A stretch of DNA of 64,000 nucleotides. It comes from Desulfobaccales bacterium. Its GTDB lineage: Bacteria > Desulfobacterota > Desulfobaccia > Desulfobaccales > 0-14-0-80-60-11. Positions 1-64,000 of this stretch are shown here, one piece after another. The position numbers and the translations under genes are program-made. The stretch is from NCBI GenBank assembly GCA_037481655.1, contig JBBFLF010000003.1, positions 1 to 64,000 of the forward strand, given 5' to 3'. The notes beneath the pieces are model-generated. The model made no database searches. It saw only the letters and a program-made list of their open reading frames with translations, and was not told the origin of the DNA. Each line of letters starts with the position of its first letter. Within the stretch, counting starts at the first letter, position 1.

Positions 1-36
1 GGCGGGGGAGCCAGGCTCCCCCGGCCCTCCCCTCAA
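1..36. repeat. Truncated copy of the composite G/C-rich palindromic repeat
   Basis: A GGGGGAGCC...GGCTCCCCC hairpin followed by GGCCCTCCCCTCA matches the right-hand module of the fuller copies at 28.3 kb and 29.0 kb. It is cut by the window edge. The rest of 37-172 holds no gene; the only structure seen is a short inverted repeat TCAAACT/AGTTTGA at 53-73 that could be an operator or part of a terminator. Confidence 0.5.
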
Positions 37-172
37 ATAGTTCCTAATTAAATCAAACTTTATCCGAGTTTGACTTTGCCGGCAAGTAAGGTCAGGGTTT
101 GGCTGGTTTTGGGGGAGTGGTTGTGGTAAGGATGGGAAAGAGGCTGCACAATCTCCTGCCGGGGAGCCGGTC

Positions 173-856
173 ATGTTTTCGCCCGCCCTCCTCACTCACG
201 GGGTGGCCCGCCGTCTGGCGGAAGTTCGCACTGCTCCCGATCCGGCCGCCGCTTTGCTGGCCTTAACCCGGGAGGCTCATGCCCTGTGGGAGTGGGCGGT
301 GCGCTCCTTTGAGGCAACGCACCCCTTGCCGGAGCCGGTGGCCTGCCGGCCGGGCTGCAGTTTCTGCTGCTACAATCAGGTGGAGCTGACCCCGCCGGAG
401 GCCTTTCTCCTCGCCGATTTTCTGAGCCAAAGGGTGGCCCCGGCGCGCCTCCCCGGACTGGCGGCGGCCCTGAAGGAGGAACTGAACCGGCGCCGGGGGC
501 TCAGCCCCTCGGAATTGGCCCGGCGGCGCCGGGAATTCCCCTGTCCCTTCCTTTCCCAGGACCATTGCGGTATCTATCCGGTGCGGCCCTTCATGTGCCG
601 GGCCATGCACTCCCTGGACGCCGACCACTGCCGGCGTTCTTTGGAGGCGGACACCCTTTTGCCGGACCGCTATTATGACCACCGCCACGATTTCGCCCGG
701 GCCCTGAGCCGCGGCCTGATCGAGGGGGCCCAAGGCCTGTGCTGCCAGGCAGGGCCGCTGGAACTGATAGCGGCGCTGACGCTGATCCTGGGCGACCCGC
801 AGGCCCTGCCCCGCTGGCTTAAAGGGGAAAGAGTGTTCCGGAAAGGGAAGGGCTGA
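173..856 (+). CDS. YkgJ-family cysteine-cluster protein
   Basis: A 227-residue protein with the cysteine pattern of the YkgJ/zinc- or iron-chelating Cys-cluster family: Cys58, Cys62, Cys65 and Cys66 in the first group, then Cys124, Cys132, Cys142 and Cys153 with the typical CPFL...C.IYPVRPFMCR context. The family is thought to hold a metal or Fe-S cluster; its biochemical role is mostly unknown. A GGGGAG ribosome binding site lies just upstream of the ATG. It stands alone on the plus strand, facing the convergent rpiB gene, so no operon partner helps to define a function. Confidence 0.85.
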   Translation: MFSPALLTHGVARRLAEVRTAPDPAAALLALTREAHALWEWAVRSFEATHPLPEPVACRPGCSFCCYNQVELTPPEAFLLADFLSQRVAPARLPGLAAALKEELNRRRGLSPSELARRRREFPCPFLSQDHCGIYPVRPFMCRAMHSLDADHCRRSLEADTLLPDRYYDHRHDFARALSRGLIEGAQGLCCQAGPLELIAALTLILGDPQALPRWLKGERVFRKGKG

Positions 857-904
857 GGAAAGGAGGGGGCCACCCCGTCCACCACAGCCGGCCCTGGTGA
901 ATCT

Positions 905-1360
905 TTACCCGCCTTGGCTTTCCTCCACCCGGTTGATCTTGGCCAGGCGGCGGCGGTGGCGCTCGGCGCCCTGGAAGCGGGCCTCCAGGAAAGTCTTCAC
1001 CAGCTCCCAGGCCAGGGCGAAGCAGGTGACCCGTCCCCCCAGGCAGAGCACGTTCATGTCGTCGTGCTCCACCCCCTGGCGGGCGGAGTAGATCTCGGTG
1101 ATGAGGGCCGCCCGGACTCCGGGTACCTTGTTGGCGGCAATGGAGGCCCCCACCCCGCTGCCGCAGATGGCGATGCCGCGGTCCACCTGCCCTTGGGCCA
1201 CCGCCCGGGCCAGGGGGATGACGAAATCAGGGAAGTCGTCGGCGGGGTTGTATTCCAGGGCGCCGAAATCCACCACTTCGTGGCCCAGGCCCTTGATTTC
1301 CTCTTTGAGTTGCTCCTTCAGCTCAAAGCCGCCGTGGTCGGCGGCCAGCCCGATGCGCAT
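905..1360 (-). CDS. rpiB: Ribose-5-phosphate isomerase B
   Basis: RpiB interconverts ribose 5-phosphate and ribulose 5-phosphate in the non-oxidative pentose phosphate pathway. The 151 residues show the RpiB/LacAB fold signatures: AADHGG at the N-terminus (Asp8, His9), catalytic Cys66 in CGSGVG, and His99 in EHDDMNVLCLGGR. The ATG at 1360 is chosen because an AGGAG site lies just upstream and the protein then starts exactly as family members do; a longer frame to 1384 adds eight unrelated residues. It follows transketolase by only 13 bases, so the two probably form an operon for pentose phosphate interconversion. Confidence 0.95.
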   Translation of the reverse strand: MRIGLAADHGGFELKEQLKEEIKGLGHEVVDFGALEYNPADDFPDFVIPLARAVAQGQVDRGIAICGSGVGASIAANKVPGVRAALITEIYSARQGVEHDDMNVLCLGGRVTCFALAWELVKTFLEARFQGAERHRRRLAKINRVEESQGG

Positions 1361-1373
1361 GGCTCCTGTCCCC

Positions 1374-3218
1374 CTAAGCCGCAAGGATCTCTTTCACTTT
1401 ACGGATGATGGCGCCGGCGGAGATCTCCTCCAGCTCCAGGAGCTCCCGGGGGCTGCCGCTTTGGGGTTTTTTGCGCACCGCCAGGGAATAGACCGGGGTG
1501 GGCACCGTGGCCAGGGCGCTTAAGACCGCCTCCCCCAGGCCGCCTTCGGGAAAGTGGTCCTCCACCGTCAGGATGGCCTGGGTCTCCGCCGCCGCCTGCC
1601 TCAAGGTGGCGGCATCCACCGGCTTCACCGAATAAAGGTCGATGACCCGGATAAAAATCCCCTCTTTCGCCAGCTCCTCCTGGGCGGCCAGGGCCTCAAA
1701 GAGGGTGATGCCGGCGGTGACCACCGTCACCCGGTCCTGGGGACTCTGGCGCAGCACCTTTGAGCCGCCGATGGGAAAGCTCTCCCCCGGGTCATAGATC
1801 ACCGGGGTGGCCTCCCGGGTGGTGCGCAAATACGCCATGCCGGGATAGCGGGCCATCTCCTCCACCAGCTTTTCGGTGGCCACCGCGTCCGCAGGGTAGA
1901 GCACCACGCTGTGGAGCAGGGTGCGGAACATGGCCAGGTCCTCCAGGCCCATCTGGGAGGGGCCGTCGGCGCCGATGGAGACCCCGGCGTGGGAGCCCAC
2001 AAACTTGAGGTTGGGCTCAGCATACTGGGCCATGCGGATCTGGTCGAAGGCCCGGGTGAGGAAGGCGGCAAAGGAGGAGACGAAGGGGAGTTTGCCCCGG
2101 CGGGCCAGCCCCAGGCCCACCCCCACCATGTTCTGCTCCGCCACGAACATCTCAAAGAAGCGGCCGGGCTGGGCCTCCCGGAAGATCTCTGCCATGGTGG
2201 AGTTGCTCACCTCGCCGTCCAGGCTCACCAATTGGGGAAACTGGGGAAAGAGGCGGGCCAGGGCGGTGCCGAAGGCCTTGCGGGTGGCCACTTTCTGGCC
2301 CATCTCATACGCCGGCGGCGGGGCCGGCTGACTCTCGGGGGTGGGGGGCAGGAGGTTCGCCGGGCGGGTGATTTCCCCCCGCACCGTGTGGTCCACCGGC
2401 CCCAGCTCGCCCAGGGCCCGCTCCAGCTCCAGGCGGCTTAAGGCCTTGCCGTGCCAGCCGTTCATATCCTCCAGAAAAGAGACGCCCTTGCCCTTGATGG
2501 TGCGGGCGATGACGGCCACCGGGCGGCCGGAGACCCGGGCAGCCTCCCGGTAGGCGGCCAGAACGGCTGGGTAAGAATGGCCGTCGATGGCATAAGTCTC
2601 CCAGCCGAAGGCCCCCAGGCGGCGCTCATAGGCAGAGAGATCATGGCCGTACATGGTTTCGCCCCGCTGCCCCAGGCGGTTGACGTCAATGACGGCCACC
2701 AGATTGTCCAGGCGGTAGTGGGCGGCGATGGCCACCGCCTCCCACACCGAGCCCTCCGCCATTTCGCTGTCCCCCAACAGTACGTAAGTGCGGTAGGGCA
2801 GGCGGTCCAGGTACTTGGCGTTCAAAGCCATGCCCACGCCGATGGACAGGCCCTGGCCCAGGGAGCCGGTGGCCGCTTCCACATACGGGAAGGCCACGCT
2901 GGGGTGGCCCTCCAGGGGCGAGCCCAATTTCCGGTAGCGGCTGATGAGCTCCTCTTCGGAGAGCTGCCCCGCCGCCACCCACAGGGCATAGAACAGGGGC
3001 GAGGCGTGGCCCTTGGAGAAGATGAGACGGTCGTTGTTGGGATGGCGGGGATCGTCGGGAAAATAGCGGAAGGTGCCGCCGAAGAGCAGGCCGGCCATGA
3101 GTTCCACTGCGGAGAGAGACGAGGTGGGGTGACCGGAGCCGGCCTCCGTGGTGCAGGCCAAAATGAGGTAGCGGATATAGGTGGACAGGCGGGCCAGGTG
3201 CTCCAGATCCGCGGGCAT
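1374..3218 (-). CDS. tkt: Transketolase (single-chain)
   Basis: Transfers two-carbon ketol units between sugar phosphates using thiamine diphosphate. At 614 residues the protein contains all three transketolase domains in one chain: the TPP-binding region with GSGH (residue 30 His), KGH at 69-71 and the GDSEMAEGS...DVN motif at about 149-180, the central pyrimidine-binding domain (EMFVAEQNMVGVGLG), and the C-terminal domain. Many anaerobes split this enzyme into two genes; here it is fused. It is somewhat shorter than the E. coli type (about 660). The upstream gene of a likely rpiB operon. Confidence 0.95.
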   Translation of the reverse strand: MPADLEHLARLSTYIRYLILACTTEAGSGHPTSSLSAVELMAGLLFGGTFRYFPDDPRHPNNDRLIFSKGHASPLFYALWVAAGQLSEEELISRYRKLGSPLEGHPSVAFPYVEAATGSLGQGLSIGVGMALNAKYLDRLPYRTYVLLGDSEMAEGSVWEAVAIAAHYRLDNLVAVIDVNRLGQRGETMYGHDLSAYERRLGAFGWETYAIDGHSYPAVLAAYREAARVSGRPVAVIARTIKGKGVSFLEDMNGWHGKALSRLELERALGELGPVDHTVRGEITRPANLLPPTPESQPAPPPAYEMGQKVATRKAFGTALARLFPQFPQLVSLDGEVSNSTMAEIFREAQPGRFFEMFVAEQNMVGVGLGLARRGKLPFVSSFAAFLTRAFDQIRMAQYAEPNLKFVGSHAGVSIGADGPSQMGLEDLAMFRTLLHSVVLYPADAVATEKLVEEMARYPGMAYLRTTREATPVIYDPGESFPIGGSKVLRQSPQDRVTVVTAGITLFEALAAQEELAKEGIFIRVIDLYSVKPVDAATLRQAAAETQAILTVEDHFPEGGLGEAVLSALATVPTPVYSLAVRKKPQSGSPRELLELEEISAGAIIRKVKEILAA

Positions 3219-3317
3219 GAGGACTCTCCTTGTGGCACAGATGGGCGGTTCGGGCCATTTACCGGTACCCGGGGCTAACCGGGCCGTGGCCTCATTATAC
3301 CGCGGCCCCCGGGGGAA

Positions 3318-4040
3318 TCAACCGGCGGTTTCCTCGCAGCCGCCTCCCTCCGGCGGCGCCCCGTGCAATTGACAGGTGGCGGTGGAGTAGTCCAGGGAGC
3401 AGCAGTGGTCCAGGTGATACAGCACCACCGTCAGCACCAGGGCGCCCAGAAACATCCACAAGGGCCCGAAAAGCCACAAGGCCACCGGCACCGCCAGGTA
3501 GTAAGCCCGCATCCCTAGGGTGTAGTGCAGCATGCCCAGGTCCAGGGTGTGGGCGATGAAGCCGGGGGTGAGCACCGGATCGCAGGCCGCCGGCACGTTG
3601 ATGAGAAAATTCACCTGGTTGAGATAGCGGATGGCCAGGGTGAAGCTGAAAAAGGCGAAGAAAAAATGCAGGCTCAGGAGCATAAGCTTGGCCAAGAACA
3701 GGCTCTGCACCCGGGTGAGGATGGCGGTGAGCTCGAAGTTGAGCTCCGCCAGCAGCTCGGCCCGGAAGAGGAAGCTCAGCAGCCCCAGTCCGATGAGCAT
3801 GGCGGTGGAGGCCAGGAAACTCGCGGCCATGATCCAGTTGCGCAGGGTCTGCACCGACAGGATGTCCCGGCGCTCCCGCATGATGGACTCCACCCACATG
3901 TAGCGCAGGTGGCGGGTGACGCCGAGATAGGTCATGAGTGGCGCCCGGCGCACCTGCCAGGCCCAATACAGATGATAGCCGGACAACAGCACAAAGGTGA
4001 GCGCGGGATAGACGATCTCCGCCCAGGGCAGACCTGTCAT
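3318..4040 (-). CDS. DUF599 family membrane protein
   Basis: A 240-residue integral membrane protein with a hydrophobic N-terminal segment (about residues 8-25) and three further clusters of hydrophobic helices near 70-95, 110-150 and 165-205. The sequence MTYLGVTRHLRYMWVESIM followed by an RNW motif is typical of DUF599, a family of unknown function. The C-terminus is cytosolic-looking and Cys-containing (CSLDYSTATC...GGGC). An AGGAGG site lies directly ahead of the ATG. Transcribed toward transketolase with a roughly 100 bp gap. Confidence 0.8.
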   Translation of the reverse strand: MTGLPWAEIVYPALTFVLLSGYHLYWAWQVRRAPLMTYLGVTRHLRYMWVESIMRERRDILSVQTLRNWIMAASFLASTAMLIGLGLLSFLFRAELLAELNFELTAILTRVQSLFLAKLMLLSLHFFFAFFSFTLAIRYLNQVNFLINVPAACDPVLTPGFIAHTLDLGMLHYTLGMRAYYLAVPVALWLFGPLWMFLGALVLTVVLYHLDHCCSLDYSTATCQLHGAPPEGGGCEETAG

Positions 4041-4060
4041 GGTTCCTCCTTGTTTGGTTT

Positions 4061-4140
4061 CCGGGAGAGGGGGCCAGGAGTCACAAACCTCTGCCCCCTC
4101 TCCCGGACCCTCACCCCCAAACCCTTATAGGGCGGGGGAA
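4061..4140. repeat. Composite G/C-rich palindromic repeat copy
   Basis: CCGGGAGAGGGGG pairs with CCCCCTCTCCCGG across a short loop, followed by a remnant of the second module (ACCCTCACCCCCAAACCCTTATAGGG). It lies just upstream of the minus-strand DUF599 start and before the plus-strand synthetase gene. Same family as the copies near 26.4, 28.3, 29.0 and 40.8 kb. Confidence 0.65.
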
Positions 4141-4326
4141 GGGAGTGTGCCACTCCTTCCCATTTAACATAGCACAACCGGCAAACCGAGGGCAGACGGT
4201 GCGGGCAAGTGGTCCCTTGAGCCCCGGCTGCGGGAAAGCAGGCAGCATAAATGATGCTTTCGGGTATAATGGAACGGCAGGGCAGGAGAGGGGGACGGCC
4301 TGCCGGCATGTCCCAGGGAGACCCAG

Positions 4327-6993
4327 ATGGCGCGACATTCCTTGGATGCCCTTTTCAAACCGGAGGCGGTGGCGGTGTTGGGGGCCAGTCCCACTCCGGA
4401 GAGTTTCGGCCGCCGGCTGCTGGACAACCTCCTGGATTACGGTTTTCTGGGCCGGATCTACCCGGTCAACCCCAAATACGAAGAAATTTTGGGGCTGGAC
4501 TGCTATCCCTCGGTGAGCGCCATCGGGGCGACGGTGGACCTGGCGGTGGTGGCCGTGCCCATCGCCCAGGTGCCGGCAGTCATCGGGGAATGCGGCACTG
4601 CGGGCATCTCCGCCGCGGTCATCCTTTCCACCGGCGGCCGGGAGGTGGGGCCCGACGGGGAAAAGCTGGAAGCGGACATCCGGGCGGCTGCCGCCAAAAC
4701 CGGCCTGAGGTTTCTGGGGCCCGGCTCTTGGGGAATGCTGTGCCCGCCCTCCCGCTTGGCGGTGACTTTCTCCCCACTGTGCGCCAAGCTGGGGCATCTG
4801 GCCTTCATCTCCCAAAGCGGCGCCATGTGCAGCTCCATTTTGGGCTGGGCCACCCAGAAGAACATCGGCTTCAGCCATTTCATCAGCCTCGGGTCCAAGG
4901 CGGATCTGGACTTCGCCGACCTCATCGATTATTTGGGCAACCAGGAGTCCGCCCGCAGCATCATCATTTACATGGAAAACCTCACCCGGCACCGCAAATT
5001 CATGAGTGCCTGTCGGTCGGTGTCCCGGGTCAAGCCCATCATTGTGGTGAAGGCCGGGCGCCGGCCGGCCGCCGGGGCAGGGGAGGGGGGGCCGGACGAG
5101 GACGCGGCCTATGACGCCGCCTTCCGCCGGGCCGGCATCATCCGGGTGGACACGGTGGGGCAGCTCTTCCGCTGCGCCGAGGCCTTGGGCAAAATGGCGC
5201 CGCCGGTGAGGGGCGATCTGGGCATCATCACCAATGCCCGGGCTCCGGGGCTCATGGCGGTGGACGCCTTGGCCCGCTGGGGCCAGGCACCCGCGGCTTT
5301 GTGCCCCGAGACCACCGAAAAGCTGGCCACGGTGCTGCCGCCCCATTGGACCCCCGGCAACCCCGTGGACATCCTGGGGGACGCCGACCCGGAGCGCTAT
5401 GCCCGGGTGCTGGAAGTGGCCCTCCAGGCGCCGGAGTTCGCCGGGCTGGTGATCATCTTAAGCCCCCTGGCCCAGACGGATCCGGTGCAGACGGCCAGGG
5501 AAGTGGCAGCCCGGGTGCCGCCGGGGCGGCCGGTGTTTGCCGTGTGGATGGGCGGCGATGAGATGGCGGGAGGCTTGAAAATCCTCAACGAAGCCGGCAT
5601 CCCGACGCTGGAGACCCCGGAGCAGGCGGTGGACACCTTCATGGAGATGTTCTCCTACTCCCGGCGCCTCAAAGTGCTCCAGGAGACGCCGCCCCGCCTG
5701 CCCCAGGAGATCACCGTCAACACCCGCCAGGCCCGGGCTTATCTGGATCACTGCCTGTGGGAGGGCCGCTCGTCTTTGACGGAGCTGGAATCCAAGGCGG
5801 TGCTGGCGGCCTACGGGCTCCCCACCAATCTGACGGTGGCTGCCGGTAGCGCCGCCGACGCGGTGCGGGAGGCCCGGAATCTGGGCTACCCGGTGGTTCT
5901 GAAGATTCATTCCCCGGATATTCCCCACAAATCCGAGGTCCATGGGGTGCGCTTCTATCTGCGCAGCGACGAGGAGGTGCGCGCCGCCTATGAGGAGATG
6001 ATCGGTGAGGCCCGGCAGCGCCTTCCTGAGGCCACCATCTGGGGGGTGACGGTGCAGACCCAGGAGCCGGAGGCGGACTGCGAGCTCCTGTTGGGCTGCC
6101 GCCAGCACCCCGACTTCGGTCCCCTCATCCGCTTCGGGCTGGGGGGAGTGATGGCGGAGGTCCTCCAGGATTGGGCCGTGGACCTGCCGCCTTTGAACCT
6201 GCACCTGGCCCACAGCCTCATCCGCAAGACCCGGGTGCACCGGGTGCTAATGGGCTACCGGGACATTCCCCCCGCCAACCTGGACCTCCTGGCGGAGATC
6301 CTGGTGCGCCTCTCCCACCTGGTCACCGATTTCCCGGAAATCGCGGACCTGCTCATCAACCCCCTCATGGTGGTGGGGGGGCGCTTTGTGGCGGTGGACG
6401 CCCATCTGGACATCCGACCGGCCACGGTCCCCGCGCCCCGGCATCTCATCATCGCCCCCTATCCCAACCAGTATGAGACCGCCTGGATGCTCAGGGACGG
6501 CACCCCCGTCTTGCTTCGGCCCATGAAACCGGAGGATGAGCCCTTAGTTTTCGACTTTTTGCAGAAATGCTCAGACGATACCCTTTATTTCCGGTATTTC
6601 CGCCGCATCAAGAACTGGACCCATGAGATGTTGGTGCGCTTTACCCAGAACGATTACGACCGGGAGATCGGCCTCATGGCCGTGGGCCAGCCGCCGGGGC
6701 CGGAGGTGATGATGGGGGTGAGCCGCCTGGTGATGGACGCCGATCACCGGACGGCGGAATTCGCCATCATCGTGGCCGACCCCTGGCAGGGCAAGGGCCT
6801 GGGCCCCCGCCTGGTGCAGGGGGCCATTGACATCGCCCGGGACCAGGGGGTGAAGAAGCTCTACGGCGATGTGCTGCCCCAGAACCAGCCCATGCTGGAT
6901 CTGGCCCGCCGCCTGGGCTTCACCCTGAAGCGCCGGGACGATATGATGCGCCTGGAGATGGACCTGGAGGCGGCACCGGTGGCTGAAGTGTGA
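4327..6993 (+). CDS. ADP-forming acyl-CoA synthetase-like protein fused to GNAT acetyltransferase (Pat/PatZ type)
   Basis: An 888-residue protein with the domain order of bacterial Pat/YfiQ proteins: CoA-binding Rossmann domain (about 8-130, EAVAVLGASPTPESFGRRLL), two succinyl-CoA-synthetase-like flavodoxin folds (about 140-460), an ATP-grasp domain (about 490-700, GYPVVLKIHSPDIPHKSEVHGV) and a C-terminal GNAT domain (about 720-880) with the acetyl-CoA loop DPWQGKGLGPRL. Homologues acetylate lysines of acetyl-CoA synthetase and other enzymes, with the synthetase part acting as a sensor; some are true ADP-forming acetate-CoA ligases. The synthetase part here looks intact, so either role is possible. 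The ATG at 4327 follows GGGAGA and begins close to the CoA-binding domain. Confidence 0.88.
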   Translation: MARHSLDALFKPEAVAVLGASPTPESFGRRLLDNLLDYGFLGRIYPVNPKYEEILGLDCYPSVSAIGATVDLAVVAVPIAQVPAVIGECGTAGISAAVILSTGGREVGPDGEKLEADIRAAAAKTGLRFLGPGSWGMLCPPSRLAVTFSPLCAKLGHLAFISQSGAMCSSILGWATQKNIGFSHFISLGSKADLDFADLIDYLGNQESARSIIIYMENLTRHRKFMSACRSVSRVKPIIVVKAGRRPAAGAGEGGPDEDAAYDAAFRRAGIIRVDTVGQLFRCAEALGKMAPPVRGDLGIITNARAPGLMAVDALARWGQAPAALCPETTEKLATVLPPHWTPGNPVDILGDADPERYARVLEVALQAPEFAGLVIILSPLAQTDPVQTAREVAARVPPGRPVFAVWMGGDEMAGGLKILNEAGIPTLETPEQAVDTFMEMFSYSRRLKVLQETPPRLPQEITVNTRQARAYLDHCLWEGRSSLTELESKAVLAAYGLPTNLTVAAGSAADAVREARNLGYPVVLKIHSPDIPHKSEVHGVRFYLRSDEEVRAAYEEMIGEARQRLPEATIWGVTVQTQEPEADCELLLGCRQHPDFGPLIRFGLGGVMAEVLQDWAVDLPPLNLHLAHSLIRKTRVHRVLMGYRDIPPANLDLLAEILVRLSHLVTDFPEIADLLINPLMVVGGRFVAVDAHLDIRPATVPAPRHLIIAPYPNQYETAWMLRDGTPVLLRPMKPEDEPLVFDFLQKCSDDTLYFRYFRRIKNWTHEMLVRFTQNDYDREIGLMAVGQPPGPEVMMGVSRLVMDADHRTAEFAIIVADPWQGKGLGPRLVQGAIDIARDQGVKKLYGDVLPQNQPMLDLARRLGFTLKRRDDMMRLEMDLEAAPVAEV

Positions 6994-7008
6994 GGACAGG
7001 AGATGGAG

Positions 7009-7230
7009 ATGGCAGAGGCAAAAACCTTTCCCGCACCTGAAACCCCCTTGACGGAGTCCCAGGCCCGGGCCCTGGCCCATTGGTGGGGCGGCTGCTACCG
7101 GCCGGAGCAGGGGCGCCACGTTGTCCTGCTGCCCGGTTTCCCGGAGGAGGTCTGGACCCGGGAGCAGGCCTGCCGGGTGGAGCACCGGCGGCCGGAGATC
7201 AATCCGGCGGCGGTGGACTGGGTGGGGTGA
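7009..7230 (+). CDS. Small hypothetical protein
   Basis: A 73-residue acidic protein I do not recognise. It begins 15 bases after the synthetase stop codon. Two in-frame ATGs exist (7003 and 7009); the second has the better spacing from AGGAG, so it is preferred. The sequence contains a Trp-Trp pair (AHWWGGCYRPEQG), two Cys residues and no membrane segment. It probably belongs to the transcript of the upstream gene. Codon use is like its neighbours, which supports coding, but homologues would be needed to be sure. Confidence 0.5.
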   Translation: MAEAKTFPAPETPLTESQARALAHWWGGCYRPEQGRHVVLLPGFPEEVWTREQACRVEHRRPEINPAAVDWVG

Positions 7231-7378
7231 TGAGCTTCCCACCGGCCCGGCGGGCCGGGAAAAACCAAGGGGCGGAACCAAATAATGCAGGTTTCCCACT
7301 CCGGCTCAGGAAGGCAAGGACGCAGGCAGCGTGCCCTCCCGGGGCTGCCTGGGAATAAATCCGTCTATCCGAAAACTT

Positions 7379-8128
7379 ATGCGTCTCGACTGGCGCTTTA
7401 AGCTGAGCCTGGCTTTGGTGGCCGTCTCCCTGGCCATCTACGGGGTCAATTACCTCATCTTCCGGGATTGGGGCTACATGATGCGCCTGTTTTTCGGGCA
7501 GCTGGGTTTTTTGCCCCTGTCCATCATCGTGGTGACCCTGGTGATCAACCAGCTTCTGGCCACCCGGGCGCAGCAGGCCCGCCTCCATAAGATGAACATT
7601 GTCATCGGCGCCTTTTTCAGCGAGGTGGGGGTGGCCCTGCTACGGCGCTGCCTCCGCTTCGATGCCCGCCGGGATCAGCTCCAGCAGGCCATCGGCGCTT
7701 TAAGCCGCTGGTCGTCGGCGGATTTCCAGGAGGCCCATGAAATGCTGGCCCGCCACCCCTATGCTGTGGACCTAGATCTGGGAGACCTGACGGAGCTCAA
7801 AGAATTTCTCATCCGCAAACGGGATTTCCTCTTGCGCCTCCTGGAAAACCCCACGCTTCTGGAGCATGAGGCCTTCACCAATCTGCTCTGGGCGGTCTGC
7901 CACCTGGGGGAGGAGCTGGGCTACCGCCGGGACGTGAGCCGTCTGTCCCCGGCGGACCGGGAGCACCTGGCCGGCGACCTGGAGCGCGCCTATCGCCTGC
8001 TGGCGGCTCAGTGGCTCACCTATTTGCAGTATCTGAAGCGGGCCTACCCCTATCTCTTCTCCCTGGCGGCCCGCATCAACCCCCTGCGACCCCGGGCCAA
8101 AGCGGAGATTGACCTCTCGGGATCTTAG
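7379..8128 (+). CDS. Hypothetical membrane protein with cytosolic domain
   Basis: Two hydrophobic segments at the N-terminus (about residues 9-27 and 36-60 from the ATG at 7379) are followed by roughly 190 residues of soluble, helix-rich sequence with many Leu and Arg. No known domain is evident. An upstream GTG at 7331 with AGGAAGG ahead of it would add 16 residues and is an alternative start. The gene leads a tightly packed plus-strand run whose next members are a PTPS-like enzyme, a glycosyltransferase, a methyltransferase and a HAD phosphatase; its stop is only 34 bases from the next start. It could anchor or regulate that pathway at the membrane, but this is inference. Confidence 0.65.
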   Translation: MRLDWRFKLSLALVAVSLAIYGVNYLIFRDWGYMMRLFFGQLGFLPLSIIVVTLVINQLLATRAQQARLHKMNIVIGAFFSEVGVALLRRCLRFDARRDQLQQAIGALSRWSSADFQEAHEMLARHPYAVDLDLGDLTELKEFLIRKRDFLLRLLENPTLLEHEAFTNLLWAVCHLGEELGYRRDVSRLSPADREHLAGDLERAYRLLAAQWLTYLQYLKRAYPYLFSLAARINPLRPRAKAEIDLSGS

Positions 8129-8162
8129 CCCTGACGCGCCCGGAGGCAAGAAAGGAGCTCCT

Positions 8163-8540
8163 ATGTATTATGTGGCGGTGCGGCGGGATTTTGTGGCCCA
8201 GCATTATCTGGTGGGGGGCGACTGGGGTCCGGAGAATCTGCGCCATTCCCACCACTACCAGGTGGAGGTGGAGCTGGCCGGCAAGCGGCTGGATGAGCAC
8301 GGCTACTTGGTGGATATTGTGGACCTGGAGGTGTATCTCTCGGAGGTGATCGCCCATTTCCGTGACCGCACCTTAAACGAGCTGCCGGAATTCGCCGGCC
8401 TCAACCCCAGCATCGAGCACTTCGCCCGCATCTTCTGCCATGCCCTCAAGGGCAAGCTGGCCGCGCCCCATCTGAGCAGCATCCGGGTGAAGATCTGGGA
8501 GACGGGCATCGCCTGGGCCGCCTACCAGGAAGACTTTTAA
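8163..8540 (+). CDS. 6-pyruvoyltetrahydropterin synthase / QueD-like protein
   Basis: A 125-residue protein of the PTPS/6-carboxytetrahydropterin synthase fold. Likely zinc ligands are His14 (FVAQHYL), His28 and His30 (RHSHHYQVEV); the segment GYLVDIVDLEVYLSEV and the C-terminal glutamate in KIWET match the family. The usual Cys shortly before the HxH pair is absent (GPENLRHSHH), so the reaction may differ from queuosine-type QueD. The ATG at 8163 follows AAGGAGCTCCT. Its stop overlaps the ATG of the glycosyltransferase (TAATG), which couples translation and suggests that the pterin-like product is glycosylated. Confidence 0.82.
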   Translation: MYYVAVRRDFVAQHYLVGGDWGPENLRHSHHYQVEVELAGKRLDEHGYLVDIVDLEVYLSEVIAHFRDRTLNELPEFAGLNPSIEHFARIFCHALKGKLAAPHLSSIRVKIWETGIAWAAYQEDF

Positions 8541-9619
8541 TGCACCTGGCCCTGGTCCTCTATGGGGACCTGACCTTCCAAAGCGGCGGTTTCCTTTATG
8601 ACCGGCGGTTGGTGGAGTATCTCCGGCAGCGGGGGGCCAGGGTGGAGGTGGTCTCCCTCCCCTGGCGGGCTTACCCCCTGGGATTGCTGGACAATTTCTC
8701 CCCGGGCTTAAGGCGCCGCCTCATGGGATTGGCCCCGAAGCTCCTCCTCCAGGACGAGTTGGCCCACCCCTCCCTCTTCTGGCTGAACCGCTGCCTGCGA
8801 CAAGGGAAAAAGCTGGTGGCGGTGGTGCATCACCTGCGCTGCTCCGAGCCCCGGGCCTCGTTCCTGAACCGCCTCTATGCTCAGGTGGAGCGCCGTTATC
8901 TGGACACCCTGGACGGCTGCCTCAGCAACAGCCGGGCCACCCTGGCCAGCGTCCACCGCCTCCTGGGCCGTCAGCTCCCCGGGGTGGTGGCGCCGCCGGG
9001 CATCCAGAGCTTCCCCCGCCTGCCCGGCCCGAAGGCGATCATCGCCCGGGTGCAACAGCCGGGCCCCCGCCGCCTCCTTTTTGTGGGCAATGTCATCCCG
9101 CGCAAGGGCTTGCACATCCTGGTCGCCGCCCTGGAAAGCCTGCGCTCCCGGGACTGGCGCCTGACGGTGGCGGGCAGCCTTGATATGGCGCCGAGGTATG
9201 TACGGCGGATCAGAGAACGTCTGGCCGCCACGGGCTTAAGCCCCCGGGTGGAGTTCACCGGGTTGCTCACGGCCCCGGAGCTGGCCCAACACCTGCACCG
9301 CAGCCATATTATGGTGGTCCCTTCCTTCTATGAAGGCTTCGGCATCTGCTACCTGGAGGGCATGGCCTTCGGGCTGCCGGCCATCGGCGGGGCGGCGGGG
9401 GGCGCCGCGGAGATCATCACCCATGGGAGGAACGGCTTTTTGCTGCCCCCGGGGGACGCAGGTGCGCTGGCGGCTTACTTAGAGCGCCTGCTCACCGATG
9501 AGCGCCTGCTCCTGGACCTGAGTCTGGCAGCTTACCAGCGCTTTCGGGCCCACCCCACCTGGGAGGAGAGCCTGGAGGGCGCTTGGCGGTTTCTCCTCTC
9601 TTTGGCGGACCAAACATGA
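8540..9619 (+). CDS. Family 4 glycosyltransferase (GT-B fold)
   Basis: A 359-residue GT-B glycosyltransferase. The N-terminal acceptor domain runs to about 170; the C-terminal donor domain starts with LLFVGNVIPRKGLHIL (Arg188, Lys189 expected to contact the nucleotide sugar diphosphate) and carries the E-x7-E motif at Glu265 and Glu273 (EGFGICYLE) of GT4 retaining enzymes. Acceptor cannot be read from sequence. The gene overlaps the PTPS-like gene upstream and the methyltransferase downstream by a few bases at each end, so the five-gene run is very probably one transcript. A pterin glycosyltransferase role is possible by analogy with cyanobacterial and green sulfur bacterial pterin glycosides. 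Confidence 0.88.
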   Translation: MHLALVLYGDLTFQSGGFLYDRRLVEYLRQRGARVEVVSLPWRAYPLGLLDNFSPGLRRRLMGLAPKLLLQDELAHPSLFWLNRCLRQGKKLVAVVHHLRCSEPRASFLNRLYAQVERRYLDTLDGCLSNSRATLASVHRLLGRQLPGVVAPPGIQSFPRLPGPKAIIARVQQPGPRRLLFVGNVIPRKGLHILVAALESLRSRDWRLTVAGSLDMAPRYVRRIRERLAATGLSPRVEFTGLLTAPELAQHLHRSHIMVVPSFYEGFGICYLEGMAFGLPAIGGAAGGAAEIITHGRNGFLLPPGDAGALAAYLERLLTDERLLLDLSLAAYQRFRAHPTWEESLEGAWRFLLSLADQT

Positions 9620-10530
9620 CACACGTCGATTTTCTTCGCTATCTGCGGGCCAAGGTGACGGTGGATGACCGCAGCCTGAACCGGCCCGTCTTTGACGCCC
9701 TGGCCCGGTTGCTCCTGCCGCCGCAGGAGAGCCGGAGCCTCACGGTCCTGGAGGTGGGCTGCGGGCTGGGGAGCATGGCCGCCCGCCTCACCGACTGGGG
9801 GCTCTTTCGCCGGGTGCGGTATCTGGGAGTGGATGTGGATCCGGCCTGCGTGGCCGCCGCCCGGGAGGGGCTGCCTGGCTGGGCCCGGGAGCGGGATCTG
9901 GGAGTCAGCTACACCGACCGGGGCGACCTGGTCCTCAGCGGCCCGGGCCGCCACCTGGAGCTGGCCTTCCGGGTGGGGGACGCCCGGGAATTTCTCCGCA
10001 ACCCCGCCTTGGCCGGGGCCTGCGACCTGGTCCTGGCCCACGCCTTCCTGGATCTGCTGCCCCTGGAAGAGACCGTGCGGCTGCTTCTGGCCTGCCTGGC
10101 GCCGGGAGGGGCTTTCTATCTCACCCTCAATTTCGACGGCACCACCATCTTCTGGCCGCCCCTGGACCCGGAGCTGGACGAGCGGGTGACGAGCCTCTAC
10201 CACCTGAGCATGGACGAGCGCCGGCTGGCGGGCCTTCCTACCGGCGGCAGCCAGACAGGCCGCCAGCTCTTCGGACTTCTCCCCGCTGCCGGGGGCCGGA
10301 TTCTGGCCGCGGGCGGCTCCGAGTGGGTGGTCTTCACCGGGTCCCAAGGCTATCCGGCGGAGGAGGGCTACTTCCTCAGGTGCATTCTGGCCATGGTGGA
10401 GGAGTCCCTCAGCGGCCGCCTGCCCGCCGAGGAGTTGGATTATTGGCTGGCCCGGCGACGGCGTCAGCTGAAGGCGGGGGAGCTGGTGTTCCTGGCCCGC
10501 CACCTGGATTTCTGCGGGGTGAAGGACTGA
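9616..10530 (+). CDS. Class I SAM-dependent methyltransferase
   Basis: A 304-residue Rossmann-fold methyltransferase with SAM motif I LEVGCGLG at about 45-52, an acidic loop YLGVDVD after strand 2 and the motif DLVLAHAFLDLLP at strand 4. The ATG overlaps the glycosyltransferase stop (ATGA), and the HAD gene start overlaps its own stop in the same way. The substrate is unknown; the long C-terminal part after residue 170 (NFDGTTIFWPPLDPELDERV) resembles that of small-molecule methyltransferases rather than RNA methyltransferases. Confidence 0.85.
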   Translation: MTHVDFLRYLRAKVTVDDRSLNRPVFDALARLLLPPQESRSLTVLEVGCGLGSMAARLTDWGLFRRVRYLGVDVDPACVAAAREGLPGWARERDLGVSYTDRGDLVLSGPGRHLELAFRVGDAREFLRNPALAGACDLVLAHAFLDLLPLEETVRLLLACLAPGGAFYLTLNFDGTTIFWPPLDPELDERVTSLYHLSMDERRLAGLPTGGSQTGRQLFGLLPAAGGRILAAGGSEWVVFTGSQGYPAEEGYFLRCILAMVEESLSGRLPAEELDYWLARRRRQLKAGELVFLARHLDFCGVKD

Positions 10531-11168
10531 TGGCCACCCTCCGTGACCGGCTGCGCTCCTTGAGAGTCATCATTTACGACTGCGACGGGGTGCTGGTGGA
10601 TTCCAGCCGGGCCAACCAAGCCTTTTACAACCACATCCTGGCGCACTTCGGCCTGCCGCCCCTTACTCCGGAGCAATGGCAGGTGGTGAAACCCCTCACC
10701 GCGGTGGCGGCCCTGGACTACTTGTTTGAGGGCCATCCCGCCAGGGAAGCCGCCCAGGAATACCAGAAAACCGTGGACAATACCCCCTTCCTTCCGCTCC
10801 TCACGCCGGCACCGCACCTGCAAGAGACCCTGGCCCGGCTGCAGGGTCACTATCATCTGGCCATCGCCACCAACCGGGGGAAGAGCCTGCCCCTGGTCCT
10901 GGAGGCCCTGGAGCTCACCCCCTACTTTGACTTCATGGTCACCAGCCTGGAGGTGCGCCATCCCAAGCCCCATCCCGAGTGTTTGGAGCGGGTGCTGGCC
11001 CATTTCCAGGTGCCGCCCTCTGAGGCCTGCTACCTGGGCGACAGCGCCGTGGACCAGGAGACCGCCGCCAATGCCGGAGTCCTCTTCGGGGCCTATCGCG
11101 CCCCGCATCTTGAGGGGGACTTCCACCTGGCCGACCATCTGGACCTCCCCACCCTGCTGGGCCTCTGA
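10530..11168 (+). CDS. HAD-superfamily phosphatase
   Basis: A 212-residue HAD hydrolase (phosphoglycolate phosphatase/beta-phosphoglucomutase-like subgroup). Motif I is YDCDGVLVDSS with nucleophile Asp17 and acid/base Asp19; motif II is IATNRG; motif III/IV are HPKPHPE and YLGDSAVDQETAANAG. A helical cap lies between residues 25 and 90. The ATG overlaps the methyltransferase stop as ATGA. It is the last gene of the run and might remove a phosphate from the pathway product or intermediate. Confidence 0.88.
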   Translation: MATLRDRLRSLRVIIYDCDGVLVDSSRANQAFYNHILAHFGLPPLTPEQWQVVKPLTAVAALDYLFEGHPAREAAQEYQKTVDNTPFLPLLTPAPHLQETLARLQGHYHLAIATNRGKSLPLVLEALELTPYFDFMVTSLEVRHPKPHPECLERVLAHFQVPPSEACYLGDSAVDQETAANAGVLFGAYRAPHLEGDFHLADHLDLPTLLGL

Positions 11169-11267
11169 CATGCGCCACCGCCCGGACAGGCGGTTTCCCT
11201 TTGGCAAATCAAACCTCTTCCTGGTCGAAAGGGCTTGGCGCCGGCGGGAAAATTGATACAATATGGC

Positions 11268-11340
11268 GTTTTTTGAATTCGTGGACATTAAACTTCAGGC
11301 CGAAACGTTCATTTCGCCTTTAAACAATGAATTCAAAAAC
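11268..11340. other. Nested inverted repeat upstream of icd
   Basis: The arms GTTTTTTGAATTC (11268-11280) and GAATTCAAAAAC (11329-11340) are nearly perfect reverse complements, with a second small hairpin CGAAA/TTTCG inside the loop. It sits in the 271-base gap between the HAD gene and icd. It may be a weak terminator of the HAD operon or an operator for icd; the sequence alone cannot decide. Confidence 0.45.
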
Positions 11341-11354
11341 TGGGATTCAGTCCC

Positions 11355-11427
11355 CCAACCCAACCTTGAAACTTGAACCTAAACCCTGACTTTGGGCTTT
11401 GGGCTTTGAACTTTGGACTTTTAGGCA
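11355..11427. repeat. Heptamer array (CTTTGGA type) upstream of icd
   Basis: Degenerate units of the type CTTTGGG/CTTTGAA/CTTTGGA run up to the icd ribosome binding site (CAGGAGAAGAGG). This is the leftmost of the heptamer arrays found only between 11.3 and 18.75 kb, and the only one here with no opposite-orientation partner next to it. Confidence 0.7.
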
Positions 11428-11439
11428 GGAGAAGAGGAC

Positions 11440-12669
11440 ATGCAGGCAGGCAATGCGGGTGAGAAAGTGACGGTGGCCGGCGGCGCTGCGGTGATGGTGC
11501 CGGAGCGGCCCGTTATTCTGTTCATCGAAGGGGACGGCACCGGCCCGGACATCTGGCGGGCGGCCCAGCCGGTCCTGGACGCCGCGGTGGCCAAGGCCTA
11601 CGGCGGCAGGCGGGCCATCCGCTGGCAGGAGGTGCTGGCCGGGGAGAAGGCCTTCCAGGCCACGGGGAGCTATCTCCCGGAAGAGAGCCTCCGCGCCCTA
11701 AGGGAATACCGGGTGGCCATCAAGGGCCCCCTCACCACCCCGGTGGGGGGCGGCTTCCGCTCCCTCAACGTCACCTTGCGCCAGGTGCTGGATCTTTACG
11801 CCTGCATCCGGCCGGTGCGCTATTACGAAGGGGTGCCCAGCCCCTTGAAGGAGCCCTGGAAGATCGACATGGTGGTCTTCCGGGAGAACACCGAAGACGT
11901 TTACGCGGGCCTGGAGTGGCCGGCCCAGTCGCCGGAGGCCCAGCGCCTCATCCGCTTCCTCAACGAGGAGCTGGGCTGCCGGCTGGACCCTGGCGCCGCC
12001 ATCGGCATCAAGCCCATGACCGAGCGCTGCTCCAAGCGCCTGGTGCGCATGGCCCTGCGCTACGCCCTGGAGCGGGGCCGCGCCAGCGTCACCCTGATGC
12101 ACAAGGGCAACATCATGAAATACACCGAGGGCGCCTTCCAGAACTGGGGCTATGAGGTGGCCCTGGAGGAGTTTGAGGACCGGGTCATCTCCGAGGCCGA
12201 GGTGGCCAGCCGCTACCACTGGCAGGTGCCTGAGGGCAAGGTGGTCATTAAGGATAGGCTGGCGGACAATCTCTTCCAGCAGGTGCTGCTCCGGCCCGAG
12301 GAATACGATATCCTCGCCACCCCCAACCTCAACGGCGACTACATCTCCGATGCCCTGGCGGCCCAGGTGGGGGGGCTGGGGATGGCCCCCGGCGCCAACA
12401 TCGGCGATGATTGCGCCATCTTCGAGGCCACCCACGGCAGCGCCCCCAAGTATGCCGGTCAGGACAAGGTGAACCCCAGCTCCGTCATCCTCTCCGGGGC
12501 CATGCTTCTGGAGTTTTTAGGCTGGCACGAGGCCGCCCGCCTCATCCACGCCGCCATCCCCAAGGCGCTGAAGGACGGCGTCGCCACTTATGATTTGGCC
12601 CGCCAGCTCCCCGGCGCAAAGGAAGTCTCCTGCTCCGCCTTCGGCCAGGCGCTCATTGACCGGATGTGA
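11440..12669 (+). CDS. icd: Isocitrate dehydrogenase (NADP-type)
   Basis: Oxidative decarboxylation of isocitrate to 2-oxoglutarate, the carbon skeleton for the glutamate synthase and glutamine synthetase encoded next door. The 409 residues include the substrate-binding segment [27 protein letters not shown], the catalytic region [14 protein letters not shown] and [18 protein letters not shown], where Lys-Tyr matches the NADP-specific enzymes rather than the NAD type. AGGAGAAGAGG precedes the ATG. Family length about 415. The gene is bracketed on both sides by heptamer arrays. Confidence 0.95.
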
Positions 12670-12673
12670 GGGG

Positions 12674-12863
12674 AGTCCAAAGTCCAAGGTCCAAAGTCGG
12701 GGGTCAAGGTTCAGGGTTCCGGGTACAAAGTTCAAGGTTCAAGGTTGAGTCCAAAGTCCAAAGCCCAAGGTCCAAAGTCGGGGCTTTGGGAATTTAAAGT
12801 TCAAGGTTCAAAGTTCCGGGTTTTGGGGCGAAGGTTTCAGGTTCCAAGTTCAAAGTCAAGTCC
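12674..12863. repeat. Heptamer array, TCCAAAG orientation (left arm, copy 1)
   Basis: Starts five bases after the icd stop codon. Units such as TCCAAAG, TCCAAGG, GTTCAAG and TTCAAAG repeat with mostly transition changes. It is the left arm of an inverted pair with 13051-13243. The intervening 12864-13050 is AT-rich and contains no gene that I can support. Confidence 0.85.
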
Positions 12864-13050
12864 AGAACCTGAGGCCCAAATTCTGAAAGAAAGTGGGAGG
12901 TTGAAAATCTGTAGTTAAGGATAAAAGCGGTAAAACCGAATTATTCCCTGCGGGGAGGATTAATAGTTTGAAGTTTAAGCTTTATAAAGGTCTATTGCTA
13001 AAAGTTTTAGGCAAAGGGACCAAACCGATTATTCAACCCCCCGCCTAATA

Positions 13051-13243
13051 ACTTTGAACCTTGAACCTGGAACTTTGAACTATCAAGTATGGACTTTGGA
13101 CTCAACCCCCGACTTTGGTCTTGGGACTCTTAACTTTGAACCTTGAACCTGGAACTTTGAACCCCTGGCCTGGAACTTTGAACTTTGAACCTTGAACCTG
13201 GAACTTTGAACTTTGGACCTTGGGCTTTGGACTTTGGACTCTT
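13051..13243. repeat. Heptamer array, CTTTGGA orientation (right arm, copy 1)
   Basis: Units CTTTGAA, CCTTGAA, CTTTGGA repeat up to the stop codon of the minus-strand amidotransferase gene. Reverse-complementary in type to 12674-12863, so the 570-base intergenic region is one long imperfect inverted repeat. Confidence 0.85.
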
Positions 13244-15895
13244 TCAGTGTCTCAGCGGCTTTCCCCACCCCACCTCCTCCAGGCCGGATTCCTCCACCAC
13301 CTGGGCCAGGACGGCCAGCTTCACCGCCTGCACCTTGCGATAGACTTCGTGGAAGGGCCTGAGCTCCCCGTCCACGGTGAGCAGATGCCGCTCCACCTCA
13401 ATGCCGAAGAGGCGCTCGTTTTCCTGTAAGTATGGCCGGATGAGGTCCCAGTCGGCCTGGCTGAGCTCCACCAGCTCGCCGCCGTTAAGCTGGTCCTCCC
13501 CCACCAGACGGTAAGGGTCCCGGATGTAGATGGCGCCGCCGGAGGCCAAAGAAAAGAGGTTGGCGCCCGGGTAAGGGGTGGCCTGTTCCTGGATCCGGCC
13601 CCGGTGGTCGAAGGTGAGGCCGTTGACGATGACAAAACCGCCGCCGTTGAGGGGATCGCCGGCCATGAAGGACTCCGCCAGGAAGTCCAGGGCGGTGCCG
13701 TTGATCACCACCCGCGGGCGGCCCACGGCGTTGATGAGCGGCCGGCCGGCGGCGTTCCCCAGCACGTAAACCTCGCCCCCTTTGGCGCCGTACATGAAGG
13801 TCTGCCCCACGTCGCCAAAGACCACGAGCTTGCCCCGCTTCATGATCTGGCCCAACTGATCCTGGCCGTTGCCGTGCACGTAAATCTCCATGCCGTCAAT
13901 GCCGCTGGCCAGGTAGTCCCCGGAGCTGCCGTAGACGTCGATGCGCACGTCGTCGGTCCCGAGCCCGAAGCCGCAACCGGTGAAGCGCTGACCCCGGTAG
14001 CCGTGGCAGATAAAGCGCCGCCAGCCCAGGGCATGGGCCTGGCAGAGCAGCCGGGCGTCGCAGTCCTCGCCCTCGGGCGGAAACTTGGCGGCGTGGAGCA
14101 CCAGGACTGCGTCCGGCCGGTGTGGCGGTACGAGCCTATCCCGGGTGTCCCAGTCAATGGCCCGATAGCGGCTGGAATGCTCCGTCCCCATGGGCGGCAC
14201 CGCCAGAAGGATCTCCGTCAAGGTGTCCATGAGCAGGCGCACCAAGTGGCTGCGCTTCTTGTCGCCGGGGTCGTAGCGCCGGTCCAGAAGCAGGGTGAGG
14301 CCGTTAATCAGGGCGGCCTTGAGCTCATCATCCTCCCGGGCCAGCCGGGCCCCCATCTGGATGAACTCGAGAAAGCGGGAGTAGGGCCAGTTGGGCACCC
14401 GCAGCCGCACATGCTCGTAGAAGTCCCGGCCGCTTTTGTCGGCCAAAAGCTCGGTGAGGAGCGGGGTCGTCTCCGCCAGGCGCTCCTCGTCCAGGGGCAG
14501 GACCGTTCCCTCCCAGGGCTTCTGGAACCAGGGCACGGTGGTGGGCTTGCCGAACTTGTCGTGGCAGCTTAGGAGCATTTTGCCGTTCTGCTTCTCCAGG
14601 GAGAAGATGAAGGCGCCGCCGTCGGTGTGGCTGCCGCCCCGGGCGTTCCAGTAAAGATCGGCCACCGGACAGAAGCGGGGGTCCTCCGCCGCCAGCGAGG
14701 CCAGGGTGGCGTCGATGGCCTGCTTTTCCGAGCACACCAGGCCGATCTGCACCTGGCCTTCGGAGAGCGCAAAGACCTGGGGCCGGAGCATGGAGGTGTC
14801 GGTGATGCCGATGAGCTCCAGGCGCTGCTTCGCCGTGTCGTTTCTGGCGATGATGAAAAACCAGGGCCCGTCCGGGGAGCCGTGGATGTGGGCCGCCTGC
14901 AGGTGCCGGTAGACCTTCTGCTTCTCCGGCGGCAGGAGGTCAAAATCCCGCTCGGTGGTGGGGGCCAGCGCCTCAATGACATACTCCAGAGGATAGCCGT
15001 AGAGCCGATGCCACAGGTCAAAGAGCAGCACCGCCACCTCGGTGTCGGTAAGGAACTGGGGGTAGAAATGGCGTTGGCTTAAATATTCGCTCACCGAGTG
15101 GTAGTTGGCGAAATCGCCGTTGTGCACCAAGGCCACGTTCAAGGCCGCGAAGGGATGGGCGCCCCCCGGGTGCCAGACCCGCCCCCGGGTGGGATAGCGC
15201 TGGTGAGCGATCCAGATGTGGGCCTTGAAATCCAGGAGGTTGTAGTATAGAGCCGCTTCCTCGGCGTAACCCACAATCTTCAGGATCATGAGATTGCGGC
15301 CCTGGGAGAGCACAAAGGCCTTCTTCTCCCCCAAAGACGCATAAAAAGCCTGGTTGAGCCGGTAGCAGTTCTGGGAGACGAACTCGTCCTCCACCATGCG
15401 CCAGGGGAGCTCATAGAGGCGGTGCCGGTGGATGAAATACTGCAGCACCTCGGGCTTGACCCGGACAAAATAGCGCCAGACGTCCGGCGGCCGCACCTCC
15501 AGGCCGGGCAGGTCCCGCCAGTCGGCCATGGCCGGCACCGGCGCCTGGTGGTCCACCCGAAAGACGTTGGTGATGAAGCGAGCCTCCACCTGGGGGCGCA
15601 CCTCGGGGTCGAGATAAGCCACCTGGATGAGGTAGCTCTCCTCCAGGATCTCCTGGCTCACCCCCAAAGAGGCCGCGTCCAACCCCACCGCGGCGATGCC
15701 GCCGCCCTTGCCGTTGCCCCGGTTGTGCATCTGCACCGAGGGCAGGAAGATGTGCTTCCCGGAGACCGGGACCGAGGCGGCAAAGCCCGTGACCCCACAG
15801 CCGCCTTCGTCCTCGCCTTTGATCACCCGGTCGGCGGGATAAGGACGGGGGAGATGGCGACGAGTTTCCCAAAGCTTTAAGCCATATTGCGACAT
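13244..15895 (-). CDS. Glutamate synthase-like protein: class II glutamine amidotransferase fused to GXGXG domain
   Basis: An 883-residue protein. The N-terminal half is an Ntn-type glutaminase: Cys33 in EGGCGVTGF is the likely nucleophile exposed after removal of a 32-residue propeptide, followed by the characteristic IAHQRYPTRG, VHNGDFAN and TDTEVA segments. The C-terminal 270 residues form the GXGXG beta-helix of glutamate synthase (GYRGQRFTGCGFG...GDYLASGIDG...GNGQDQLGQ...GDVGQTFMYGA). The FMN barrel that normally lies between these domains is absent and is encoded by separate genes upstream. The ATG at 15895 is chosen because the 12-residue upward extension is translated heptamer repeat. 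Probable role: ammonia release from glutamine for glutamate formation. Confidence 0.88.
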   Translation of the reverse strand: MSQYGLKLWETRRHLPRPYPADRVIKGEDEGGCGVTGFAASVPVSGKHIFLPSVQMHNRGNGKGGGIAAVGLDAASLGVSQEILEESYLIQVAYLDPEVRPQVEARFITNVFRVDHQAPVPAMADWRDLPGLEVRPPDVWRYFVRVKPEVLQYFIHRHRLYELPWRMVEDEFVSQNCYRLNQAFYASLGEKKAFVLSQGRNLMILKIVGYAEEAALYYNLLDFKAHIWIAHQRYPTRGRVWHPGGAHPFAALNVALVHNGDFANYHSVSEYLSQRHFYPQFLTDTEVAVLLFDLWHRLYGYPLEYVIEALAPTTERDFDLLPPEKQKVYRHLQAAHIHGSPDGPWFFIIARNDTAKQRLELIGITDTSMLRPQVFALSEGQVQIGLVCSEKQAIDATLASLAAEDPRFCPVADLYWNARGGSHTDGGAFIFSLEKQNGKMLLSCHDKFGKPTTVPWFQKPWEGTVLPLDEERLAETTPLLTELLADKSGRDFYEHVRLRVPNWPYSRFLEFIQMGARLAREDDELKAALINGLTLLLDRRYDPGDKKRSHLVRLLMDTLTEILLAVPPMGTEHSSRYRAIDWDTRDRLVPPHRPDAVLVLHAAKFPPEGEDCDARLLCQAHALGWRRFICHGYRGQRFTGCGFGLGTDDVRIDVYGSSGDYLASGIDGMEIYVHGNGQDQLGQIMKRGKLVVFGDVGQTFMYGAKGGEVYVLGNAAGRPLINAVGRPRVVINGTALDFLAESFMAGDPLNGGGFVIVNGLTFDHRGRIQEQATPYPGANLFSLASGGAIYIRDPYRLVGEDQLNGGELVELSQADWDLIRPYLQENERLFGIEVERHLLTVDGELRPFHEVYRKVQAVKLAVLAQVVEESGLEEVGWGKPLRH

Positions 15896-15910
15896 GTTAT
15901 TCACCGATGG

Positions 15911-16095
15911 AGTCCAAAGTCCAAGGCCCAAAGTCCAAAGTCAGAAAGAATTAGTCCAAAGTCCAAAGTCAAAAAGATTAGTCCAAAGTCAAAAGTCCAA
16001 AGCCCAAGGTCCAAGGTCAAATGAATTAGTCCAAGGTCCAAGGTCCAAAGTCCAAGGTCAAATGAATTAGTCCAAAGTCCAAAGGCAAAAGTCAG
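15911..16095. repeat. Heptamer array, TCCAAAG orientation (left arm, copy 2, flanking the four-helix-bundle gene)
   Basis: Blocks of three to five TCCAAAG/TCCAAGG/CCCAAAG heptamers are separated by AT-rich spacers such as TCAAATGAATTAG and TCAAAAAGATTAG, giving a higher-order period of roughly 40-55 bases. Begins about 15 bases upstream of the amidotransferase start codon. Confidence 0.88.
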
Positions 16096-16154
16096 ATAGA
16101 TTCGTCTAAAAGTGCAGGGGTTGTTAAAAAATTTAAGATATAGAAAAAATTAAT

Positions 16155-16544
16155 CTATTTGTATTTGCTGCCTTTGTGCGTTGACTCTTTGATATATCTC
16201 ATGAAACCGGCTATCAGGCGCGACGTTTCATCCGCCAAATCCAGAAGATGATGAAACTGATTCTGGTCAATCAGACCTGCATCCACAGCCGCATAAATCT
16301 GGGCTTTCAGTTCTCCCACCGAGCCTTTGGCGATGGAGAGGAATTGCCGGAATTCCTTGTCACCCTCCCGTTCAAAGCCCTCAGCAATATTGGCCATGAT
16401 GGAAATGGCCGAGCGCCTCAGTTGGTCTCTCAACACAAAATCCATCGCCAGAGTGCCCTGACTTGTTATTTGATAAATATTTTTGGTCAACTCCCGGGCC
16501 TTTCTCCAGGCCTCAATCTCCTCAAATCTTTCAATTTTCCCCAT
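16155..16544 (-). CDS. Four-helix-bundle protein (23S rRNA intervening-sequence / S23 family, Avd-like fold)
   Basis: 129 residues with the hallmarks of the bacterial IVP/S23 family: FEEIEAWRKARELTKNIYQ (helix 1), FVLRDQLRRSAISIMANIAEGFER (helix 2), FRQFLSIAKGSVGELKAQIYAAVDAGLI (helix 3) and the final helix LADETSRLIAGFMRYIK. Family members occur inside 23S rRNA intervening sequences, as free-standing genes, and as Avd, the accessory protein of diversity-generating retroelements; biochemical role unclear, with a basic surface suited to nucleic acid binding. No reverse transcriptase or rRNA is near. It is the only gene found between a pair of inverted heptamer arrays, and base composition is lower in GC than its neighbours, both suggesting transfer. 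AAGGAC precedes the ATG. Confidence 0.88.
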   Translation of the reverse strand: MGKIERFEEIEAWRKARELTKNIYQITSQGTLAMDFVLRDQLRRSAISIMANIAEGFEREGDKEFRQFLSIAKGSVGELKAQIYAAVDAGLIDQNQFHHLLDLADETSRLIAGFMRYIKESTHKGSKYK

Positions 16545-16585
16545 TGTCCTTCGCCTAAAACTATTCCAACTTCGGTCTTAAAAAA

Positions 16586-16696
16586 CTTTGGACTTTGGAC
16601 TTTGGACTTTGGACTCGAAAAACGACTTTGGACTTTGGGCCTTGGACTTTGGACTCGAAAAATGACTTTGGACCTTGGACTTTGGACTTTGGACTC
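16586..16696. repeat. Heptamer array, CTTTGGA orientation (right arm, copy 2)
   Basis: Three blocks of GGACTTT heptamers (variants GGGCTTT, GGGCCTT, GGACCTT) separated by CGAAAAACGA and CGAAAAATGA. It ends at the stop codon of the minus-strand FMN-barrel gene. Opposite in orientation to 15911-16095. Confidence 0.88.
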
Positions 16697-18247
16697 TCAC
16701 ACCCCCCGCCGGATATCATCCTCCACCGGCAGGTTGTAGTAGTCCAGGTGGACCAGGGTGTCGGTGCGGCCCACCAGCTCCCGGATACTGCGCATGCCGA
16801 AGCGGCGCAGGATCTCTTTCAGCTGCCAGGTCCAGGCATGGTAGAGGTTGCACACCCGGCGGGTGCCCCACTCCACCGTCATCATGGCCACCAGCTCCGG
16901 GTCGGTGGTGGCAATGCCCCGGACACAGCCCCGCCCGGACTCGCATTGATAGCAGCGGATGCACTCCAGGGCCACCATCTCGGCGGTGCCCACCTGGCAG
17001 CCGTCGGCCCCCAGGGCGATGGCCTTGGCCACATCAAAGGCGGTGCGGATGCCCCCCGAGGCGATGAGGGTCACCTGGTCCCGGATGCCCTCCTGCACCA
17101 GGAACTGGTGCACCTTGGGGATGGCCAGCTCGATGGGCATGGCGATGTTCTTCTTGGCGATGTCCGGCGCCGCGCCGGTGCCGCCGTAGCTGCCGTCCAG
17201 CTGCACCACGTGGGCCCCGGCGTAGTAGCTCCCCACCGCCACCATGTCCACGTCCGTGGGGGTGGAGACCTTCACCGACACCAGGGCCCGGGGGTTGACC
17301 TCCTTGATCCAGTCGATGTGTTTTTTGTGGTCCTCCACGGAGTAGACGCTGTGGAAGGGGAAAGGGCTGAAAAGGGCGCTTCCGGGCACGCTCTCCCGCA
17401 TGCGGGCCACCGCCGGGGTGACCTTGTCGCCCAAGAGGTGCCCGCCCAGCCCCGGTTTGGCGCCCTGGGCATACTTGAACTCCACCATGCGCACCCGCTG
17501 GATGGTGTCCTCCCGGACGCCGAAAAGCCCGGTGGCCACCTGGGTGACCACGTGATCGTCATACGGGTAGAGCTCCTCCGGGTAGCCCCCTTCGCCGGTG
17601 GAGAGGAGGGTGTTGAAGCGGGTGGCGGCCCGCACCCGGGAGAGGATGGTGTTGATGCTCACCGAGCCGAAGGACATGCCGGCGGAATACCAGGGCACCG
17701 ATAGTACCACCTGGGGCCGGCCGTCATGGCGCCGGTTCAGGGGGAGCTCCAGAGAGATATCTTCATGCCGGAGTTTGAGGTCCTTGGGCTGGGGCGGGAA
17801 GAAGAAGCGCAGCTTGTCAAAGCCGCCCCCCGAGTTGCCGGTGCGGTATTCCAGATCGGCATAGGGGAGGGTGCCGAATTCCGCCATCCACCAGGTGCTA
17901 AGGAGCAGGTCCGCGGTCCAGCGGTAGTCCCCCAAGGTGTTATAGACCGGGTGCAGCCGGATGCTTAAGGCCTGGGTGGGGCAGCGCCTAACGCAGTAGA
18001 AGTCGTTTTTCTCGCAGGCCGGCCCCAGACACAGGTAACTTAAGGGCTTGCGGATGAACTTGTTCGCCTTGGTGTGCACCCCATAGGGGCAGACCTCCAC
18101 GCAGGTGCCGCATTGGATGCACTTGGCCTCGTTGCGCCACACCCGCCATTTGGACAGGGGGTTCTTGAACCGGCAGGGGGTGCGCACCGGCGTCCAGGGC
18201 CCGGGGCCCCAGGCTTCGTTGTCAATTTTCAAAGCAGTTTCCATCAT
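16697..18247 (-). CDS. Glutamate synthase-like FMN-barrel protein with N-terminal ferredoxin domain
   Basis: 516 residues. An N-terminal bacterial-ferredoxin domain has Cys43-x2-Cys46-x2-Cys49-x3-Cys53 and a second group Cys73, Cys78, Cys85, Cys89, for two Fe-S clusters. The rest is the FMN-binding (beta/alpha)8 barrel of glutamate synthase: SVSINTILSRVRAA, GAKPGLGGHLLGDKV, LVSVKVSTPTDVD, QLDGSYGGTGAAP, LIASGGIRTAFDVAKAIALGAD, and the 3Fe-4S type loop CIRCYQCESGRGC. This layout is typical of archaeal and anaerobic bacterial GltB-like proteins that take electrons from ferredoxin. Together with the amidotransferase/GXGXG protein it could make a complete split glutamate synthase. Confidence 0.88.
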   Translation of the reverse strand: MMETALKIDNEAWGPGPWTPVRTPCRFKNPLSKWRVWRNEAKCIQCGTCVEVCPYGVHTKANKFIRKPLSYLCLGPACEKNDFYCVRRCPTQALSIRLHPVYNTLGDYRWTADLLLSTWWMAEFGTLPYADLEYRTGNSGGGFDKLRFFFPPQPKDLKLRHEDISLELPLNRRHDGRPQVVLSVPWYSAGMSFGSVSINTILSRVRAATRFNTLLSTGEGGYPEELYPYDDHVVTQVATGLFGVREDTIQRVRMVEFKYAQGAKPGLGGHLLGDKVTPAVARMRESVPGSALFSPFPFHSVYSVEDHKKHIDWIKEVNPRALVSVKVSTPTDVDMVAVGSYYAGAHVVQLDGSYGGTGAAPDIAKKNIAMPIELAIPKVHQFLVQEGIRDQVTLIASGGIRTAFDVAKAIALGADGCQVGTAEMVALECIRCYQCESGRGCVRGIATTDPELVAMMTVEWGTRRVCNLYHAWTWQLKEILRRFGMRSIRELVGRTDTLVHLDYYNLPVEDDIRRGV

Positions 18248-18253
18248 GTTTTA

Positions 18254-18508
18254 ATCCAAAGCAAAAAATTAGTCCAAAGTCCAAAGCCCAAAGTCCAAGG
18301 TCCAAAGTCAAAAATTAGTCCAAGGTCCAAGGCCCAAAGTCCAAAGTCGGAAAAGAGTCCAAAGCCCAAAGTCCAAGGTCCAAAGTCAAAAATTAGTCCA
18401 AGGTCCAGAGTCCAAAGTCAGAAAAGAGTCCTAATTTTATGGTCCAAGGTCCAAAGTTGGAAATGAGTCCAAAGTCCAAAATCGAAAGTCCAAGGTCAAA
18501 TCAAGTTT
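18254..18508. repeat. Heptamer array, TCCAAAG orientation (left arm, copy 3)
   Basis: Starts a few bases upstream of the FMN-barrel gene start codon. Blocks of TCCAAAG/CCCAAAG/TCCAAGG are separated by TCAAAAATTAG and TCGGAAAAGAG spacers, the same architecture as 15911-16095. The following 18509-18646 is AT-rich, with a TTCAAAAG-like degenerate tail and no supportable gene. Confidence 0.87.
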
Positions 18509-18646
18509 TAGTGTCTAAATAAAAATTCAAAAGTTAAAGATTCAAAGATTTAAAGTTCAAAAGTCAAAAATTCAAGTCGAAAATACTTTTTTAATACAAT
18601 CCATTGAAGTCAAAGCCATAGAAATATGGTTTATTTTTGCCACAAG

Positions 18647-18743
18647 CCTTGGACTTTGGACTTTGGGCCTTGGACTTTTGACTTTTGTATTGACTTTGGG
18701 CCTTGGACTTTGGACTTTTTTATTGGACTTTGGACTTTGGACT
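18647..18743. repeat. Heptamer array, CTTTGGA orientation (right arm, copy 3)
   Basis: Units GGACTTT, GGGCCTT, GGACTTTTG repeat until five bases before the stop codon of the minus-strand Fe-S protein gene. Opposite in orientation to 18254-18508. Confidence 0.87.
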
Positions 18744-18747
18744 ATCT

Positions 18748-20163
18748 TCATTCCCCTTCCCGCCTGAGGCCCTCCGGGGTGGGGCGGGAGAACAGGGGCG
18801 CAAAGATCTCCCGCTCCAGCTCCTCCACAAACATGGCCCGGCCCACCTCGCCCCGCAGGCGGCGCACCTCCCTAAGCCCCATGGCGCCCAAGACCTCCAG
18901 GAGCTGATTGTTCCAGGCCCCCAGGAGGTTCACCTGGCGCTGGGCCCCGCGGTTCGGGTCCAGGTTGTCGATGGCCACCGGACACTCACCGCCCCGTTGA
19001 CAGGCCCGGCACAACCGGCACTCCAGGGCCAGAAGCAGCGGCAGGTCCACGACCACCCCGTCAGCGCCGCAGATGATGGCCTTGGCCACATGCTCCGCCA
19101 AGGCGATGCCCCCGGAGGCCAGAAGCGTCACGGTGTCCCGGAGGTTGTCCTCCACCAGTTGCAGGTGCGCCGCCCGGATGAGGTCTTTGAGGTGCTGCTC
19201 CTGAGCCCCCAAAAAGCCCCGGGCATGGTGGTCACAGAAGAGGTGGACGACCTCGGCCCCGGCCTGGGCCAGCTCCGACACCCGCGAGGCAGCCCGATCG
19301 TCCGCCGGCACCTTGATCATGATGACCAGACCTGGATGACGGCGTTTCAGGGCCTCCATCTGGGTCAGCACGCCCTCATGGTCGGTGAGCTCCACCAGCC
19401 GGACTTGGGCAAGGAGCGGGTCTTCGGGATCAGCGAGGCCGGTGGGGAAGCTGAGGCACAGGTGCTCCGCCTCCGTGGCCAGGTCCGGGGTGACGTTTTC
19501 CCGGGCGAAGACCGCCAGGGTCTTGAGGCTCTTGGCCGCGCCTGCCAAGGCCCGGCGCACCAGCTCCGGCCCGGCGCTGAAGGGCGGCTCGGCCAAGAGC
19601 ACCGGCAGGGGAATCTCCACCTGGGGCGGCGGCTCGAAGGTGAGCCGGCCCTCGGCGTCAAAGACCAGAAAGAGCGGCTTGCGGCCCAGATCGATGGCGG
19701 TGCTGATGTACTCCCGGCCGTGGATGCCGTCCCGGGTGGGCCGAACGATCTCGCTCATGTCGGTCCAGATGCTGTCAAAGCCGGGGCCGGCAAAGGGCCC
19801 GCCGTAGCCCGCGCCGGAGACCGGAATCTTGCCGGTCTCCGCCTGAAACCAGGTGGACTGGATGACCGCCGGGGTCCAGTAATCATCCCCCAGGCGGCGG
19901 TATTGGGGGTTGGCGGCCTTCACCACCAGCTCCCGGGGGCAGCCCTGGACGCAGCGCAGGCAGTTCTTGCAGTAGGTGTCGATGGTGTCGGAGAGGCTGC
20001 GATCATCGAAGTCCCGCTGCCGGAAGGCATTATACGGGCAGGTCTCCTTGACGCAGCGGGTGCATCTCAAACACCCCTCCCCCCAATCCAGGACGGTGGT
20101 CTTGCCCACCGACGGAAAGCGGGAAGGCGTAGGCCTGACATGAATGTGATACTTTTCCGGCAT
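18748..20163 (-). CDS. Fe-S protein with degenerate glutamate synthase-like barrel
   Basis: 471 residues. Two N-terminal 4Fe-4S motifs (Cys31, 34, 37, 42 and Cys65, 68, 71, 75; context CLRCTRCVKETCPYNAF) are followed by a barrel related to the glutamate synthase FMN domain but more divergent: LLASGGIALAEHVAKAIICGADGVVVD and the Cys loop CRLCRACQRGGECP are kept, while the middle region (LLAEPPFSAGPELVRRALAGA) has drifted. It is best read as a paralogue or partner subunit of the 516-residue FMN-barrel protein, possibly an electron-transfer or scaffold subunit. Lies between metV upstream and the FMN-barrel gene downstream on the same strand. Confidence 0.75.
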   Translation of the reverse strand: MPEKYHIHVRPTPSRFPSVGKTTVLDWGEGCLRCTRCVKETCPYNAFRQRDFDDRSLSDTIDTYCKNCLRCVQGCPRELVVKAANPQYRRLGDDYWTPAVIQSTWFQAETGKIPVSGAGYGGPFAGPGFDSIWTDMSEIVRPTRDGIHGREYISTAIDLGRKPLFLVFDAEGRLTFEPPPQVEIPLPVLLAEPPFSAGPELVRRALAGAAKSLKTLAVFARENVTPDLATEAEHLCLSFPTGLADPEDPLLAQVRLVELTDHEGVLTQMEALKRRHPGLVIMIKVPADDRAASRVSELAQAGAEVVHLFCDHHARGFLGAQEQHLKDLIRAAHLQLVEDNLRDTVTLLASGGIALAEHVAKAIICGADGVVVDLPLLLALECRLCRACQRGGECPVAIDNLDPNRGAQRQVNLLGAWNNQLLEVLGAMGLREVRRLRGEVGRAMFVEELEREIFAPLFSRPTPEGLRREGE

Positions 20164-20174
20164 GAGAGCTTACC

Positions 20175-20861
20175 TTACGGTCGCTGGTCGGAGCGCAGGA
20201 CCCGTCGGGGCCCGCCGGCCTCACCCCGGGACCAGTCCTTGGGCGGGGTGAGCTCGGTGAGGCGCTCCAGTTGGCCCAGGGCGCTTAAGCGGTCATAAAT
20301 CTGCAGCCAGGCGCAGGGCACCTCGGGGTCGAATTTCCGGGCCTTGTTGATCTCGCACAGGCCGCCGGCGGCGCCGCCGCACGGGCCGTTGAGGAGGCTT
20401 TTGGCGCAGCGGGAGATGGGGCAGATGCCGCCGGTCAGGCCCAAAAGGCAGTCGCCGCAGCCCCGGCAGTTCTCCAGCCACAGCCCCCGCTCGGCGGTCT
20501 CGCCGATGAACTGGGTATTCAGGGCCGGAAAGACCGGGATGTCCGGGAGCCGGGCCGCCAGGGCCTGGACGCCGGCGCCGCAGGCCAAAGAGAGCACCAC
20601 GTCAGCGCCCTCGGCCGCTTCCACCACTTCCAGGAGAAATTCATGGATGCACTGTCGGTCCACGCTGGTCTCCCGGATCTCCACCTCGCGCCCGGCCAGG
20701 CGAAAGGCCATCATCAGGGCGGCGGCCAGCTCTCCCACCTCTTTTCGGCCGCCGGCCACGCACTCCGCTACGCAGGTATCGCACCCGGCCAGAAGCAGGC
20801 GGCGGGCGCCTTGCACCATGCCCTGGATCTCCGCCAGGGGTTTTCTCGTGCCGACAATCAC
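20175..20861 (-). CDS. metV: MetV-like zinc/Fe-S protein (methylenetetrahydrofolate reductase C-terminal domain family)
   Basis: 228 residues in the MTHFR C-terminal/MetV family. N-terminal cysteines Cys27, Cys30 and Cys34 (GCDTCVAEC) and a C-terminal cluster Cys132, 135, 138, 147, 152, 161 (CRGCGDC...CPISRCAKSLLNGPC) are characteristic. In acetogens and sulfate reducers MetV pairs with MetF to form methylenetetrahydrofolate reductase of the Wood-Ljungdahl pathway. No metF is seen in this window. The start is a GTG at 20861, preceded by AAGGAGCACCTGAA and overlapping the FlpD stop as GTGA; an in-frame ORF continues upstream but is antisense-like and low complexity. Confidence 0.8.
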   Translation of the reverse strand: MIVGTRKPLAEIQGMVQGARRLLLAGCDTCVAECVAGGRKEVGELAAALMMAFRLAGREVEIRETSVDRQCIHEFLLEVVEAAEGADVVLSLACGAGVQALAARLPDIPVFPALNTQFIGETAERGLWLENCRGCGDCLLGLTGGICPISRCAKSLLNGPCGGAAGGLCEINKARKFDPEVPCAWLQIYDRLSALGQLERLTELTPPKDWSRGEAGGPRRVLRSDQRP

Positions 20862-21295
20862 TTCAGGTGCTCCTTTTTCTCCTTGGGGCCGCGGCGCCCG
20901 GGGTTGAGGCCCAGGGTGCGGGCGAGACTGGCCATATCCGCGGCCAGCCGATGGAAGTCCACGGCCTCCCCGGGTGTCAGGCGGGTCAGTTCCAGGCGCT
21001 CCGGTTCCAGGCCGATCTCCCGCAGGACCTCCCGGGCGTGCTCCAGGCGCTTGCCCAGGCGGTAGCTTCCTTCCCTCAGCAGACAGGCGTCTTCGGGACA
21101 GGCCAGCACCCACACCACATCGGCCTCCACCGCCAGGATGCGCAGCAGGTGAAAGGCCTCGATCTTGCTGCTGCAGGGCTCCGGCACCGCCCGGGCTTTG
21201 AGCCCTGCCGCCTCCAGGGCCTGGACCAAAGGCCCGGCCTCAGGCAGGGCCTGCTGACAGGCCAGGATCACCACCTCGGGTTTCGCAGTCATCAT
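20858..21295 (-). CDS. FlpD/MvhD-type hydrogenase iron-sulfur (delta) subunit family protein
   Basis: About 145 residues matching the MvhD/FlpD family, small 2Fe-2S proteins that pass electrons into HdrA in flavin-based electron bifurcation complexes. Conserved cysteines are Cys13 (LACQQAL), Cys41 (VPEPCSSKIEAFHLLR), and Cys66 and Cys71 (VLACPEDAC). The LLREGSYRLGKRLEHAREVLREIGL segment is typical. The ATG at 21295 (or the next at 21292) is taken because upstream residues are not family-like. Coupled by a four-base overlap to metV. No HdrA, HdrB or HdrC lies in this window. Confidence 0.83.
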   Translation of the reverse strand: MMTAKPEVVILACQQALPEAGPLVQALEAAGLKARAVPEPCSSKIEAFHLLRILAVEADVVWVLACPEDACLLREGSYRLGKRLEHAREVLREIGLEPERLELTRLTPGEAVDFHRLAADMASLARTLGLNPGRRGPKEKKEHLK

Positions 21296-21342
21296 TGGCA
21301 CCACATATCTGAGGGGGCGCCGGGGTCCGGCGCGGCGACAAA

Positions 21343-21376
21343 GGCCGGGGGAGGCAGCTTTTGCCTGCTCCCGGCC
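21343..21376 (-). terminator. Terminator-like hairpin between glnA and flpD
   Basis: Reading the minus strand after the glnA stop, GGCCGGGAGCAGGCA pairs with TGCCTCCCCCGGCC around AAAGC and is followed by TTTGTC. The T-run is weak, so this may only reduce readthrough from glnA into the flpD-metV-gltS run. Confidence 0.5.
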
Positions 21377-21445
21377 CCTGCCGGCAGTTTCCCTCACAGA
21401 GTTTATTACATTTTTCTGGCCATGAAAATGTTTATAATGCCCCCT

Positions 21446-22774
21446 TTACAGAATGGGGAGATAGCGCTCAATCTCGTAGTTGCTTACATGCATGCGGTAG
21501 TTGTCCCACTCGATCTTCTTGTTCTCGATGAACTTGTTGAAGATATGCTCGCCCAGGGTCTCCCGGATGAGGTCGCTCTTTTCGGCCTCCAGCACCGCCT
21601 CATAGAGGCTGCCGGGCAGGGCCACAATGCCCCGGCGGGCCCGTTCGGCCTCGGACATATGGTAGATGTCCTCCTCCACCGGGTCCGGGAGCGGGTAGTT
21701 GCTCTCGATGCCCTTGAGGCCGGCGGCCAGCATCACCGCGATGGCCAGATAGGGATTGCAGGCCGGATCCGGCGCCCGGTATTCGCAGCGGGTGGCCGCC
21801 TCTTTCCCCGGCTTGTACATGGGCACCCGGACCAGAGCGGAGCGGTTGCGGCGGGCCCAGGCCACGTACACCGGCGCCTCATAGCCCGGCACCAGGCGCT
21901 TGTAGGAGTTGACCCACTGGCTGCACACCGCAGTAATCTCCCGGGCGTGCTTCAGCAAACCGGCGATGTAGCTCTTGCCGATGGGGGAGAGGTGATACTC
22001 ATCCTTGGGGTCGTAGAAGGCGTTTTTGTTGCCCCGGAAGAGGGACTGGTGGGTGTGCATGCCGCTGCCGTTGATGCCGAAGATGGGCTTGGGCATGAAG
22101 GTGGCATAGACCCCGTTCAGCATGGCGATGACCTTCACCGTCACCCTAAGCGTCATGCACTTGTCCGCCATGCGCAAGGCTTCATCGTAGCGCATGTCGA
22201 TCTCGTGCTGGGAGTCGGCCACCTCGTGGTGGCTGTACTCCACCCGGATGCCCAGCTTCTCCAGGGCGAAGATGGTCTGGCGCCTTAGGTCGTTGCCCAC
22301 ATCCAGGGGCGGGGCGTCGAAGTAGCCGCCTTTGTCCAGGACCTCGGGGCAGGTGTTGTTGGCAAAGTAGAAGTACTCCAGCTCCGGGCCCATGTAGCTG
22401 GTGAAGCCCTGCTCCGCCGCCTTGGCCAGCACCCGGCGCAGCACGTAGCGGGGATCGCCGGGGTAGGGGGAGCCGTCGGGCTGCAGCACGTCGCAGAACA
22501 TGCGGGCCACCGGGGCCTCCTCCGGCCGCCAGGGCAGGAGCTGAAAGGTGGTGGGGTCGGGCTTGGCGATCATGTCCGACTCCTCAATGCGGGAGAAGCC
22601 CTCGATGGAGGAGCCGTCAAACCCCATGCCTTCGGTCATGGCCTCCTCCAGCTCGGAGGGGCGGATGGAAAAGCTCTTGAGCATCCCCAGGACATCGGTG
22701 AACCAGAGCTGGATGAAGCTGACGTTCTGGTCCTTCACTGCTTTGAAAACATCTTCCACCGTCTGGCAGTTCAC
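21446..22774 (-). CDS. glnA: Glutamine synthetase, type I
   Basis: ATP-dependent ligation of ammonia and glutamate to glutamine. The 442-residue length and sequence fit the short GSI-alpha class: beta-grasp N-terminal domain with GFDGSSIEGFSRIEESD, the GPELEYFYF and HHEVADSQHEI metal-site segments, NGSGMHTHQSL, and RNRSALVRVP. Start is GTG at 22774 with AAGGAGG seven bases upstream. A sigma-54 -24/-12 element lies 56-71 bases upstream, so expression is probably nitrogen-controlled. The adenylylation loop of GSI-beta enzymes is not obvious, so feedback or protein-interaction control is more likely. Confidence 0.96.
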   Translation of the reverse strand: MNCQTVEDVFKAVKDQNVSFIQLWFTDVLGMLKSFSIRPSELEEAMTEGMGFDGSSIEGFSRIEESDMIAKPDPTTFQLLPWRPEEAPVARMFCDVLQPDGSPYPGDPRYVLRRVLAKAAEQGFTSYMGPELEYFYFANNTCPEVLDKGGYFDAPPLDVGNDLRRQTIFALEKLGIRVEYSHHEVADSQHEIDMRYDEALRMADKCMTLRVTVKVIAMLNGVYATFMPKPIFGINGSGMHTHQSLFRGNKNAFYDPKDEYHLSPIGKSYIAGLLKHAREITAVCSQWVNSYKRLVPGYEAPVYVAWARRNRSALVRVPMYKPGKEAATRCEYRAPDPACNPYLAIAVMLAAGLKGIESNYPLPDPVEEDIYHMSEAERARRGIVALPGSLYEAVLEAEKSDLIRETLGEHIFNKFIENKKIEWDNYRMHVSNYEIERYLPIL

Positions 22775-22829
22775 GGGGAGTCCTCCTTGGCCGGATTTTC
22801 TTCAGGTGCGGCTGTTATGGTATCACGAA

Positions 22830-22845
22830 AGCAAGAGCTGTGCCG
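22830..22845 (-). promoter_or_regulatory. Sigma-54 promoter of glnA
   Basis: On the minus strand CGGCACAGCTCTTGCT matches the -24/-12 consensus TGGCACRNNNNTTGCW at every defined position except the first, with the GG and GC doublets exactly ten bases apart. It lies 56-71 bases upstream of the glnA GTG. Just upstream are two copies of GGGATTTTCCCC (22846-22872) that may bind a regulator. Confidence 0.8.
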
Positions 22846-22977
22846 GGGAAAATCCCGGGGAAAATCCCCGTGAGAGGCCATAAAAATAACAAAAATGTAT
22901 TTAAAAGAAAGTTTCATTAACAAAAAAGTCACACCTGTCAGTGTCAGTGAAGCCCGCCGAGTGCCCCCGGAAAAAAA

Positions 22978-23004
22978 CTGCCCGGGGTGCGCCACCCCGG
23001 GCAG
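22978..23004 (-). terminator. Rho-independent terminator of the FMN-barrel gene
   Basis: A perfect 12-base-pair stem CTGCCCGGGGTG/CACCCCGGGCAG with a three-base loop, followed on the minus strand by seven T residues (the A-run at 22971-22977). It lies 170 bases after the stop codon of the 23173-24750 gene and insulates glnA from it. Confidence 0.9.
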
Positions 23005-23114
23005 GCTGACAGGCGCTGAGGTACTGCACCAGACTATATCCCGCCTCTTTTTACCTTATATTGAGCGGCGAGAGCGGGGAGCCATTTTTCCCCTCCTGCC
23101 ATATTCCCTTAATG

Positions 23115-23165
23115 AGAGGGTGGGGAGAAGGGGCAGGGGCCCACGCCCCCTGGCCCCCCTCCCGC
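23115..23165. repeat. Partial copy of the composite G/C-rich palindromic repeat
   Basis: GAGAGGGTGGGGAG followed by the hairpin GGGGCAGGGGC/GCCCCCTGGCCCC resembles module A of the fuller copies. It sits immediately after the stop codon of a minus-strand gene, as several other copies do. Confidence 0.45.
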
Positions 23166-23172
23166 AACTACC

Positions 23173-24750
23173 TTAGCGGCGGCGATAGCCGAGGATCTTC
23201 TCCACTTCGTCGGCGTCCGCGTCCATGACGTAGGGGATGCCGGAGACCTTGGCCGCCTCCTCGGTGAGGGCGCACAGGTCATCCCGGCTGATGAGGGAGA
23301 GCTTGAACTTGCGGATGCCGGCCATGAACTGCTGCAGGCCCTGGGTCATGCGGGAGATGTAGCTGTACAGGCCGATGGCCCCAGGCGGGATGCGCTCAAA
23401 GTCCTTGCCGTATTTGGCCTTGAGGGTGCCGGCTTCGGCGAAGGTCTCCAGGAGGGCGTCGGTGAGGTTGCGCTCCTCCTCGGCGCACTTGGTGGCCAGC
23501 TTCTTGCCCTCGGTGTTCCCCACCATGGCCGCAGTCATGATGGAGCGGCCCATGCACACCAGCTTGACGTAGGGCGCGCCCAGGGCCAGGGCCTTGTAGA
23601 CATGGTCCTCCAGGGAGAGCCCGCCGGCGATGGCCAAATCGGGCACAAACTCACCCTTCTGGGCCAGATGGTGGGCATATTCATACAGGAGGCATTCGAT
23701 ATACACGGTGGGGATGCCCCATTCGTTCATCATCCGCCAGGGGCTCATGCCGGTGCCGCCGCCGGCGCCGTCCACCGTCAGGAGGTCGATTTTGGCTTGG
23801 GAGGCGAACTTGAGGGCCCTCGCCAGGTCCGCCGGCCGATAGGCGCCGGTCTTGAGGCTGACCCGCTTGGCCCCCACCTTGCGCAGGTGCTCCACGGTGC
23901 GGTAGAAGTCCTCCTCATCCACCATGCCCAGGCGGGAGTGGCGCTCGAACTCCTTGATGCCCCGAGCCTTGTAGACCTCCTGGGTGACCTTGTCCAGGGG
24001 GTTGGGGAGCACGATGTAGCCCCGCTCCTTGAGCTGTTTGGCCCGCTCCAGGGTGGGGAGCTTCACCTCGCCGCCGATGTTCTTGGCGCCCTGGCCCCAC
24101 TTGAGCTCAAAGAACTCCACCCCCAGCTTCTCGATGACGTATTCGGGCACGCCCAGGCGGGTGTCCTCCACGTTGGCCTGGACGATGATGTCGCCCTTGC
24201 CCTGGTACCAGTCCTTGAAGGTCTGCACCCGGCGGATCATCTCCGGGGACTTGACCACCCGGCCCTTTTTGATCTCCGCCTGGGGGTCCATGCCGCAAAC
24301 GTTTTCGCCGCACACCAGGATGATGCCGGAGATGGCGGCGCCCACTGCCATGGACTCCCAATGCACCCGGGCGATTTCCGTGGAGCCCAACGCGCCGGTG
24401 AAGCAGGGGAAGGAGAGCTCCACCTTGTTGGTGGTCCCCACTTTGACGCTGACGTCCACCGCCGGGAAGATGGCCTTGTCCGGGTCGGGCTCGATGCCCT
24501 GGGCCCCCACACAGGTGCCGTGGATGTTAAAGTGCGAGAAATCCACCGGATAGTCTTTGTCGGCGCCGGCGGTCACCTTGCCGAAGGGGCTGGGATAGAG
24601 GACTTCCCGGCCGCGGATGGCGGAGCGGCCGATCTCGCAGGGGCCGGGGCAGCCGTCCAGGCAGGTGACGCAGATGCCGGAGATGGGCGCCGGGTGCACC
24701 CGGGTCTTGGTCTGGGTGGCGGCGCTGCGGTTGGGGTTGCTGAGGGACAT
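23173..24750 (-). CDS. FMN-binding glutamate synthase family protein
   Basis: 525 residues, a second and distinct glutamate synthase FMN-barrel protein. The N-terminus carries a Cys-rich segment ISGICVTCLDGCPGPCEIG instead of a ferredoxin domain. Barrel signatures include ELKWGQGAKNIGGEVKLPT, VSLKTGAYRPADLARALKFAS, LTVDGAGGGTGMSPW and DLAIAGGLSLEDHVYKALALGA. Proteins of this type without amidotransferase are widespread in anaerobes; the true substrate is not certain and may be glutamate synthesis with external ammonia or a related alpha-keto acid amination. It has its own sigma-54 promoter and terminator, so it is a single-gene unit controlled in parallel with glnA. Confidence 0.85.
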   Translation of the reverse strand: MSLSNPNRSAATQTKTRVHPAPISGICVTCLDGCPGPCEIGRSAIRGREVLYPSPFGKVTAGADKDYPVDFSHFNIHGTCVGAQGIEPDPDKAIFPAVDVSVKVGTTNKVELSFPCFTGALGSTEIARVHWESMAVGAAISGIILVCGENVCGMDPQAEIKKGRVVKSPEMIRRVQTFKDWYQGKGDIIVQANVEDTRLGVPEYVIEKLGVEFFELKWGQGAKNIGGEVKLPTLERAKQLKERGYIVLPNPLDKVTQEVYKARGIKEFERHSRLGMVDEEDFYRTVEHLRKVGAKRVSLKTGAYRPADLARALKFASQAKIDLLTVDGAGGGTGMSPWRMMNEWGIPTVYIECLLYEYAHHLAQKGEFVPDLAIAGGLSLEDHVYKALALGAPYVKLVCMGRSIMTAAMVGNTEGKKLATKCAEEERNLTDALLETFAEAGTLKAKYGKDFERIPPGAIGLYSYISRMTQGLQQFMAGIRKFKLSLISRDDLCALTEEAAKVSGIPYVMDADADEVEKILGYRRR

Positions 24751-24804
24751 AGGATTTCACTCCTTTGGCTTCTGATAAAAATCACAAAAATTCAGTATGA
24801 CTAA

Positions 24805-24820
24805 TGCAAGAATTGCACCA
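24805..24820 (-). promoter_or_regulatory. Probable sigma-54 promoter of the FMN-barrel gene
   Basis: Minus-strand TGGTGCAATTCTTGCA fits the -24/-12 pattern with GG and GC ten bases apart and an intact TTGCA; two bases of the -24 box (CA to TG) deviate. It lies 55-70 bases upstream of the ATG at 24750. The rest of the 344-base divergent gap (24751-25094) contains an AT-rich stretch and no supportable gene. Confidence 0.62.
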
Positions 24821-25094
24821 GGGGCTTCATCTGATAATTGATAAGAATACCGGGGAGATAAGTTGGCCCTTATCTTCATGGGCAAGGAAATAATCCACAA
24901 ATATGTTAGTAAAACTGAAATTCCCGCACAAACATGTAAAAATTGTTCCGGGCCTGCCCCCTGCGGGCCGGCTGAAAGTGGCGCCATTTTTGCAGTAGTG
25001 ACTGACATCAGCCGGTGGGAAAATGGGGTGGAGGGGTCTTTCGCCCCTCAGCCCTGCTCCCTCGGCCAGACCCCAGAGGTTACAGGACTTCAGA

Positions 25095-26396
25095 ATGGAG
25101 ACGGCAGCACCGGCGGTGGCCTCAGGTATCTTGCGCCTGGATGCCCTCCTGGGCGGCCTTTACATCGGCGACAACGTGCTGTGGCATGATGACGCCGGCT
25201 CCCTGGCCCCGGTCTTCTGCCTCAATTTTCTTAAGGCCTCCCGCCAGCAGGGCAAGGCCATCGTCTACGTCAGTTTCGACCGCTCCCCCAAAAACCTCCT
25301 GGACAAATTGGGAGACTTGTCCAGCTACCCCGGGCTGACCATCCTGGACTGCTTCACCCACGGCAAGGGCCAGAGCTCGCCCATCTTCCTCAAATTTTAC
25401 GAGGAGCGGGGAGCGGCCCCGGGCTGCCGCCTGTTGCCGGTGGCCGACCCCAAAAACCCGGAGTCCTTTGCGGAGCAGCTTTACGGCGTGCACGCGGGCC
25501 TCTCGGGGGATGTGCGCTTCATCTTTGAATCCTTGACCGGCATGCAGGAGCTCTGGGGGAGCGAAGACCGGCTGCTGAGCTTCTACTCCCACGCCTGCCC
25601 ACGGCTTTATGAGCTGAACACCATCGCCTACTGGCTGCTGGAGAAGAACGCCCACTCGCCCCGCTTTCGGGCGGCGGTGAACCAGATCGCCCAGGTGGCC
25701 ATCGAGCTCACCATCAAGCGGGGAGCCACGGCGCTCACCATCCTCAAGGCGGAAAACCGCAGCACCGGGGAATTTCACCGGCCCCACGCTTACTGGACCA
25801 AGGGCCTCACCGTCACTTTCGAGGAGGAGCGGCGGGTGAGCGGCAAGCTCAATTTGGGACGCCGCCTGAAGGAATTCCGTCGCCGCCGGGGCCTGTCCCA
25901 AAGCGAGCTGGCCAAGCTGGTGGGGGTGACGCCCAGCACCATCTCCCAGGTGGAGAGCAACCTCATCTACCCCTCCCTCCCCGCCCTCATGAGCATGGCC
26001 GAGGTCCTGGAGGTGGAGCCGGCCTCTTTTTTTGAAGAGCGCCCCGAAGGCCGGGGCAGCCAGGTCTTCACCGCCGCGGACATGGTGGAGATCCGGCTGC
26101 CCCTCCTGCCCGAGACCGCGGGCTCAGCCAGGCTGCTCCATCCCGTGGACTTCAGCGCCAAGGCCGAGCCGTATCTCCTGGAGATCAACCCCAAGGAGAC
26201 CGTCCCCGGCCATTTCTTCTTTCACAAAGGGGAAGAGCTGGGGTATCTCTTGTCTGGCACCCTCAGGGTGAGCTCCGGCCGGCGGGTCTGGACCCTCACC
26301 CCCGGGGACCTAATCTATCTCACCACCGATCTCCCCGGGCAGTGGCATAACCCCGGCCCCGACGTGGCCCGCCTGTTGTGGATCAAAATAAAATAA
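25095..26396 (+). CDS. KaiC-like domain - XRE HTH - cupin fusion regulator
   Basis: 433 residues with three parts. Residues about 12-240 resemble KaiC/RadA-type RecA-fold ATPases (LDALLGGLYIGDNVLWHDDAG... IVYVSFDRSPKNLLDKLGD... LTILKAENRSTGEFHR) but the Walker A loop is degenerate (HDDAGSLAP), with no GKT/GKS. Residues about 255-315 are an XRE helix-turn-helix (LKEFRRRRGLSQSELAKLVGVTPSTISQVE). Residues about 345-430 form a cupin (PGHFFFHKGEELGYLLSGTLRVSSGRRVWTLTPGDLIYLTTDLPGQWHN). Likely a DNA-binding regulator sensing a small molecule. It is divergent from the FMN-barrel gene and convergent with the NifA-like gene. The ATG at 25095 is the start nearest the conserved sequence; a longer frame to 25023 is possible. 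Confidence 0.82.
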   Translation: METAAPAVASGILRLDALLGGLYIGDNVLWHDDAGSLAPVFCLNFLKASRQQGKAIVYVSFDRSPKNLLDKLGDLSSYPGLTILDCFTHGKGQSSPIFLKFYEERGAAPGCRLLPVADPKNPESFAEQLYGVHAGLSGDVRFIFESLTGMQELWGSEDRLLSFYSHACPRLYELNTIAYWLLEKNAHSPRFRAAVNQIAQVAIELTIKRGATALTILKAENRSTGEFHRPHAYWTKGLTVTFEEERRVSGKLNLGRRLKEFRRRRGLSQSELAKLVGVTPSTISQVESNLIYPSLPALMSMAEVLEVEPASFFEERPEGRGSQVFTAADMVEIRLPLLPETAGSARLLHPVDFSAKAEPYLLEINPKETVPGHFFFHKGEELGYLLSGTLRVSSGRRVWTLTPGDLIYLTTDLPGQWHNPGPDVARLLWIKIK

Positions 26397-26518
26397 GGGG
26401 GCCAGGGGTCGTGGCCCCCAGCCCCCTCTCCCACGCCCTCACCCCCAACCCCTTAAAGGGATGGGGAGAAGAGGGTGAGAAAGGGCGGGAGGCCACCGCT
26501 CCCGGCTCGCCCCTCAGG
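26396..26518. repeat. Composite G/C-rich palindromic repeat copy
   Basis: Module A (GGGGGCCAGGGGTCGTGGCCCCC, then CCCCCTCTCCC) followed by module B (ACCCCCAACCCCTTAAAGGG... GGGCGGGAGGCCACCGCTCCCGG...CCCCTCAGG). It fills most of the gap between the convergent KaiC-XRE-cupin and NifA-like genes and may act as a bidirectional terminator. Confidence 0.7.
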
Positions 26519-26592
26519 AATCATGTGGATAATTATCTCAGAACGAGGAGACTGGTCGCCCTTCGGTAAGGAGACCTTGGGAGGTTGGCCCT

Positions 26593-28137
<1,545 letters not shown>

Positions 28138-28249
28138 ATGGGATTCGCAGCCAATGAATACAGAATTGCAACATAGTATATACCGATACTAAAAATCTTA
28201 TGCCATTTTCGTTGAGCAGGCAAGAAATATTTACTAAAATGTAAAGAAA

Positions 28250-28382
28250 TGGGAGAGAGGGCCAGGGGTCGTGGCCCCTTGCCCCCTCTCCCATACCTCC
28301 TCCCCCAACCCCATAAAGGGGGTTGGGAGGGGAGCCTGAGGGGAGGGTGGGGGAGCCACTGCTCCCCCAGCCCTCCCCTCAG
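28250..28382. repeat. Composite G/C-rich palindromic repeat copy
   Basis: Full copy: module A hairpin (GGGAGAGAGGGCCAGGGG...GGCCCCTTGCCCCCTCTCCC), then CCCCCAACCCCATAAAGGGGG and a long perfect-type hairpin with GGGGAGGGTGGGGGAGC and GCTCCCCCAGCCCTCCCC arms. The right-hand 58 bases are repeated at 29041-29098 with one mismatch. It lies directly after the stop codon of the minus-strand reductase gene. Confidence 0.8.
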
Positions 28383-28388
28383 CACTTC

Positions 28389-28952
28389 TCAGGCCGGGGC
28401 CGTGAGGCAGGCCGCGATCTCCCGGGCCTGGGCCATCAGCTCCGGCCGGCGGCCGGCCTCCCCGGCCTCGCTCAGCCCCAGACCCCTGAGGAGATAGATG
28501 GGCCCGAAGCCGAAGTGCTTCAGCCAGCGCTCGTAGCGGGGGAAGATGTCGGCGAACATCTCCTCCGGCGGCGCCCCCTGGGTGAGGATGACCACGGCCC
28601 GTTTCCCCGGGCTGAGGCGGCTGGTGAAATCCGGGTTGGCCAGGGCGTAAAGGCGGTCGAAGAAGCACTTCATCTGGCCGGAAAGGTCCCCGAAATAGAC
28701 CGGGGAGGCCAACAGCAGCACGTCCGTTTCCCGCAGGGCCGCATAGATGGGGGTGAAGTCGTCCTCCAACACGCAGGCCTCCGCCTCGGCCTTGCAGGCG
28801 CCGCAGCCCTGACAGCCCTGGAACTCCAGGCGGTTCAACTCATACACCTGGACCTCGGCCCCGGCCGCCTCCAGGCCTGCCAGGACCTCCCGGGCCAGGG
28901 TGGCGCTGTTGCCTTGGGAGCGGGGACTGCCCAATACGGCTAGTACTTTCAT
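28389..28952 (-). CDS. Flavodoxin-fold NAD(P)H-dependent FMN reductase family protein
   Basis: 187 residues of the flavodoxin/iron-sulfur flavoprotein-like family. MKVLAVLGSPRSQGNSATL is the phosphate-binding loop for FMN, followed by the compact CQGCGACKAEAEAC motif and DDFTPIYAALRETDVLLLASPVYFGDLSGQMKCFFDRLY, which is typical of this family. The Cys motif suggests an Fe-S cluster as in archaeal Isf-type proteins. ATG at 28952 is preceded by AAAGGAG. The gene is enclosed by two near-identical copies of the composite palindromic repeat. Confidence 0.87.
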   Translation of the reverse strand: MKVLAVLGSPRSQGNSATLAREVLAGLEAAGAEVQVYELNRLEFQGCQGCGACKAEAEACVLEDDFTPIYAALRETDVLLLASPVYFGDLSGQMKCFFDRLYALANPDFTSRLSPGKRAVVILTQGAPPEEMFADIFPRYERWLKHFGFGPIYLLRGLGLSEAGEAGRRPELMAQAREIAACLTAPA

Positions 28953-28964
28953 GGAGTCTCCTTT

Positions 28965-29098
28965 CGGGAGAGGGGGCCAGGGTGCGGTGACCCCCTGCCC
29001 CCTCTCCCGAGCCCTCTCCCCCATCCCCATACAGGGGGTGGGGAGGGAAGCCTGAGGGGAGGGTGGGGGAGCCACTGCTCCCCCAGCCCTCCCCTCAG
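28965..29098. repeat. Composite G/C-rich palindromic repeat copy
   Basis: Full copy in the same orientation as 28250-28382: CGGGAGAGGGGGCCAGGG...CCCCCTGCCCCCTCTCCCG, then CCCCCATCCCCATACAGGGGG and the GGGGAGGGTGGGGGAGC/GCTCCCCCAGCCCTCCCC hairpin. It lies right after the stop codon of the minus-strand isochorismatase gene and upstream of the reductase gene. Confidence 0.8.
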
Positions 29099-29102
29099 AT
29101 GA

Positions 29103-29624
29103 TTATATCACCGTGGCCCCCAGAATGCGGGGCATGTATTTCAGGGCAAAGGCATGGGCTTCGGGGTCAAAGTCCGCCACCCCGTCCCGGTAGACGATGG
29201 CCTGAATGCCCATTTCAAAGAGGCCCCGGACGGTTTCGAGCACGCAGATGGAGGTGCACACCCCCACCACCCCCGCCTGGGTGACGCCTTCCCGGCGCAG
29301 CCGCTGTTCCAGATCGGTGCCGCTGAAGGGGCTGTAGCGGGTCTTCTCCACGATGATGTCCCCCGGCGCCGGGGCCAGCTCCGGGATGATGGCCGCGCCC
29401 CAGGTGCCTTTGATGGCGTGAGGGGGAAAACGCTGAAATTCGGGGTCATCCGGGGCATGGGCGTCGCAGAGGTAAAAGACGAGACCCCCCTGGGCCCGGG
29501 TCTCGCCGATCTTGCCGGCAATGAAGGGGATGATCTGCCGGCCGGCCTCCCCCACGTACAAGGCCCCCTTAGGGTCGATGAAGTCGTTGAGCATGTCGGT
29601 GACCAACAGTGCCTTTCTGGACAT
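29103..29624 (-). CDS. Isochorismatase-like cysteine hydrolase (nicotinamidase family)
   Basis: 173 residues. The family catalytic triad is visible: Asp10 in LLVTDMLNDFI, a Lys in IIVEKTRYSPFSGTDL, and the Cys in GVVGVCTSICVLETVRGLFEMG. The arrangement LYVGEAGRQIIPFI and PHAIKGTWGAAIIPEL is closest to nicotinamidase/pyrazinamidase-like members, although the metal-binding His set is not fully evident. Substrate unproven: nicotinamide or another small amide. Monocistronic by position, bounded downstream by a palindromic repeat. Confidence 0.85.
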   Translation of the reverse strand: MSRKALLVTDMLNDFIDPKGALYVGEAGRQIIPFIAGKIGETRAQGGLVFYLCDAHAPDDPEFQRFPPHAIKGTWGAAIIPELAPAPGDIIVEKTRYSPFSGTDLEQRLRREGVTQAGVVGVCTSICVLETVRGLFEMGIQAIVYRDGVADFDPEAHAFALKYMPRILGATVI

Positions 29625-29775
29625 GGCGGCGCCTCGTGATCATTCTGCGGGGGTGTCATTGCAGTTATAACGTAGCCATAAAAAATCGCCGCCGCAAGGT
29701 CGCCGGATTCCGAGGAAGGTGCGGCAGGAGGAGAAAAAACATGTCCGCGTTCTCCCTTTCCTTGGGTTCCCTAGG

Positions 29776-29781
29776 TATAAT
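29776..29781 (+). promoter_or_regulatory. Candidate -10 element for the CXXC/NapH-like operon
   Basis: A perfect TATAAT lies 42 bases upstream of the small CXXC gene start, but the -35 region (TCCCTT at 17 bases) is poor. The assignment is tentative. Confidence 0.35.
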
Positions 29782-29822
29782 ATCGGCCAGGAATCAGCAA
29801 CTCCGGGCAGAAAGGGGGCGGC

Positions 29823-29954
29823 ATGTCCCGCACCGCCATCTGGCTCCTCATCCTCTTCACCCTGCTCTTTCTCATCGGGGTCAACCGGGGTGAACTGGAA
29901 TACCTGATGAACCTGGGAAACACCATCTGCCTGGCCTGCATCGGGGTGGGCTGA
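29823..29954 (+). CDS. Small CXXC membrane protein (CD1871A family-like)
   Basis: A 43-residue protein: one transmembrane helix (residues about 5-20, IWLLILFTLLFLIGV) and a C-terminal NLGNTICLACIGVG with a CLAC (CXXC) motif. This matches small proteins annotated as CD1871A family, which are encoded next to NapH/NosR-like ferredoxin membrane proteins. GAAAGGGGG lies upstream. The stop is immediately followed by the ATG of the ferredoxin gene (TGAATG), so the two are translationally coupled. Too short for most gene finders. Confidence 0.75.
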   Translation: MSRTAIWLLILFTLLFLIGVNRGELEYLMNLGNTICLACIGVG

Positions 29955-30854
29955 ATGAACGCCTTCCGCCGCCTGGTGCAGACCCTCATCACCCTGGGCA
30001 CCAACTCCTACCTCCTCTTTCCCTTCGGGGGGGCGGTCATCTATCAGGGGCCGCTGAAGGCCATCTGCCATCCGGGTCTCAATTGCTATTCCTGTCCGGC
30101 CGCGCTCTTGTCCTGTCCGGTGGGGGCGGTGCAGAATTTCATCGCCAGCCTGCGCTTCGCCCAGCCCGGTACGCTGCCGCAGCTGGGCACCCTGGTCATC
30201 GGCTATCTGGGGTTCGTGGGCACCCTGGTGGGGCGCCTGCCCTGCGGCTGGCTCTGCCCCTTCGGCTTCATCCAGGACCTGCTCTATATGATTCCGGGGC
30301 GGAAGTTCTCCTTATGGCCCCCTTTGCGCTACCTCAAATATGTGGTCCTGGTGGTCATGGTGGTGCTGATGCCCCTCGTGCTGGTGGACCACTACGGCCT
30401 GGGGCATCCCTGGTTCTGCAAGCTGCTCTGTCCCTCGGGGACGCTTCTGGGGGCCATGCCGCTCCTGCTCCTCAAACCGGCCCTGTGGGAGACGGTGGGC
30501 TTCTATTTCTGGAACAAGGTCACCCTTATGGGCCTCATCCTGCTGGGGGCGGTGCTCATCAGCCGCTTCTTCTGCCGCACCCTCTGCCCCTTGGGAGCCT
30601 TCTACGGGCTGTTTAACCGCCTCACCCTCATCAAGCTGGATTACATCCAGGGGAACTGTGTGCACTGCAAGGCCTGCGAGAAGGCCTGCCCCACGGGGGT
30701 GGTGCCTTATGAGACCCAGGCCAGCCCCGAGTGCATCATGTGCCTCAAGTGCATCGACGCCTGCCGCTTTCACGCCCTGGATTTTGGCCTCCGCCAATAC
30801 AAGGAGGCGCCCCGGCGCCTGACCGCGCCCCTGCCGCCCGGAAAAAGCCCTTGA
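29955..30854 (+). CDS. NapH-like 4Fe-4S membrane protein
   Basis: 299 residues with about six membrane segments and three CxxxCP motifs (CGWLCPFG, CKLLCPSG, CRTLCPLG) typical of the NapH/NosR/CcoG-like membrane family, plus an additional Cys-rich segment NCYSCPAALLSCPVG near the N-terminus. The C-terminus is a two-cluster ferredoxin domain (CVHCKACEKACPTG and CIMCLKCIDACRF). Such proteins move electrons between quinones and soluble redox partners across the membrane. The partner small CXXC protein suggests thiol or cluster chemistry. Ends 65 bases before ihfA. Confidence 0.85.
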   Translation: MNAFRRLVQTLITLGTNSYLLFPFGGAVIYQGPLKAICHPGLNCYSCPAALLSCPVGAVQNFIASLRFAQPGTLPQLGTLVIGYLGFVGTLVGRLPCGWLCPFGFIQDLLYMIPGRKFSLWPPLRYLKYVVLVVMVVLMPLVLVDHYGLGHPWFCKLLCPSGTLLGAMPLLLLKPALWETVGFYFWNKVTLMGLILLGAVLISRFFCRTLCPLGAFYGLFNRLTLIKLDYIQGNCVHCKACEKACPTGVVPYETQASPECIMCLKCIDACRFHALDFGLRQYKEAPRRLTAPLPPGKSP

Positions 30855-30919
30855 CAGCACAAGGATTTTCCGTTAGCTTTTAGGTGACGTCACCACCCTG
30901 AACCCGACTGCCGCAGGTT

Positions 30920-31210
30920 ATGGCTCTCACCAAAGAGAAACTCATCAGCCGTCTGCAGACCCAGGCCGGTTTGACCAAGCAGGAATCCCGGGCGGTGGTG
31001 GAACGGGTCTTGAGCCTCATCAAAGAGACCCTGGCCTCGGGAGAAGACCTGCTGGTGAGCGGTTTCGGCAAGTTTTCGGTGAGACAGAAAAACGCCCGCC
31101 GGGGCAGAAACCCGCAAACCAAGGAAAACCTCATCCTCCGGGCCCGGAAGGTGGTGGTCTTCAAGACCTCCGGGGTGCTGCGCAACCGCATCAACGGCAC
31201 CCGCCCCTGA
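30920..31210 (+). CDS. ihfA: Integration host factor alpha / HU-family DNA-bending protein
   Basis: 96 residues of the bacterial DNA-binding HU/IHF fold: KEKLISRLQTQAGLTKQESRAVVERVLSLIKETLASGE (helices), GFGKFSVRQKNARRGRNPQT (beta arm with the conserved RxGRNPxT), and VVFKTSGVLRNRING at the C-terminus. The arm sequence and the C-terminal helix favour IHF alpha over HU. In this neighbourhood IHF could help sigma-54 promoters bend DNA, though no site was identified. Confidence 0.9.
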   Translation: MALTKEKLISRLQTQAGLTKQESRAVVERVLSLIKETLASGEDLLVSGFGKFSVRQKNARRGRNPQTKENLILRARKVVVFKTSGVLRNRINGTRP

Positions 31211-31224
31211 TCCGGCCCCTCACC

Positions 31225-31440
31225 CGGCCGCACCTGCTGTAACCTGCATCCCTGACGTGGTGGTCGGAATGCATCTGCCCCCGGGGACCAGTCCGTAGTC
31301 GGGCGTTGTCGGTCCCGGGAGCCGGAGTCCCTGGCAGAGGAAAGGCATGCGCCCATGACCTCCTCCCGACGGCCTTCGGGCCGGCGCCTTGCTTCCCCTT
31401 CCTTCCGGCCTGAGCAATTGAGCAGCCCGGCATGGCGTCG
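31225..31440. other. Possible structured RNA or palindromic region between ihfA and ychF
   Basis: The 280-base gap between ihfA and ychF has no gene but several nested complementary stretches: GCAT/ATGC, CTGCC/GGCAG and CCCGGGGACC/GGTCCCGGG around 31268-31352, and a GGCC-TTCG-GGCC tetraloop hairpin near 31370. The rod-like arrangement could be a small RNA (6S-like in shape) but I could not match the sequence to any known class. Strand is undetermined. Confidence 0.3.
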
Positions 31441-31490
31441 CGGCAGGGGGAGACCTATGTACCCGGCGGGACCGGAAAGGGTTTAGTGCC

Positions 31491-32588
31491 ATGGGGTGGC
31501 GCTGCGGCATCATCGGGCTCCCCAACGCCGGCAAGAGCACCATCTTCAACGCCCTCACTGCGGCCCAGGCAGAAGTGGCCGCTTACCCCTTTTGCACCAT
31601 TTCCCCCAACACCGGGGTGGTGACGGTGCCCGACCCCCGCTTGCAACAGCTGGGGGAACTCCTGAAACCGGAGCGCCTCACCCCCACCACCATCGAATTT
31701 GTGGACGTGGCCGGCCTCATCGCCGGCGCCTCCCAGGGAGAGGGGCTGGGGAACCGCTTCCTGGCGGACATCCGGGACACCGACCTTTTGGTGCACGTGG
31801 TGCGCTGCTTCGAGAACCCCTCCTGCCCGCACCCGCTAAGTTCGCTTGATCCGGTGCGGGATGTGGAGGTGGTGGAAACGGAGCTCTTCCTGGCCGACCT
31901 GGAGGTCCTGGGGCGCCAGCTGGCCAAACTGGAGAAGAAGGCCAAAGCCGGCGACAAAGAGGCGGCCCGGGCCTTAGCCACCCTGGCCAAGGCCGAGGCC
32001 GCCCTCAATCAGGGGAAGTGGCTGAGCAAGCTTCCCTGGAGCCCGGGGGAAGAGGAGGACCTGAGACCGGTGGCCCTGCTCACCGTCAAGCCCTACCTCT
32101 TTGTGGCCAACCTGAGCGAAGCGGAGTTCCGGGGCGGGCCCGCCTACACCGCCCTGCAGGAGCTGGCCCGCACCCGGGGGGTGCCCCTGGTGCCCATCCT
32201 GGGGGACCTGGAGAGCGAACTGCTGGAACTGCCGGAGGCGGAGCGCCGGGAGTTTCTGGACAGCCTGGGACTTCAGGAGCCCGGGATCATGCGCCTCATC
32301 CGGGAGAGCTATCGCCTTCTTAACCTGGTGACTTTCTACACCATCGTCGGCCCGGAAGTCCGGGCCTGGACCGTGCCCGCCGGCACCAAGGCCCCCCAGG
32401 CCGCCGGGCGGGTGCACAGCGATATGGAAAAGGGCTTCATCAAGGCCGAAGTGATGCGCTATGAGGACCTGGTTCGCCTGGGTTCACCGGCCCGGGTCCG
32501 GGAGGCCGGCCTGCTTTTGGTGGAAGGCCGGGACCATGTGGTGGAAGACGGCGAAATCCTGCATTTCCGCTTCCAGCGGACCGCATGA
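31491..32588 (+). CDS. ychF: Ribosome-associated ATPase YchF (OBG family)
   Basis: 365 residues, the expected length. MGWRCGIIGLPNAGKSTIFNALT carries the P-loop; AAYPFCTISPNTGVV and EFVDVAGLIAGASQGEGLGNRFLADIRDTD are switch regions of YchF; the C-terminal TGS domain includes TFYTIVGPEVRAWTVPAGTKAPQAAGRVHSDMEKGFIKAEVM. YchF hydrolyses ATP, binds ribosomes and modulates stress and redox responses. Located upstream of carD on the same strand. Confidence 0.95.
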   Translation: MGWRCGIIGLPNAGKSTIFNALTAAQAEVAAYPFCTISPNTGVVTVPDPRLQQLGELLKPERLTPTTIEFVDVAGLIAGASQGEGLGNRFLADIRDTDLLVHVVRCFENPSCPHPLSSLDPVRDVEVVETELFLADLEVLGRQLAKLEKKAKAGDKEAARALATLAKAEAALNQGKWLSKLPWSPGEEEDLRPVALLTVKPYLFVANLSEAEFRGGPAYTALQELARTRGVPLVPILGDLESELLELPEAERREFLDSLGLQEPGIMRLIRESYRLLNLVTFYTIVGPEVRAWTVPAGTKAPQAAGRVHSDMEKGFIKAEVMRYEDLVRLGSPARVREAGLLLVEGRDHVVEDGEILHFRFQRTA

Positions 32589-32649
32589 GATTGTCGGCAG
32601 GGTGCATTTGTGATAAAATGAACGTGAAGTCTGCAGGGAGGTCGAGGCG

Positions 32650-33165
32650 ATGTTCAATGTGGGAGAGATGGCCGTTTATCCGGCCCACGGTGTAGGCCTC
32701 ATCGAATCCATCCAGGAGCGGGAGGTGGGAGGCCGGGCCCAACGTTTTTATATCATGCGGCTTTTGGAAAATGACATGATCATCATGATCCCCACCGACA
32801 ACGCGTCCAACATCGGCCTGAGGACCGTCATCAACCCGCAGATGGTTTCGGAGATCTATTCCATTCTGAAGAGCCGGCCGGCGCGCCTCAATAACACCAC
32901 CTGGAACCGGCGGTATCGGGATTACATGGACAAGATCAAGACCGGTTCCCCCCTGCGGGTGGCGGAGGTGCTCCGGGACCTGACCCTGCTCAAAGCCGAA
33001 AAGGAGCTCTCCTTCGGCGAACGGAAATTGCTGGACACCGCAAAAAATCTGTTGGTGAAGGAGCTGTCCTTAGTCAATAATAAAAAAGAAGAGGAAGTGG
33101 AAGCCCAGCTCCAGGAAATTCTGGCCCAGGCCGAACCCGCCGGCGGGGAGGGCAATGGCGGGTAA
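32650..33165 (+). CDS. CarD-family transcriptional regulator
   Basis: 171 residues: an N-terminal RNA polymerase-interacting domain (FNVGEMAVYPAHGVGLIESIQEREVGG, about 1-60) and a C-terminal helical DNA-binding part (NRRYRDYMDKIKTGSPLRVAEVLRDLTLL...LSFGERKLLDTAKNLLVKELSL). CarD binds the RNA polymerase beta subunit and stabilises open promoter complexes. GGAGG precedes the ATG. Followed by the PIN/TRAM gene, a conserved pairing in deltaproteobacteria and others. Confidence 0.93.
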   Translation: MFNVGEMAVYPAHGVGLIESIQEREVGGRAQRFYIMRLLENDMIIMIPTDNASNIGLRTVINPQMVSEIYSILKSRPARLNNTTWNRRYRDYMDKIKTGSPLRVAEVLRDLTLLKAEKELSFGERKLLDTAKNLLVKELSLVNNKKEEEVEAQLQEILAQAEPAGGEGNGG

Positions 33166-33299
33166 CCTTCGGGAATTTTTCCACCGTTTGCGCCAACAGC
33201 ATTTCAGGTTTAAGGGGGCAGGCTTGCCCCTTTGACCTGTCCCACCGTGGTCTCTGCGGCACCGTGCCCTTCCCTGGGGGAGAGGGAGGTGAAACCATT

Positions 33300-34316
33300 G
33301 TGCTGAGAAAGCTGGCGGTCTTCACCATCCTGGGTTCCATCTGCGCCGTGAGCGGCTACCTGATCGGCAGTCAGGTGCCGCAGATCAGCCAGTGGTGGTG
33401 GAGCGGCTGGGTGGGAGGCGCCGCCGGCCTGGGGCTGGCCGCCCTCACCCTGGGCCTGGAGGCCGCGGTCAAGCACATCCCCCTCAAAACCATCGTGGGA
33501 GGCACCCTGGGCCTCTTTATCGGCCTGGGGATGGCCAAGGTGGCCAGCTATCCCTTTGAGCAGTTCCTGGAGCTGCCCACCCTGCAGATCCCCTTATACA
33601 TCATGTTCTCGGCCATCTTCGGTTACATCGGCCTGGTGCTGGGCGGCAAAAAGATCTCCGAGATGCAGGCCCCCGCCTTCCTGGAGCCGGAAAAACCCTT
33701 CCGCAAGCCGGTGTACCTTCTGGATACCAGCGTCATCATCGACGGCCGCATCGCCGACATCGCCGACACCGGCTTTTTGGACGGCATCCTGGTGGTGCCC
33801 AAATTCATCCTGGACGAACTCCAGAACATCGCCGACTCCCCCGAGGAGCTGCGCCGCAGCCGGGGCCGCCGAGGGCTGGATATCCTGCGCCGCCTGCAGC
33901 AGCAGAACCGCCTCCAGGTCCAGACCGTGGACGAACCTCTCCCCCCCGGCGGGGTGGACTCCAAGCTGGTGGCCCTGGCCCTGAAACGGGGCGCCAAAAT
34001 CCTCACCAACGATTTCAACCTGCACAAGGTGGCGGAAATCCAGGGGATTGAGGTACTGAACATCAACCAGTTGGCCAACGCCCTCAAACTCTCAGTCCTG
34101 CCCGGGGAGACCCTGTGGGTGCAGATCCAGCGGGAAGGCAAATCCCAGGGCCAAGGGGTGGGCTACCTGGACGACGGCACCATGGTGGTCATCGAAAACG
34201 CCCGGCGCTTCATCGGCAAAGAGGTGGAAGTGTCGGTGACCAGCGTCCTCCAGACCACCGCCGGCCGCATGATCTTCAGCGAACTCAAAAACGGCGGCGT
34301 CCTGCGCAAGGTGTAG
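33300..34316 (+). CDS. PIN/TRAM-domain membrane protein (YacL-like)
   Basis: About 338 residues. Four hydrophobic helices in the first 115 residues, then a PIN nuclease-like domain (LLDTSVIIDGRIADIADTGFLDGILVVPKFILDELQ... ILTNDFNLHKVAEIQGI, with conserved acidic residues) and a C-terminal TRAM RNA-binding domain (EGKSQGQGVGYLDDGTMVVIENARRFIGKEVEVSVTSVLQTTAGRMIF). A likely RNA-processing protein at the membrane. The GTG at 33300 with GGGAGGTG upstream is the preferred start; an in-frame ATG at 33264 is less convincing. The usual next genes ispD/ispF are not here; an island of foreign composition follows. Confidence 0.88.
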   Translation: MLRKLAVFTILGSICAVSGYLIGSQVPQISQWWWSGWVGGAAGLGLAALTLGLEAAVKHIPLKTIVGGTLGLFIGLGMAKVASYPFEQFLELPTLQIPLYIMFSAIFGYIGLVLGGKKISEMQAPAFLEPEKPFRKPVYLLDTSVIIDGRIADIADTGFLDGILVVPKFILDELQNIADSPEELRRSRGRRGLDILRRLQQQNRLQVQTVDEPLPPGGVDSKLVALALKRGAKILTNDFNLHKVAEIQGIEVLNINQLANALKLSVLPGETLWVQIQREGKSQGQGVGYLDDGTMVVIENARRFIGKEVEVSVTSVLQTTAGRMIFSELKNGGVLRKV

Positions 34317-34384
34317 GATGGGTGTGGGGAAAGGGCCAAGGAACGCAGTTCCCCGCCCTCCCCCCAAGCCCCCCTCCCAAGTTT

Positions 34385-35310
34385 GAAGAATTCAAGATTT
34401 TACACATAGAACTCTGAGGCCGATAATCTAGCCAAGCTCGCCATTACCATGGGACCTCATGGTCAAACTCATCAATTTGCTCTGAGTCAATACAAACGCT
34501 AGGTGGAAAGCATAAAATGAAGTACAGTATCTCCACAATGGTTTTTGTGTGTCTGTTGAGTGTAAGTGTTCATGCTGGAGAGCTCCACACAATTCCTGGC
34601 ACGTCGCTGACTTACTACATCGTCAATGACGGTCAGCTCCCTAAGACAGCATTCATTCTCTTCCCCGGGGGTGACGGTGCCGATCACGTGAGGATTGAAG
34701 ACGGGAAAGTCAGGTTAAGCAAAAACTTTCTTGTTCGTACTGCTAATACATACGCTTCAGCTGGTTTCACTACAGTAATCGTGAGTTCCACTACCGGAAT
34801 GTCAGACGACTACAGGCAGTCCAGCGAGCAGGCAACGCACGTACAGTCTATTATTAACCACTTGGCTAAACTTGGAGTTGATAAATTTTTCCTGGTGGGT
34901 ACGAGCCGTGGGACGATGTCAGTAGCCTCTCTCGTCAACAAGCTCACCGACAGCAGGATAAAAGGCATTATTATGACAGCTACGGTTAATAAAGTTAATC
35001 TAAGAGCATGTAGAGTCCCCGTACTGTTTATCCACCACGTAGATGATGGTTGTAAGGCAAGTCCATTCCAAGACGCCAAGAGACTTAGTAAAAGTCATAA
35101 TGCATCTTTCGTTGAAGTGAGTGGTGGACTGCCGCCAGAGACTGATCATTGTAAAGCCTTGAGCCCTCATGGATTCTACGGAGTCGAGACTGTGGCCACT
35201 AATGCCATGATCTCATGGGCGAGGAAGCTGTAATCTCGCGTGGAAAAGGCTTTATAACAACGGCCCGTTGGAGTCCTTAAAGCCTTCTTAAGTGGACGAG
35301 AAAGTCGGGT
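34385..35310. other. Segment of lower GC content (possible horizontal insert 1)
   Basis: Base composition falls visibly from about 34385 to 35300 compared with the GC-rich genes on both sides, and codon third positions use A and T freely. It contains a single gene, the secreted alpha/beta hydrolase. No transposase, integrase, tRNA or direct repeats were found at the ends; a palindromic repeat lies at the right end. Confidence 0.6.
34517..35233 (+). CDS. Secreted alpha/beta hydrolase-like protein
   Basis: 238 residues with a signal peptide (MKYSISTMVFVCLLSVSVHAGE, cleavage near 20-21). The alpha/beta hydrolase fold is suggested by FILFPGGDGAD (oxyanion region), the nucleophile elbow GTSRGTMS (Ser in GxSxG), VPVLFIHHVDDGC (Asp region), and a late His (TDHCKALSPHGF). 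Two or three Cys pairs may form disulfides. Substrate unknown; likely a periplasmic esterase or depsipeptide-type hydrolase. It sits in a segment of lower GC than its neighbours, with freer third-position A/T use, so horizontal acquisition is likely. Confidence 0.72.
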   Translation: MKYSISTMVFVCLLSVSVHAGELHTIPGTSLTYYIVNDGQLPKTAFILFPGGDGADHVRIEDGKVRLSKNFLVRTANTYASAGFTTVIVSSTTGMSDDYRQSSEQATHVQSIINHLAKLGVDKFFLVGTSRGTMSVASLVNKLTDSRIKGIIMTATVNKVNLRACRVPVLFIHHVDDGCKASPFQDAKRLSKSHNASFVEVSGGLPPETDHCKALSPHGFYGVETVATNAMISWARKL

Positions 35311-35320
35311 TTGGGGGTGG

Positions 35321-35371
35321 GGGCTTGGGGGAGGGGGTAAGGGCCCACGGCCCTTAGCCCCCTCCCCCAAC
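35321..35371. repeat. G/C-rich palindromic repeat upstream of the RluD-type gene
   Basis: TTGGGGGAGGGGGTAAGGGCC and GGCCCTTAGCCCCCTCCCCCAA form a near-perfect hairpin with a three-base loop (CAC). It is related to module A of the composite repeats. It occupies the space between the foreign-composition hydrolase gene and the ATG at 35385, and may be a terminator for the former. Confidence 0.7.
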
Positions 35372-35384
35372 AAGACTTGCCATC

Positions 35385-36350
35385 ATGGCTGACAGTCCGG
35401 CGGATTCCCTGAGATTGACGGTGTCAGAGGGGGAGGCCGGGCTGCGCCTGGATCAGTTTCTGGCACGGCGGACGGCTTACTCCCGTTCCCGGCTGTCCCG
35501 CTGGCTGAAGGCAGGCCAGGTGAGGGTGAACGGGGTGCTCAAGGAGGCCAGTTATCGGGTGCGGGCGGGGGAGGAGGTGGCCCTCACGGTGCCGCCCCCG
35601 GAGCCCACGGAGCTGGCGCCCGAGTCCCGGCCCCTGGACATTCTCTATGAGGATGACCACCTCCTGGTGGTGAACAAGCCCCCGGGGCTGGTGGTGCATC
35701 CCGGGGCGGGGCACCGGGGGGGGACGCTGCTCAATGCGCTTGTGGCCCACTGCCCGGAGCTGGCCCGGGTGGGTGAGGTCAGTCGCCCGGGGCTGGTGCA
35801 CCGTCTGGACAAGGACACCAGCGGCCTCCTGGTGGTGGCCAAGAGTGCCGCCGCCCATGCCGACCTGGTGCGGCAGTTTCAGGCCCGGACGGTGGAGAAG
35901 ACCTATCTCGCCCTGGTGTGGGGCCGTCTCAGGGAGGCGGAAGGGGAGATCATCGGCGAGATCGGCCGTCACCCCAGCCAGCGCCAGAAGATGAGCGCCC
36001 GGCCCCGGCGGGGCAAGCCGGCGGTGACCACCTGGCGGGTGCTGAAGGAATTGCCGGGGCCCCTGACCCTGGTGGAGCTCTCCCCCAAGACCGGGCGCAC
36101 CCACCAGCTCCGGGTGCACCTGGCGGCCCTGGGACATCCGGTGGTGGGGGACGGCACGTACGGGGGCGGCGCCACGCGGTTTCAGGGGCTGCCTCGGCTG
36201 GCGGGGGTGAGAAAGCTGGTGACCCGCCAGTTGCTGCACGCCTGGCGCCTTGCCTTCACCCACCCCGCCACCGGGGCGCGACTTCACTTTGAGGCCCCCC
36301 CGCCGGAGGATATTAAATTAATATTGGACATTTTAAAGGAGGAGGGTTGA
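35385..36350 (+). CDS. RluA/RluD-family pseudouridine synthase
   Basis: 321 residues: an N-terminal S4 RNA-binding domain (AGLRLDQFLARRTAYSRSRLSRWLKAGQVRVNGVL, about 15-75) and the catalytic domain with GLVHRLDKDTSGLLVV, whose Asp is the nucleophile, plus KTGRTHQLRVHLAALGHPVVGD. Modifies uridines in 23S rRNA (RluD sites 1911/1915/1917 are the best-known targets). Most of the gene is GC-rich, but the last 13 codons (DIKLILDILKEEG) are AT-rich and run straight into the AT-rich HNH gene, which suggests that the insert boundary is inside the 3' end of this gene. Confidence 0.92.
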   Translation: MADSPADSLRLTVSEGEAGLRLDQFLARRTAYSRSRLSRWLKAGQVRVNGVLKEASYRVRAGEEVALTVPPPEPTELAPESRPLDILYEDDHLLVVNKPPGLVVHPGAGHRGGTLLNALVAHCPELARVGEVSRPGLVHRLDKDTSGLLVVAKSAAAHADLVRQFQARTVEKTYLALVWGRLREAEGEIIGEIGRHPSQRQKMSARPRRGKPAVTTWRVLKELPGPLTLVELSPKTGRTHQLRVHLAALGHPVVGDGTYGGGATRFQGLPRLAGVRKLVTRQLLHAWRLAFTHPATGARLHFEAPPPEDIKLILDILKEEG

Positions 36351-37757
36351 TGATAAATGGAATGCTGGCATGATCAATTTAATCCTGAGAAATTTCTATC
36401 TAAAATCAATATTGACAAATTAATAGAGAGGAATGAGGCATATAATGAAAACAAGGTTGATAAATTAGCAAAGCCTTGTATTTTTTGCCAAGGATTAAAA
36501 AGTCCTGGATTGCTACTTAATGATAAATCATATCTTTGTAAAATATGTTTTGAAGAAATATCTAAAATAAAATACCCTGAATATTATGAAAATTTACGTA
36601 GGGAATACATTTTAAAATTAGAGGCAAGACGACAAGCTCGTGATGCATTCTTGAATAGTTGCCCCTTTAAAAAATTATTAAATTTAAATAAAATAGCTAT
36701 ATTTGTTTTATTAATTACTTCATTATTTAAACCAACTTCTTTATTATTAATAATAGGTCTTTTTCTCATAAATTATATATTAAAAGCAAGGCAAGAGAAA
36801 AGAATTTCGCAATGGGATTCTTTATATCCAGCACCACCCGAACCAAAAATGCGTCACTTTCATGATCCGTTAGCGAAATTATCTTCCCGTGATTTTCTGA
36901 TTTTAAAAATTTTCAATAATTGGCCAGGCTATCCACCTTTTTGGCAATATTTACGACAAATTGTTATGGAGAGGGACGGTAACAGATGTCAAGTTTCTGG
37001 TTGTCCTTCGAGAGTAGAATTACATATTCATCATAAAATTCCTGTTTCAAAGGGAGGCCAACATATTCCAGAAAATTTAATAACTTTGTGTTGTTTTCAC
37101 CATGCATTAGAACCAGATGAAGGACATGAAAGGATTTGGGCAGAAGTAAAAACAAAATATTTCACAATAGTAAGGGCCCATATAAGAAAAAATCCATATA
37201 ATTATGGATTTCATAATGTGCGCGCACATGTAAGAAGATTAGAATTATCAAATCAATCTGATATATCTAAAATTATAAATTTTTATGGTCTTATCTGTCC
37301 AAATTGTAATAATTTAAATTTCAATATTGATGTTATTAAACAAAAACAAAAAATTATAATAACTTGTATTAATTGCTTTTCTAAATGGATCGGGCCAAGA
37401 AAACTAGCAGAAGAGAATGGACCTCGTTTGGCAGAGGTTTTAACTGTTACTAAAAATAGGGGAAATTGGAATCCACGGTGGGAAATGCTAGAGGAGCGGA
37501 CTGAATCGACATTTAACTTAATGAAAACATTAGAACATAAAAATAGTAAAAAAAGAAAAACGATTTTATCTAAAAAAGCATCAGCCCCAAAATGCCCTAA
37601 GTGTGGAGCTACTATGCGTCTTGTTCGGCCAAAACCAGGGCAAAAATGGAAGGCTTTTTGGGGCTGTAGTATGTATAATAAAACGGGGTGTAATGAAACT
37701 ATAAATATTAGTTAATTTTATATAACATCATGCTAAAATTATATAAAAATATAAATT
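36311..37757. other. Strongly AT-rich insert carrying the HNH fusion gene (possible horizontal insert 2)
   Basis: Composition switches abruptly from GC-rich to strongly AT-rich at about 36311 (inside the RluD-type 3' end) and back again at the coaE start (37758). Nothing else in the window is this AT-rich. The insert contains one gene and very little flanking sequence, so it is placed as a single-gene cassette between two core genes. Confidence 0.75.
36357..37715 (+). CDS. Membrane-associated HNH nuclease with zinc ribbons and topoisomerase-type zinc finger
   Basis: 452 residues, not a recognised family as a whole. Visible parts: zinc ribbon Cys41/44/61/64 (CIFCQGLK...CKIC); hydrophobic pair at about 112-123 and 127-143; an HNH nuclease core at about 204-250 (MERDGNRCQVSGCPSRVELHIHHKIPVSKGGQHIPENLITLCCFHHA, with Cys211/216, His225/226, Asn240, His248/249); a second zinc ribbon Cys314/317/337/340; and a C-terminal topoisomerase IA-type zinc finger (CPKCGATMRLVRPKPG...WGCSMY...C, Cys413/416/437/445). 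It could be an anti-phage or mobile-element nuclease. Strongly AT-rich, unlike its neighbours. The ATG follows AAAGGAGG located in the 3' end of the preceding gene. Confidence 0.8.
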   Translation: MECWHDQFNPEKFLSKINIDKLIERNEAYNENKVDKLAKPCIFCQGLKSPGLLLNDKSYLCKICFEEISKIKYPEYYENLRREYILKLEARRQARDAFLNSCPFKKLLNLNKIAIFVLLITSLFKPTSLLLIIGLFLINYILKARQEKRISQWDSLYPAPPEPKMRHFHDPLAKLSSRDFLILKIFNNWPGYPPFWQYLRQIVMERDGNRCQVSGCPSRVELHIHHKIPVSKGGQHIPENLITLCCFHHALEPDEGHERIWAEVKTKYFTIVRAHIRKNPYNYGFHNVRAHVRRLELSNQSDISKIINFYGLICPNCNNLNFNIDVIKQKQKIIITCINCFSKWIGPRKLAEENGPRLAEVLTVTKNRGNWNPRWEMLEERTESTFNLMKTLEHKNSKKRKTILSKKASAPKCPKCGATMRLVRPKPGQKWKAFWGCSMYNKTGCNETINIS

Positions 37758-38378
37758 ATGTTGAAAATCGCCCTCACCGGCGGGGCCGGGACCGGCAAGA
37801 GCACCGTGGCCCGCATGTTTGCGGACCTGGGCGCGGTGGTGCTCAGCGCCGATGAGATCGCCCGGGAGGTGGTCCGGCCCCACACCCCCGCCTGGGAGGC
37901 CCTGCGCCGGGAATTCGGCCCCGAGTTTTTCCATGAGGACGGCAGCCTCAACCGGGTGAAGCTGGGGCGCCTGGTCTTTGCCGAGCCCGAGGCCCTGGGG
38001 CGCCTCAACGCCATCGTCCACCCGGCCATCATCCGGGAACTGAAGCGGCGGTTGGCGGAGCTGGCCGCCCGGGGCACGCCCCTGGTGATCGTGGAGGTGC
38101 CCCTCCTCTTTGAGACCGGCCGGGAGGGGGAGTACGACGCGGTGATTGTGGTGGATGCGCCCCTCTCGGAGCAGCGGGCTCGGCTCAAGGCCCGGGATGA
38201 CCGGGGGGAGGAGGAGATCAGCGGGCTGTTGGCCGCCCAAATGCCCCTGGCGGAAAAACGCCGCCGGGCGGACTATGTGGTGGACAATTCCGGTACTTTG
38301 GAGGAGACGCGGCGGCAGGTGGAAAAACTGTGGCAGCGGCTCCAAAATCGTCTTGACAAGGCGCGGGAAACAGGATAG
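37758..38378 (+). CDS. coaE: Dephospho-CoA kinase
   Basis: Last step of coenzyme A synthesis, phosphorylating the 3'-hydroxyl of dephospho-CoA. The 206 residues begin MLKIALTGGAGTGKSTVARMFADLGA with the Walker A motif, followed by DADEIA-type substrate site (LSADEIAREVVRPH) and LVIVEVPLLFETGREGEYDAVIVV. Length matches the family. It precedes rho at about 290 bases, an arrangement seen in several deltaproteobacteria. The coaBC gene elsewhere in the window supplies earlier CoA steps. Confidence 0.95.
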   Translation: MLKIALTGGAGTGKSTVARMFADLGAVVLSADEIAREVVRPHTPAWEALRREFGPEFFHEDGSLNRVKLGRLVFAEPEALGRLNAIVHPAIIRELKRRLAELAARGTPLVIVEVPLLFETGREGEYDAVIVVDAPLSEQRARLKARDDRGEEEISGLLAAQMPLAEKRRRADYVVDNSGTLEETRRQVEKLWQRLQNRLDKARETG

Positions 38379-38669
38379 CGTCCCTGCAATTCTGCATTCC
38401 GTCCCCTAAAGCAAACATTTTCTCGTTCCGAAGTACGAGACGGACAGGCAATCCCTTTTCTCCTCCGGCAAAGCGAAGGCGCCCCGTGCGCAGAAACAAC
38501 ATGTGCAATCTCTCACAAAACCCGCACTTCCATTCCTGACCCCGTGGGGGATACCAGGCGTTCCCGGAGTGGCGCCACCGCCTGGCAGACCGGCGGGGGT
38601 GTCAGGGAAGACATGAATATCGGATGATCACTTAAAGAGGGCGGCAGAAGCCGTCCATGAGGCAGGAGC
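38379..38669 (+). promoter_or_regulatory. Leader region of rho
   Basis: A 291-base gap with no supportable gene ahead of rho. Contains C-rich, G-poor stretches that could act as a Rho utilisation site for the known autoregulation of rho, and a hairpin-forming stretch around 38553-38585 (GGCGTTCCCGGAGTGGCGCCACCGCC). The function is inferred, not shown. Confidence 0.3.
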
Positions 38670-39917
<1,248 letters not shown>

Positions 39918-40356
39918 GGTATGATTGACCCGCAGAAAAAGAGGGGAAAAAGGGAGGGAAAAATCTGAGTGAAATGGCCGGCCCCGGAATTTTTTCCGTA
40001 AAGGCCTTAAGTGCCCTCCCTGGGTTCGGAAGAGAGCGCCGTCCCTAAAGCGACATCTGCCGGCTGGTTAGATTGGACACCTGAAGAATCTTATTTCAGG
40101 GCCGCAAGTTATCCTCTCAACTGACTTGAACATCAAGGCCTGGGTATCCGGCCATCTCTTACGGGTGCTCTTCCAGATGCCGTCTCAGTAGCTCTACTTC
40201 GAACGCGGGTGAGAACAACCGCCGCCAGCCCCGGTCGCCAAATAATTCTCCCTGAGTGCCCTCTAAAGGAGTTGGGGAGGGGAGGGCGGGAAAATCACTA
40301 TCCCACCCGCCCTCCTTCCAAAACAGCCTACTGCTGCCCGTCGAGGGGCGCACTCC
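39918..40356. other. Intergenic region between convergent rho and Rho-N-like genes
   Basis: A 439-base gap. I see no supportable gene; short frames on both strands lack ribosome binding sites and family features. A hairpin-type G/C-rich repeat remnant (GGGGAGGGGAGGGCGGG / CCCACCCGCCCTCC) lies near 40270-40316, close to the stop codon of the minus-strand gene at 40357 and could terminate it. Confidence 0.4.
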
Positions 40357-40689
40357 TTACGCCGCCTTGCGGGTGCGCTTCTTCAGGCGGTTGATGCGGC
40401 GCCGGAGGATCTCCATCTCCTTGCGGGAGGCGCCCGCCTCCCGGGCCTCCTGCCGTTTGGCCCGCAGCTCCTTGAGCTTCACCTTCAGCTCCCGGACGTT
40501 GACGGGCTTCACCACCTTCTTGCCTTCATCCACGATGCCCTTCACCTTCTTGATGGCGGCGATGAGCTCTTCCTTGTTCATGCCGTGGACGCCGCTGATC
40601 TCCCCCAGCTCCAGGGCATACTTGCGCAATTCCGTGGCCGTCATCTTGTCCAGGGGTTTTTCCTTCTTCTCCTTCTCTTTCTTGCCCAT
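40357..40689 (-). CDS. Small Rho N-terminal-domain-like protein
   Basis: 110 residues, very basic and Lys/Arg-rich. The segment LDKMTATELRKYALELGEISGVHGMNKEELIAAIKKVKGIVDEG resembles the Rho N-terminal (SAP-like, LEM-type) helix-extended-helix fold. The remainder (ELKVKLKELRAKRQEAREAGASRKEMEILRRRINRLKKRTRKA) is predicted coiled coil with a basic tail. Probably nucleic-acid binding. Convergent with rho, 439 bases downstream of it. Function unknown. Confidence 0.75.
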   Translation of the reverse strand: MGKKEKEKKEKPLDKMTATELRKYALELGEISGVHGMNKEELIAAIKKVKGIVDEGKKVVKPVNVRELKVKLKELRAKRQEAREAGASRKEMEILRRRINRLKKRTRKAA

Positions 40690-40739
40690 ATCGTCTCACT
40701 CCCAGTCCGGATAAAGTGAAGTGGTGACAGAATGCTGAC

Positions 40740-40848
40740 GGGGAGAGGGCCAGGGGGGCCCCTGCCCTCTCCCCGAACCCCTCTCCCAACCCCTTAAGGG
40801 GTGGGAAGGAGGGGGTGGGGGGCTACTGCTCCTCAGCCCTTCCCCCCA
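40740..40848. repeat. Composite G/C-rich palindromic repeat copy
   Basis: Module A (GGGGAGAGGGCCAGGGG / CCCCTGCCCTCTCCCC), then CCCAACCCCTTAAGGGGTGGG and the GGGGGGCTACTGCTCCTCAGCCCTTCCCCCC hairpin. It ends at the stop codon of the minus-strand slipin gene, as for the other copies that sit at the 3' ends of minus-strand genes. Confidence 0.78.
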
Positions 40849-40850
40849 AT

Positions 40851-41618
40851 TTAAGCCTTTTCCGCCAGCTTCTCGTACATTTTGATGAAAGGCTTCACCA
40901 AATCAATGGGGATGGGGAACAGGGTGGTGGAATTGTTTTCCGCCGCAATCTCCCGCAAGGTCTGCAGGTAGCGGAGCTGCAGGGACATGGGCTCCGCGGC
41001 CAGCACCCGGGCGGCTTCCGCCATCTTGGCGGCGGCCTGATACTCGCCCTCGGCGTTGATGACCTTGGCCCGCCGCTCCCGCTCGGCCTCCGCCTGCTTG
41101 GCCATGGCCCGCTGCATCTCCACCGGCAGGTCGATGGCCTTGAGCTCCACCAGGGTTACCTTGATGCCCCAGGGATCGGTGTGTTTGTCCAAAATCTCCG
41201 CCAGTTGGGCGTTGACCTTCTCCCGCTCCGCCAACAGATCGTCCAACTCCACCTGGCCGCAGACGCTGCGCAAGGTGGTCTGGGCCAGAAGCTGGGTGGC
41301 GGAATAGTAATCCCGCACCTCAATGACCGCCTTGACGGGATCGATCACCCGGAAATAGACCACCGCATTCACCTTGATGGAGACGTTGTCCCGGGTGATG
41401 ATCTCCTGGCTGGGGACGTCATAGGTGACCAGCTGCAGGTTCACCTTCACCAGACGGTCGATGAGGGGGATGACGATGATCCAGCCCGGGCCCTTGGCCC
41501 CGGGAAGGGCCCGGCCCAGCCGGAAGATAACGCCCCGCTCGTATTCATTGAGAATTTTGATGGCACTGAACAGGAAAAACACCAACAGCACCAGAATCAC
41601 GGTGTAGCCGGAAAACAT
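40851..41618 (-). CDS. Slipin / stomatin-family (SPFH) protein
   Basis: 255 residues: an N-terminal membrane anchor ([22 protein letters not shown]), then the SPFH/Band 7 domain ([66 protein letters not shown]) and a coiled-coil tail with [23 protein letters not shown]. It organises membrane microdomains, and stomatin homologues are substrates of the NfeD protease encoded next to it. The ATG at 41618 follows GAGGTGA; a longer frame is spurious. Lies 147 bases downstream of the nfeD gene on the same strand. Confidence 0.93.
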
Positions 41619-41765
41619 CGTGTCACCTCGTGTGGGAATGTGGTTTGCTGCCAATGCACCGCCGGCAGGGCGATGTGTCTGCCAAGAGGGCGAGCTTCCA
41701 TGAGACAAACGTAGGCCTCGCCGGCACCTCAAGGGCGGGCCTGGCCGTCCACTGGGCTTTTGGGT

Positions 41766-43076
41766 TTAGCGTCCCGGCGTCCGGGGCACCGGCCGGACTT
41801 TCAGTGTCAGGCCGGTGACCTCCACCACCTCCACCGGCTCGCCCTTGGCCACCGGGGTGTCGCTTACCGCCTGCCAGTACTCCCCGTGCACAAAGACCTG
41901 GCCTTGGGGAGCGAGATCGGTATAGGCCACCCCCCGTTCCCCCACCAGGCCGGCGGGGCCGGTGAGGGAGCGCCGCATCTGGCTCTTCACCACCAGGGCG
42001 CTGATCCCCAGGAAAAACAGGGCAATGGCCGCCAGGGAGGGAATGAGGATACTCCAGGCCACCGCCATCCCCCCTTCCGCTTCCCCGCCCCTGAAGAGCA
42101 TCATCCCCCCCAGGGCCAGGGAGATGAGGCCCGCCAGGGTGAGGAGCCCGAAGCTGGTGACGTAGATCTCCAGGATAAAAAAGATGAAGGCCAGGAGAAT
42201 CAAAAGGACGCCGATGAAATTGACGGGCAGGGTCTGAAAGGCGTAGAAGGCCAGAAGCAGGCTCATGGCCCCCACCACCCCGGGGAGGATGGCGCCGGGG
42301 TGGGCCAGCTCAAAATAGAGCCCCGCCAGCCCGATGAGCATGAGAATGAAGGCGATATTGGGGTCGGCGATGTGCTTGAGGATGCGGGTGCCCAAGCCCT
42401 CGGGGATGTCCCTGAGGGGCACGCCGGTGGTCTTGAGCGTGCGGGGGCCGGCCGCGGTTTTGGCGGTGCGGTTGTGAAGCGCCGCCACCAGGTCCCCCAG
42501 GTTGTCCGCCACCAGGTCAATCACCTTAAGGCGCAGGGCCTCGGCCGCGTCGATAGAGACGCTCTTGCGCACCGCCTTCTCCACCCAGTCGGCGTTGCGG
42601 CCCCGCTCCAGGGCCAAAGCCCGGCCGTAGGCCGCCATGTCGTTGAGCACCTTGTCGCTCATCACCTTGTCGGCCTTGCCCAGCCCCACGGCCACCGGGT
42701 GAGCGGCGCCGATGTTGGTGCCCGGCGCCATGGCGGCCACATGCGCCGCGATGGTGATGAAGACCCCGGCGGAGGCGGCCCGGGCCCCTTTGGGGGACAC
42801 GTACACCACCACCGGCACTTTGGAATTGGCGATGGCCTGGTTGATCCTGCGCATGGAGGCATCCAGGCCGCCAGGGGTGTCCAATTGCAGGATGAGGGCC
42901 TCAGCCTGCTCCTTTTCGGCCCGCCGGATGCAGTCCACCACAAATTCCGCCACCCCGGGGTTGATGGAGCCCACCACCGGCGCCACCAGGATGACCCGCT
43001 CCTGGGCCTGCGTGGTGGGGGAGCCGCCCAGCAGGGCTCCCAGGATCATCAGGAGGGCGCACAGATACTTATTCAT
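41766..43076 (-). CDS. NfeD-family membrane serine protease
   Basis: 436 residues, full-length NfeD1b-type: signal peptide (1-24), ClpP-like protease domain with Ser102 in GARAASAGVFIT (nucleophile) and a Lys near 142 (the expected general base, as in Pyrococcus PH1510), four to five transmembrane helices between about 245 and 360, and a C-terminal OB-fold (GLVGERGVAYTDLAPQGQVFVHGEYWQAVSDTPVAKGEPVEVVEVTGLTLKV). It cleaves the C-terminal hydrophobic region of stomatin-like proteins; its slipin partner is the next gene. Overlaps the udg stop by eight bases. Confidence 0.93.
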   Translation of the reverse strand: MNKYLCALLMILGALLGGSPTTQAQERVILVAPVVGSINPGVAEFVVDCIRRAEKEQAEALILQLDTPGGLDASMRRINQAIANSKVPVVVYVSPKGARAASAGVFITIAAHVAAMAPGTNIGAAHPVAVGLGKADKVMSDKVLNDMAAYGRALALERGRNADWVEKAVRKSVSIDAAEALRLKVIDLVADNLGDLVAALHNRTAKTAAGPRTLKTTGVPLRDIPEGLGTRILKHIADPNIAFILMLIGLAGLYFELAHPGAILPGVVGAMSLLLAFYAFQTLPVNFIGVLLILLAFIFFILEIYVTSFGLLTLAGLISLALGGMMLFRGGEAEGGMAVAWSILIPSLAAIALFFLGISALVVKSQMRRSLTGPAGLVGERGVAYTDLAPQGQVFVHGEYWQAVSDTPVAKGEPVEVVEVTGLTLKVRPVPRTPGR

Positions 43077-43776
43077 GTCGGCCCAGCCGCGCCATCACCT
43101 TCTGCATGTCCTCCCAGGTTTTGATGCGCTCCCGGGGGAAACGGAGCAGATAGGAGGGGTGAAAGGTGGGCATCACGGGGATGCCCTGGTAACTCTGCCA
43201 GGTGCCCCGCAGTTTGGTCAAAGGGGTGCTGGTTTCCAACAACGCCTGGGTGGCCACCCGCCCCAGGGTGACGATAACCCGGGGCTGGATAGCCTCGATC
43301 TGCTTTTTCAAAAACGGCAGGCAGGCGGCGATCTCATCGGGCTCCGGCTCCCGGTTGCCGGGGGGACGGCTTTTCACCACGTTGGCGATGTAGACTTCCT
43401 CCCGGCGGAGCCCCAGCTTGGCCAGAAGGTTGTTGAGAAGCTGGCCGGCGGCGCCCACAAAGGGCCGCCCCTGCTGATCCTCCTCGGCGCCCGGCCCTTC
43501 GCCGATGAACATCAACTCCGCGGTGGGGGAGCCCTCCCCGAAGACCAGGTGCGTGCGAGTGCGCCAGAGCTTGCAGCGGCGGCAGTCCCCCATCTCCGCC
43601 CGGATTTCCTCCAGGGTGGGGCGACGAGGTGGCGCCGGGGCTTCGGCTAGGGTATCCGGGGCGGCGGTCACGGCATGGGCCGGGGCTCCGGGCCACCCCA
43701 GGCGGCCCTGGAAGGCCAGCCATTCCTTCAGCTGCCGGATCAACTGGGTGAGCTCCGCCGGGGCCGGGTCAGTCAC
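43069..43776 (-). CDS. Uracil-DNA glycosylase, family 4 (Fe-S type)
   Basis: 235 residues from the GTG at 43776, which follows AGGAGGAAGGAC and overlaps the coaBC stop by eight bases. Motif 1 [23 protein letters not shown] and the HPSYLLR motif are typical of thermophilic-type family 4 uracil-DNA glycosylases, which remove uracil from DNA. The Fe-S ligand set CxxC...C...C is incomplete: Cys65 and Cys68 and Cys152 (AACLPF) are present, but the position usually Cys in NVVKCRPPGNR is Ser136 (codon AGC). Whether the cluster still forms is unclear. Confidence 0.9.
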
Positions 43777-44983
43777 GTCCTTCCTCCTGGCCGCCCCAGG
43801 ACTCCGCCAGCCAGTCCAACAGGCGCTCTGCCACCTCATCTTTGCTCAGCAAAGGCAAGGCCATAGGCTCCCCCTCCCGGGGGATGAGGGTCACTTCGTT
43901 GGTATCCACGGCAAAGCCGCTGTCCGGCCGGTTCACCTCGTTGGCCACGATGAGGTCCAGGTTTTTCGCCTCCAGCTTGCGCCGGGCTTCGGCCAGGAGA
44001 TCCCCGGTTTCGGCGGCAAAGCCGATGAGCACCTGCCGGGTCTTCAAGGGGGCCAGCTCCTTTAAAAGATCGGGGTTTTGCACCAGCCGGAGCTCCTGGG
44101 CCTGGGGGCCCCGCTTCAGTTTTTTGGATGCCAGGGACTCGGGGCGGTAATCGCTCACCGCCGCAGCCATAATGAGGGCGTCCGCCTCCGGGAAGCGCTC
44201 CTTAAGCACGGTGAGCATCTCCAAAGCGCTCCGCACCCTGACCATCTCCACCCCATGGGGCGCGGGCAAGGCGGTGGGGCCGCTCACCAGGGTCACCTCG
44301 GCCCCTCGGCGCCAGGCGGCCTTGGCCACGGCATAGCCCATCTTGCCGCTGGAGCGGTTGGTGAGGAAGCGCACCGGGTCCAGGTCCTCATGGGTGGGCC
44401 CGGCGGTGACCAGAATCCGGCGGCCGGCCAGATCCTGGGGGCTAACGAGGCGGGCGGCGGCCGCCAGGATGTCCTCCACCTCCGGCAAGCGGCCATAACC
44501 CACCGCGCCGCAGGCCAAAGGCCCGGCCGCAGGCCGTAAGACCGTCATCCCCCGCTGCTCCAGGCGGGCCAGGTTTTCCTGGACCACCGGGTTGGCGTAC
44601 ATCTCGCAGTTCATGGCCGGGCAGAGCAGCACCGGCCGGGTGGCGGCCAACAGGATGGTGGTGAGGAGGTCATCGCCGAGGCCGGCGGCCACCTTGCCGA
44701 TGAGGTTGGCGGTGGCCGGCGCCAGGATGAGGAGGTCCACCTGCTGCCCCAGCCAGATGTGCTCCAGGGGGTGGATGCCTTGCCCGAAGAGATGGGTGCC
44801 CACCGTCTGGCCGGTGACCGCGGCGAAGGTGAGGGGGGTGACAAACTCCTGGGCACCCCTGGTCATCACCACCTTGACCTGGGCGCCGCCGGTCACCAGC
44901 CGGCGGGCCAGCTCCACCGCCTTGTAGCAGGCGATGCCGCCGCTCACCCCCAACAGGATGCGCTTTCCTTGAAAGATCATCAT
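43769..44983 (-). CDS. coaBC: Bifunctional phosphopantothenoylcysteine decarboxylase / phosphopantothenate-cysteine ligase
   Basis: 404 residues. The N-terminal CoaC flavoprotein decarboxylase domain ([63 protein letters not shown]) and C-terminal CoaB CTP-dependent ligase domain ([66 protein letters not shown]) are in the usual order. They catalyse the second and third steps after phosphopantothenate in CoA synthesis. It is the first gene of a likely coaBC-udg-nfeD-slipin run. Confidence 0.96.
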
Positions 44984-45051
44984 GCGTGCTGCGCCGTCAC
45001 ATCCGGATATGGCCGCCTTGGTGCAGGCGCCCGCCGGACTTTCCTGGCCCC

Positions 45052-45672
45052 TCAGAAGAACGGATTGTATTTGCGCTCGTGGCCGATGGTGGTCACTGGC
45101 CCATGGCCGGGATAGACGATGTAGTGGTCCCCCAGGGTGAAGAGCTTTTCCCGGACGTTGCGGATGAGGGCGTTGAAATCGCCCCCGGGGAAATCGGTGC
45201 GGCCGATGGAGCCGGCAAAGAGGGTGTCCCCCACGTACACCAGGTTGGAGTCCTCCAGCACCAGGGAGATGCCGCCCGGGGTATGACCAGGGGTGTGCAG
45301 CACCTTGAGGCGATATTTCCCGAAGCTCAGCACATCCCCCTCCTTGAGGAGGATGTCCGCCTGGGAAGGACGCATGGGCTTGCCGGTGAACATCAGGGCC
45401 TCATTGGCCCGGAGCAACATGGGGGCATCCAAGGCATGGATGGCGATCTCCGCCCCGGTGGCCTCCTTCACCGGCTGGTTGGCATCCACGTGATCAAAAT
45501 GGCCGTGGGTGTCGATGATGTATTTGAGCTTAAAGCCGTGGTAGCGCAGGGCCTCCAGGATCTCATCCTCGTCTCCGCCCGGGTCGATGACCACCGCCTC
45601 CTTGGTCTCCTCATCACCCAGGATGTAACAGTTGACCTCCAGCAGTCCCACCACCAGGGGTTTTTGGATCAT
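45052..45672 (-). CDS. Metallo-beta-lactamase fold hydrolase (glyoxalase II-like)
   Basis: 206 residues with the MBL metal motif THGHFDHVD (His56, His58, Asp60, His61), a second His in LKVLHTPGHTPGG and an Asp in YVGDTLFAGSIGRTD. The length and sequence fit the YcbL-like branch of hydroxyacylglutathione hydrolases, many of which have unknown thioester substrates. Located between coaBC and a LysE transporter. Confidence 0.88.
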   Translation of the reverse strand: MIQKPLVVGLLEVNCYILGDEETKEAVVIDPGGDEDEILEALRYHGFKLKYIIDTHGHFDHVDANQPVKEATGAEIAIHALDAPMLLRANEALMFTGKPMRPSQADILLKEGDVLSFGKYRLKVLHTPGHTPGGISLVLEDSNLVYVGDTLFAGSIGRTDFPGGDFNALIRNVREKLFTLGDHYIVYPGHGPVTTIGHERKYNPFF

Positions 45673-45695
45673 AAAGGTTCAGGCTCCTCGTGGTT

Positions 45696-46340
45696 TTAGG
45701 CGTTCCAGAAGAATTTCAGGCCCTGGAGGCCGAAGTAGCCCCCGAAAGCGAAAAGAAAGACCCCGCAGCCGGCCAGGAATCCCCGGTAGACCGTATCGGA
45801 GATGAAGCGGCGGCCCTGGGCCACCGCCGCGGCCACCAGGGAATACCAGGCGAAGTCCGCCAGGATGTGCCCGGCAAAGAAGAGAAAGACCCCCACAAGG
45901 CCGAAGCGGGCGGCAAACAGAACATAGCCCAGGCCGATGGTGAGCCACCACAAGAGCCAGTAGGGGTTGGCCAGGCTCATGAGCACCCCGGCCAGGACCG
46001 GATTAAGACCACCGGCCTCCTGCCCTTCCAGGCTCAGGCGGCTGGTGCGGGCGGCCTGAAGCAGGCCCCAGCCCATCCAGCCCAGCACGCCGGCGCCCAC
46101 CAGGCCCACGGTGCCCAGGATCTGTGGGCGGTTGAGCCAGCCCCCCACGCCGGCCAGGAGCAGCAGCACCAAAGCCAGCTCCAGGAGGCCGTGGCCCAGG
46201 ATGATGAGGGGGCCGGCCCAGAAACCCCGGCGGCCGGCCTCACCCACCGTCACCGTGAGGAGGGGTCCGGGCATCAGCGCCCCGGACAGGGCCACCACAA
46301 AGGAAGTGGCCGGCACCCCGGCCAGCACCCACAGATCCAT
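45696..46340 (-). CDS. LysE/RhtB-family amino acid exporter
   Basis: 214 residues with about six transmembrane helices and the LysE-type opening SFVVALSGALMPGPLLTVTVGEAGRRGFWAGPLIILGHGLLE. The family exports amino acids such as lysine, threonine, homoserine. The ATG at 46340 follows a GGGGGCAGG site and begins where family members begin; the longer frame to 46445 is unlikely. About 24 bases separate its stop from the MBL start. Confidence 0.85.
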   Translation of the reverse strand: MDLWVLAGVPATSFVVALSGALMPGPLLTVTVGEAGRRGFWAGPLIILGHGLLELALVLLLLAGVGGWLNRPQILGTVGLVGAGVLGWMGWGLLQAARTSRLSLEGQEAGGLNPVLAGVLMSLANPYWLLWWLTIGLGYVLFAARFGLVGVFLFFAGHILADFAWYSLVAAAVAQGRRFISDTVYRGFLAGCGVFLFAFGGYFGLQGLKFFWNA

Positions 46341-46514
46341 GACCTGCCCCCATGCGATATCGAAAGTAAAAATTAACACAGCCGGGCTGATTTTCCAAGA
46401 GAAATCCGGGGATAGCGGTCCGGTCACAACCGGTCCCCTGCCCACTGCGGGGAAATTTCACCCCGGCCGGTTATAGTCCGAAAAAGATTATGATCTCAAC
46501 GTCAGGAAGCGGAG

Positions 46515-46709
46515 ATGAAGACTGCGAGGAAACGGCAGGGGCAAGGGAAGTTGATCAAGGCGGCAGCCTGTATCTCGGTGTACCTGGCGGCCTTTCTTTT
46601 TTTCAGGGCCAGCCTGGGGGCGCTGGGCGAGAGCCTCAGCCTGATGCCCCTGGATCTGGTGCAGGAGCTGGCAGCCATGAAGAGCCTATTTCAGGGGTTC
46701 GGTTACTAA
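46515..46709 (+). CDS. Small single-pass membrane protein (hypothetical)
   Basis: 64 residues: a basic N-terminus (MKTARKRQGQGKLIKAA), one membrane segment (about 17-33, ACISVYLAAFLFFRASL) and a short acidic amphipathic tail. GAAGCGGAG precedes the ATG. No family recognised. Plausible as a real small protein because of its clear membrane-topology pattern and clean start, but supported only by sequence. Confidence 0.45.
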   Translation: MKTARKRQGQGKLIKAAACISVYLAAFLFFRASLGALGESLSLMPLDLVQELAAMKSLFQGFGY

Positions 46710-47044
46710 AAGCGCGGCTAAATTCCCAGAGAAAGGGCAGGGGACCAGGGGAGCGGTCTCAGGGTGGCGGCAATCCTCCACCAATCAGAAAATTGCGGCT
46801 GGAGGGCATCAGGCCCTCGGAGGTCGCAAGTCTGAGCCGTCCGGGTTTTATGGAAGAAGGCCCGAGGAAGAGGTCTTCGCGGCCGAGGCCTGACCCAGTT
46901 CCCGAGCTGCCCCATCTGGCGAGTTCATTCGCCCCATCAGAGGCAAAATAAAAGGGGAGGGCGGGGATACCCTGCTCCACCGCTCTCCCCCTGCACCATG
47001 GCGGCCAGCCTCTCTTTTCGGGCGAAACCGCCCGGCCACCCTCC
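46710..47044. other. Intergenic region downstream of enolase
   Basis: A 335-base gap with no supportable gene. It contains a G/C-rich palindrome remnant (AGGGGAGGGCGGGGATACCC ... CCGCTCTCCCC, about 46950-46990) near the enolase stop, related in look to the composite repeats. Confidence 0.4.
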
Positions 47045-48421
<1,377 letters not shown>

Positions 48422-48502
48422 TTATGCCAGGGTCACCCAGGTATCCGGGTGCTGCTCGGTGACCAACCCGCCCTGCCTTGAGGGTGGGCCAGCCGCAAAA
48501 AA

Positions 48503-48539
48503 CCCCAGGCCCCCGGCCGCTCTGGCCGGGAACCTGGGG
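48503..48539 (-). terminator. Rho-independent terminator of the DUF6600 repeat protein gene
   Basis: CCCCAGG...CCGGCC-GCTCT-GGCCGG...CCTGGGG forms an extended stem, followed on the minus strand by TTTTTT (the A-run at 48497-48502). It lies about 34 bases after the stop codon at 48573. Confidence 0.85.
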
Positions 48540-48572
48540 GCATGATAGCAGAGTTTCAGGCGGGAAGGAAGC

Positions 48573-51170
48573 TTATTGAGGCTGGAAGGGCCCCTTCCGC
48601 TGTTGCTGTTGTTGCTGCTGCTGCTTCTGGCCGCCGCCCCCGCCGCCTTTGGGCTGCTGGGGAGGCGGAGGAGCGCTCATCTGCTTGGGAGGACCGCCAC
48701 CACCCGGACCCCGCTGGACCTGCGGCGGAGCGCCTCCGCCGGAACCCCGATTGATCTGCGGCGGTCCGCCAGCACCCGGGCCCCGCTGGATCTGAGGCGG
48801 CGCTCCCCCGGCCCCCGGGCCTCTCATGCTCTGGGAGCCAGGAGGGGGACCCATGGGAGGCTGCTGCTTGATCTTGGGGGCGCCCCCACCCGGAGGGGTT
48901 CCGGGAGGCATCCCGCCGGGACCCCGCTGGAGGCCAGGCTGGCCCGGGCCGCCGGGACCCCGCTGCATCCCCGGCTGTCCAGGTGCCCCCGGACCCCGCT
49001 GAAAGCCGGGTTGGCCCTGTCCGGGAGGGGTGCCGCCCGGACCTTTGATCTGGCCAGGGGGTTGCATCTGGCCTTCCCCAGGACCGCGGCGGATGCCAGG
49101 ACCTTCCCCCGGGCCGCGGCGCACCCCGGGCATGCCCTCGGGCATGGTGCCCGTGGGGCCACGACGGATGCCGGGCTGCCCAGTTCCCTGGCCGGGCGGC
49201 TGGAAGCCTTCCCCGGCAGGCCCACGGCCTTTGCCCGGACCGATGCCGGGCTGACCGCCGGGCCCTTTGCCCTGGCCGGGGGGCTGGAAGCCTTCCCCGG
49301 CAGGCCCGCGGCCTCTGCCCGGACCGATGCCGGGCTGACCTTCACCCGGACCACGGCCTACGCCCTGCTGTTGGCCCGGGCCGGCAAAACCCGCGCCGGG
49401 ACCTTTCGCCCCACCGCGGCCGATGCCGGGCTGGCCTTCACCGGGACCCCGACCGAGACCCGGCTGCCCGCCGGGCCCCCTGCCCTGGCCGGGAGTCTGG
49501 AAGCCTTCCCCGGCAGGCCCGCGGCCTCTGCCCGGACCGATGCCGGGCTGGCCTTCACCCGGACCACGGCCCACGCCCTGCTGCTGGCCCGGGCCAACAA
49601 AACCCGCGCCGGGACCTTTCGCCCCACCGCGGCCGATGCCGGGCTGGCCTTCACCGGGACCCCGACCGAGACCCGGCTGCCCGCCGGGCCCCCTGCCCTG
49701 GCCGGGAGTCTGGAAGCCTTCCCCGGCAGGCCCGCGGCCTCTGCCCGGACCGATGCCGGGCTGGCCTTCACCCGGACCACGGCCAATGCCCTGCTGCTGG
49801 CCTGGGCCGACAAAGCCCGCACCGGGGCCTTTCGCTCCACCGCGGCCGATGCCGGGCTGGCCTTCACCCACACCCATCCCCGGTCCCCGACCGGTCATGC
49901 CAGGCTGACCATGGCCGAAGCCGCGGCCGCCCATCTGGGTGAAGGTCTCCGCGCCCTTGATGGGCTTGGCGGTCTGGATGCGCTTTTCCATTTCCGGGGT
50001 GATGGGTTGAATCGCTTTCTGGGAAAGCCCCAGGCCCTTCATGCCATAAGTGCGGCCCTCCCAGGCCCCCGAGCCGCGACCGGGACCCATGGTTCCCCGG
50101 GGATCCGCCAGGAGCGGGCGTTCGGCCTTGGGAATGCGGCCCCGGTCAAAGGTGGGCCACACCGCCGGCTTGGCAATGGCGCCGGGGTTGGCGATCTGGT
50201 TGCGGTTGATGATGGCATTGACGTTTTGCACCCGCATGGGATTGCCCCACTTGTTGAACTCCCGGGGCGGGGTAATGTGGGGCATCACATCCCGGTGCTT
50301 GGCAAAGACCACATCCGGAGGGTAGCCGTTCCTGATATTGGTAACGTTATAGTTGTTGATGTAGTTATTGATGACCGTGTGGTTGACATTGGTCACCCGG
50401 GAGACGTATTCCACCGGAGGCCCCCAGTTGTACGCCCCGGGGATGGCTCCCCCCACGAAATACGTCGGCGGGTAGTAAGTGGGATAATACCAGTTGGTGA
50501 TGATGCGGGTGACGGGGTAGACCACCGGATAGTACGCCGGCGGTGCCAAGCAACCGCAGCCCATATAGGTATAGGCCGGGGTGTAGGGTTGGCCCAGGCC
50601 CAGAAGGAAGCTGGCCGCCTGGGAGAAGATCCAGAAGGGGGCCGTGAGCACATTGAGGATGGGCTGCCCCGGGGCCCAGCCCGACGGATACCAGCCCGTG
50701 TTGGGCGGCGGCACGTAGTTGGGCGGGGGGATGGGAGCCCAGCCGATGTAAGCGGTATCCACCGCGCTGCCGATGGCGGTCTCCGGGGTGTTGCGCCAGG
50801 TCACGGTGCTGGGATACCAGGTGCGACCGGGGACCCACACCCAACCGTAGGTTTCCGTGGGCATCCAGTTGCCGTAATGGTAGGTGGCCCAGCCCCAGGG
50901 TTCTTCGGTCTCAAAGATATACCCGTGTTTAGTGGGCACCCAGCGGCCGTTGACGTACGGTCGCCAGTCCTCCTCCACCTGGTTAGGGTACCAGACCGGG
51001 CCGTATTCCTCGTAATCGACCCATTGGCCATACTGGGTCAGCTCCTCATAAAAGATGGCCGCATCTTCCGTCCCGGCCCGGGCCGCCGAGGGCAGACCGG
51101 TGATGCCGGCCAGAAGGAGGAGCATCCCCATGGCTAAGGCCAGTCCGCTGACCGTCCGATGTCGTGACAT
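48573..51170 (-). CDS. Secreted DUF6600-type protein with long Gly/Pro/Arg repeat tail
   Basis: 865 residues. A signal peptide (about 1-32, ending AARAGTE) precedes a Trp/Tyr-rich DUF6600-like domain (about 40-240: YGQWVDYEEYGPVWYPNQVEEDWRPYVNGRWV, WGWATYHYGNWMPTETYGWVWVPG). The rest is low-complexity Gly/Pro/Arg/Gln. It contains tandem 213-base repeats (71 residues each) from about 49198 to 49860 with two well-preserved copies (49411-49623 and 49624-49836). The tail ends in a Gln/Pro-rich stretch. A surface or outer-membrane role is likely; the highly repetitive tail may be elastic or adhesive, but this is inference. Confidence 0.8.
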   Translation of the reverse strand: MSRHRTVSGLALAMGMLLLLAGITGLPSAARAGTEDAAIFYEELTQYGQWVDYEEYGPVWYPNQVEEDWRPYVNGRWVPTKHGYIFETEEPWGWATYHYGNWMPTETYGWVWVPGRTWYPSTVTWRNTPETAIGSAVDTAYIGWAPIPPPNYVPPPNTGWYPSGWAPGQPILNVLTAPFWIFSQAASFLLGLGQPYTPAYTYMGCGCLAPPAYYPVVYPVTRIITNWYYPTYYPPTYFVGGAIPGAYNWGPPVEYVSRVTNVNHTVINNYINNYNVTNIRNGYPPDVVFAKHRDVMPHITPPREFNKWGNPMRVQNVNAIINRNQIANPGAIAKPAVWPTFDRGRIPKAERPLLADPRGTMGPGRGSGAWEGRTYGMKGLGLSQKAIQPITPEMEKRIQTAKPIKGAETFTQMGGRGFGHGQPGMTGRGPGMGVGEGQPGIGRGGAKGPGAGFVGPGQQQGIGRGPGEGQPGIGPGRGRGPAGEGFQTPGQGRGPGGQPGLGRGPGEGQPGIGRGGAKGPGAGFVGPGQQQGVGRGPGEGQPGIGPGRGRGPAGEGFQTPGQGRGPGGQPGLGRGPGEGQPGIGRGGAKGPGAGFAGPGQQQGVGRGPGEGQPGIGPGRGRGPAGEGFQPPGQGKGPGGQPGIGPGKGRGPAGEGFQPPGQGTGQPGIRRGPTGTMPEGMPGVRRGPGEGPGIRRGPGEGQMQPPGQIKGPGGTPPGQGQPGFQRGPGAPGQPGMQRGPGGPGQPGLQRGPGGMPPGTPPGGGAPKIKQQPPMGPPPGSQSMRGPGAGGAPPQIQRGPGAGGPPQINRGSGGGAPPQVQRGPGGGGPPKQMSAPPPPQQPKGGGGGGQKQQQQQQQQRKGPFQPQ
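49198..49860 (-). repeat. 213-base tandem repeats within the DUF6600 protein gene
   Basis: Identical landmarks (CCACCGCGGCC on the plus strand) occur at 49411, 49624 and 49837, exactly 213 bases apart, so the unit is in frame (71 codons). Divergent units extend on the left. Each unit encodes a GPGEGQPGIG/GRGRGPAGEGFQ/GPGQQQGVG pattern. Confidence 0.85.
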
Positions 51171-51602
51171 GAAGGTCTCCTTTTAGCGAATAATATTGCC
51201 GGTGCTCCCCTGGAGGCGTTTCTGACCGCCTGCCGGGGGAACCTTCCCTCACCGCTGCCTTGCCGAGCTGCTGTCTAACCCCCCATCGTCTCTGCCACCT
51301 CCAAACCCGTGATTATCGGCCTGAGGCCTTTTTTTGCCTGGGAAAAACTCATTCCCGGTGGAATATGGAATACTGCATGTTAGATAAATTCCCCCCGGCA
51401 GATATTAAGTGGGTTCTGCCTTTCTGGCGGCCAGAAAGCTCCCTGAGGACATTGTCGCCGGGCTCGGTACCCGGGCCTGGAAAACTGCTCCTGGCACTTA
51501 CCCATTTTTTGTCGGCCCGCTCTTCCTCCTTATCGGCAGCGGCCCTTCAAAACCTTTCCCTTGTGATAAAATTTCTTTCACTGTCTGCCCCCGGCCACGG
51601 GC
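51171..51602. other. Intergenic region upstream of the DUF6600 gene
   Basis: A 432-base gap between the start of the DUF6600 gene and the end of the Clp1-like gene. No gene can be supported; composition is mixed with a short AT-rich stretch near 51360-51400 that may hold the promoter for the DUF6600 gene. Confidence 0.4.
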
Positions 51603-52682
51603 TCAGGGACACGCGGCCGGGCCCAGTTCCCGGCCCTCCGGCGTGAGGCGCAACCGCCCGAGATTCAGGTAGCGCACCTCCCCGGCCCGCTCCGGAGCCA
51701 GGGGGGTGAGAATCCGCCAGAGACGTTCCTCCCACGGGTGAGGGAGGACGATCCCCACCGCCAGGGTCCGGTGGCCCCCATCCAGCAGGCCCGCCAGGCA
51801 ATACTCCAGGGAGGACCAGGCGACCAGATGGAGCAAGGGAAATTCCCGGGTGGCGGAGGGCTCCGGGGCCTCGCCCACCAGAAGCAGGTGGCGCAGGGCG
51901 GAGACCTCGCCAAGCAGGACGGGCACCCCCAGGCGGCCGGCCCACTCCTGCCGCTCCCGGCGGCTGAGGCGCCGGCCCTCTCCGAAGAAGCGCCCCCTCA
52001 GTTGCACACTTCCCCAGGGAAAGCGGAGTTCCCGGGCCGCCCGGAAATAGTCCCGGAAGCGCTCTTCCCGGTAAGCCCGGCGCATCTCCGGGCTTTTCCC
52101 CATCGCCCGGGGCGAGACCGCCAGGCGCAGCAGGGGGGCCGCCTCTCCCACGGCCCTCACCAGAGGGGCCAGTTCCTCCCCCCGTGCCAAGGCCAGGAGC
52201 AATGCCGGCCTCAGCAGCTCCACCTGCCCCCGCTTCAGGCGCACCGCGGCGCCGCCGCTCACCAGGCCGCTGGTGTTCACCACCAGCCGGGTGAGGCCCC
52301 GGGCGGCCGCGGCGTCCGCCAGCACCCGGGCCCCCACCACCACCTCCAGGACCGCGGCCACCGGGCTGGTCTGGCCGATGAAGTAGAGCTCCTCCGGAAA
52401 CAGGGGGTCATCCCCGGGCACATGGGGCGGGAAGGCGGCCAGTCCCAGGGCGGCGGGCGGGCCCACATGGGACTGGCCCAGATCCAGGTCCATGAGGCCC
52501 ACGGGCTCCCCGGCCGCGTAAGCCCGATAGACCAGATAGCGGGAGAGCGTGCTCTTGCCGCTGTCGGTGCCGCCCAGGATCATGGCCGTGCCCCCGGAGG
52601 CCACGAAGCGGTCGCCCGCCTCCACCCAGCCCGGCGGCAAGTCCAGGGAGGCCAGGAAAGGGAAGGGCTCACCGGCCGACAT
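51603..52682 (-). CDS. Clp1/Grc3-like P-loop polynucleotide 5'-hydroxyl kinase family protein
   Basis: About 359 residues. A Walker A GGTDSGKST at 37-45 and the adjacent DLDLGQSHVGPPAALGLA (65-82) are typical of the Clp1/Nol9/Grc3 kinase fold (CLP1_P), which phosphorylates RNA or DNA 5'-hydroxyl ends in eukaryotes and archaea. The C-terminal half (SPRAMGKSPEMRRAYREERFRDYFRAARELRFPWGSVQLRGRFFGEG) resembles the Clp1 C-terminal region. Bacterial members are uncommon and uncharacterised. The ATG at 52682 is preferred; an in-frame TTG at 52712 would add 10 residues. Located between the DUF6600 gene and a metallo-hydrolase. Confidence 0.75.
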   Translation of the reverse strand: MSAGEPFPFLASLDLPPGWVEAGDRFVASGGTAMILGGTDSGKSTLSRYLVYRAYAAGEPVGLMDLDLGQSHVGPPAALGLAAFPPHVPGDDPLFPEELYFIGQTSPVAAVLEVVVGARVLADAAAARGLTRLVVNTSGLVSGGAAVRLKRGQVELLRPALLLALARGEELAPLVRAVGEAAPLLRLAVSPRAMGKSPEMRRAYREERFRDYFRAARELRFPWGSVQLRGRFFGEGRRLSRRERQEWAGRLGVPVLLGEVSALRHLLLVGEAPEPSATREFPLLHLVAWSSLEYCLAGLLDGGHRTLAVGIVLPHPWEERLWRILTPLAPERAGEVRYLNLGRLRLTPEGRELGPAACP

Positions 52683-52798
52683 GCCGGAGCACACCCCGGG
52701 CCGGCCAGCCAACCGGCCGGGGCCGTTGCTGCTTGAGGTCCACTGCGTCGGGCAAACCGTGGCTCATCCGTCCCTGGATGGCAAGAAGGGGATGTCGT

Positions 52799-53722
52799 TT
52801 ATGCGGCCAGCCGCACCGTGGTGCCCACGCAGCTCACCATGAAACTGTCAGGGAAGGCCAGGGCCAGCTGGGTCAAGGCCCGAAAGCCGGTGCAATGGCC
52901 GGCCACCAGGAGCTTGGGGGAAAGTTCCTTCAGCCCCTGGATGGTCTGGCGGATGAGCTCCGGCCCGCCGGCGGTGAGGTGCAGGCCCCCGATGATGGCT
53001 GCCACCTCCGTCACCCCGGTGAGCTTCTGGGCGTATTTCACCATGTTGACGATGCCGGGATGGGAGCAGCCCCCCACCACCACCAGCCCCTGGCCCTGGA
53101 CGAGGGCCACCAGGGCCTGCTCATCGCTGAAGGGGTCGTTTTCCTCTTTGCCCGCCACCACCCGTTTGGGCCCGGGCAGGGGCGTTTCATAAGGGGTGGA
53201 GGCCTCCACCGTGCCGGTGAGCAAGGCCTGGCCCAGGACCAGCGTGGGCCCGGTGTTTTCGTGGAGCTCGGCTCCCCGCCGGATGAGCTCGGCCCGTTCC
53301 AGCTCCCAAGGGCCCACCCGGCCTTTGGGGGTGAGGAGCAACTTGGGCAGATAAGAGTCCGGATGGAGGAAGACGGGCAACGGCTTATCCCGGCGGGCCA
53401 GCACTTCCAGAAGGCCGCCGTAATGATCCGGATGGCCGTGGGACAGGACCAGGGCATCCACCTCCGCCAGGTCATGCTCCAGGGCTTCCAGGTTGTTGAG
53501 CAGCGGCAAGGGGGAATTGGCCGCATCCATGAGCAGGGTGGTGCGCCGGCCGTTTTGCTCCAGGGTGATCCAGTAGGCCAGTCCGTGGGCGGCCACCAGG
53601 GGTTTTTTGAGCTTGCCCGGCACGATGCGCTCCACCACCCCCGGCCGGGAGGGCTCAAAGACGTCGTAAAAGTTGTCCACCAGCACTTCGATGGTGACGG
53701 CAGTCAGGGCGGGCAGTTCCAT
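52799..53722 (-). CDS. Metallo-beta-lactamase fold hydrolase, dihydropterin ribofuranosyl-aminobenzene phosphate synthase-like
   Basis: 307 residues with metal motif LSHGHPDHYGG (His95, His97, Asp99, His100), a second His in GGCSHPGIVNMV and VAGHCTG. The pattern matches the MBL-fold branch annotated as 7,8-dihydropterin-6-methyl-4-(beta-D-ribofuranosyl)-aminobenzene 5'-phosphate synthase-like, associated with methanopterin chemistry but widespread in bacteria with unknown substrates. A terminal-facing start (AGGAGGAACCC before the ATG) supports the boundary. Confidence 0.85.
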   Translation of the reverse strand: MELPALTAVTIEVLVDNFYDVFEPSRPGVVERIVPGKLKKPLVAAHGLAYWITLEQNGRRTTLLMDAANSPLPLLNNLEALEHDLAEVDALVLSHGHPDHYGGLLEVLARRDKPLPVFLHPDSYLPKLLLTPKGRVGPWELERAELIRRGAELHENTGPTLVLGQALLTGTVEASTPYETPLPGPKRVVAGKEENDPFSDEQALVALVQGQGLVVVGGCSHPGIVNMVKYAQKLTGVTEVAAIIGGLHLTAGGPELIRQTIQGLKELSPKLLVAGHCTGFRALTQLALAFPDSFMVSCVGTTVRLAA

Positions 53723-53961
53723 CAGCCGGGTTCCTCCTGGCGGCAGAGCGAAGGGACGTAACTTTTTCCTGACACTACCGCCGGCAGGGCGGCTCTGTCA
53801 AGTTTTTAATAGACCAGAATAGTTACTTCTGGGAGAGAGGGGCAACCCGTCATGCTGGGACTATGACGCACGTGATTTCTGCCGGGAAAGAGGCAGGGGC
53901 CGCCGACCCCTGGCCCCCGCGTCTGGCCCTTCGCACTGGTCTGAGGACCCGCCAAAGAAAA

Positions 53962-53982
53962 AGGGCGGGGGATTCCCGCCCT
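53962..53982 (-). terminator. Terminator of the nuo operon
   Basis: AGGGCGGG/CCCGCCCT, a perfect 8-base-pair stem with GGATT between, followed on the minus strand by TTTTTCTTT. It lies about 27 bases after the nuoN stop codon. Confidence 0.8.
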
Positions 53983-54008
53983 GAGCTGACTACCGAGAGG
54001 AGGAGGGT

Positions 54009-55466
54009 TTACAGGGAGAAGATCTTCACCGAAGCCGCGGCCAGGTCATAGAACCAGCCCGGGAAGATGCCCACCAGCACCACCGCCAGGGCCGTGGCCG
54101 CCAGGGTGGCGGTAACCGCCGGGGAGAAGGTCACCGGCCCCAGATCCGCCTCCGCCGGCCGCATATACATGAGCACGGTGATGCGGAGATAATAGTAAAC
54201 CGAGATCAGGGAGTTCATCACCGCAATGATGACCAGCCAGATGTAGCCGGCCTGCACCGCGGCGGCAAAGATATACAGCTTCCCCACAAAGCCGGCGGTG
54301 GGGGGCATGCCCGCCAGGGCGAACATAAAGACGCTCATGGCCGCAGCCAAGCCCGGATGCTGCCGGCCCAAGCCGCAGTAATCGTAGATATTGAGGTAGC
54401 GGTCCTGAGTCCGGCTCACCAGGATGATGGCGGCAAAGGCGCCGATGTTCATCAGGGTGTAGGCCAGAAGATAGTAAAGAATGCCCACCGCGGCCAGCTG
54501 ATTGGCGGCCACCAAGCCCACCAGGAGATAGCCGGCATGGGCGATGCTGGAGTAGGCCAGCATGCGTTTGATGTTGGTCTGGGCGATGGCCACCACGTTG
54601 CCCAGGGTCATGGTGGCCACGGCCAGGCCCCACAGGAGCCAGGACCAGTCGGTGACGAAGCCCGGGAAGGAGACGTACAGGACCCGAAGGAAAGTGGCCA
54701 CCGCTGCGGCTTTGACGGCCACGGCCATGTAAGCGGTGACGGAGGTGGGGGCCCCTTCATAGACGTCCGGGGTCCACATATGGAAGGGCACCGCGGCCAC
54801 CTTGAAGCCGAAGCCCACCACGATGAGGCCCAGGCCCAGGAGGATGAGGGGCTGGGTGATGGCCTTGGTGACCGCCAGCTTCTTGGCCAGCTCGTTTAAA
54901 TACAGGGTGCCGCCGGCGGCGCCGTAAATCAGGGCCATGCCGAAGAGCAAAATGGCGCTGGAGAAGGCCCCCAGGACCAGGTATTTCATGGCGGCTTCAT
55001 TGGATTTCAGATCTTCCCTCAAGAAACCCGCCAGGACGTAGACGGCGATGGACATGACCTCCAGGCCCAGGAAGATCATGATGAGGTGCGCCCCGGCCAC
55101 CATGATCATCATGCCGGTGGTGGCAAAGAGGAGGAGGGCGTAATACTCGGAGAGGTTCTTGCCGTACTCCTCCAGATACCGCCAGGAAAGGAAGATGGTG
55201 AGGGCGGCGCCCAGAATCAGGATGAGGTAGGCCAGGGCGGTGAAGCCGTCCACATACACCATGCCGGCAAAGTCAGTGCCCTTCTTACCCAGGAGGGTGA
55301 GGCTCTGGACCGCGGCGATGACCAGGGCCGCCAGGGTGACCGCCGGGACGGCCGCCGGCTTCTCCTTGGAGAGGGCCTCCCAGACCAGGATGGCGATGGC
55401 GGCCACGCTCAGGGTGAGCCAGGGTCCGATGCTGGCCAGACTGAAGGTGGGTATCGTCAGGCTCAT
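54009..55466 (-). CDS. nuoN: NADH-quinone oxidoreductase subunit N
   Basis: 485 residues of antiporter-like membrane protein, the third proton-pumping subunit of complex I. Signatures: LIMIFLGLEVMSIAVYVLAGF, KYLVLGAFSSAILLFGMALIYG, KVAAVPFHMWTPDVYEGAPTSVTAYMAVAVKAAAVATFLR, MLAYSSIAHAGYLLVGL. It overlaps nuoM by four bases (ATGA), so both are translated together. The last gene of the nuo operon, followed by a terminator. Confidence 0.97.
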   Translation of the reverse strand: MSLTIPTFSLASIGPWLTLSVAAIAILVWEALSKEKPAAVPAVTLAALVIAAVQSLTLLGKKGTDFAGMVYVDGFTALAYLILILGAALTIFLSWRYLEEYGKNLSEYYALLLFATTGMMIMVAGAHLIMIFLGLEVMSIAVYVLAGFLREDLKSNEAAMKYLVLGAFSSAILLFGMALIYGAAGGTLYLNELAKKLAVTKAITQPLILLGLGLIVVGFGFKVAAVPFHMWTPDVYEGAPTSVTAYMAVAVKAAAVATFLRVLYVSFPGFVTDWSWLLWGLAVATMTLGNVVAIAQTNIKRMLAYSSIAHAGYLLVGLVAANQLAAVGILYYLLAYTLMNIGAFAAIILVSRTQDRYLNIYDYCGLGRQHPGLAAAMSVFMFALAGMPPTAGFVGKLYIFAAAVQAGYIWLVIIAVMNSLISVYYYLRITVLMYMRPAEADLGPVTFSPAVTATLAATALAVVLVGIFPGWFYDLAAASVKIFSL

Positions 55467-57007
55467 TTCGCCTCCCCCTTGAAGACGTGGGATAAGGACA
55501 AGCTGCTGACTTGGGTGGCCTTGGCCTTGTCCATCATGGCCACGAAGTTTTCCGTGGTGGCCTTGATCTTATTCAAGAAAGTGTTGGGATACACCCCGAT
55601 CCAGACGATGAAGATCAACAGGGGCACAAAGACGGCGATCTCCCGGGCGCTCAGGTCCTTGAGCTCCCGGTTCTCTTCCTTGTCCACCTCGCCGAAGATG
55701 GCCCGCTGGAACATCCACAGCATGTAACAGGCGGCGAAGATCACCCCGGTGCCCGCCAAGGCAGCGTAGATCTTGTTCTCCTTGAAGGTGCCGAGCAGGA
55801 TGAGAAATTCGCCGATGAAGCCGTTCAACCCCGGCAGCCCGATGGAGGACAGGGTGACGATCATGAAGATGGTGGCAAAGACCGGCATCACCGTGGCAAT
55901 ACCGCCGAAGTCGGCGATCATGCGGGTGTGACGCCGCTCATAGAGGCAGCCGACACAGAAAAACAAGGCCCCGGTGGAGAGCCCGTGGTTGATCATCTGG
56001 ATGATGCCGCCCTGGATGCCCTGGACGTTGTAAGTAAAGAGGCCCAGCATGACAAAGCCCAGGTGCGACACCGAAGAGAAGGCCACCAGGCGCTTCAGGT
56101 CTTTCTGCACCATGGAGACCAAAGCACCGTAGATGATGCCGATGATGGCCAGGATGCTGAAGAGCGGCACGAAGTACAAGGCCGCCTGAGGGAAGAGGGG
56201 CATGTTGAAGCGCAGGAAGCCGTAAGTCCCCATCTTCAAGAGCACGGCGGCCAGGATGACGGAGCCCACGGTGGGCGCCTCGGTGTGGGCGTCCGGCAGC
56301 CAGGTGTGGAAGGGGAACATGGGCACCTTGATGGCGAAGGCCAAGCCAAAGGCCAAAAACATCCAGAACTGCATCTTGAAGGGGATGTTGAGGCCGTAGA
56401 GCTTGAGAAGATCAAAGGTGTAGGTGCCCGTCACCTTGCCGCCATAGAAGTAGAGGACCAAGATGGCCACCAGCATCAGCAGGGAGCCGAACATGGTATA
56501 CAGGAAGAACTTGATGGCGGCGTAGACCCGGCGGGCCGGATTGCCCCAGATCCCGATGAGGAGATACATGGGGATGAGCATCACTTCCCAGAAGACATAG
56601 AAAAGGAAGAGGTCCAAGGCCACAAAGACGCCGATCATGCCGCTGGACAGGGCCAGCAGGCAGATCATGAACTCTTTCACCCGGTCCTTAATGTCGTCCC
56701 AGGTGGCGAGCACGGCCATGGGCCCCAGGAAGGTGGTGAGCATGACGAGCAGGATGGAGAAGCCGTCCACGCCCACGAAATAGCTGATGCCGTACTGGGG
56801 GAGCCAGGTGTAGCGCTCCACGAACTGCATCCCCGGATTGGCGTCGTCGAACCGAAACCACAGCGGCAGGGAGAGGAGGAACTCGGCCACCATCACCGCC
56901 AGGGTGAAGAGCTTAAGGCGCTTGTCATCCTCGCGGTTCATGAAGATGAGCACCACCACCCCTGCCAGGGGAAGGAGGATGAGAAGGGAGAGAATGGGCA
57001 GCTGCAT
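55463..57007 (-). CDS. nuoM: NADH-quinone oxidoreductase subunit M
   Basis: 514 residues, the second antiporter-like proton-pumping subunit of complex I. Motifs: FYVFWEVMLIPMYLLIGIWG, AIKFFLYTMFGSLLMLVAILVLYF, AFAIKVPMFPFHTWLPDAHTEAPTVGSVILAAVLLKMGTYGFLRF, LKRLVAFSSVSHLGFVMLGLFTYN. The ATG at 57007 follows AGGAG; a TTG two codons upstream is not favoured. Stop overlaps nuoN start. Confidence 0.97.
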   Translation of the reverse strand: MQLPILSLLILLPLAGVVVLIFMNREDDKRLKLFTLAVMVAEFLLSLPLWFRFDDANPGMQFVERYTWLPQYGISYFVGVDGFSILLVMLTTFLGPMAVLATWDDIKDRVKEFMICLLALSSGMIGVFVALDLFLFYVFWEVMLIPMYLLIGIWGNPARRVYAAIKFFLYTMFGSLLMLVAILVLYFYGGKVTGTYTFDLLKLYGLNIPFKMQFWMFLAFGLAFAIKVPMFPFHTWLPDAHTEAPTVGSVILAAVLLKMGTYGFLRFNMPLFPQAALYFVPLFSILAIIGIIYGALVSMVQKDLKRLVAFSSVSHLGFVMLGLFTYNVQGIQGGIIQMINHGLSTGALFFCVGCLYERRHTRMIADFGGIATVMPVFATIFMIVTLSSIGLPGLNGFIGEFLILLGTFKENKIYAALAGTGVIFAACYMLWMFQRAIFGEVDKEENRELKDLSAREIAVFVPLLIFIVWIGVYPNTFLNKIKATTENFVAMMDKAKATQVSSLSLSHVFKGEAK

Positions 57008-57026
57008 GAGCAACTCCTGCTTCGGA

Positions 57027-58931
57027 TTACCCGAGTAAGTAGCCGACGACCAGCGTGACGCCCAGGACGATGGCCATGGCGTAGTTCTGCACGAAGCCGG
57101 TCTCCAGGCGCCGCAGGTGCTCGCTCAGCCAGGCCACCAGGCCGGCGGAGCCGTTCACCGCGCCGTCCACCACCTTGTTGTCCACTTCGGTCCACATGAG
57201 GGTGGAGCCCACCTTGATGGGTTCCACGATCATATAGTCGTAGATCTCATCCACATAATACTTGTGGTAGACCAGGTCGTAGATGACGGGGAATTTCGCC
57301 GCCAGCCAGGCAGGGATGTCCGGGCTGACGATGTAGAACTTGTAGGCGATGTAGATGCCGATGGCCGCCACTGCCATGCTGAAGGCCATGAGCCCCAGCT
57401 CGGCGGAGATGGCCAGGTGCGCCTCATGCCCCAGGGGGGCAATGGCGGGGGAGAGGAAATCGTGGAACTTCTGGGCCCCGGGGATGATGGGGAAGTTGAT
57501 CCAGCCCCCCACCACCGACAGGAAGGCCAGGGCCATGAGGGGGATGGTCATGGACGGCGGCGATTCATGGATATGGTGCTCAACGTGGTGCGGCACCCGG
57601 GATTCGCCGAAAAAGACCATATACACCGCCCTAAACATATAGAAGGCGGTGATGCAGGCGGCGATGGTGGCGGTGAGCCACAGCCAGACATTGCCGTTCA
57701 CCAAGGCGTACATCAGGATCTCGTCCTTGCTGAAGAAGCCGGCGAAGGGGAAGATCCCGGCGATGGCCAGGGTGGCAATGAGGAAGGTCTTGTAGGTGAT
57801 GGGGATCTTGTGCCGGAGGTTCCCCATGAGGCGGATATCCAGCTCGCCGGAGAGGGCGTGGCTGATGGAGCCGGCCCCCAGAAAGAGGAGGGCCTTGAAG
57901 AAGGCGTGGGTCATGAGGTGGAAGATGCCGGAGATAAAAGCGCCCACGCCGCAGGCCAGGAACATATAGCCCAGCTGGCTGACGGTGGAGTAAGCCAGGA
58001 TGCGTTTGATGTCGAACTGGCAGGTGCCCATGGAGGCGGCAAAGATGGCCGTGGCGCAGCCGATGACCGCCACCACCGCCAGGGAGGTGGGGGCCAGCAC
58101 ATACAGCGCGCTGCAGCGGGCCACCATATAGACGCCCGCGGTCACCATGGTGGCGGCATGGATGAGGGCGGACACCGGAGTGGGGCCTTCCATGGCGTCG
58201 GGCAACCAGGTGTAGAGCGGGATCTGGGCGGATTTGCCGGTGGCCCCCACAAAGAGGAGCAGGGTGGCGGCGGTGATCACGCCGCTCCCCACCGGGTACT
58301 GGGCCGCCAGGGAGAAGACCTCCCGGAAGTTCAGGGTGCCGAAGGTCCAGAAGATGACGAACATCCCCAGGAGGAAGCCGTAGTCGCCCACCCGGTTGAC
58401 CACGAAGGCCTTCTTGCCGGCGTCGCTGGCGGACTTTTTCTCATACCAGTAGCCGATGAGGAGATACGAGCAGAGGCCCACGCCTTCCCAGCCCACAAAC
58501 ATCATGAGGAAGTTGTTGGCGCCCACCAAAATGAGCATGAAGCAGACAAAGAGGTTCAGGTAGGCGAAGAAGCGGGGAAAGCCCGGGTCGTCATGCATGT
58601 AGCCGGTGGAGTAGAGGTGGATGAGGGTGCTCACCCCGGAGACCACCAGCAGCATGACCAGGGACAGCGGATCCACCAGGAAGGCAATATTGACGGAGAA
58701 GGAGCCGGAGGCGAGCCAGTTGTAAACCACCACCTCCACGGGCTTGGCCTCCGCCGGCAGCCGCAAGTACTCCAGGAAGACGGCCACGGTGAGGGCGAAG
58801 CTGAGACCCACGGCCACCGTGCCGATGGTCCCCACCTTGCCCTTGGACAGACTCTTCCCGAGAAGGCCGTTGATGACGAAGCCGATCAGGGGGAAGACGG
58901 GGATCAGCCACACATAGGGTATGAATTGCAT
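57027..58931 (-). CDS. nuoL: NADH-quinone oxidoreductase subunit L
   Basis: 634 residues, the largest antiporter-like subunit with the long lateral helix at the C-terminus. Motifs: FLVDPLSLVMLLVVSGVSTLIHLYSTGYMHDDPGFPRFFAYLNLFVCFM, WEGVGLCSYLLIGYWYEKKSASDAGKKAFVVNRVGDYGFLLG, KSAQIPLYTWLPDAMEGPTPVSALIHAATMVTAGVYMVAR. Slightly longer than average; ends with the horizontal-helix region and a Gly-rich tail (VVGYLLG). Confidence 0.97.
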   Translation of the reverse strand: MQFIPYVWLIPVFPLIGFVINGLLGKSLSKGKVGTIGTVAVGLSFALTVAVFLEYLRLPAEAKPVEVVVYNWLASGSFSVNIAFLVDPLSLVMLLVVSGVSTLIHLYSTGYMHDDPGFPRFFAYLNLFVCFMLILVGANNFLMMFVGWEGVGLCSYLLIGYWYEKKSASDAGKKAFVVNRVGDYGFLLGMFVIFWTFGTLNFREVFSLAAQYPVGSGVITAATLLLFVGATGKSAQIPLYTWLPDAMEGPTPVSALIHAATMVTAGVYMVARCSALYVLAPTSLAVVAVIGCATAIFAASMGTCQFDIKRILAYSTVSQLGYMFLACGVGAFISGIFHLMTHAFFKALLFLGAGSISHALSGELDIRLMGNLRHKIPITYKTFLIATLAIAGIFPFAGFFSKDEILMYALVNGNVWLWLTATIAACITAFYMFRAVYMVFFGESRVPHHVEHHIHESPPSMTIPLMALAFLSVVGGWINFPIIPGAQKFHDFLSPAIAPLGHEAHLAISAELGLMAFSMAVAAIGIYIAYKFYIVSPDIPAWLAAKFPVIYDLVYHKYYVDEIYDYMIVEPIKVGSTLMWTEVDNKVVDGAVNGSAGLVAWLSEHLRRLETGFVQNYAMAIVLGVTLVVGYLLG

Positions 58932-58941
58932 AAAGGTCGCC

Positions 58942-59247
58942 TCACCACTTGAGGATGTTCAGGTCATCCACGTACACGGTGGCCCGGTTGCGGTAGATGG
59001 CGATCACCAGGGCCAGGCCCACGGCCACTTCGGCGGCGGCCACGGTCATGACGAAGAAGACAAAGATTTGGCCGTCCACCGCCTTAAAGGCGTCGGCAAA
59101 GGCGATGAAGGCCAGATTGACGGCGTTGAGCATCATCTCGATGCACATCAGGATGATGAGGATGTTGCGTCGGATGAGCACGCCGATGGCCCCCAGCGTG
59201 AACAGGGCCAGACTCAATCCCAGGTAATAGTTGACAGGTACGACCAT
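58942..59247 (-). CDS. nuoK: NADH-quinone oxidoreductase subunit K
   Basis: 101 residues, three transmembrane helices. The conserved glutamates in IGVLIRRNILIILMCIEMMLNAVNLAFIA (proton pathway) and VAAAEVAVGLALVIAIYRN are present. The ATG at 59247 follows GGGAG; the GTG five codons upstream is less likely. Lies 10 bases upstream of nuoL. Confidence 0.95.
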   Translation of the reverse strand: MVVPVNYYLGLSLALFTLGAIGVLIRRNILIILMCIEMMLNAVNLAFIAFADAFKAVDGQIFVFFVMTVAAAEVAVGLALVIAIYRNRATVYVDDLNILKW

Positions 59248-59306
59248 GGAGGCTTCTCCCACCCGTTGCCTGGCCGGCGCCTTCAGCAGGCCCGGCTGAT
59301 TGCCCG

Positions 59307-59804
59307 TTAACGCAGTTTGGCCTTGGCCAGCACCACCGAGCCCACGATGGCCACCAAGAGAAGCACGCTGGTGACCTCAAAGGGCAGGAGGTAGTCGGTG
59401 AACAGGAGCCGGGCCACCGACTCGGTGTTCCCCAGCCCCACCGGCACCTCGGTCACCGGTTTGATGACCACCTTGGCCAGCCCCATGCCGATGAGCACGG
59501 CGGAAAACACCGCCAGGGTGATGCCGGCGATCTTCAGGCCCAAACGGGGCCGGGCCAGCTCCTCTTCGGGCTGCCTCAGATTGAGGAGCATGATGACGAA
59601 GAGGAAGAGGACCATGATGGCCCCGGCATAGACGATGATCTGGATGGCGGCGATGAACTCGGCGTGGGCCAGGAGATAGAGGCCGGCCACCGCAAAGAAG
59701 TTCACGATGAGCCAGAGGGCGCTCCGCAAGGGGTGCGTCTGAAAGACCACCAGAACCCCGGAGATCAGAGCCACGGCCGCCAAGGTATAAAAGAGGTATT
59801 CCAT
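59307..59804 (-). CDS. nuoJ: NADH-quinone oxidoreductase subunit J
   Basis: 165 residues with five transmembrane helices. MEYLFYTLAAVALISGVLVVFQTHPLRSALWLIVNFFAVAGLYLLAHAEFIAAIQIIVYAGAIMVLFLFVIMLLNLRQPEEE is a clear NuoJ N-terminus with the conserved Glu and YAGAIMVLFLFVIMLL segment. GAGGAAG precedes the ATG. Between nuoI and nuoK. Confidence 0.96.
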   Translation of the reverse strand: MEYLFYTLAAVALISGVLVVFQTHPLRSALWLIVNFFAVAGLYLLAHAEFIAAIQIIVYAGAIMVLFLFVIMLLNLRQPEEELARPRLGLKIAGITLAVFSAVLIGMGLAKVVIKPVTEVPVGLGNTESVARLLFTDYLLPFEVTSVLLLVAIVGSVVLAKAKLR

Positions 59805-59893
59805 GTCGAACGCTTCCTCACCAAAGGTTGTGGGTGGCGTAAGGGTGCGGTTTCAGGTCCCGGGCCGGGAGCGCCGGCGCCGGCAAGCCCGCC

Positions 59894-60325
59894 TTACAGC
59901 CAATCCGGGGCGCGCATCTCCGGCTTTTTCTGGGTGGCGCGCTCGATATCCAGAATCAGCACTTCCTTGTTGTACTGGGCCAGCTCATAGAGGTTGTTGA
60001 GCTTGATGGCCGCCTTGGGACAGGCCTCCTGGCAGAAGCCGCAGAAGATGCAGCGGGTCAGGTCGATGATGAACTGCACCGGGTATTTCTCGTGATTAGG
60101 GCCTTCCGCCGGGACGATGCCCTTGATGGCGTTGCTGGGGCAGACCACCATGCACAGGGTGCAGGCCACGCACCGCCGGGTGCCGTCTTCATTGATCACC
60201 AGCTCCGGGTGGCCCCGGAAGCGGGGATAAGGGGTGCGCTTCTCCTCCGGGTACTGCAGGGTGATGGGCTTGGAGAAGCAGTAGCGCAGTGTGGTCGCCA
60301 GGCCTTTGATGAGCGGCAGAATCAT
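59894..60325 (-). CDS. nuoI: NADH-quinone oxidoreductase subunit I
   Basis: 143 residues with two 4Fe-4S motifs (CVACTLCMVVCPSNAI and CIFCGFCQEACPKAAI), the N6a/N6b clusters that hand electrons to N2 and quinone. The YPEEKRTPYPRFRGHPEL segment is the usual NuoI lead-in. ATG at 60325 follows AGAGGT. Slightly short compared with the typical 160-180 residues, in line with other anaerobic complex I. Confidence 0.96.
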   Translation of the reverse strand: MILPLIKGLATTLRYCFSKPITLQYPEEKRTPYPRFRGHPELVINEDGTRRCVACTLCMVVCPSNAIKGIVPAEGPNHEKYPVQFIIDLTRCIFCGFCQEACPKAAIKLNNLYELAQYNKEVLILDIERATQKKPEMRAPDWL

Positions 60326-60335
60326 GGGTGACCTC

Positions 60336-61364
60336 TTAACCAAGGAACAGAATGACCACGCCGGTCAGCAGGATGTTTACCAGCGCCAGGGGCAGGAGCA
60401 CCTTCCAGCCCAGATACATGAGCTGGTCGAAGCGGAAGCGGGGGTAGGTGCCCCGGACCCAGATGAAGACAAAGACCAGGATGAAGGTCTTGAGCACGAA
60501 CCAGACGATGGGGGGCAAAACCGGCCCCTGCCAGCCGCCCAGAAAGAGGGTGGTGGCCAAGGCGGAGGCCACGATGATGTGGCAGTATTCCCCCAGCATG
60601 AAGAGGGCCCACTTCATGGAGCTGTATTCCGTCTGGTAGCCGGCCACCAGCTCGTTTTCGCACTCGATGAGGTCGAAGGGGGTGCGGGCGCACTCGGCGA
60701 AGGCGGCGATCATGAAGATGATGAAGCCCAAGGGCTGCAGGAAGATGAACCAGATCTTCTTCTGGGCCTCCACGATCTGCACCAGGCTGAGTGACCCCGC
60801 CAGCATCAGGACGCCGATGATGGAGAGCCCCAGGGCCAGCTCGTAGGAGACCATCTGGGCCGAGAGGCGCAGGCCCCCCAGGAGGGAGTATTTGCTGTTG
60901 CTGGCCCAGCCGCCCAGGACCGCGCCGTAGACCGCCAACGAGGACATGGCAAAGACATAGAGGATGCCCACGTTGATGTCGGCGATCACCCCCTGGTTGA
61001 GGCCCGCCGCCTTGAGGTCCAGGGTCTGGCCGTACACCGTGATGGTGTCCGGCAGGATCTGGCTGGCGAAGGGGATCACCGCAAAGGGCAAAAATGCGGT
61101 GATGGCGGTGATCATGGGCGCCATGACGAAGAGCACCCGGTTCACCATGGGCGGGGTGAAGTCCTCCTTGAAGAGGAGCTTCACCAGGTCGGCCAGGGGC
61201 TGCAACAGACCCCAGGGCCCGACGCGGTTGGGGCCGTAGCGCAGCTGGATAAAGCCCAGGACCTTGCGCTCCATGAGCACGGTGTAGGCGATGGCCGTGA
61301 GGAAGACCACCAGGATCACCGTGATTTTCAGGGCCGTCAGCAGGATCAGCAGAGGCATGTTCAT
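60336..61364 (-). CDS. nuoH: NADH-quinone oxidoreductase subunit H
   Basis: 342 residues with about eight helices. Characteristic motifs: AIAYTVLMERKVLGFIQLRYGPNRVGPWGLLQPLADLVKLLFKEDFTPP (quinone chamber), AFAECARTPFDLIECENELVAGYQTEYSSMKWALFMLGEYCHIIV, and FVFIWVRGTYPRFRFDQLMYLGWKVLLPLAL. The gene sits between nuoG and nuoI in the usual order. Confidence 0.97.
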   Translation of the reverse strand: MNMPLLILLTALKITVILVVFLTAIAYTVLMERKVLGFIQLRYGPNRVGPWGLLQPLADLVKLLFKEDFTPPMVNRVLFVMAPMITAITAFLPFAVIPFASQILPDTITVYGQTLDLKAAGLNQGVIADINVGILYVFAMSSLAVYGAVLGGWASNSKYSLLGGLRLSAQMVSYELALGLSIIGVLMLAGSLSLVQIVEAQKKIWFIFLQPLGFIIFMIAAFAECARTPFDLIECENELVAGYQTEYSSMKWALFMLGEYCHIIVASALATTLFLGGWQGPVLPPIVWFVLKTFILVFVFIWVRGTYPRFRFDQLMYLGWKVLLPLALVNILLTGVVILFLG

Positions 61365-61421
61365 ACGATGTCGCCTTTTTCCGGTTCAGCTCCGGGGACC
61401 CGGTTGAGGGGCCCGGGTTTT

Positions 61422-64000
61422 TTATGCCTTCTGGATGGAGACCCGCACCAGATTGGAGTTCAGGGTCAGCATCTGGGCCGCGGGCTGGGCGAAATGCTCC
61501 GGCAGGAAGGCCACCCCGGCCGGCAACAAGGGATCCAGCGCCACCTTGGCCTCCACCTCCCCGTGGGAGGAGATGATCCGGGCCTTGTCGCCCGCCTTCA
61601 GCTCCAGTTGGGCCGCATCCTCGGGGTTGAGGCTGACGGCCGCCTCGGGCGAAACCACCAGGGTGCCGCAGGGCTCGTGGGTGGTGTAAGAGCCCGAGTG
61701 CTGCAGCACCTTGCCGATGATCAGGGTGAAGGGCCGGCGGCCGGGCAGGCTGATGTCCAGGTCGAAGGGCACGAAGGTGCCTTTAACCTCCGCCGGGATG
61801 CCCTTGCCCACCACTTTCTGGGGCGCCAAGCCGGCATAGAGGGGCACCTGCCGGGCGAACTCGGCGAAGATCTGCGCCGGGTTCCGGTAGTTCAGGGGCA
61901 CGCCCAGGGCCGAGGCCAGCCGGCAGATGATCTGCCAGTCGGGGAGCACACCATTGGCCGGCAGAGCCGCCTTCAGCACCCCCAGCTGTCCGGTGCTGCT
62001 GATGAAGGAGCCTTCCTGCTCCGCGTGGATGGCCACCGGCAGAACTACATCCGCCAGCTTGGCGGTGTCGGTGAGGAAGGCGTCCTGCACCACCATGAAC
62101 TTCACCTTGCCCAAGAGCTTCTCGGTGCGGCTGCGGTTGGGGAGCCAGCGCAGGAGATCCCCGCCCAGGAGCCACAGGGCCTTGGGGGCGTCCGCCTCGT
62201 CCTGCTCCAGTTTGTCCAGCACCTCCAGGAGATTGGGGCCGGGGGTCTGCACCGGTTTGTGCTCGCCCCAGAAGGCCGGCGCCGCCGGGGAATCCAGAGG
62301 CAAAAGCCCCGGCAGCCGGTCGGGGAGCACCCCCAGCTCGCACACGCCCCGGGTGTTGGCCTTCTCCGCCACCGGGTAGAGGGCGCTGCCCGGGGTGCCG
62401 GGTTTGCCCACCAGGAGGAAAAGGTCCGCCAAAGCCAGGGCGTTCATGTCGCCCTTGTCCTGACTTAAGAGCTCGGTGCCGAAGAGGATGGCCGGGGCCT
62501 TGGCCTGGGCCAGGATGGCGGCCGCGGCCTCCAGGTCCGCCACCTCCACGCCCGCCCGGGTGGCGTATTCCTTGAGGCTGAACTTTTTCAGGCTCTCTTT
62601 GAGCTCGTCAAAGCCCTGGGCGGAGATGGCCGGGGTGAGATCCGGGTGGGCGGTGATCAGGGCCTTCATCAGCCCGGCCACCACCAGGCGCTCGGCGCCG
62701 GGCTTATAGCGCAGGCTGACGGTGGCCCAGCGGTCGAACTTGGTGCCCCGGGGATTGGCCACCACCAGCTTGAAGTCGTCCTTCAGCCGGGCGGCGTTGA
62801 CGCCCCAGCCCAGAGGCGGCAGCTCCGGGGTGAGATCCGCCCCCAGGATGAGGGCGGCATCGGCCTGAGGGAGCTCCTCGAGGGAGCCCAGGACGAAGGT
62901 GAAGCCGCTCCCCTTGGTGTCATCCTTGATGCCGAAGGGGGAGGTGTAGACCGGGGGCTTGGGATGGGGCCCGTCGGCCTCCTTCACCTCGGGCCAACCA
63001 AAGACCTGGCCCAGGGCGCTTAAGGCCTTGGCATAGTGCAGACGGCCGGGGTTGTCCAGGTTGTTGGTGCCCAGCCCCGCCCGGAAAAACTTCTGGAAGA
63101 GGTAATTGGCCTCGTTGGTTGCCCGGGGCGAGCCCACGCCGTAAAGGGCGCCGGGACCGGCCTCCTCCAGCACTGCCTTGAGGCCTCCCGCGGCGGCGGC
63201 CAGGGCCTCCTCCCAGGTGGCCTCCTGGAGCTCGCCGTTGACCCGCACCAAGGGGGTGCGCAGGCGCTCCGGGGAGTTGATGACCGGCCAGCCGAAGCGG
63301 CCCCGGCCGCAGAGGAGGGCGGTCTCGCCGTTGTAGACCCGCATGATCTCCCCGTCCTTGAGGTGCAGCTCATACGTGCAGCCGCCGCCGCAGAAGGGGC
63401 AGACCATCTCGGTCTTGGTGACCTCCCAGGCCCGGGCCCGGTATTTGAACTGCTTGTTGATGAGGGCCCCCACCGGGCAGATGTCGATGCAGGAGCCGCA
63501 GAACTCGCAGTCCAGGGGCAAAAGCCCGGAGCCCAGCTCGGTGAAGTAGCCCCGCTGCATGAAGTTGATGGCCATGGCCCCCACGTGGTCCCGGCAGAGG
63601 CGCACGCAGCGGCCGCAGGTGACGCAACGGTCGGTGTGCCGCTCCACCAGGAGGGACTCATAGTCCGGGGGTGAGGTGGCGGGCACGGCCGTCAGGTCCA
63701 CCTCCGGGACGCCCAGGGCGTGGGTCAGGTCCTGGAGCTCGCACTCGCCGCCCTTGTCGCAGATGGGGCACTCCAGGGCGTGGTTGATGAGCACCAGCTT
63801 CATGAGCTCCTGGCGGATGGCGGTGAGGCGCTCGGAGTTGGTCACCACCTCCTGGCCCTCGGCCACGTAGGTGGCGCAGGCCGGCAGGGGCCGGGGCGGC
63901 CCCGGCTTCACCTCCACCACGCAGATGCGGCAGGAGCCGATGGGCTTCAGGGCCGGATGATAGCAGAGATAGGGGATGTAGATGCCGTTTTCCCGGGCCA
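61422..64000 (-). CDS. nuoG: NADH-quinone oxidoreductase subunit G (5' end beyond the window)
   Basis: At least 858 residues are visible; the start lies past the window edge. The N-terminal 2Fe-2S ferredoxin domain (CYHPALKPIGSCRICVVE... CAT), the C-x2-H/His-Cys3 region (CPICDKGGECELQDLTHALGV), two 4Fe-4S motifs (CVTCGRCVRLC; CEFCGSCIDICPVG) and a molybdopterin-oxidoreductase-like domain with its own 4Fe-4S segment (MVCPFCGGGCTYEL) follow in order. The C-terminal domain resembles formate dehydrogenase-like subunits but is catalytically inert in complex I. First visible gene of the nuoG-H-I-J-K-L-M-N run. Confidence 0.93.
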   Translation of the reverse strand, partial: ARENGIYIPYLCYHPALKPIGSCRICVVEVKPGPPRPLPACATYVAEGQEVVTNSERLTAIRQELMKLVLINHALECPICDKGGECELQDLTHALGVPEVDLTAVPATSPPDYESLLVERHTDRCVTCGRCVRLCRDHVGAMAINFMQRGYFTELGSGLLPLDCEFCGSCIDICPVGALINKQFKYRARAWEVTKTEMVCPFCGGGCTYELHLKDGEIMRVYNGETALLCGRGRFGWPVINSPERLRTPLVRVNGELQEATWEEALAAAAGGLKAVLEEAGPGALYGVGSPRATNEANYLFQKFFRAGLGTNNLDNPGRLHYAKALSALGQVFGWPEVKEADGPHPKPPVYTSPFGIKDDTKGSGFTFVLGSLEELPQADAALILGADLTPELPPLGWGVNAARLKDDFKLVVANPRGTKFDRWATVSLRYKPGAERLVVAGLMKALITAHPDLTPAISAQGFDELKESLKKFSLKEYATRAGVEVADLEAAAAILAQAKAPAILFGTELLSQDKGDMNALALADLFLLVGKPGTPGSALYPVAEKANTRGVCELGVLPDRLPGLLPLDSPAAPAFWGEHKPVQTPGPNLLEVLDKLEQDEADAPKALWLLGGDLLRWLPNRSRTEKLLGKVKFMVVQDAFLTDTAKLADVVLPVAIHAEQEGSFISSTGQLGVLKAALPANGVLPDWQIICRLASALGVPLNYRNPAQIFAEFARQVPLYAGLAPQKVVGKGIPAEVKGTFVPFDLDISLPGRRPFTLIIGKVLQHSGSYTTHEPCGTLVVSPEAAVSLNPEDAAQLELKAGDKARIISSHGEVEAKVALDPLLPAGVAFLPEHFAQPAAQMLTLNSNLVRVSIQKA

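Follow-up and report, generated by a model that had tools for sequence, protein, structure and literature searches.

An S23-family gene between inverted heptamer arrays: a probable member of a widespread family of bacterial elements that seems to be undescribed

The window analysed here, a stretch of DNA of 64,000 nucleotides, contains an S23 gene enclosed by inverted heptamer arrays. This locus is probably one copy of a widespread and apparently undescribed element, which consists of an S23 gene and inverted arms whose repeat is specific to the S23 subfamily; including the mechanism that we propose below, we give this reading a probability of about 0.6. The gene and its inverted arms belong together as a unit, the repeat changes with the S23 subfamily, the protein is under purifying selection, and many of the genomes concerned also contain scattered gene-less arrays of matching repeats. 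In the open-licence literature we found no paper that links S23 genes generally to inverted heptamer arrays, nor any description of such a family, which the first-pass annotation had also supposed to be undescribed.

A detector of period-7 arrays finds them in the 64-kb window solely at 11388-11421, 12674-13242, 15911-16697 and 18271-18743, and finds none in shuffled windows. The last three correspond to the inverted regions described in the first-pass annotation, to which a small array at 11.39 kb is now added (Table 1). The left arms are made of GTCCAAR and the right arms of YTTGGAC, with GTTCAAR/YTTGAAC units interspersed. The gene in the middle region belongs, as had been proposed, to the S23 family (PF05635, E 3e-35), and the TCAAAAATTAG-like spacers said to be common to the left arms of copies 2 and 3 do recur in both. 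The S23 copy is flanked by glutamate synthase-like genes, and its left and right arms share one identical multi-unit block.

Table 1. Position of the S23 gene, its arms and the gene-less arrays in the window
Feature	Position	Strand	Basis or remark
139-bp stretch with a short one-orientation array (11388-11421)	11285..11423		Flank alignment to congener G001
Gene-less copy 1, left arm, GTCCAAR and GTTCAAR units	12674..12850	+	
Gene-less copy 1, right arm	13050..13243	-	
S23 copy, left arm, downstream of the gene: GTCCAAR/GCCCAAR blocks with GTCAAAnnATTA-type spacers between them	15911..16110	+	
S23 / 23S_rRNA_IVP gene (PF05635), 129 aa	16155..16544	-	Pfam match, model; motif SIMANIAEGFER conserved
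S23 copy, right arm, upstream of the gene: 3 blocks of ~31 nt, GAC(TTTGGAC)4, with TCGAAAAAY spacers	16585..16697	-	
Gene-less copy 3, left arm	18254..18520	+	
Gene-less copy 3, right arm	18647..18743	-	

Matching inverted repeats are present on both flanks of 142 of the 163 S23 genes sampled across bacteria (87%), compared to 10/326 mismatched-flank controls (3%) and 6/101 control ORFs (6%); the proposed enrichment of S23 genes between inverted arrays thus holds in the genome of the window and in others. The arms are reverse-complementary at 41 of 44 arrayed S23 loci (mean 4.1 and maximum 11 in 2000 shuffles), and period-7 arrays are 14-fold denser less than 250 bp from S23 genes than more than 600 bp away. 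Near S23 genes period 7 is dominant, periods 8-9 occur in some subfamilies, and periods 3-6 and 10-12 are almost absent. Heptamers match in 4% of the pairs of proteins that are 30-50% identical, in 61% at 60-70% identity and in 94% at 70-90%. The global Spearman correlation between heptamer and protein distance is weak (-0.08) because distant pairs bear no signal, the relation being visible only above about 60% identity. Heptamer microsatellites might simply expand by slippage, S23 genes happening to lie in array-prone spacers, but subfamily-specific heptamers kept at 60-90% protein identity, reverse-complementary arms, the virtual absence of periods 3-6 and control genes devoid of such flanks all speak against neutral growth. 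Slippage is possible in tandem arrays, and array length does vary by strain in Coxiella (PMC4990558), but this explanation is already disfavoured and we find it very improbable.

The arrays had been thought to be confined to 11.3-18.75 kb, which is correct within the window, but about ten more intergenic islands of the same heptamers lie elsewhere in the 2.87-Mb genome, and several of these are inverted pairs too. The islands are sparse, and a 400-kb sample taken at arbitrary places in this genome, where the window S23 gene is the sole match to PF05635, contains none. Genome-wide array densities were estimated from pattern searches and 20-kb samples: there are 0 gene-less arrays per Mb in the 326 kb sampled of G001, a congener without S23, 22 in G024, a value that includes ACGGCTC arrays of a separate family, and 145 in G003. 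In G024 and G003, the gene-less arrays mostly match the heptamers of the resident S23 flanks. The dispersed 100-300 bp repeats of G024 that carry the ACGGCTC arrays were considered as candidate gene-less S23 elements and rejected as a separate REP-like family. GTYCAAR arrays are commoner in genomes that have the cognate S23 clade (P 0.016). Related genomes do not, overall, have arrays free of any association with S23, an outcome that the first-pass annotation had named as contrary to its proposal; some do keep unmatched arrays, since arrays without a cognate S23 gene remain in G003 (GTTCAAR), G009, G010, G016 and G019.

S23 may instead be a resident host regulator that binds RNA or DNA, with the dispersed arrays as its targets (operators or mRNA sites) and the pair around its own gene serving autoregulation; nothing would then be mobile. 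The cognate relation of repeat and protein fits this idea, as do the location of the arrays in intergenic spacers and next to start codons, the translational role proposed for TAACTGA repeats (PMC4679880), and the dN/dS of about 0.24 between the window S23 and that of the congener G002, which indicates that the protein is under purifying selection. On the contrary, array sites vary between congeners, several S23 subfamilies occur side by side in single genomes, S23 is patchily distributed (45/59 relatives, 104/198 genomes of the phylum), and an operator would not need the strict inversion of the arms that is seen around the gene. We consider the regulator unlikely.

The differences between congeners also bear on the idea of a conventional transposable element, with the arms as terminal inverted repeats, a recombinase provided in trans and MITE-like gene-less islands. 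The copies are many and dispersed, and most gene-less pairs have inverted ends of fixed polarity, which is mostly, not always, that of the S23 copies. The 11.3-kb array has a nearly clean empty site in G001, where the flanks up to 11284 and from 11424 align to adjacent bases, and at the copy 3 site (18254..18520) the matching spacers of G001 and G002 are without an array. At one array site a congener retains a decayed array, and some of the presence/absence differences may reflect decay instead of insertion. The comparison of orthologous loci suggested in the first-pass annotation thus reveals array-free sites, but neither insertion boundaries nor target duplications can be mapped from it because the spacers of the congeners diverge too much. 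The first-pass annotation saw the arrays as the ends of a mobile element and the gene-less copies as its remnants, and neither view is supported: no target duplication was found, no recombinase is present in the element, and the islands share heptamers only, their centres being mutually unrelated, which means that the gene-less islands are not simple deleted copies. There is no transposase inside the inverted pair, the enclosed gene coding for the S23 helical bundle, and structure comparison does not find a nuclease fold in S23; a recombinase could act in trans. The islands without common internal sequence, the arms that are tandem arrays of variable length and not fixed ends, the lack of visible target duplication and the fold of S23 make a conventional transposon quite unlikely.

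S23 genes are co-directional with both neighbours 42 times against 4. We dropped this as proof of an RNA intermediate, since ordinary G024 genes are equally co-directional; it excludes only orientation-blind insertion.

The folding test that the first-pass annotation recommended was carried out on two long inverted regions, and their RNA folds far better than dinucleotide shuffles (z -10.9 and -10.7). Variants in the arms had been said to be almost only transitions, which would keep G-U pairing; a transition bias is indeed present (55/77, against 1 in 3 at random), but the G-U argument is weak because both arms vary, which gives A-C mismatches too. Blocks that carry variants recur unchanged in the two facing arms of one island (6 cases, compared with 0.9 in shuffles) and in separate islands (72, compared with 26). 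A block length of five cores is a tendency in the transition-tolerant histogram, not a rule, and exact core counts of GTYCAAR blocks give no clean five-core peak. Since the peak shows only in the transition-tolerant histogram, the idea that a pentamer counts cores is put forward as a hypothesis.

The product of the window gene scores 121 bits against PF05635, whose curated cut-off is 33.8. Its AlphaFold2 model (pLDDT 96.6) predicts the same four-helix bundle as in solved structures of S23 proteins, the best match being 2gsc (Z 20.9), with 2rld at Z 18.0; the next match after the S23 structures is Avd of the ribonucleoprotein of a diversity-generating retroelement (Z 15.0). We know of no established function for the "four helix bundle" genes of PF05635. 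The related PDB entries 2gsc and 2rld each contain five chains, and the S23 protein of X. campestris is a toroidal homopentamer (PMC4990558); by analogy, we infer that the window S23 is a homopentamer.

The mechanism that we favour for the S23 element is as follows. The homopentameric ring is predicted to bind its cognate array in such a way that each subunit in turn touches the next repeat core; the bound form would most likely be the hairpin of the transcript, whose loop would contain the gene. S23 would serve arrays elsewhere in the genome in trans, and blocks of the array would be copied by host enzymes, from arm to arm and into new spacers, via a foldback (hairpin) intermediate. A wider proposal, to which we give slightly less than even odds, is that S23 pentamers and their cognate arrays are a new class of selfish elements present in many phyla, in which the ring counts the cores of the hairpin and promotes the copying of blocks to new spacers, and of which many orphan heptamer repeats of bacteria and the S23-bearing rRNA intervening sequences (IVSs) would be the traces.

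PF05635 genes are frequent in bacteria, about half of the 198 genomes that were sampled from the phylum carrying them, and the pairing of each subfamily with its own repeat gives S23 a concrete, testable ligand. It also connects free-standing S23 genes with the rRNA IVSs, whose function and origin are described as unclear (PMC4990558), and provides an origin for orphan heptamers, TAACTGA among them. If S23 controls the spread of the arrays, this type of element does without a transposase fold.

Several known systems resemble S23 elements in part. RAYT proteins are Y1 transposases, and REPs are short palindromes. RAYT/REP-REPIN systems, like S23 elements, combine a gene beside cognate inverted repeats with many gene-less matching repeats in the genome, but S23 elements pair a helical-bundle protein with heptamer arrays in tandem; the window gene matches PF05635 only, and not a Y1 (HUH) tyrosine transposase. 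Foldback (FB) transposons of Drosophila have long inverted arms of short tandem repeats and variable or unrelated centres. They share these two features with S23 elements, but they are eukaryotic and have no S23-like protein. Avd of diversity-generating retroelements has the same fold as S23 (Z 14-15) at about 10% identity, and no reverse transcriptase was found among the neighbouring genes checked at the window S23 locus, which are metabolic.

TAACTGA heptamers, intergenic in Beggiatoaceae, cyanobacteria and Bacteroidetes, were described as possible translational regulators, with no mention of an S23 gene (MacGregor 2015, PMC4679880). They belong to the same repeat class as the S23 arms: in TAACTGA-rich cyanobacteria, S23 genes carry TAACTGA arrays as arms. 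In G463, a further TAACTGA-rich genome, the search for S23 gave no match.

Also close are the IVSs of 23S rRNA in Coxiella and Leptospira, in which, as in S23 elements, complementary ends that form a long stem enclose an S23 ORF. In Coxiella, 2-3 tandem heptamers GACAGAT, in strain-dependent number, precede this ORF (PMC4990558). Unlike the IVSs, S23 elements have arms that are long subfamily-specific arrays, also found gene-less at many intergenic sites; the window copy is not inside a 23S rRNA helix, and 0/60 related S23 loci scanned are in an rRNA gene. The IVS with an S23 ORF would then be a special case, that of such a unit in an rRNA helix, excised by RNase III.

In the window, heptamer arrays fill every spacer from the dehydrogenase gene through the three glutamate synthase-like genes, with GTCCAAR on the left, YTTGGAC on the right and GTTCAAR units interspersed. 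Beyond these spacers and one short array, a period-7 detector finds no further arrays in the 64 kb, in agreement with the first-pass annotation, which had limited them to 11.3-18.75 kb, and it finds none in the shuffled window sequence. The minus-strand RNA folds arm to arm both in the copy that holds the S23 gene and in the third, gene-less copy (z near -11 in each).

Features of the array region in the window
Feature	Position	Strand	Remark
Short array	11388-11421		Period-7 detector
Isocitrate/isopropylmalate dehydrogenase gene	11440-12669		Borders array-filled spacers
Glutamate synthase-like gene	13244-15931	-	
S23 gene, PF05635	16155-16544	-	E 3e-35; sole gene inside the middle array pair
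Glutamate synthase-like gene	16697-18247	-	
Glutamate synthase-like gene	18748-20163	-	

The association of S23 genes with inverted arrays is general across the sampled bacteria. PF05635 is present in 45/59 relatives and in 104/198 genomes sampled from the phylum; loci were gathered from both sets, from 80 GTDB species across bacteria (drawn via a conserved peptide pattern) and from viral contigs. The genomes are mostly drafts, and S23 genes beside arrays may be missed because repeats break assemblies. Within 250 bp of an S23 gene, period-7 arrays occur at 1.40 per kb, compared with 0.10 per kb at distances above 600 bp; there are almost none of periods 3-6 and 10-12 and a few of period 8 and 9. 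Of the 44 loci where both flanks hold arrays, 41 have reverse-complementary arms (shuffled pairs: mean 4.1, maximum 11). A looser test, which ignores periodicity, finds a flank-to-flank inverted match at 142/163 S23 genes, compared with 10/326 mismatched flank pairs and 6/101 control ORFs of similar size. Many of the remaining arms are of the same repeat kind with period 8 or 9, for instance GAGTGTTC in locus L164 and GTTCAANNN in L161. Paired arrays (AACGTTG, GAGTGGA, GTTGGCT) also accompany S23 genes on IMG/VR contigs labelled viral (L219, L220, L233, L234, L243).

The repeat varies with the protein subfamily: CGGTTTT in one, GAGTTTC in another, GTYCAAR in that of the window, and CAGTRGT, AATCGTG and others elsewhere. 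In pairwise comparison of 83 S23 proteins, the share of pairs with matching repeats climbs from 4% at 30-50% amino-acid identity through 12% at 50-60% and 61% at 60-70% to 94% at 70-90%; judged from these sequences, repeat and protein belong together. The dN/dS between the window gene and its copy in the congener G002 is near 0.24, and the protein is therefore maintained.

The window gene is the only PF05635 gene in its own genome, G000 (2.87 Mb). A search for the window heptamer at other loci, which the first-pass annotation had proposed, yields about 10 other intergenic islands, several likewise inverted; the heptamer is absent from 400 kb of arbitrarily chosen stretches. Identical multi-unit blocks are common to both arms of one island (6, versus 0.9 in shuffled units) and to different islands (72 versus 26), in a test that is somewhat generous since shuffling also destroys the local clumping of unit types. 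The non-array centres are unrelated to one another; copying thus seems to involve blocks, which pass from arm to arm and from island to island, and apparently not whole islands. On contig C37 (L039:8731-9796), about five tandem units of ~200 bp each, with ends GTTCAAAG and CTTTGAAC, adjoin a GTCCAAR array. On C11, a 60-bp sequence (L036:5000-5061) with dozens of matches in G001, G002 and G003 is a separate dispersed repeat.

The gltB-type locus is conserved across the genomes compared. In the S23-free congener G001 it has neither S23 gene nor arrays, and 20-kb samples of that genome contain zero arrays in 326 kb. In G002, S23 and arrays occupy the spacer that holds them in G000, and the third spacer is array-free. 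Between G000 and G001, the 11.3-kb array amounts to a nearly clean difference of 139 bp. At C3:108.6k the spacers of both congeners are unrelated and array-free, and the corresponding position in the more distant G003 is occupied by arrays of its own; at the C11 site, the G002 spacer resembles a decayed array. These presence/absence differences indicate that array sites turn over, in comparisons where insertion, decay and site preference are indistinguishable. In other genera, G006 and G008 have same-clade S23, flanked on the same side by GTTCAAR arrays. S23 or heptamer arrays lie in the same glutamate synthase spacers in different genera (L107 and L108 in G006 and G008, L101 in G003), which suggests long retention or a preferred site.

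GTYCAAR arrays are commoner in family members with the matching S23 clade (median 74, versus 20 in those without it, P 0.016), and they also occur where that clade is lacking. In 20-kb samples, the density of gene-less arrays is 22 per Mb in G024 and 145 per Mb in G003 (8 S23 matches), mostly of heptamers that also flank S23 genes in the same genome. In G024, S23 copies that are nearly identical and have short GAGGACT/AGTCCTC arms (L117:5760-7540, L115:2600-5050, L116:7060-9800) lie inside regularly spaced CRISPR-array-like repeats (...TTGACCTGATTAGAAGGGATTGCGAC) and are tandemly amplified with partial 215-bp units. Another element (L117:3230-4000) has ~16 GAGCCGN units upstream, CGGCTCA arrays downstream and a tandem duplication of the S23 3' end and right array. 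Dispersed 100-300 bp REP-like composite repeats (L314, L316, L317, L318, L320, L321, L324, L326) in some cases contain ACGGCTC heptamers resembling the arms of a resident S23 element.

The window S23 is modelled with pLDDT 96.6 as a four-helix bundle; its best structural matches are 2gsc (Z 20.9) and 2rld (Z 18.0), each of five chains, and the next is Avd in the ribonucleoprotein of diversity-generating retroelements (Z 15.0). The X. campestris S23 protein is a toroidal homopentamer (PMC4990558). With transitions allowed, the lengths of array blocks have maxima at 24-27 and 31-35 nt, which corresponds to four or five 3-nt cores at 4-nt spacing; adjacent direct blocks are often separated by 8-9 nt. 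Together with the five-chain relatives, these lengths suggest that one block may wrap one S23 ring. We infer that S23 is the binding protein of its own arrays, with the transcribed hairpin as the likeliest target, and that it would promote their persistence and copying via a foldback intermediate, using host enzymes. Orientation-blind insertion is excluded by the co-directionality of S23 genes with their neighbours (42:4, from heuristic gene calls); ordinary genes are equally co-directional.

TAACTGA tandem repeats have been described from Beggiatoaceae, cyanobacteria and a few Bacteroidetes as orphan heptamers, abundant between genes, for which a translational role was suggested (PMC4679880). 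In four TAACTGA-rich cyanobacterial genomes, S23 genes are preceded by CAGTAAT/TCAGTTA-type arrays and followed by TAACTGA arrays (L370, L371, L372, L380, L384), and TAACTGA-poor genomes have other repeats in their S23 arms; no S23 gene was detected in the TAACTGA-rich G463. The absence of an S23-array link from the literature searched does not prove novelty. In the Coxiella 23S rRNA intervening sequence, which is excised by RNase III, S23 is encoded between complementary ends and its ORF is preceded by two to three GACAGAT heptamers, their number depending on the strain; what such sequences do and how they arose was called unclear (PMC4990558). Unlike the Coxiella case, all 60 S23 loci scanned lie outside rRNA.

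What the first reader, a model, noticed from the sequence alone, without database searches (positions are those of the whole stretch)
36311..37757. Single-gene AT-rich cassette encoding a zinc ribbon - membrane - HNH nuclease - topoisomerase zinc finger protein
Seen: a sharp composition change at both ends, between two GC-rich core genes, and a 452-residue protein with four Cys-based metal sites, a hydrophobic pair and an HNH core. Known: HNH nucleases are common in restriction and anti-phage systems, and type IA topoisomerase zinc fingers bind single-stranded DNA. A membrane-anchored nuclease with both parts is not an architecture that I recognise. Inference: a stand-alone defence or mobile nuclease acting on DNA entering at the membrane.
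Basis: partly seen in the sequence, partly recalled or inferred. Interest (0 to 1): 0.72.

Follow-up and report, generated by a model that had tools for sequence, protein, structure and literature searches.

The report
Uncharacterised membrane-anchored HNH nuclease family
A single AT-rich gene, inserted between two housekeeping genes of a bacterium, encodes a conserved but uncharacterised protein that looks like a DNA-cutting enzyme anchored in the cell membrane with several zinc-bound modules; it most plausibly attacks foreign DNA as it enters the cell, but no activity has been shown.

Summary
The 452-aa ORF (36357-37715, GC 31% against 63% around it) fills the gap between an rluD-type pseudouridine synthase gene and coaE. 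Six further full-length homologues (36-63% identical) were found in three lineages. All seven keep one architecture: N-terminal CxxC/CxxC site, hydrophobic hairpin, HNH core with invariant H225, H226, N240, H248 and H249, a second Cys ribbon, and a C-terminal topoisomerase-IA-type ribbon. So this is a real protein family with no entry of its own in Pfam, NCBIfam, PHROGs or PADLOC.

The gene is not a one-off cassette: two family relatives carry it at the same rluD-coaE site, same-genus genomes have the site empty, and other relatives carry toxin-antitoxin pairs, another HNH gene or unknown genes there. And "membrane anchor + nuclease + Top1 ribbon" has a precedent, a plasmid TM-Mrr_cat-Zn_ribbon_Top1 protein, so only the HNH version is new.

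Best guess (0.5): a stand-alone membrane-bound HNH nuclease acting on incoming DNA, functionally like SNIPE but unrelated in domains. Support is indirect: architecture, a cargo slot, and a Shedu gene directly upstream of one homologue. Rivals are a DNA-uptake or conjugation nuclease and a homing endonuclease. New variant of a known kind.

The parts
35385..36350 (+). rluD-type pseudouridine synthase (S4 + PseudoU_synth_2), left flank; its last codons (36312-36350) are AT-rich and differ from sister species
   Evidence: Pfam; comparison with G001/G002
36357..37715 (+). HNH gene, 452 aa
36477..36548 (+). N-terminal CxxC...CxxC site (aa 41-64), invariant in 7 homologues; weak zinc-ribbon/Gin-like profile hits
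36690..36785 (+). hydrophobic hairpin (about aa 112-143), basic residues on both sides, short loop: predicted N-in/C-in membrane anchor
   Evidence: topology is inference
36954..37106 (+). HNH nuclease core (aa 200-250): C211, C216, H225, H226, N240, C245, H248, H249
37290..37382 (+). second Cys ribbon (aa 312-342), C314/C317/C337/C340; C317 lost in the G020 copy
37590..37694 (+). C-terminal topoisomerase-IA-type C4 zinc ribbon (aa 412-446)
   Evidence: DNA topoisomerase 1 as weak best solved match
37758..38378 (+). coaE, dephospho-CoA kinase, right flank

Best explanation
A stand-alone, cytoplasm-facing, membrane-anchored HNH DNA endonuclease that cleaves foreign DNA as it enters the cell. 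Proposed working: the short hydrophobic hairpin holds the protein in the inner membrane with both flanking parts in the cytoplasm; the Top1-type ribbon, and perhaps the middle ribbon, grips single-stranded or unwound DNA; the HNH core cuts it; membrane confinement keeps it off the chromosome. Shown: the conserved domains and catalytic residues, purifying selection, patchy spread, and the cargo-slot location. Inferred: membrane insertion and topology, nuclease activity, DNA binding, and the defence role.
For: HNH residues and three of the four metal sites invariant over 7 homologues down to 36% identity. Hydrophobic hairpin in every member although its sequence is not conserved, as expected of an anchor. 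Top1-type four-Cys ribbon at the C-terminus of every member (52 bits in one). Patchy: 3 of 22 family genomes, 2 of 395 sampled in the phylum, 3 of 132 and 1 of 39 in two other phyla. AT-rich against its surroundings only in the family of the window; composition close to the host's elsewhere, so acquired here. The slot holds ParE-type and HicA/HicB modules and another HNH gene in relatives. The Electryonea homologue follows sduA (Shedu, E 2e-34) and a TIR-type effector gene; a Zixibacteria homologue has a TIR-type gene 2 kb away. Precedent for the mechanism: SNIPE, a membrane-bound GIY-YIG nuclease that cuts phage DNA during injection and is toxic without its TM (PMC13190303).
Against: No activity data. 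PADLOC gives only weak HNH-core matches (DpdF, ZorE). Two of the four homologues outside the window's family have no defence gene nearby. The hydrophobic stretch is only about 31-34 residues, short for two full membrane helices. No domain recognised that would bind phage injection machinery. Structure models are weak (mean pLDDT 54 and 49). Cargo in the slot includes non-defence genes (glycosyltransferase-like, radical-SAM-like).
Confidence: 0.5

Rival explanations
1. A DNA-processing nuclease for natural uptake, conjugation or repair at the membrane: it trims or nicks incoming single strands to help the host or a plasmid, and is not a defence protein.
For: The Top1 ribbon suggests single-strand binding. 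The closest layout found (TM-Mrr_cat-Zn_ribbon_Top1) sits close to topB and a DUF3991/TOPRIM gene on a conjugative plasmid. Weak CoiA_N (competence) profile hits cover the C-terminal ribbon of two members.
Against: No competence, relaxase or transfer gene seen beside the homologues whose neighbours were read. The CoiA_N hits are below cut-off and overlap the Top1 ribbon.
Confidence: 0.17
2. A free-standing homing endonuclease that spreads by cutting the empty rluD-coaE junction.
For: Three genera carry it at the same junction while same-genus genomes have the junction empty. The rluD tail changes with the insert, as in co-conversion. HNH is a common homing fold.
Against: Homologues in other phyla lie at unrelated sites (beside sduA and a typA-like gene, leuS, a TonB-receptor-like gene, a membrane gene cluster). 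Many unrelated genes occupy the same junction. A membrane hairpin and several zinc ribbons are not expected.
Confidence: 0.12
3. A solitary soluble restriction-type nuclease (McrA-like, type IV) in which the hydrophobic pair is a buried core helix pair and not an anchor.
For: McrA is among the weak solved-structure matches of the HNH core (6ghc, E 0.04). The hydrophobic stretch is short.
Against: Hydropathy maxima of 2.2-2.95 over 19 residues in all members, mostly basic flanks and low sequence conservation look like membrane helices.
Confidence: 0.1
4. A suicide nuclease released or activated at infection to cut the host chromosome (abortive infection).
For: HNH effectors of this kind exist in CBASS (Cap5, PMC8568899, listed); TIR-type genes lie near two homologues.
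Against: No sensor or cyclase gene recognised next to it; the gene is solitary at most loci.
Confidence: 0.08

Closest known systems
SNIPE (membrane-bound GIY-YIG + DUF4041 anti-phage nuclease; PMC13190303)
   Same: single gene, predicted membrane anchor, cytoplasmic nuclease
   Different: HNH instead of GIY-YIG, no DUF4041, anchor further into the chain, several zinc ribbons; no defence data
TM-Mrr_cat-Zn_ribbon_Top1 protein (WP_128424867.1, Staphylococcus plasmid pSALNBL75)
   Same: membrane helix, nuclease, then C-terminal Top1 ribbon (58 bits) in one chain
   Different: Mrr_cat nuclease, single N-terminal TM, 201 aa, no N-terminal zinc site
NERD-Zn_ribbon_Top1 protein (WP_021371737.1, Clostridioides plasmid)
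   Same: nuclease-related domain plus C-terminal Top1 ribbon
   Different: NERD fold, no strong TM segment (hydropathy maximum 1.22)
HNH (PF01844) endonucleases, including McrA, IscB and phage HNH proteins
   Same: HNH core and its residues
   Different: homology is largely confined to the HNH core (about 50-100 residues); rest of the architecture absent
Zorya ZorE (HNH) and Dpd DpdF
   Same: weak HNH-core matches (E 0.009 and 0.0006)
   Different: no ZorA/ZorB or dpd genes adjacent; match covers only the HNH motif

Membership tests
HNH nuclease superfamily (PF01844) | profile match above curated cut-off | tested here: met
   30.4 bits against 21.4; all 7 members match
HNH nuclease superfamily (PF01844) | catalytic His/Asn/His and zinc Cys residues conserved | tested here: met
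   H225, H226, N240, H248, H249, C211, C216, C245 invariant in 7
HNH nuclease superfamily (PF01844) | DNA cleavage | not testable with these tools
   needs purified protein
Topoisomerase IA C4 zinc ribbon (PF01396) | profile match above cut-off | tested here: inconclusive
   window copy 19.9 bits, below 32; homologue L070 52.4 bits; four Cys invariant
SNIPE | GIY-YIG nuclease domain | tested here: not met
   HNH instead; no GIY-YIG hit up to E 10
SNIPE | DUF4041 domain | tested here: not met
   no hit up to E 10
SNIPE | membrane anchoring | tested here: inconclusive
   hydrophobic hairpin in all members; localisation not testable
Zorya type II | ZorA/ZorB motor genes beside the HNH gene | tested here: not met
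   neighbours are rluD and coaE
Homing endonuclease | fixed target site with gene-less alleles | tested here: inconclusive
   same site in three family genera and empty in two relatives, but different sites in other phyla
Transposon or phage module | integrase, transposase, phage genes or flanking terminal repeats | tested here: not met
   none at the window locus; no homologue in phage or viral collections

The most novel reading that the evidence does not exclude
A previously undescribed single-gene immune system: a membrane-tethered HNH nuclease with a topoisomerase-type DNA-binding ribbon that intercepts single-stranded or unwinding DNA at the entry site, independent of sequence, modification or partner proteins.
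Probability: 0.3. Interest if true: 0.7.

Novelty: new variant of a known kind. Interest (0 to 1): 0.45.

Why it matters
Membrane localisation as a self/non-self rule for a single-protein nuclease was shown only recently, with SNIPE. A second family with a different nuclease fold and a different DNA-binding part would suggest that the solution arose more than once, and the gene is small enough to test directly. The variable rluD-coaE slot is also a place to look for further small defence candidates in this bacterial family.

Tried and rejected
Prophage or transposon cargo: no integrase, transposase or terminal repeats, and no full-length hit in phages, plasmids or IMG/VR. RNA-guided nuclease: the IscB hit covers only the HNH core, far below its cut-off (37 bits against 175), and there is no RuvC part. 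rluD itself imported: its body is as close to the two sister species (82-84%) as they are to each other (84.5%); only the 3' tail departs. coaE tree used to decide vertical against horizontal descent: backbone unresolved. AlphaFold of the full protein and of the central part: low confidence, so no fold search was made. A central-domain profile found no other architectures in 345 genomes of the phylum.

Full report
OBSERVATION. The window has mean GC 63%. Between an rluD-type pseudouridine synthase gene (35385-36350) and coaE (37758-38378; both by Pfam) lies one ORF of 452 codons, 36357-37715, GC 0.308 and GC3 0.197, about 8.5 standard deviations below equal-sized stretches of the window. Both composition edges are sharp. 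The left edge is inside rluD: the last codons after CCGGAGGAT are AT-rich. The right edge is the coaE start codon.

THE PROTEIN. PF01844 HNH matches aa 216-246 above its cut-off; the C-terminus resembles the topoisomerase IA C4 ribbon (sub-threshold here). NCBIfam, PHROGs and PADLOC give matches confined mainly to the HNH core or to zinc ribbons; no library holds a model of the whole protein.

RELATIVES. Full-length homologues: G003 (63% identical, L003) and G020 (57%, L004) in the window's own family; Candidatus Electryonea clarkiae (50%, L060) and a Zixibacteria MAG (48%, L061); two more in the phylum of the latter, G442 (44%, L069) and G537 (36%, L070). None in 50,697 phage records, in IMG/VR by four pattern scans, or in 72,556 plasmid records beyond the HNH core. 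In the alignment of seven (A3) the N-terminal CxxC/CxxC site, all HNH residues and the C-terminal four cysteines are invariant; the third ribbon has lost one cysteine in G020. A hydrophobic stretch of about 34 residues, poorly conserved in sequence but always present and mostly flanked by basic residues, lies at about aa 108-143; a weak AlphaFold model predicts two helices there with its best local confidence. Differences between copies are lowest at codon position 2 and highest at 3 (pN 0.23, pS 0.68 for window against G003): a gene under purifying selection.

THE SLOT. In the sister family rluD and coaE almost touch (about 6-12 bases between the matched ends in 6 of 6 genomes with both on the locus). 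In two same-genus genomes the gap is 76-78 bases. In other members of the family it holds other genes, often AT-rich: a 331-aa HNH_5 protein (G008), ParE-type toxin pairs (G004, G009; similar pairs read by eye in G012, G018), HicB/HicA (G013), a 175-aa gene (G019), a 186-aa gene (G016), a glycosyltransferase-like 614-aa gene and a radical-SAM-like gene (G012), and more. In G004 and G009 a second copy of the rluD 3' end lies downstream of the toxin pair, which suggests that cargo enters by recombination within the rluD 3' end. In G000 the rluD body is native and only its tail is foreign, which fits. The HNH gene is therefore one cargo of a variable slot. It is composition-matched in AT-rich hosts (gene 0.33-0.38 against flanks 0.36-0.42) and near-matched in G537 (0.53 against 0.58) but remains AT-rich in the GC-rich family of the window, although the three family copies differ about as much as their coaE genes do (57-68% against 60-61% identity). 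Repeated capture at one slot and slow amelioration are both open.

CONTEXT ELSEWHERE. In Electryonea the gene follows a Shedu sduA gene (E 2e-34) and a TIR/2-deoxyribosyltransferase-type gene. In G442 a similar TIR-type gene lies 2 kb downstream. In L061 and L070 the neighbours are nucleotide-sugar and leuS genes, and a membrane gene cluster (names from reading the translations). Defence association is suggestive, not demonstrated; no enrichment test was run.

MECHANISM. The best reading is a cytoplasm-facing membrane-bound HNH nuclease against incoming DNA. The precedent is SNIPE, whose membrane anchor prevents self-cleavage and which cuts phage DNA during injection (PMC13190303); membrane localisation is recognised as a specificity principle for anti-phage nucleases (PMC12904381). 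The present protein shares neither GIY-YIG nor DUF4041, so it is not a SNIPE. A plasmid protein with a TM helix, Mrr_cat and a Top1 ribbon shows that nature joins these three functions with another nuclease; its position near topB on a conjugative plasmid is the main support for the DNA-transfer rival. The homing rival is supported by site identity within the family and weakened by different sites elsewhere.

VERDICT. New variant of a known kind, interest 0.45.

Noticed in passing
34517-35233: A second solitary gene of lower GC (0.47), a weak alpha/beta-hydrolase match, lies between the PIN/TRAM-type gene and rluD; in two same-genus genomes this gap is only about 30-130 bases.
   Followed up: partly
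L042:3712-3837 and L048:2121-2252: Duplicated rluD 3' ends downstream of a ParE-type toxin pair in G004 and G009, a trace of how cargo enters the rluD-coaE slot.
   Followed up: partly
L043:876-1871: G008 carries a different AT-rich single gene in the same slot, a 331-aa protein with an N-terminal HNH_5 domain.
   Followed up: no
L042:3868-4896, L048:2260-2895, L046:2140-2700, L040:1849-2376: Slot cargo genes of 175-342 aa without any Pfam or PADLOC match; possible unknown defence genes.
   Followed up: no
L075:2000-2605: Plasmid protein with TM helix, Mrr_cat and Top1 ribbon close to topoisomerase genes, an architectural parallel.
   Followed up: partly
L077:3016-3690: Haloarchaeal plasmid protein with an HNH domain followed by hydrophobic segments, perhaps another membrane HNH nuclease.
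   Followed up: no
12751-13200, 15901-16650, 18151-18750: Other AT-rich dips in the window (GC 0.33-0.48) that were not examined.
   Followed up: no
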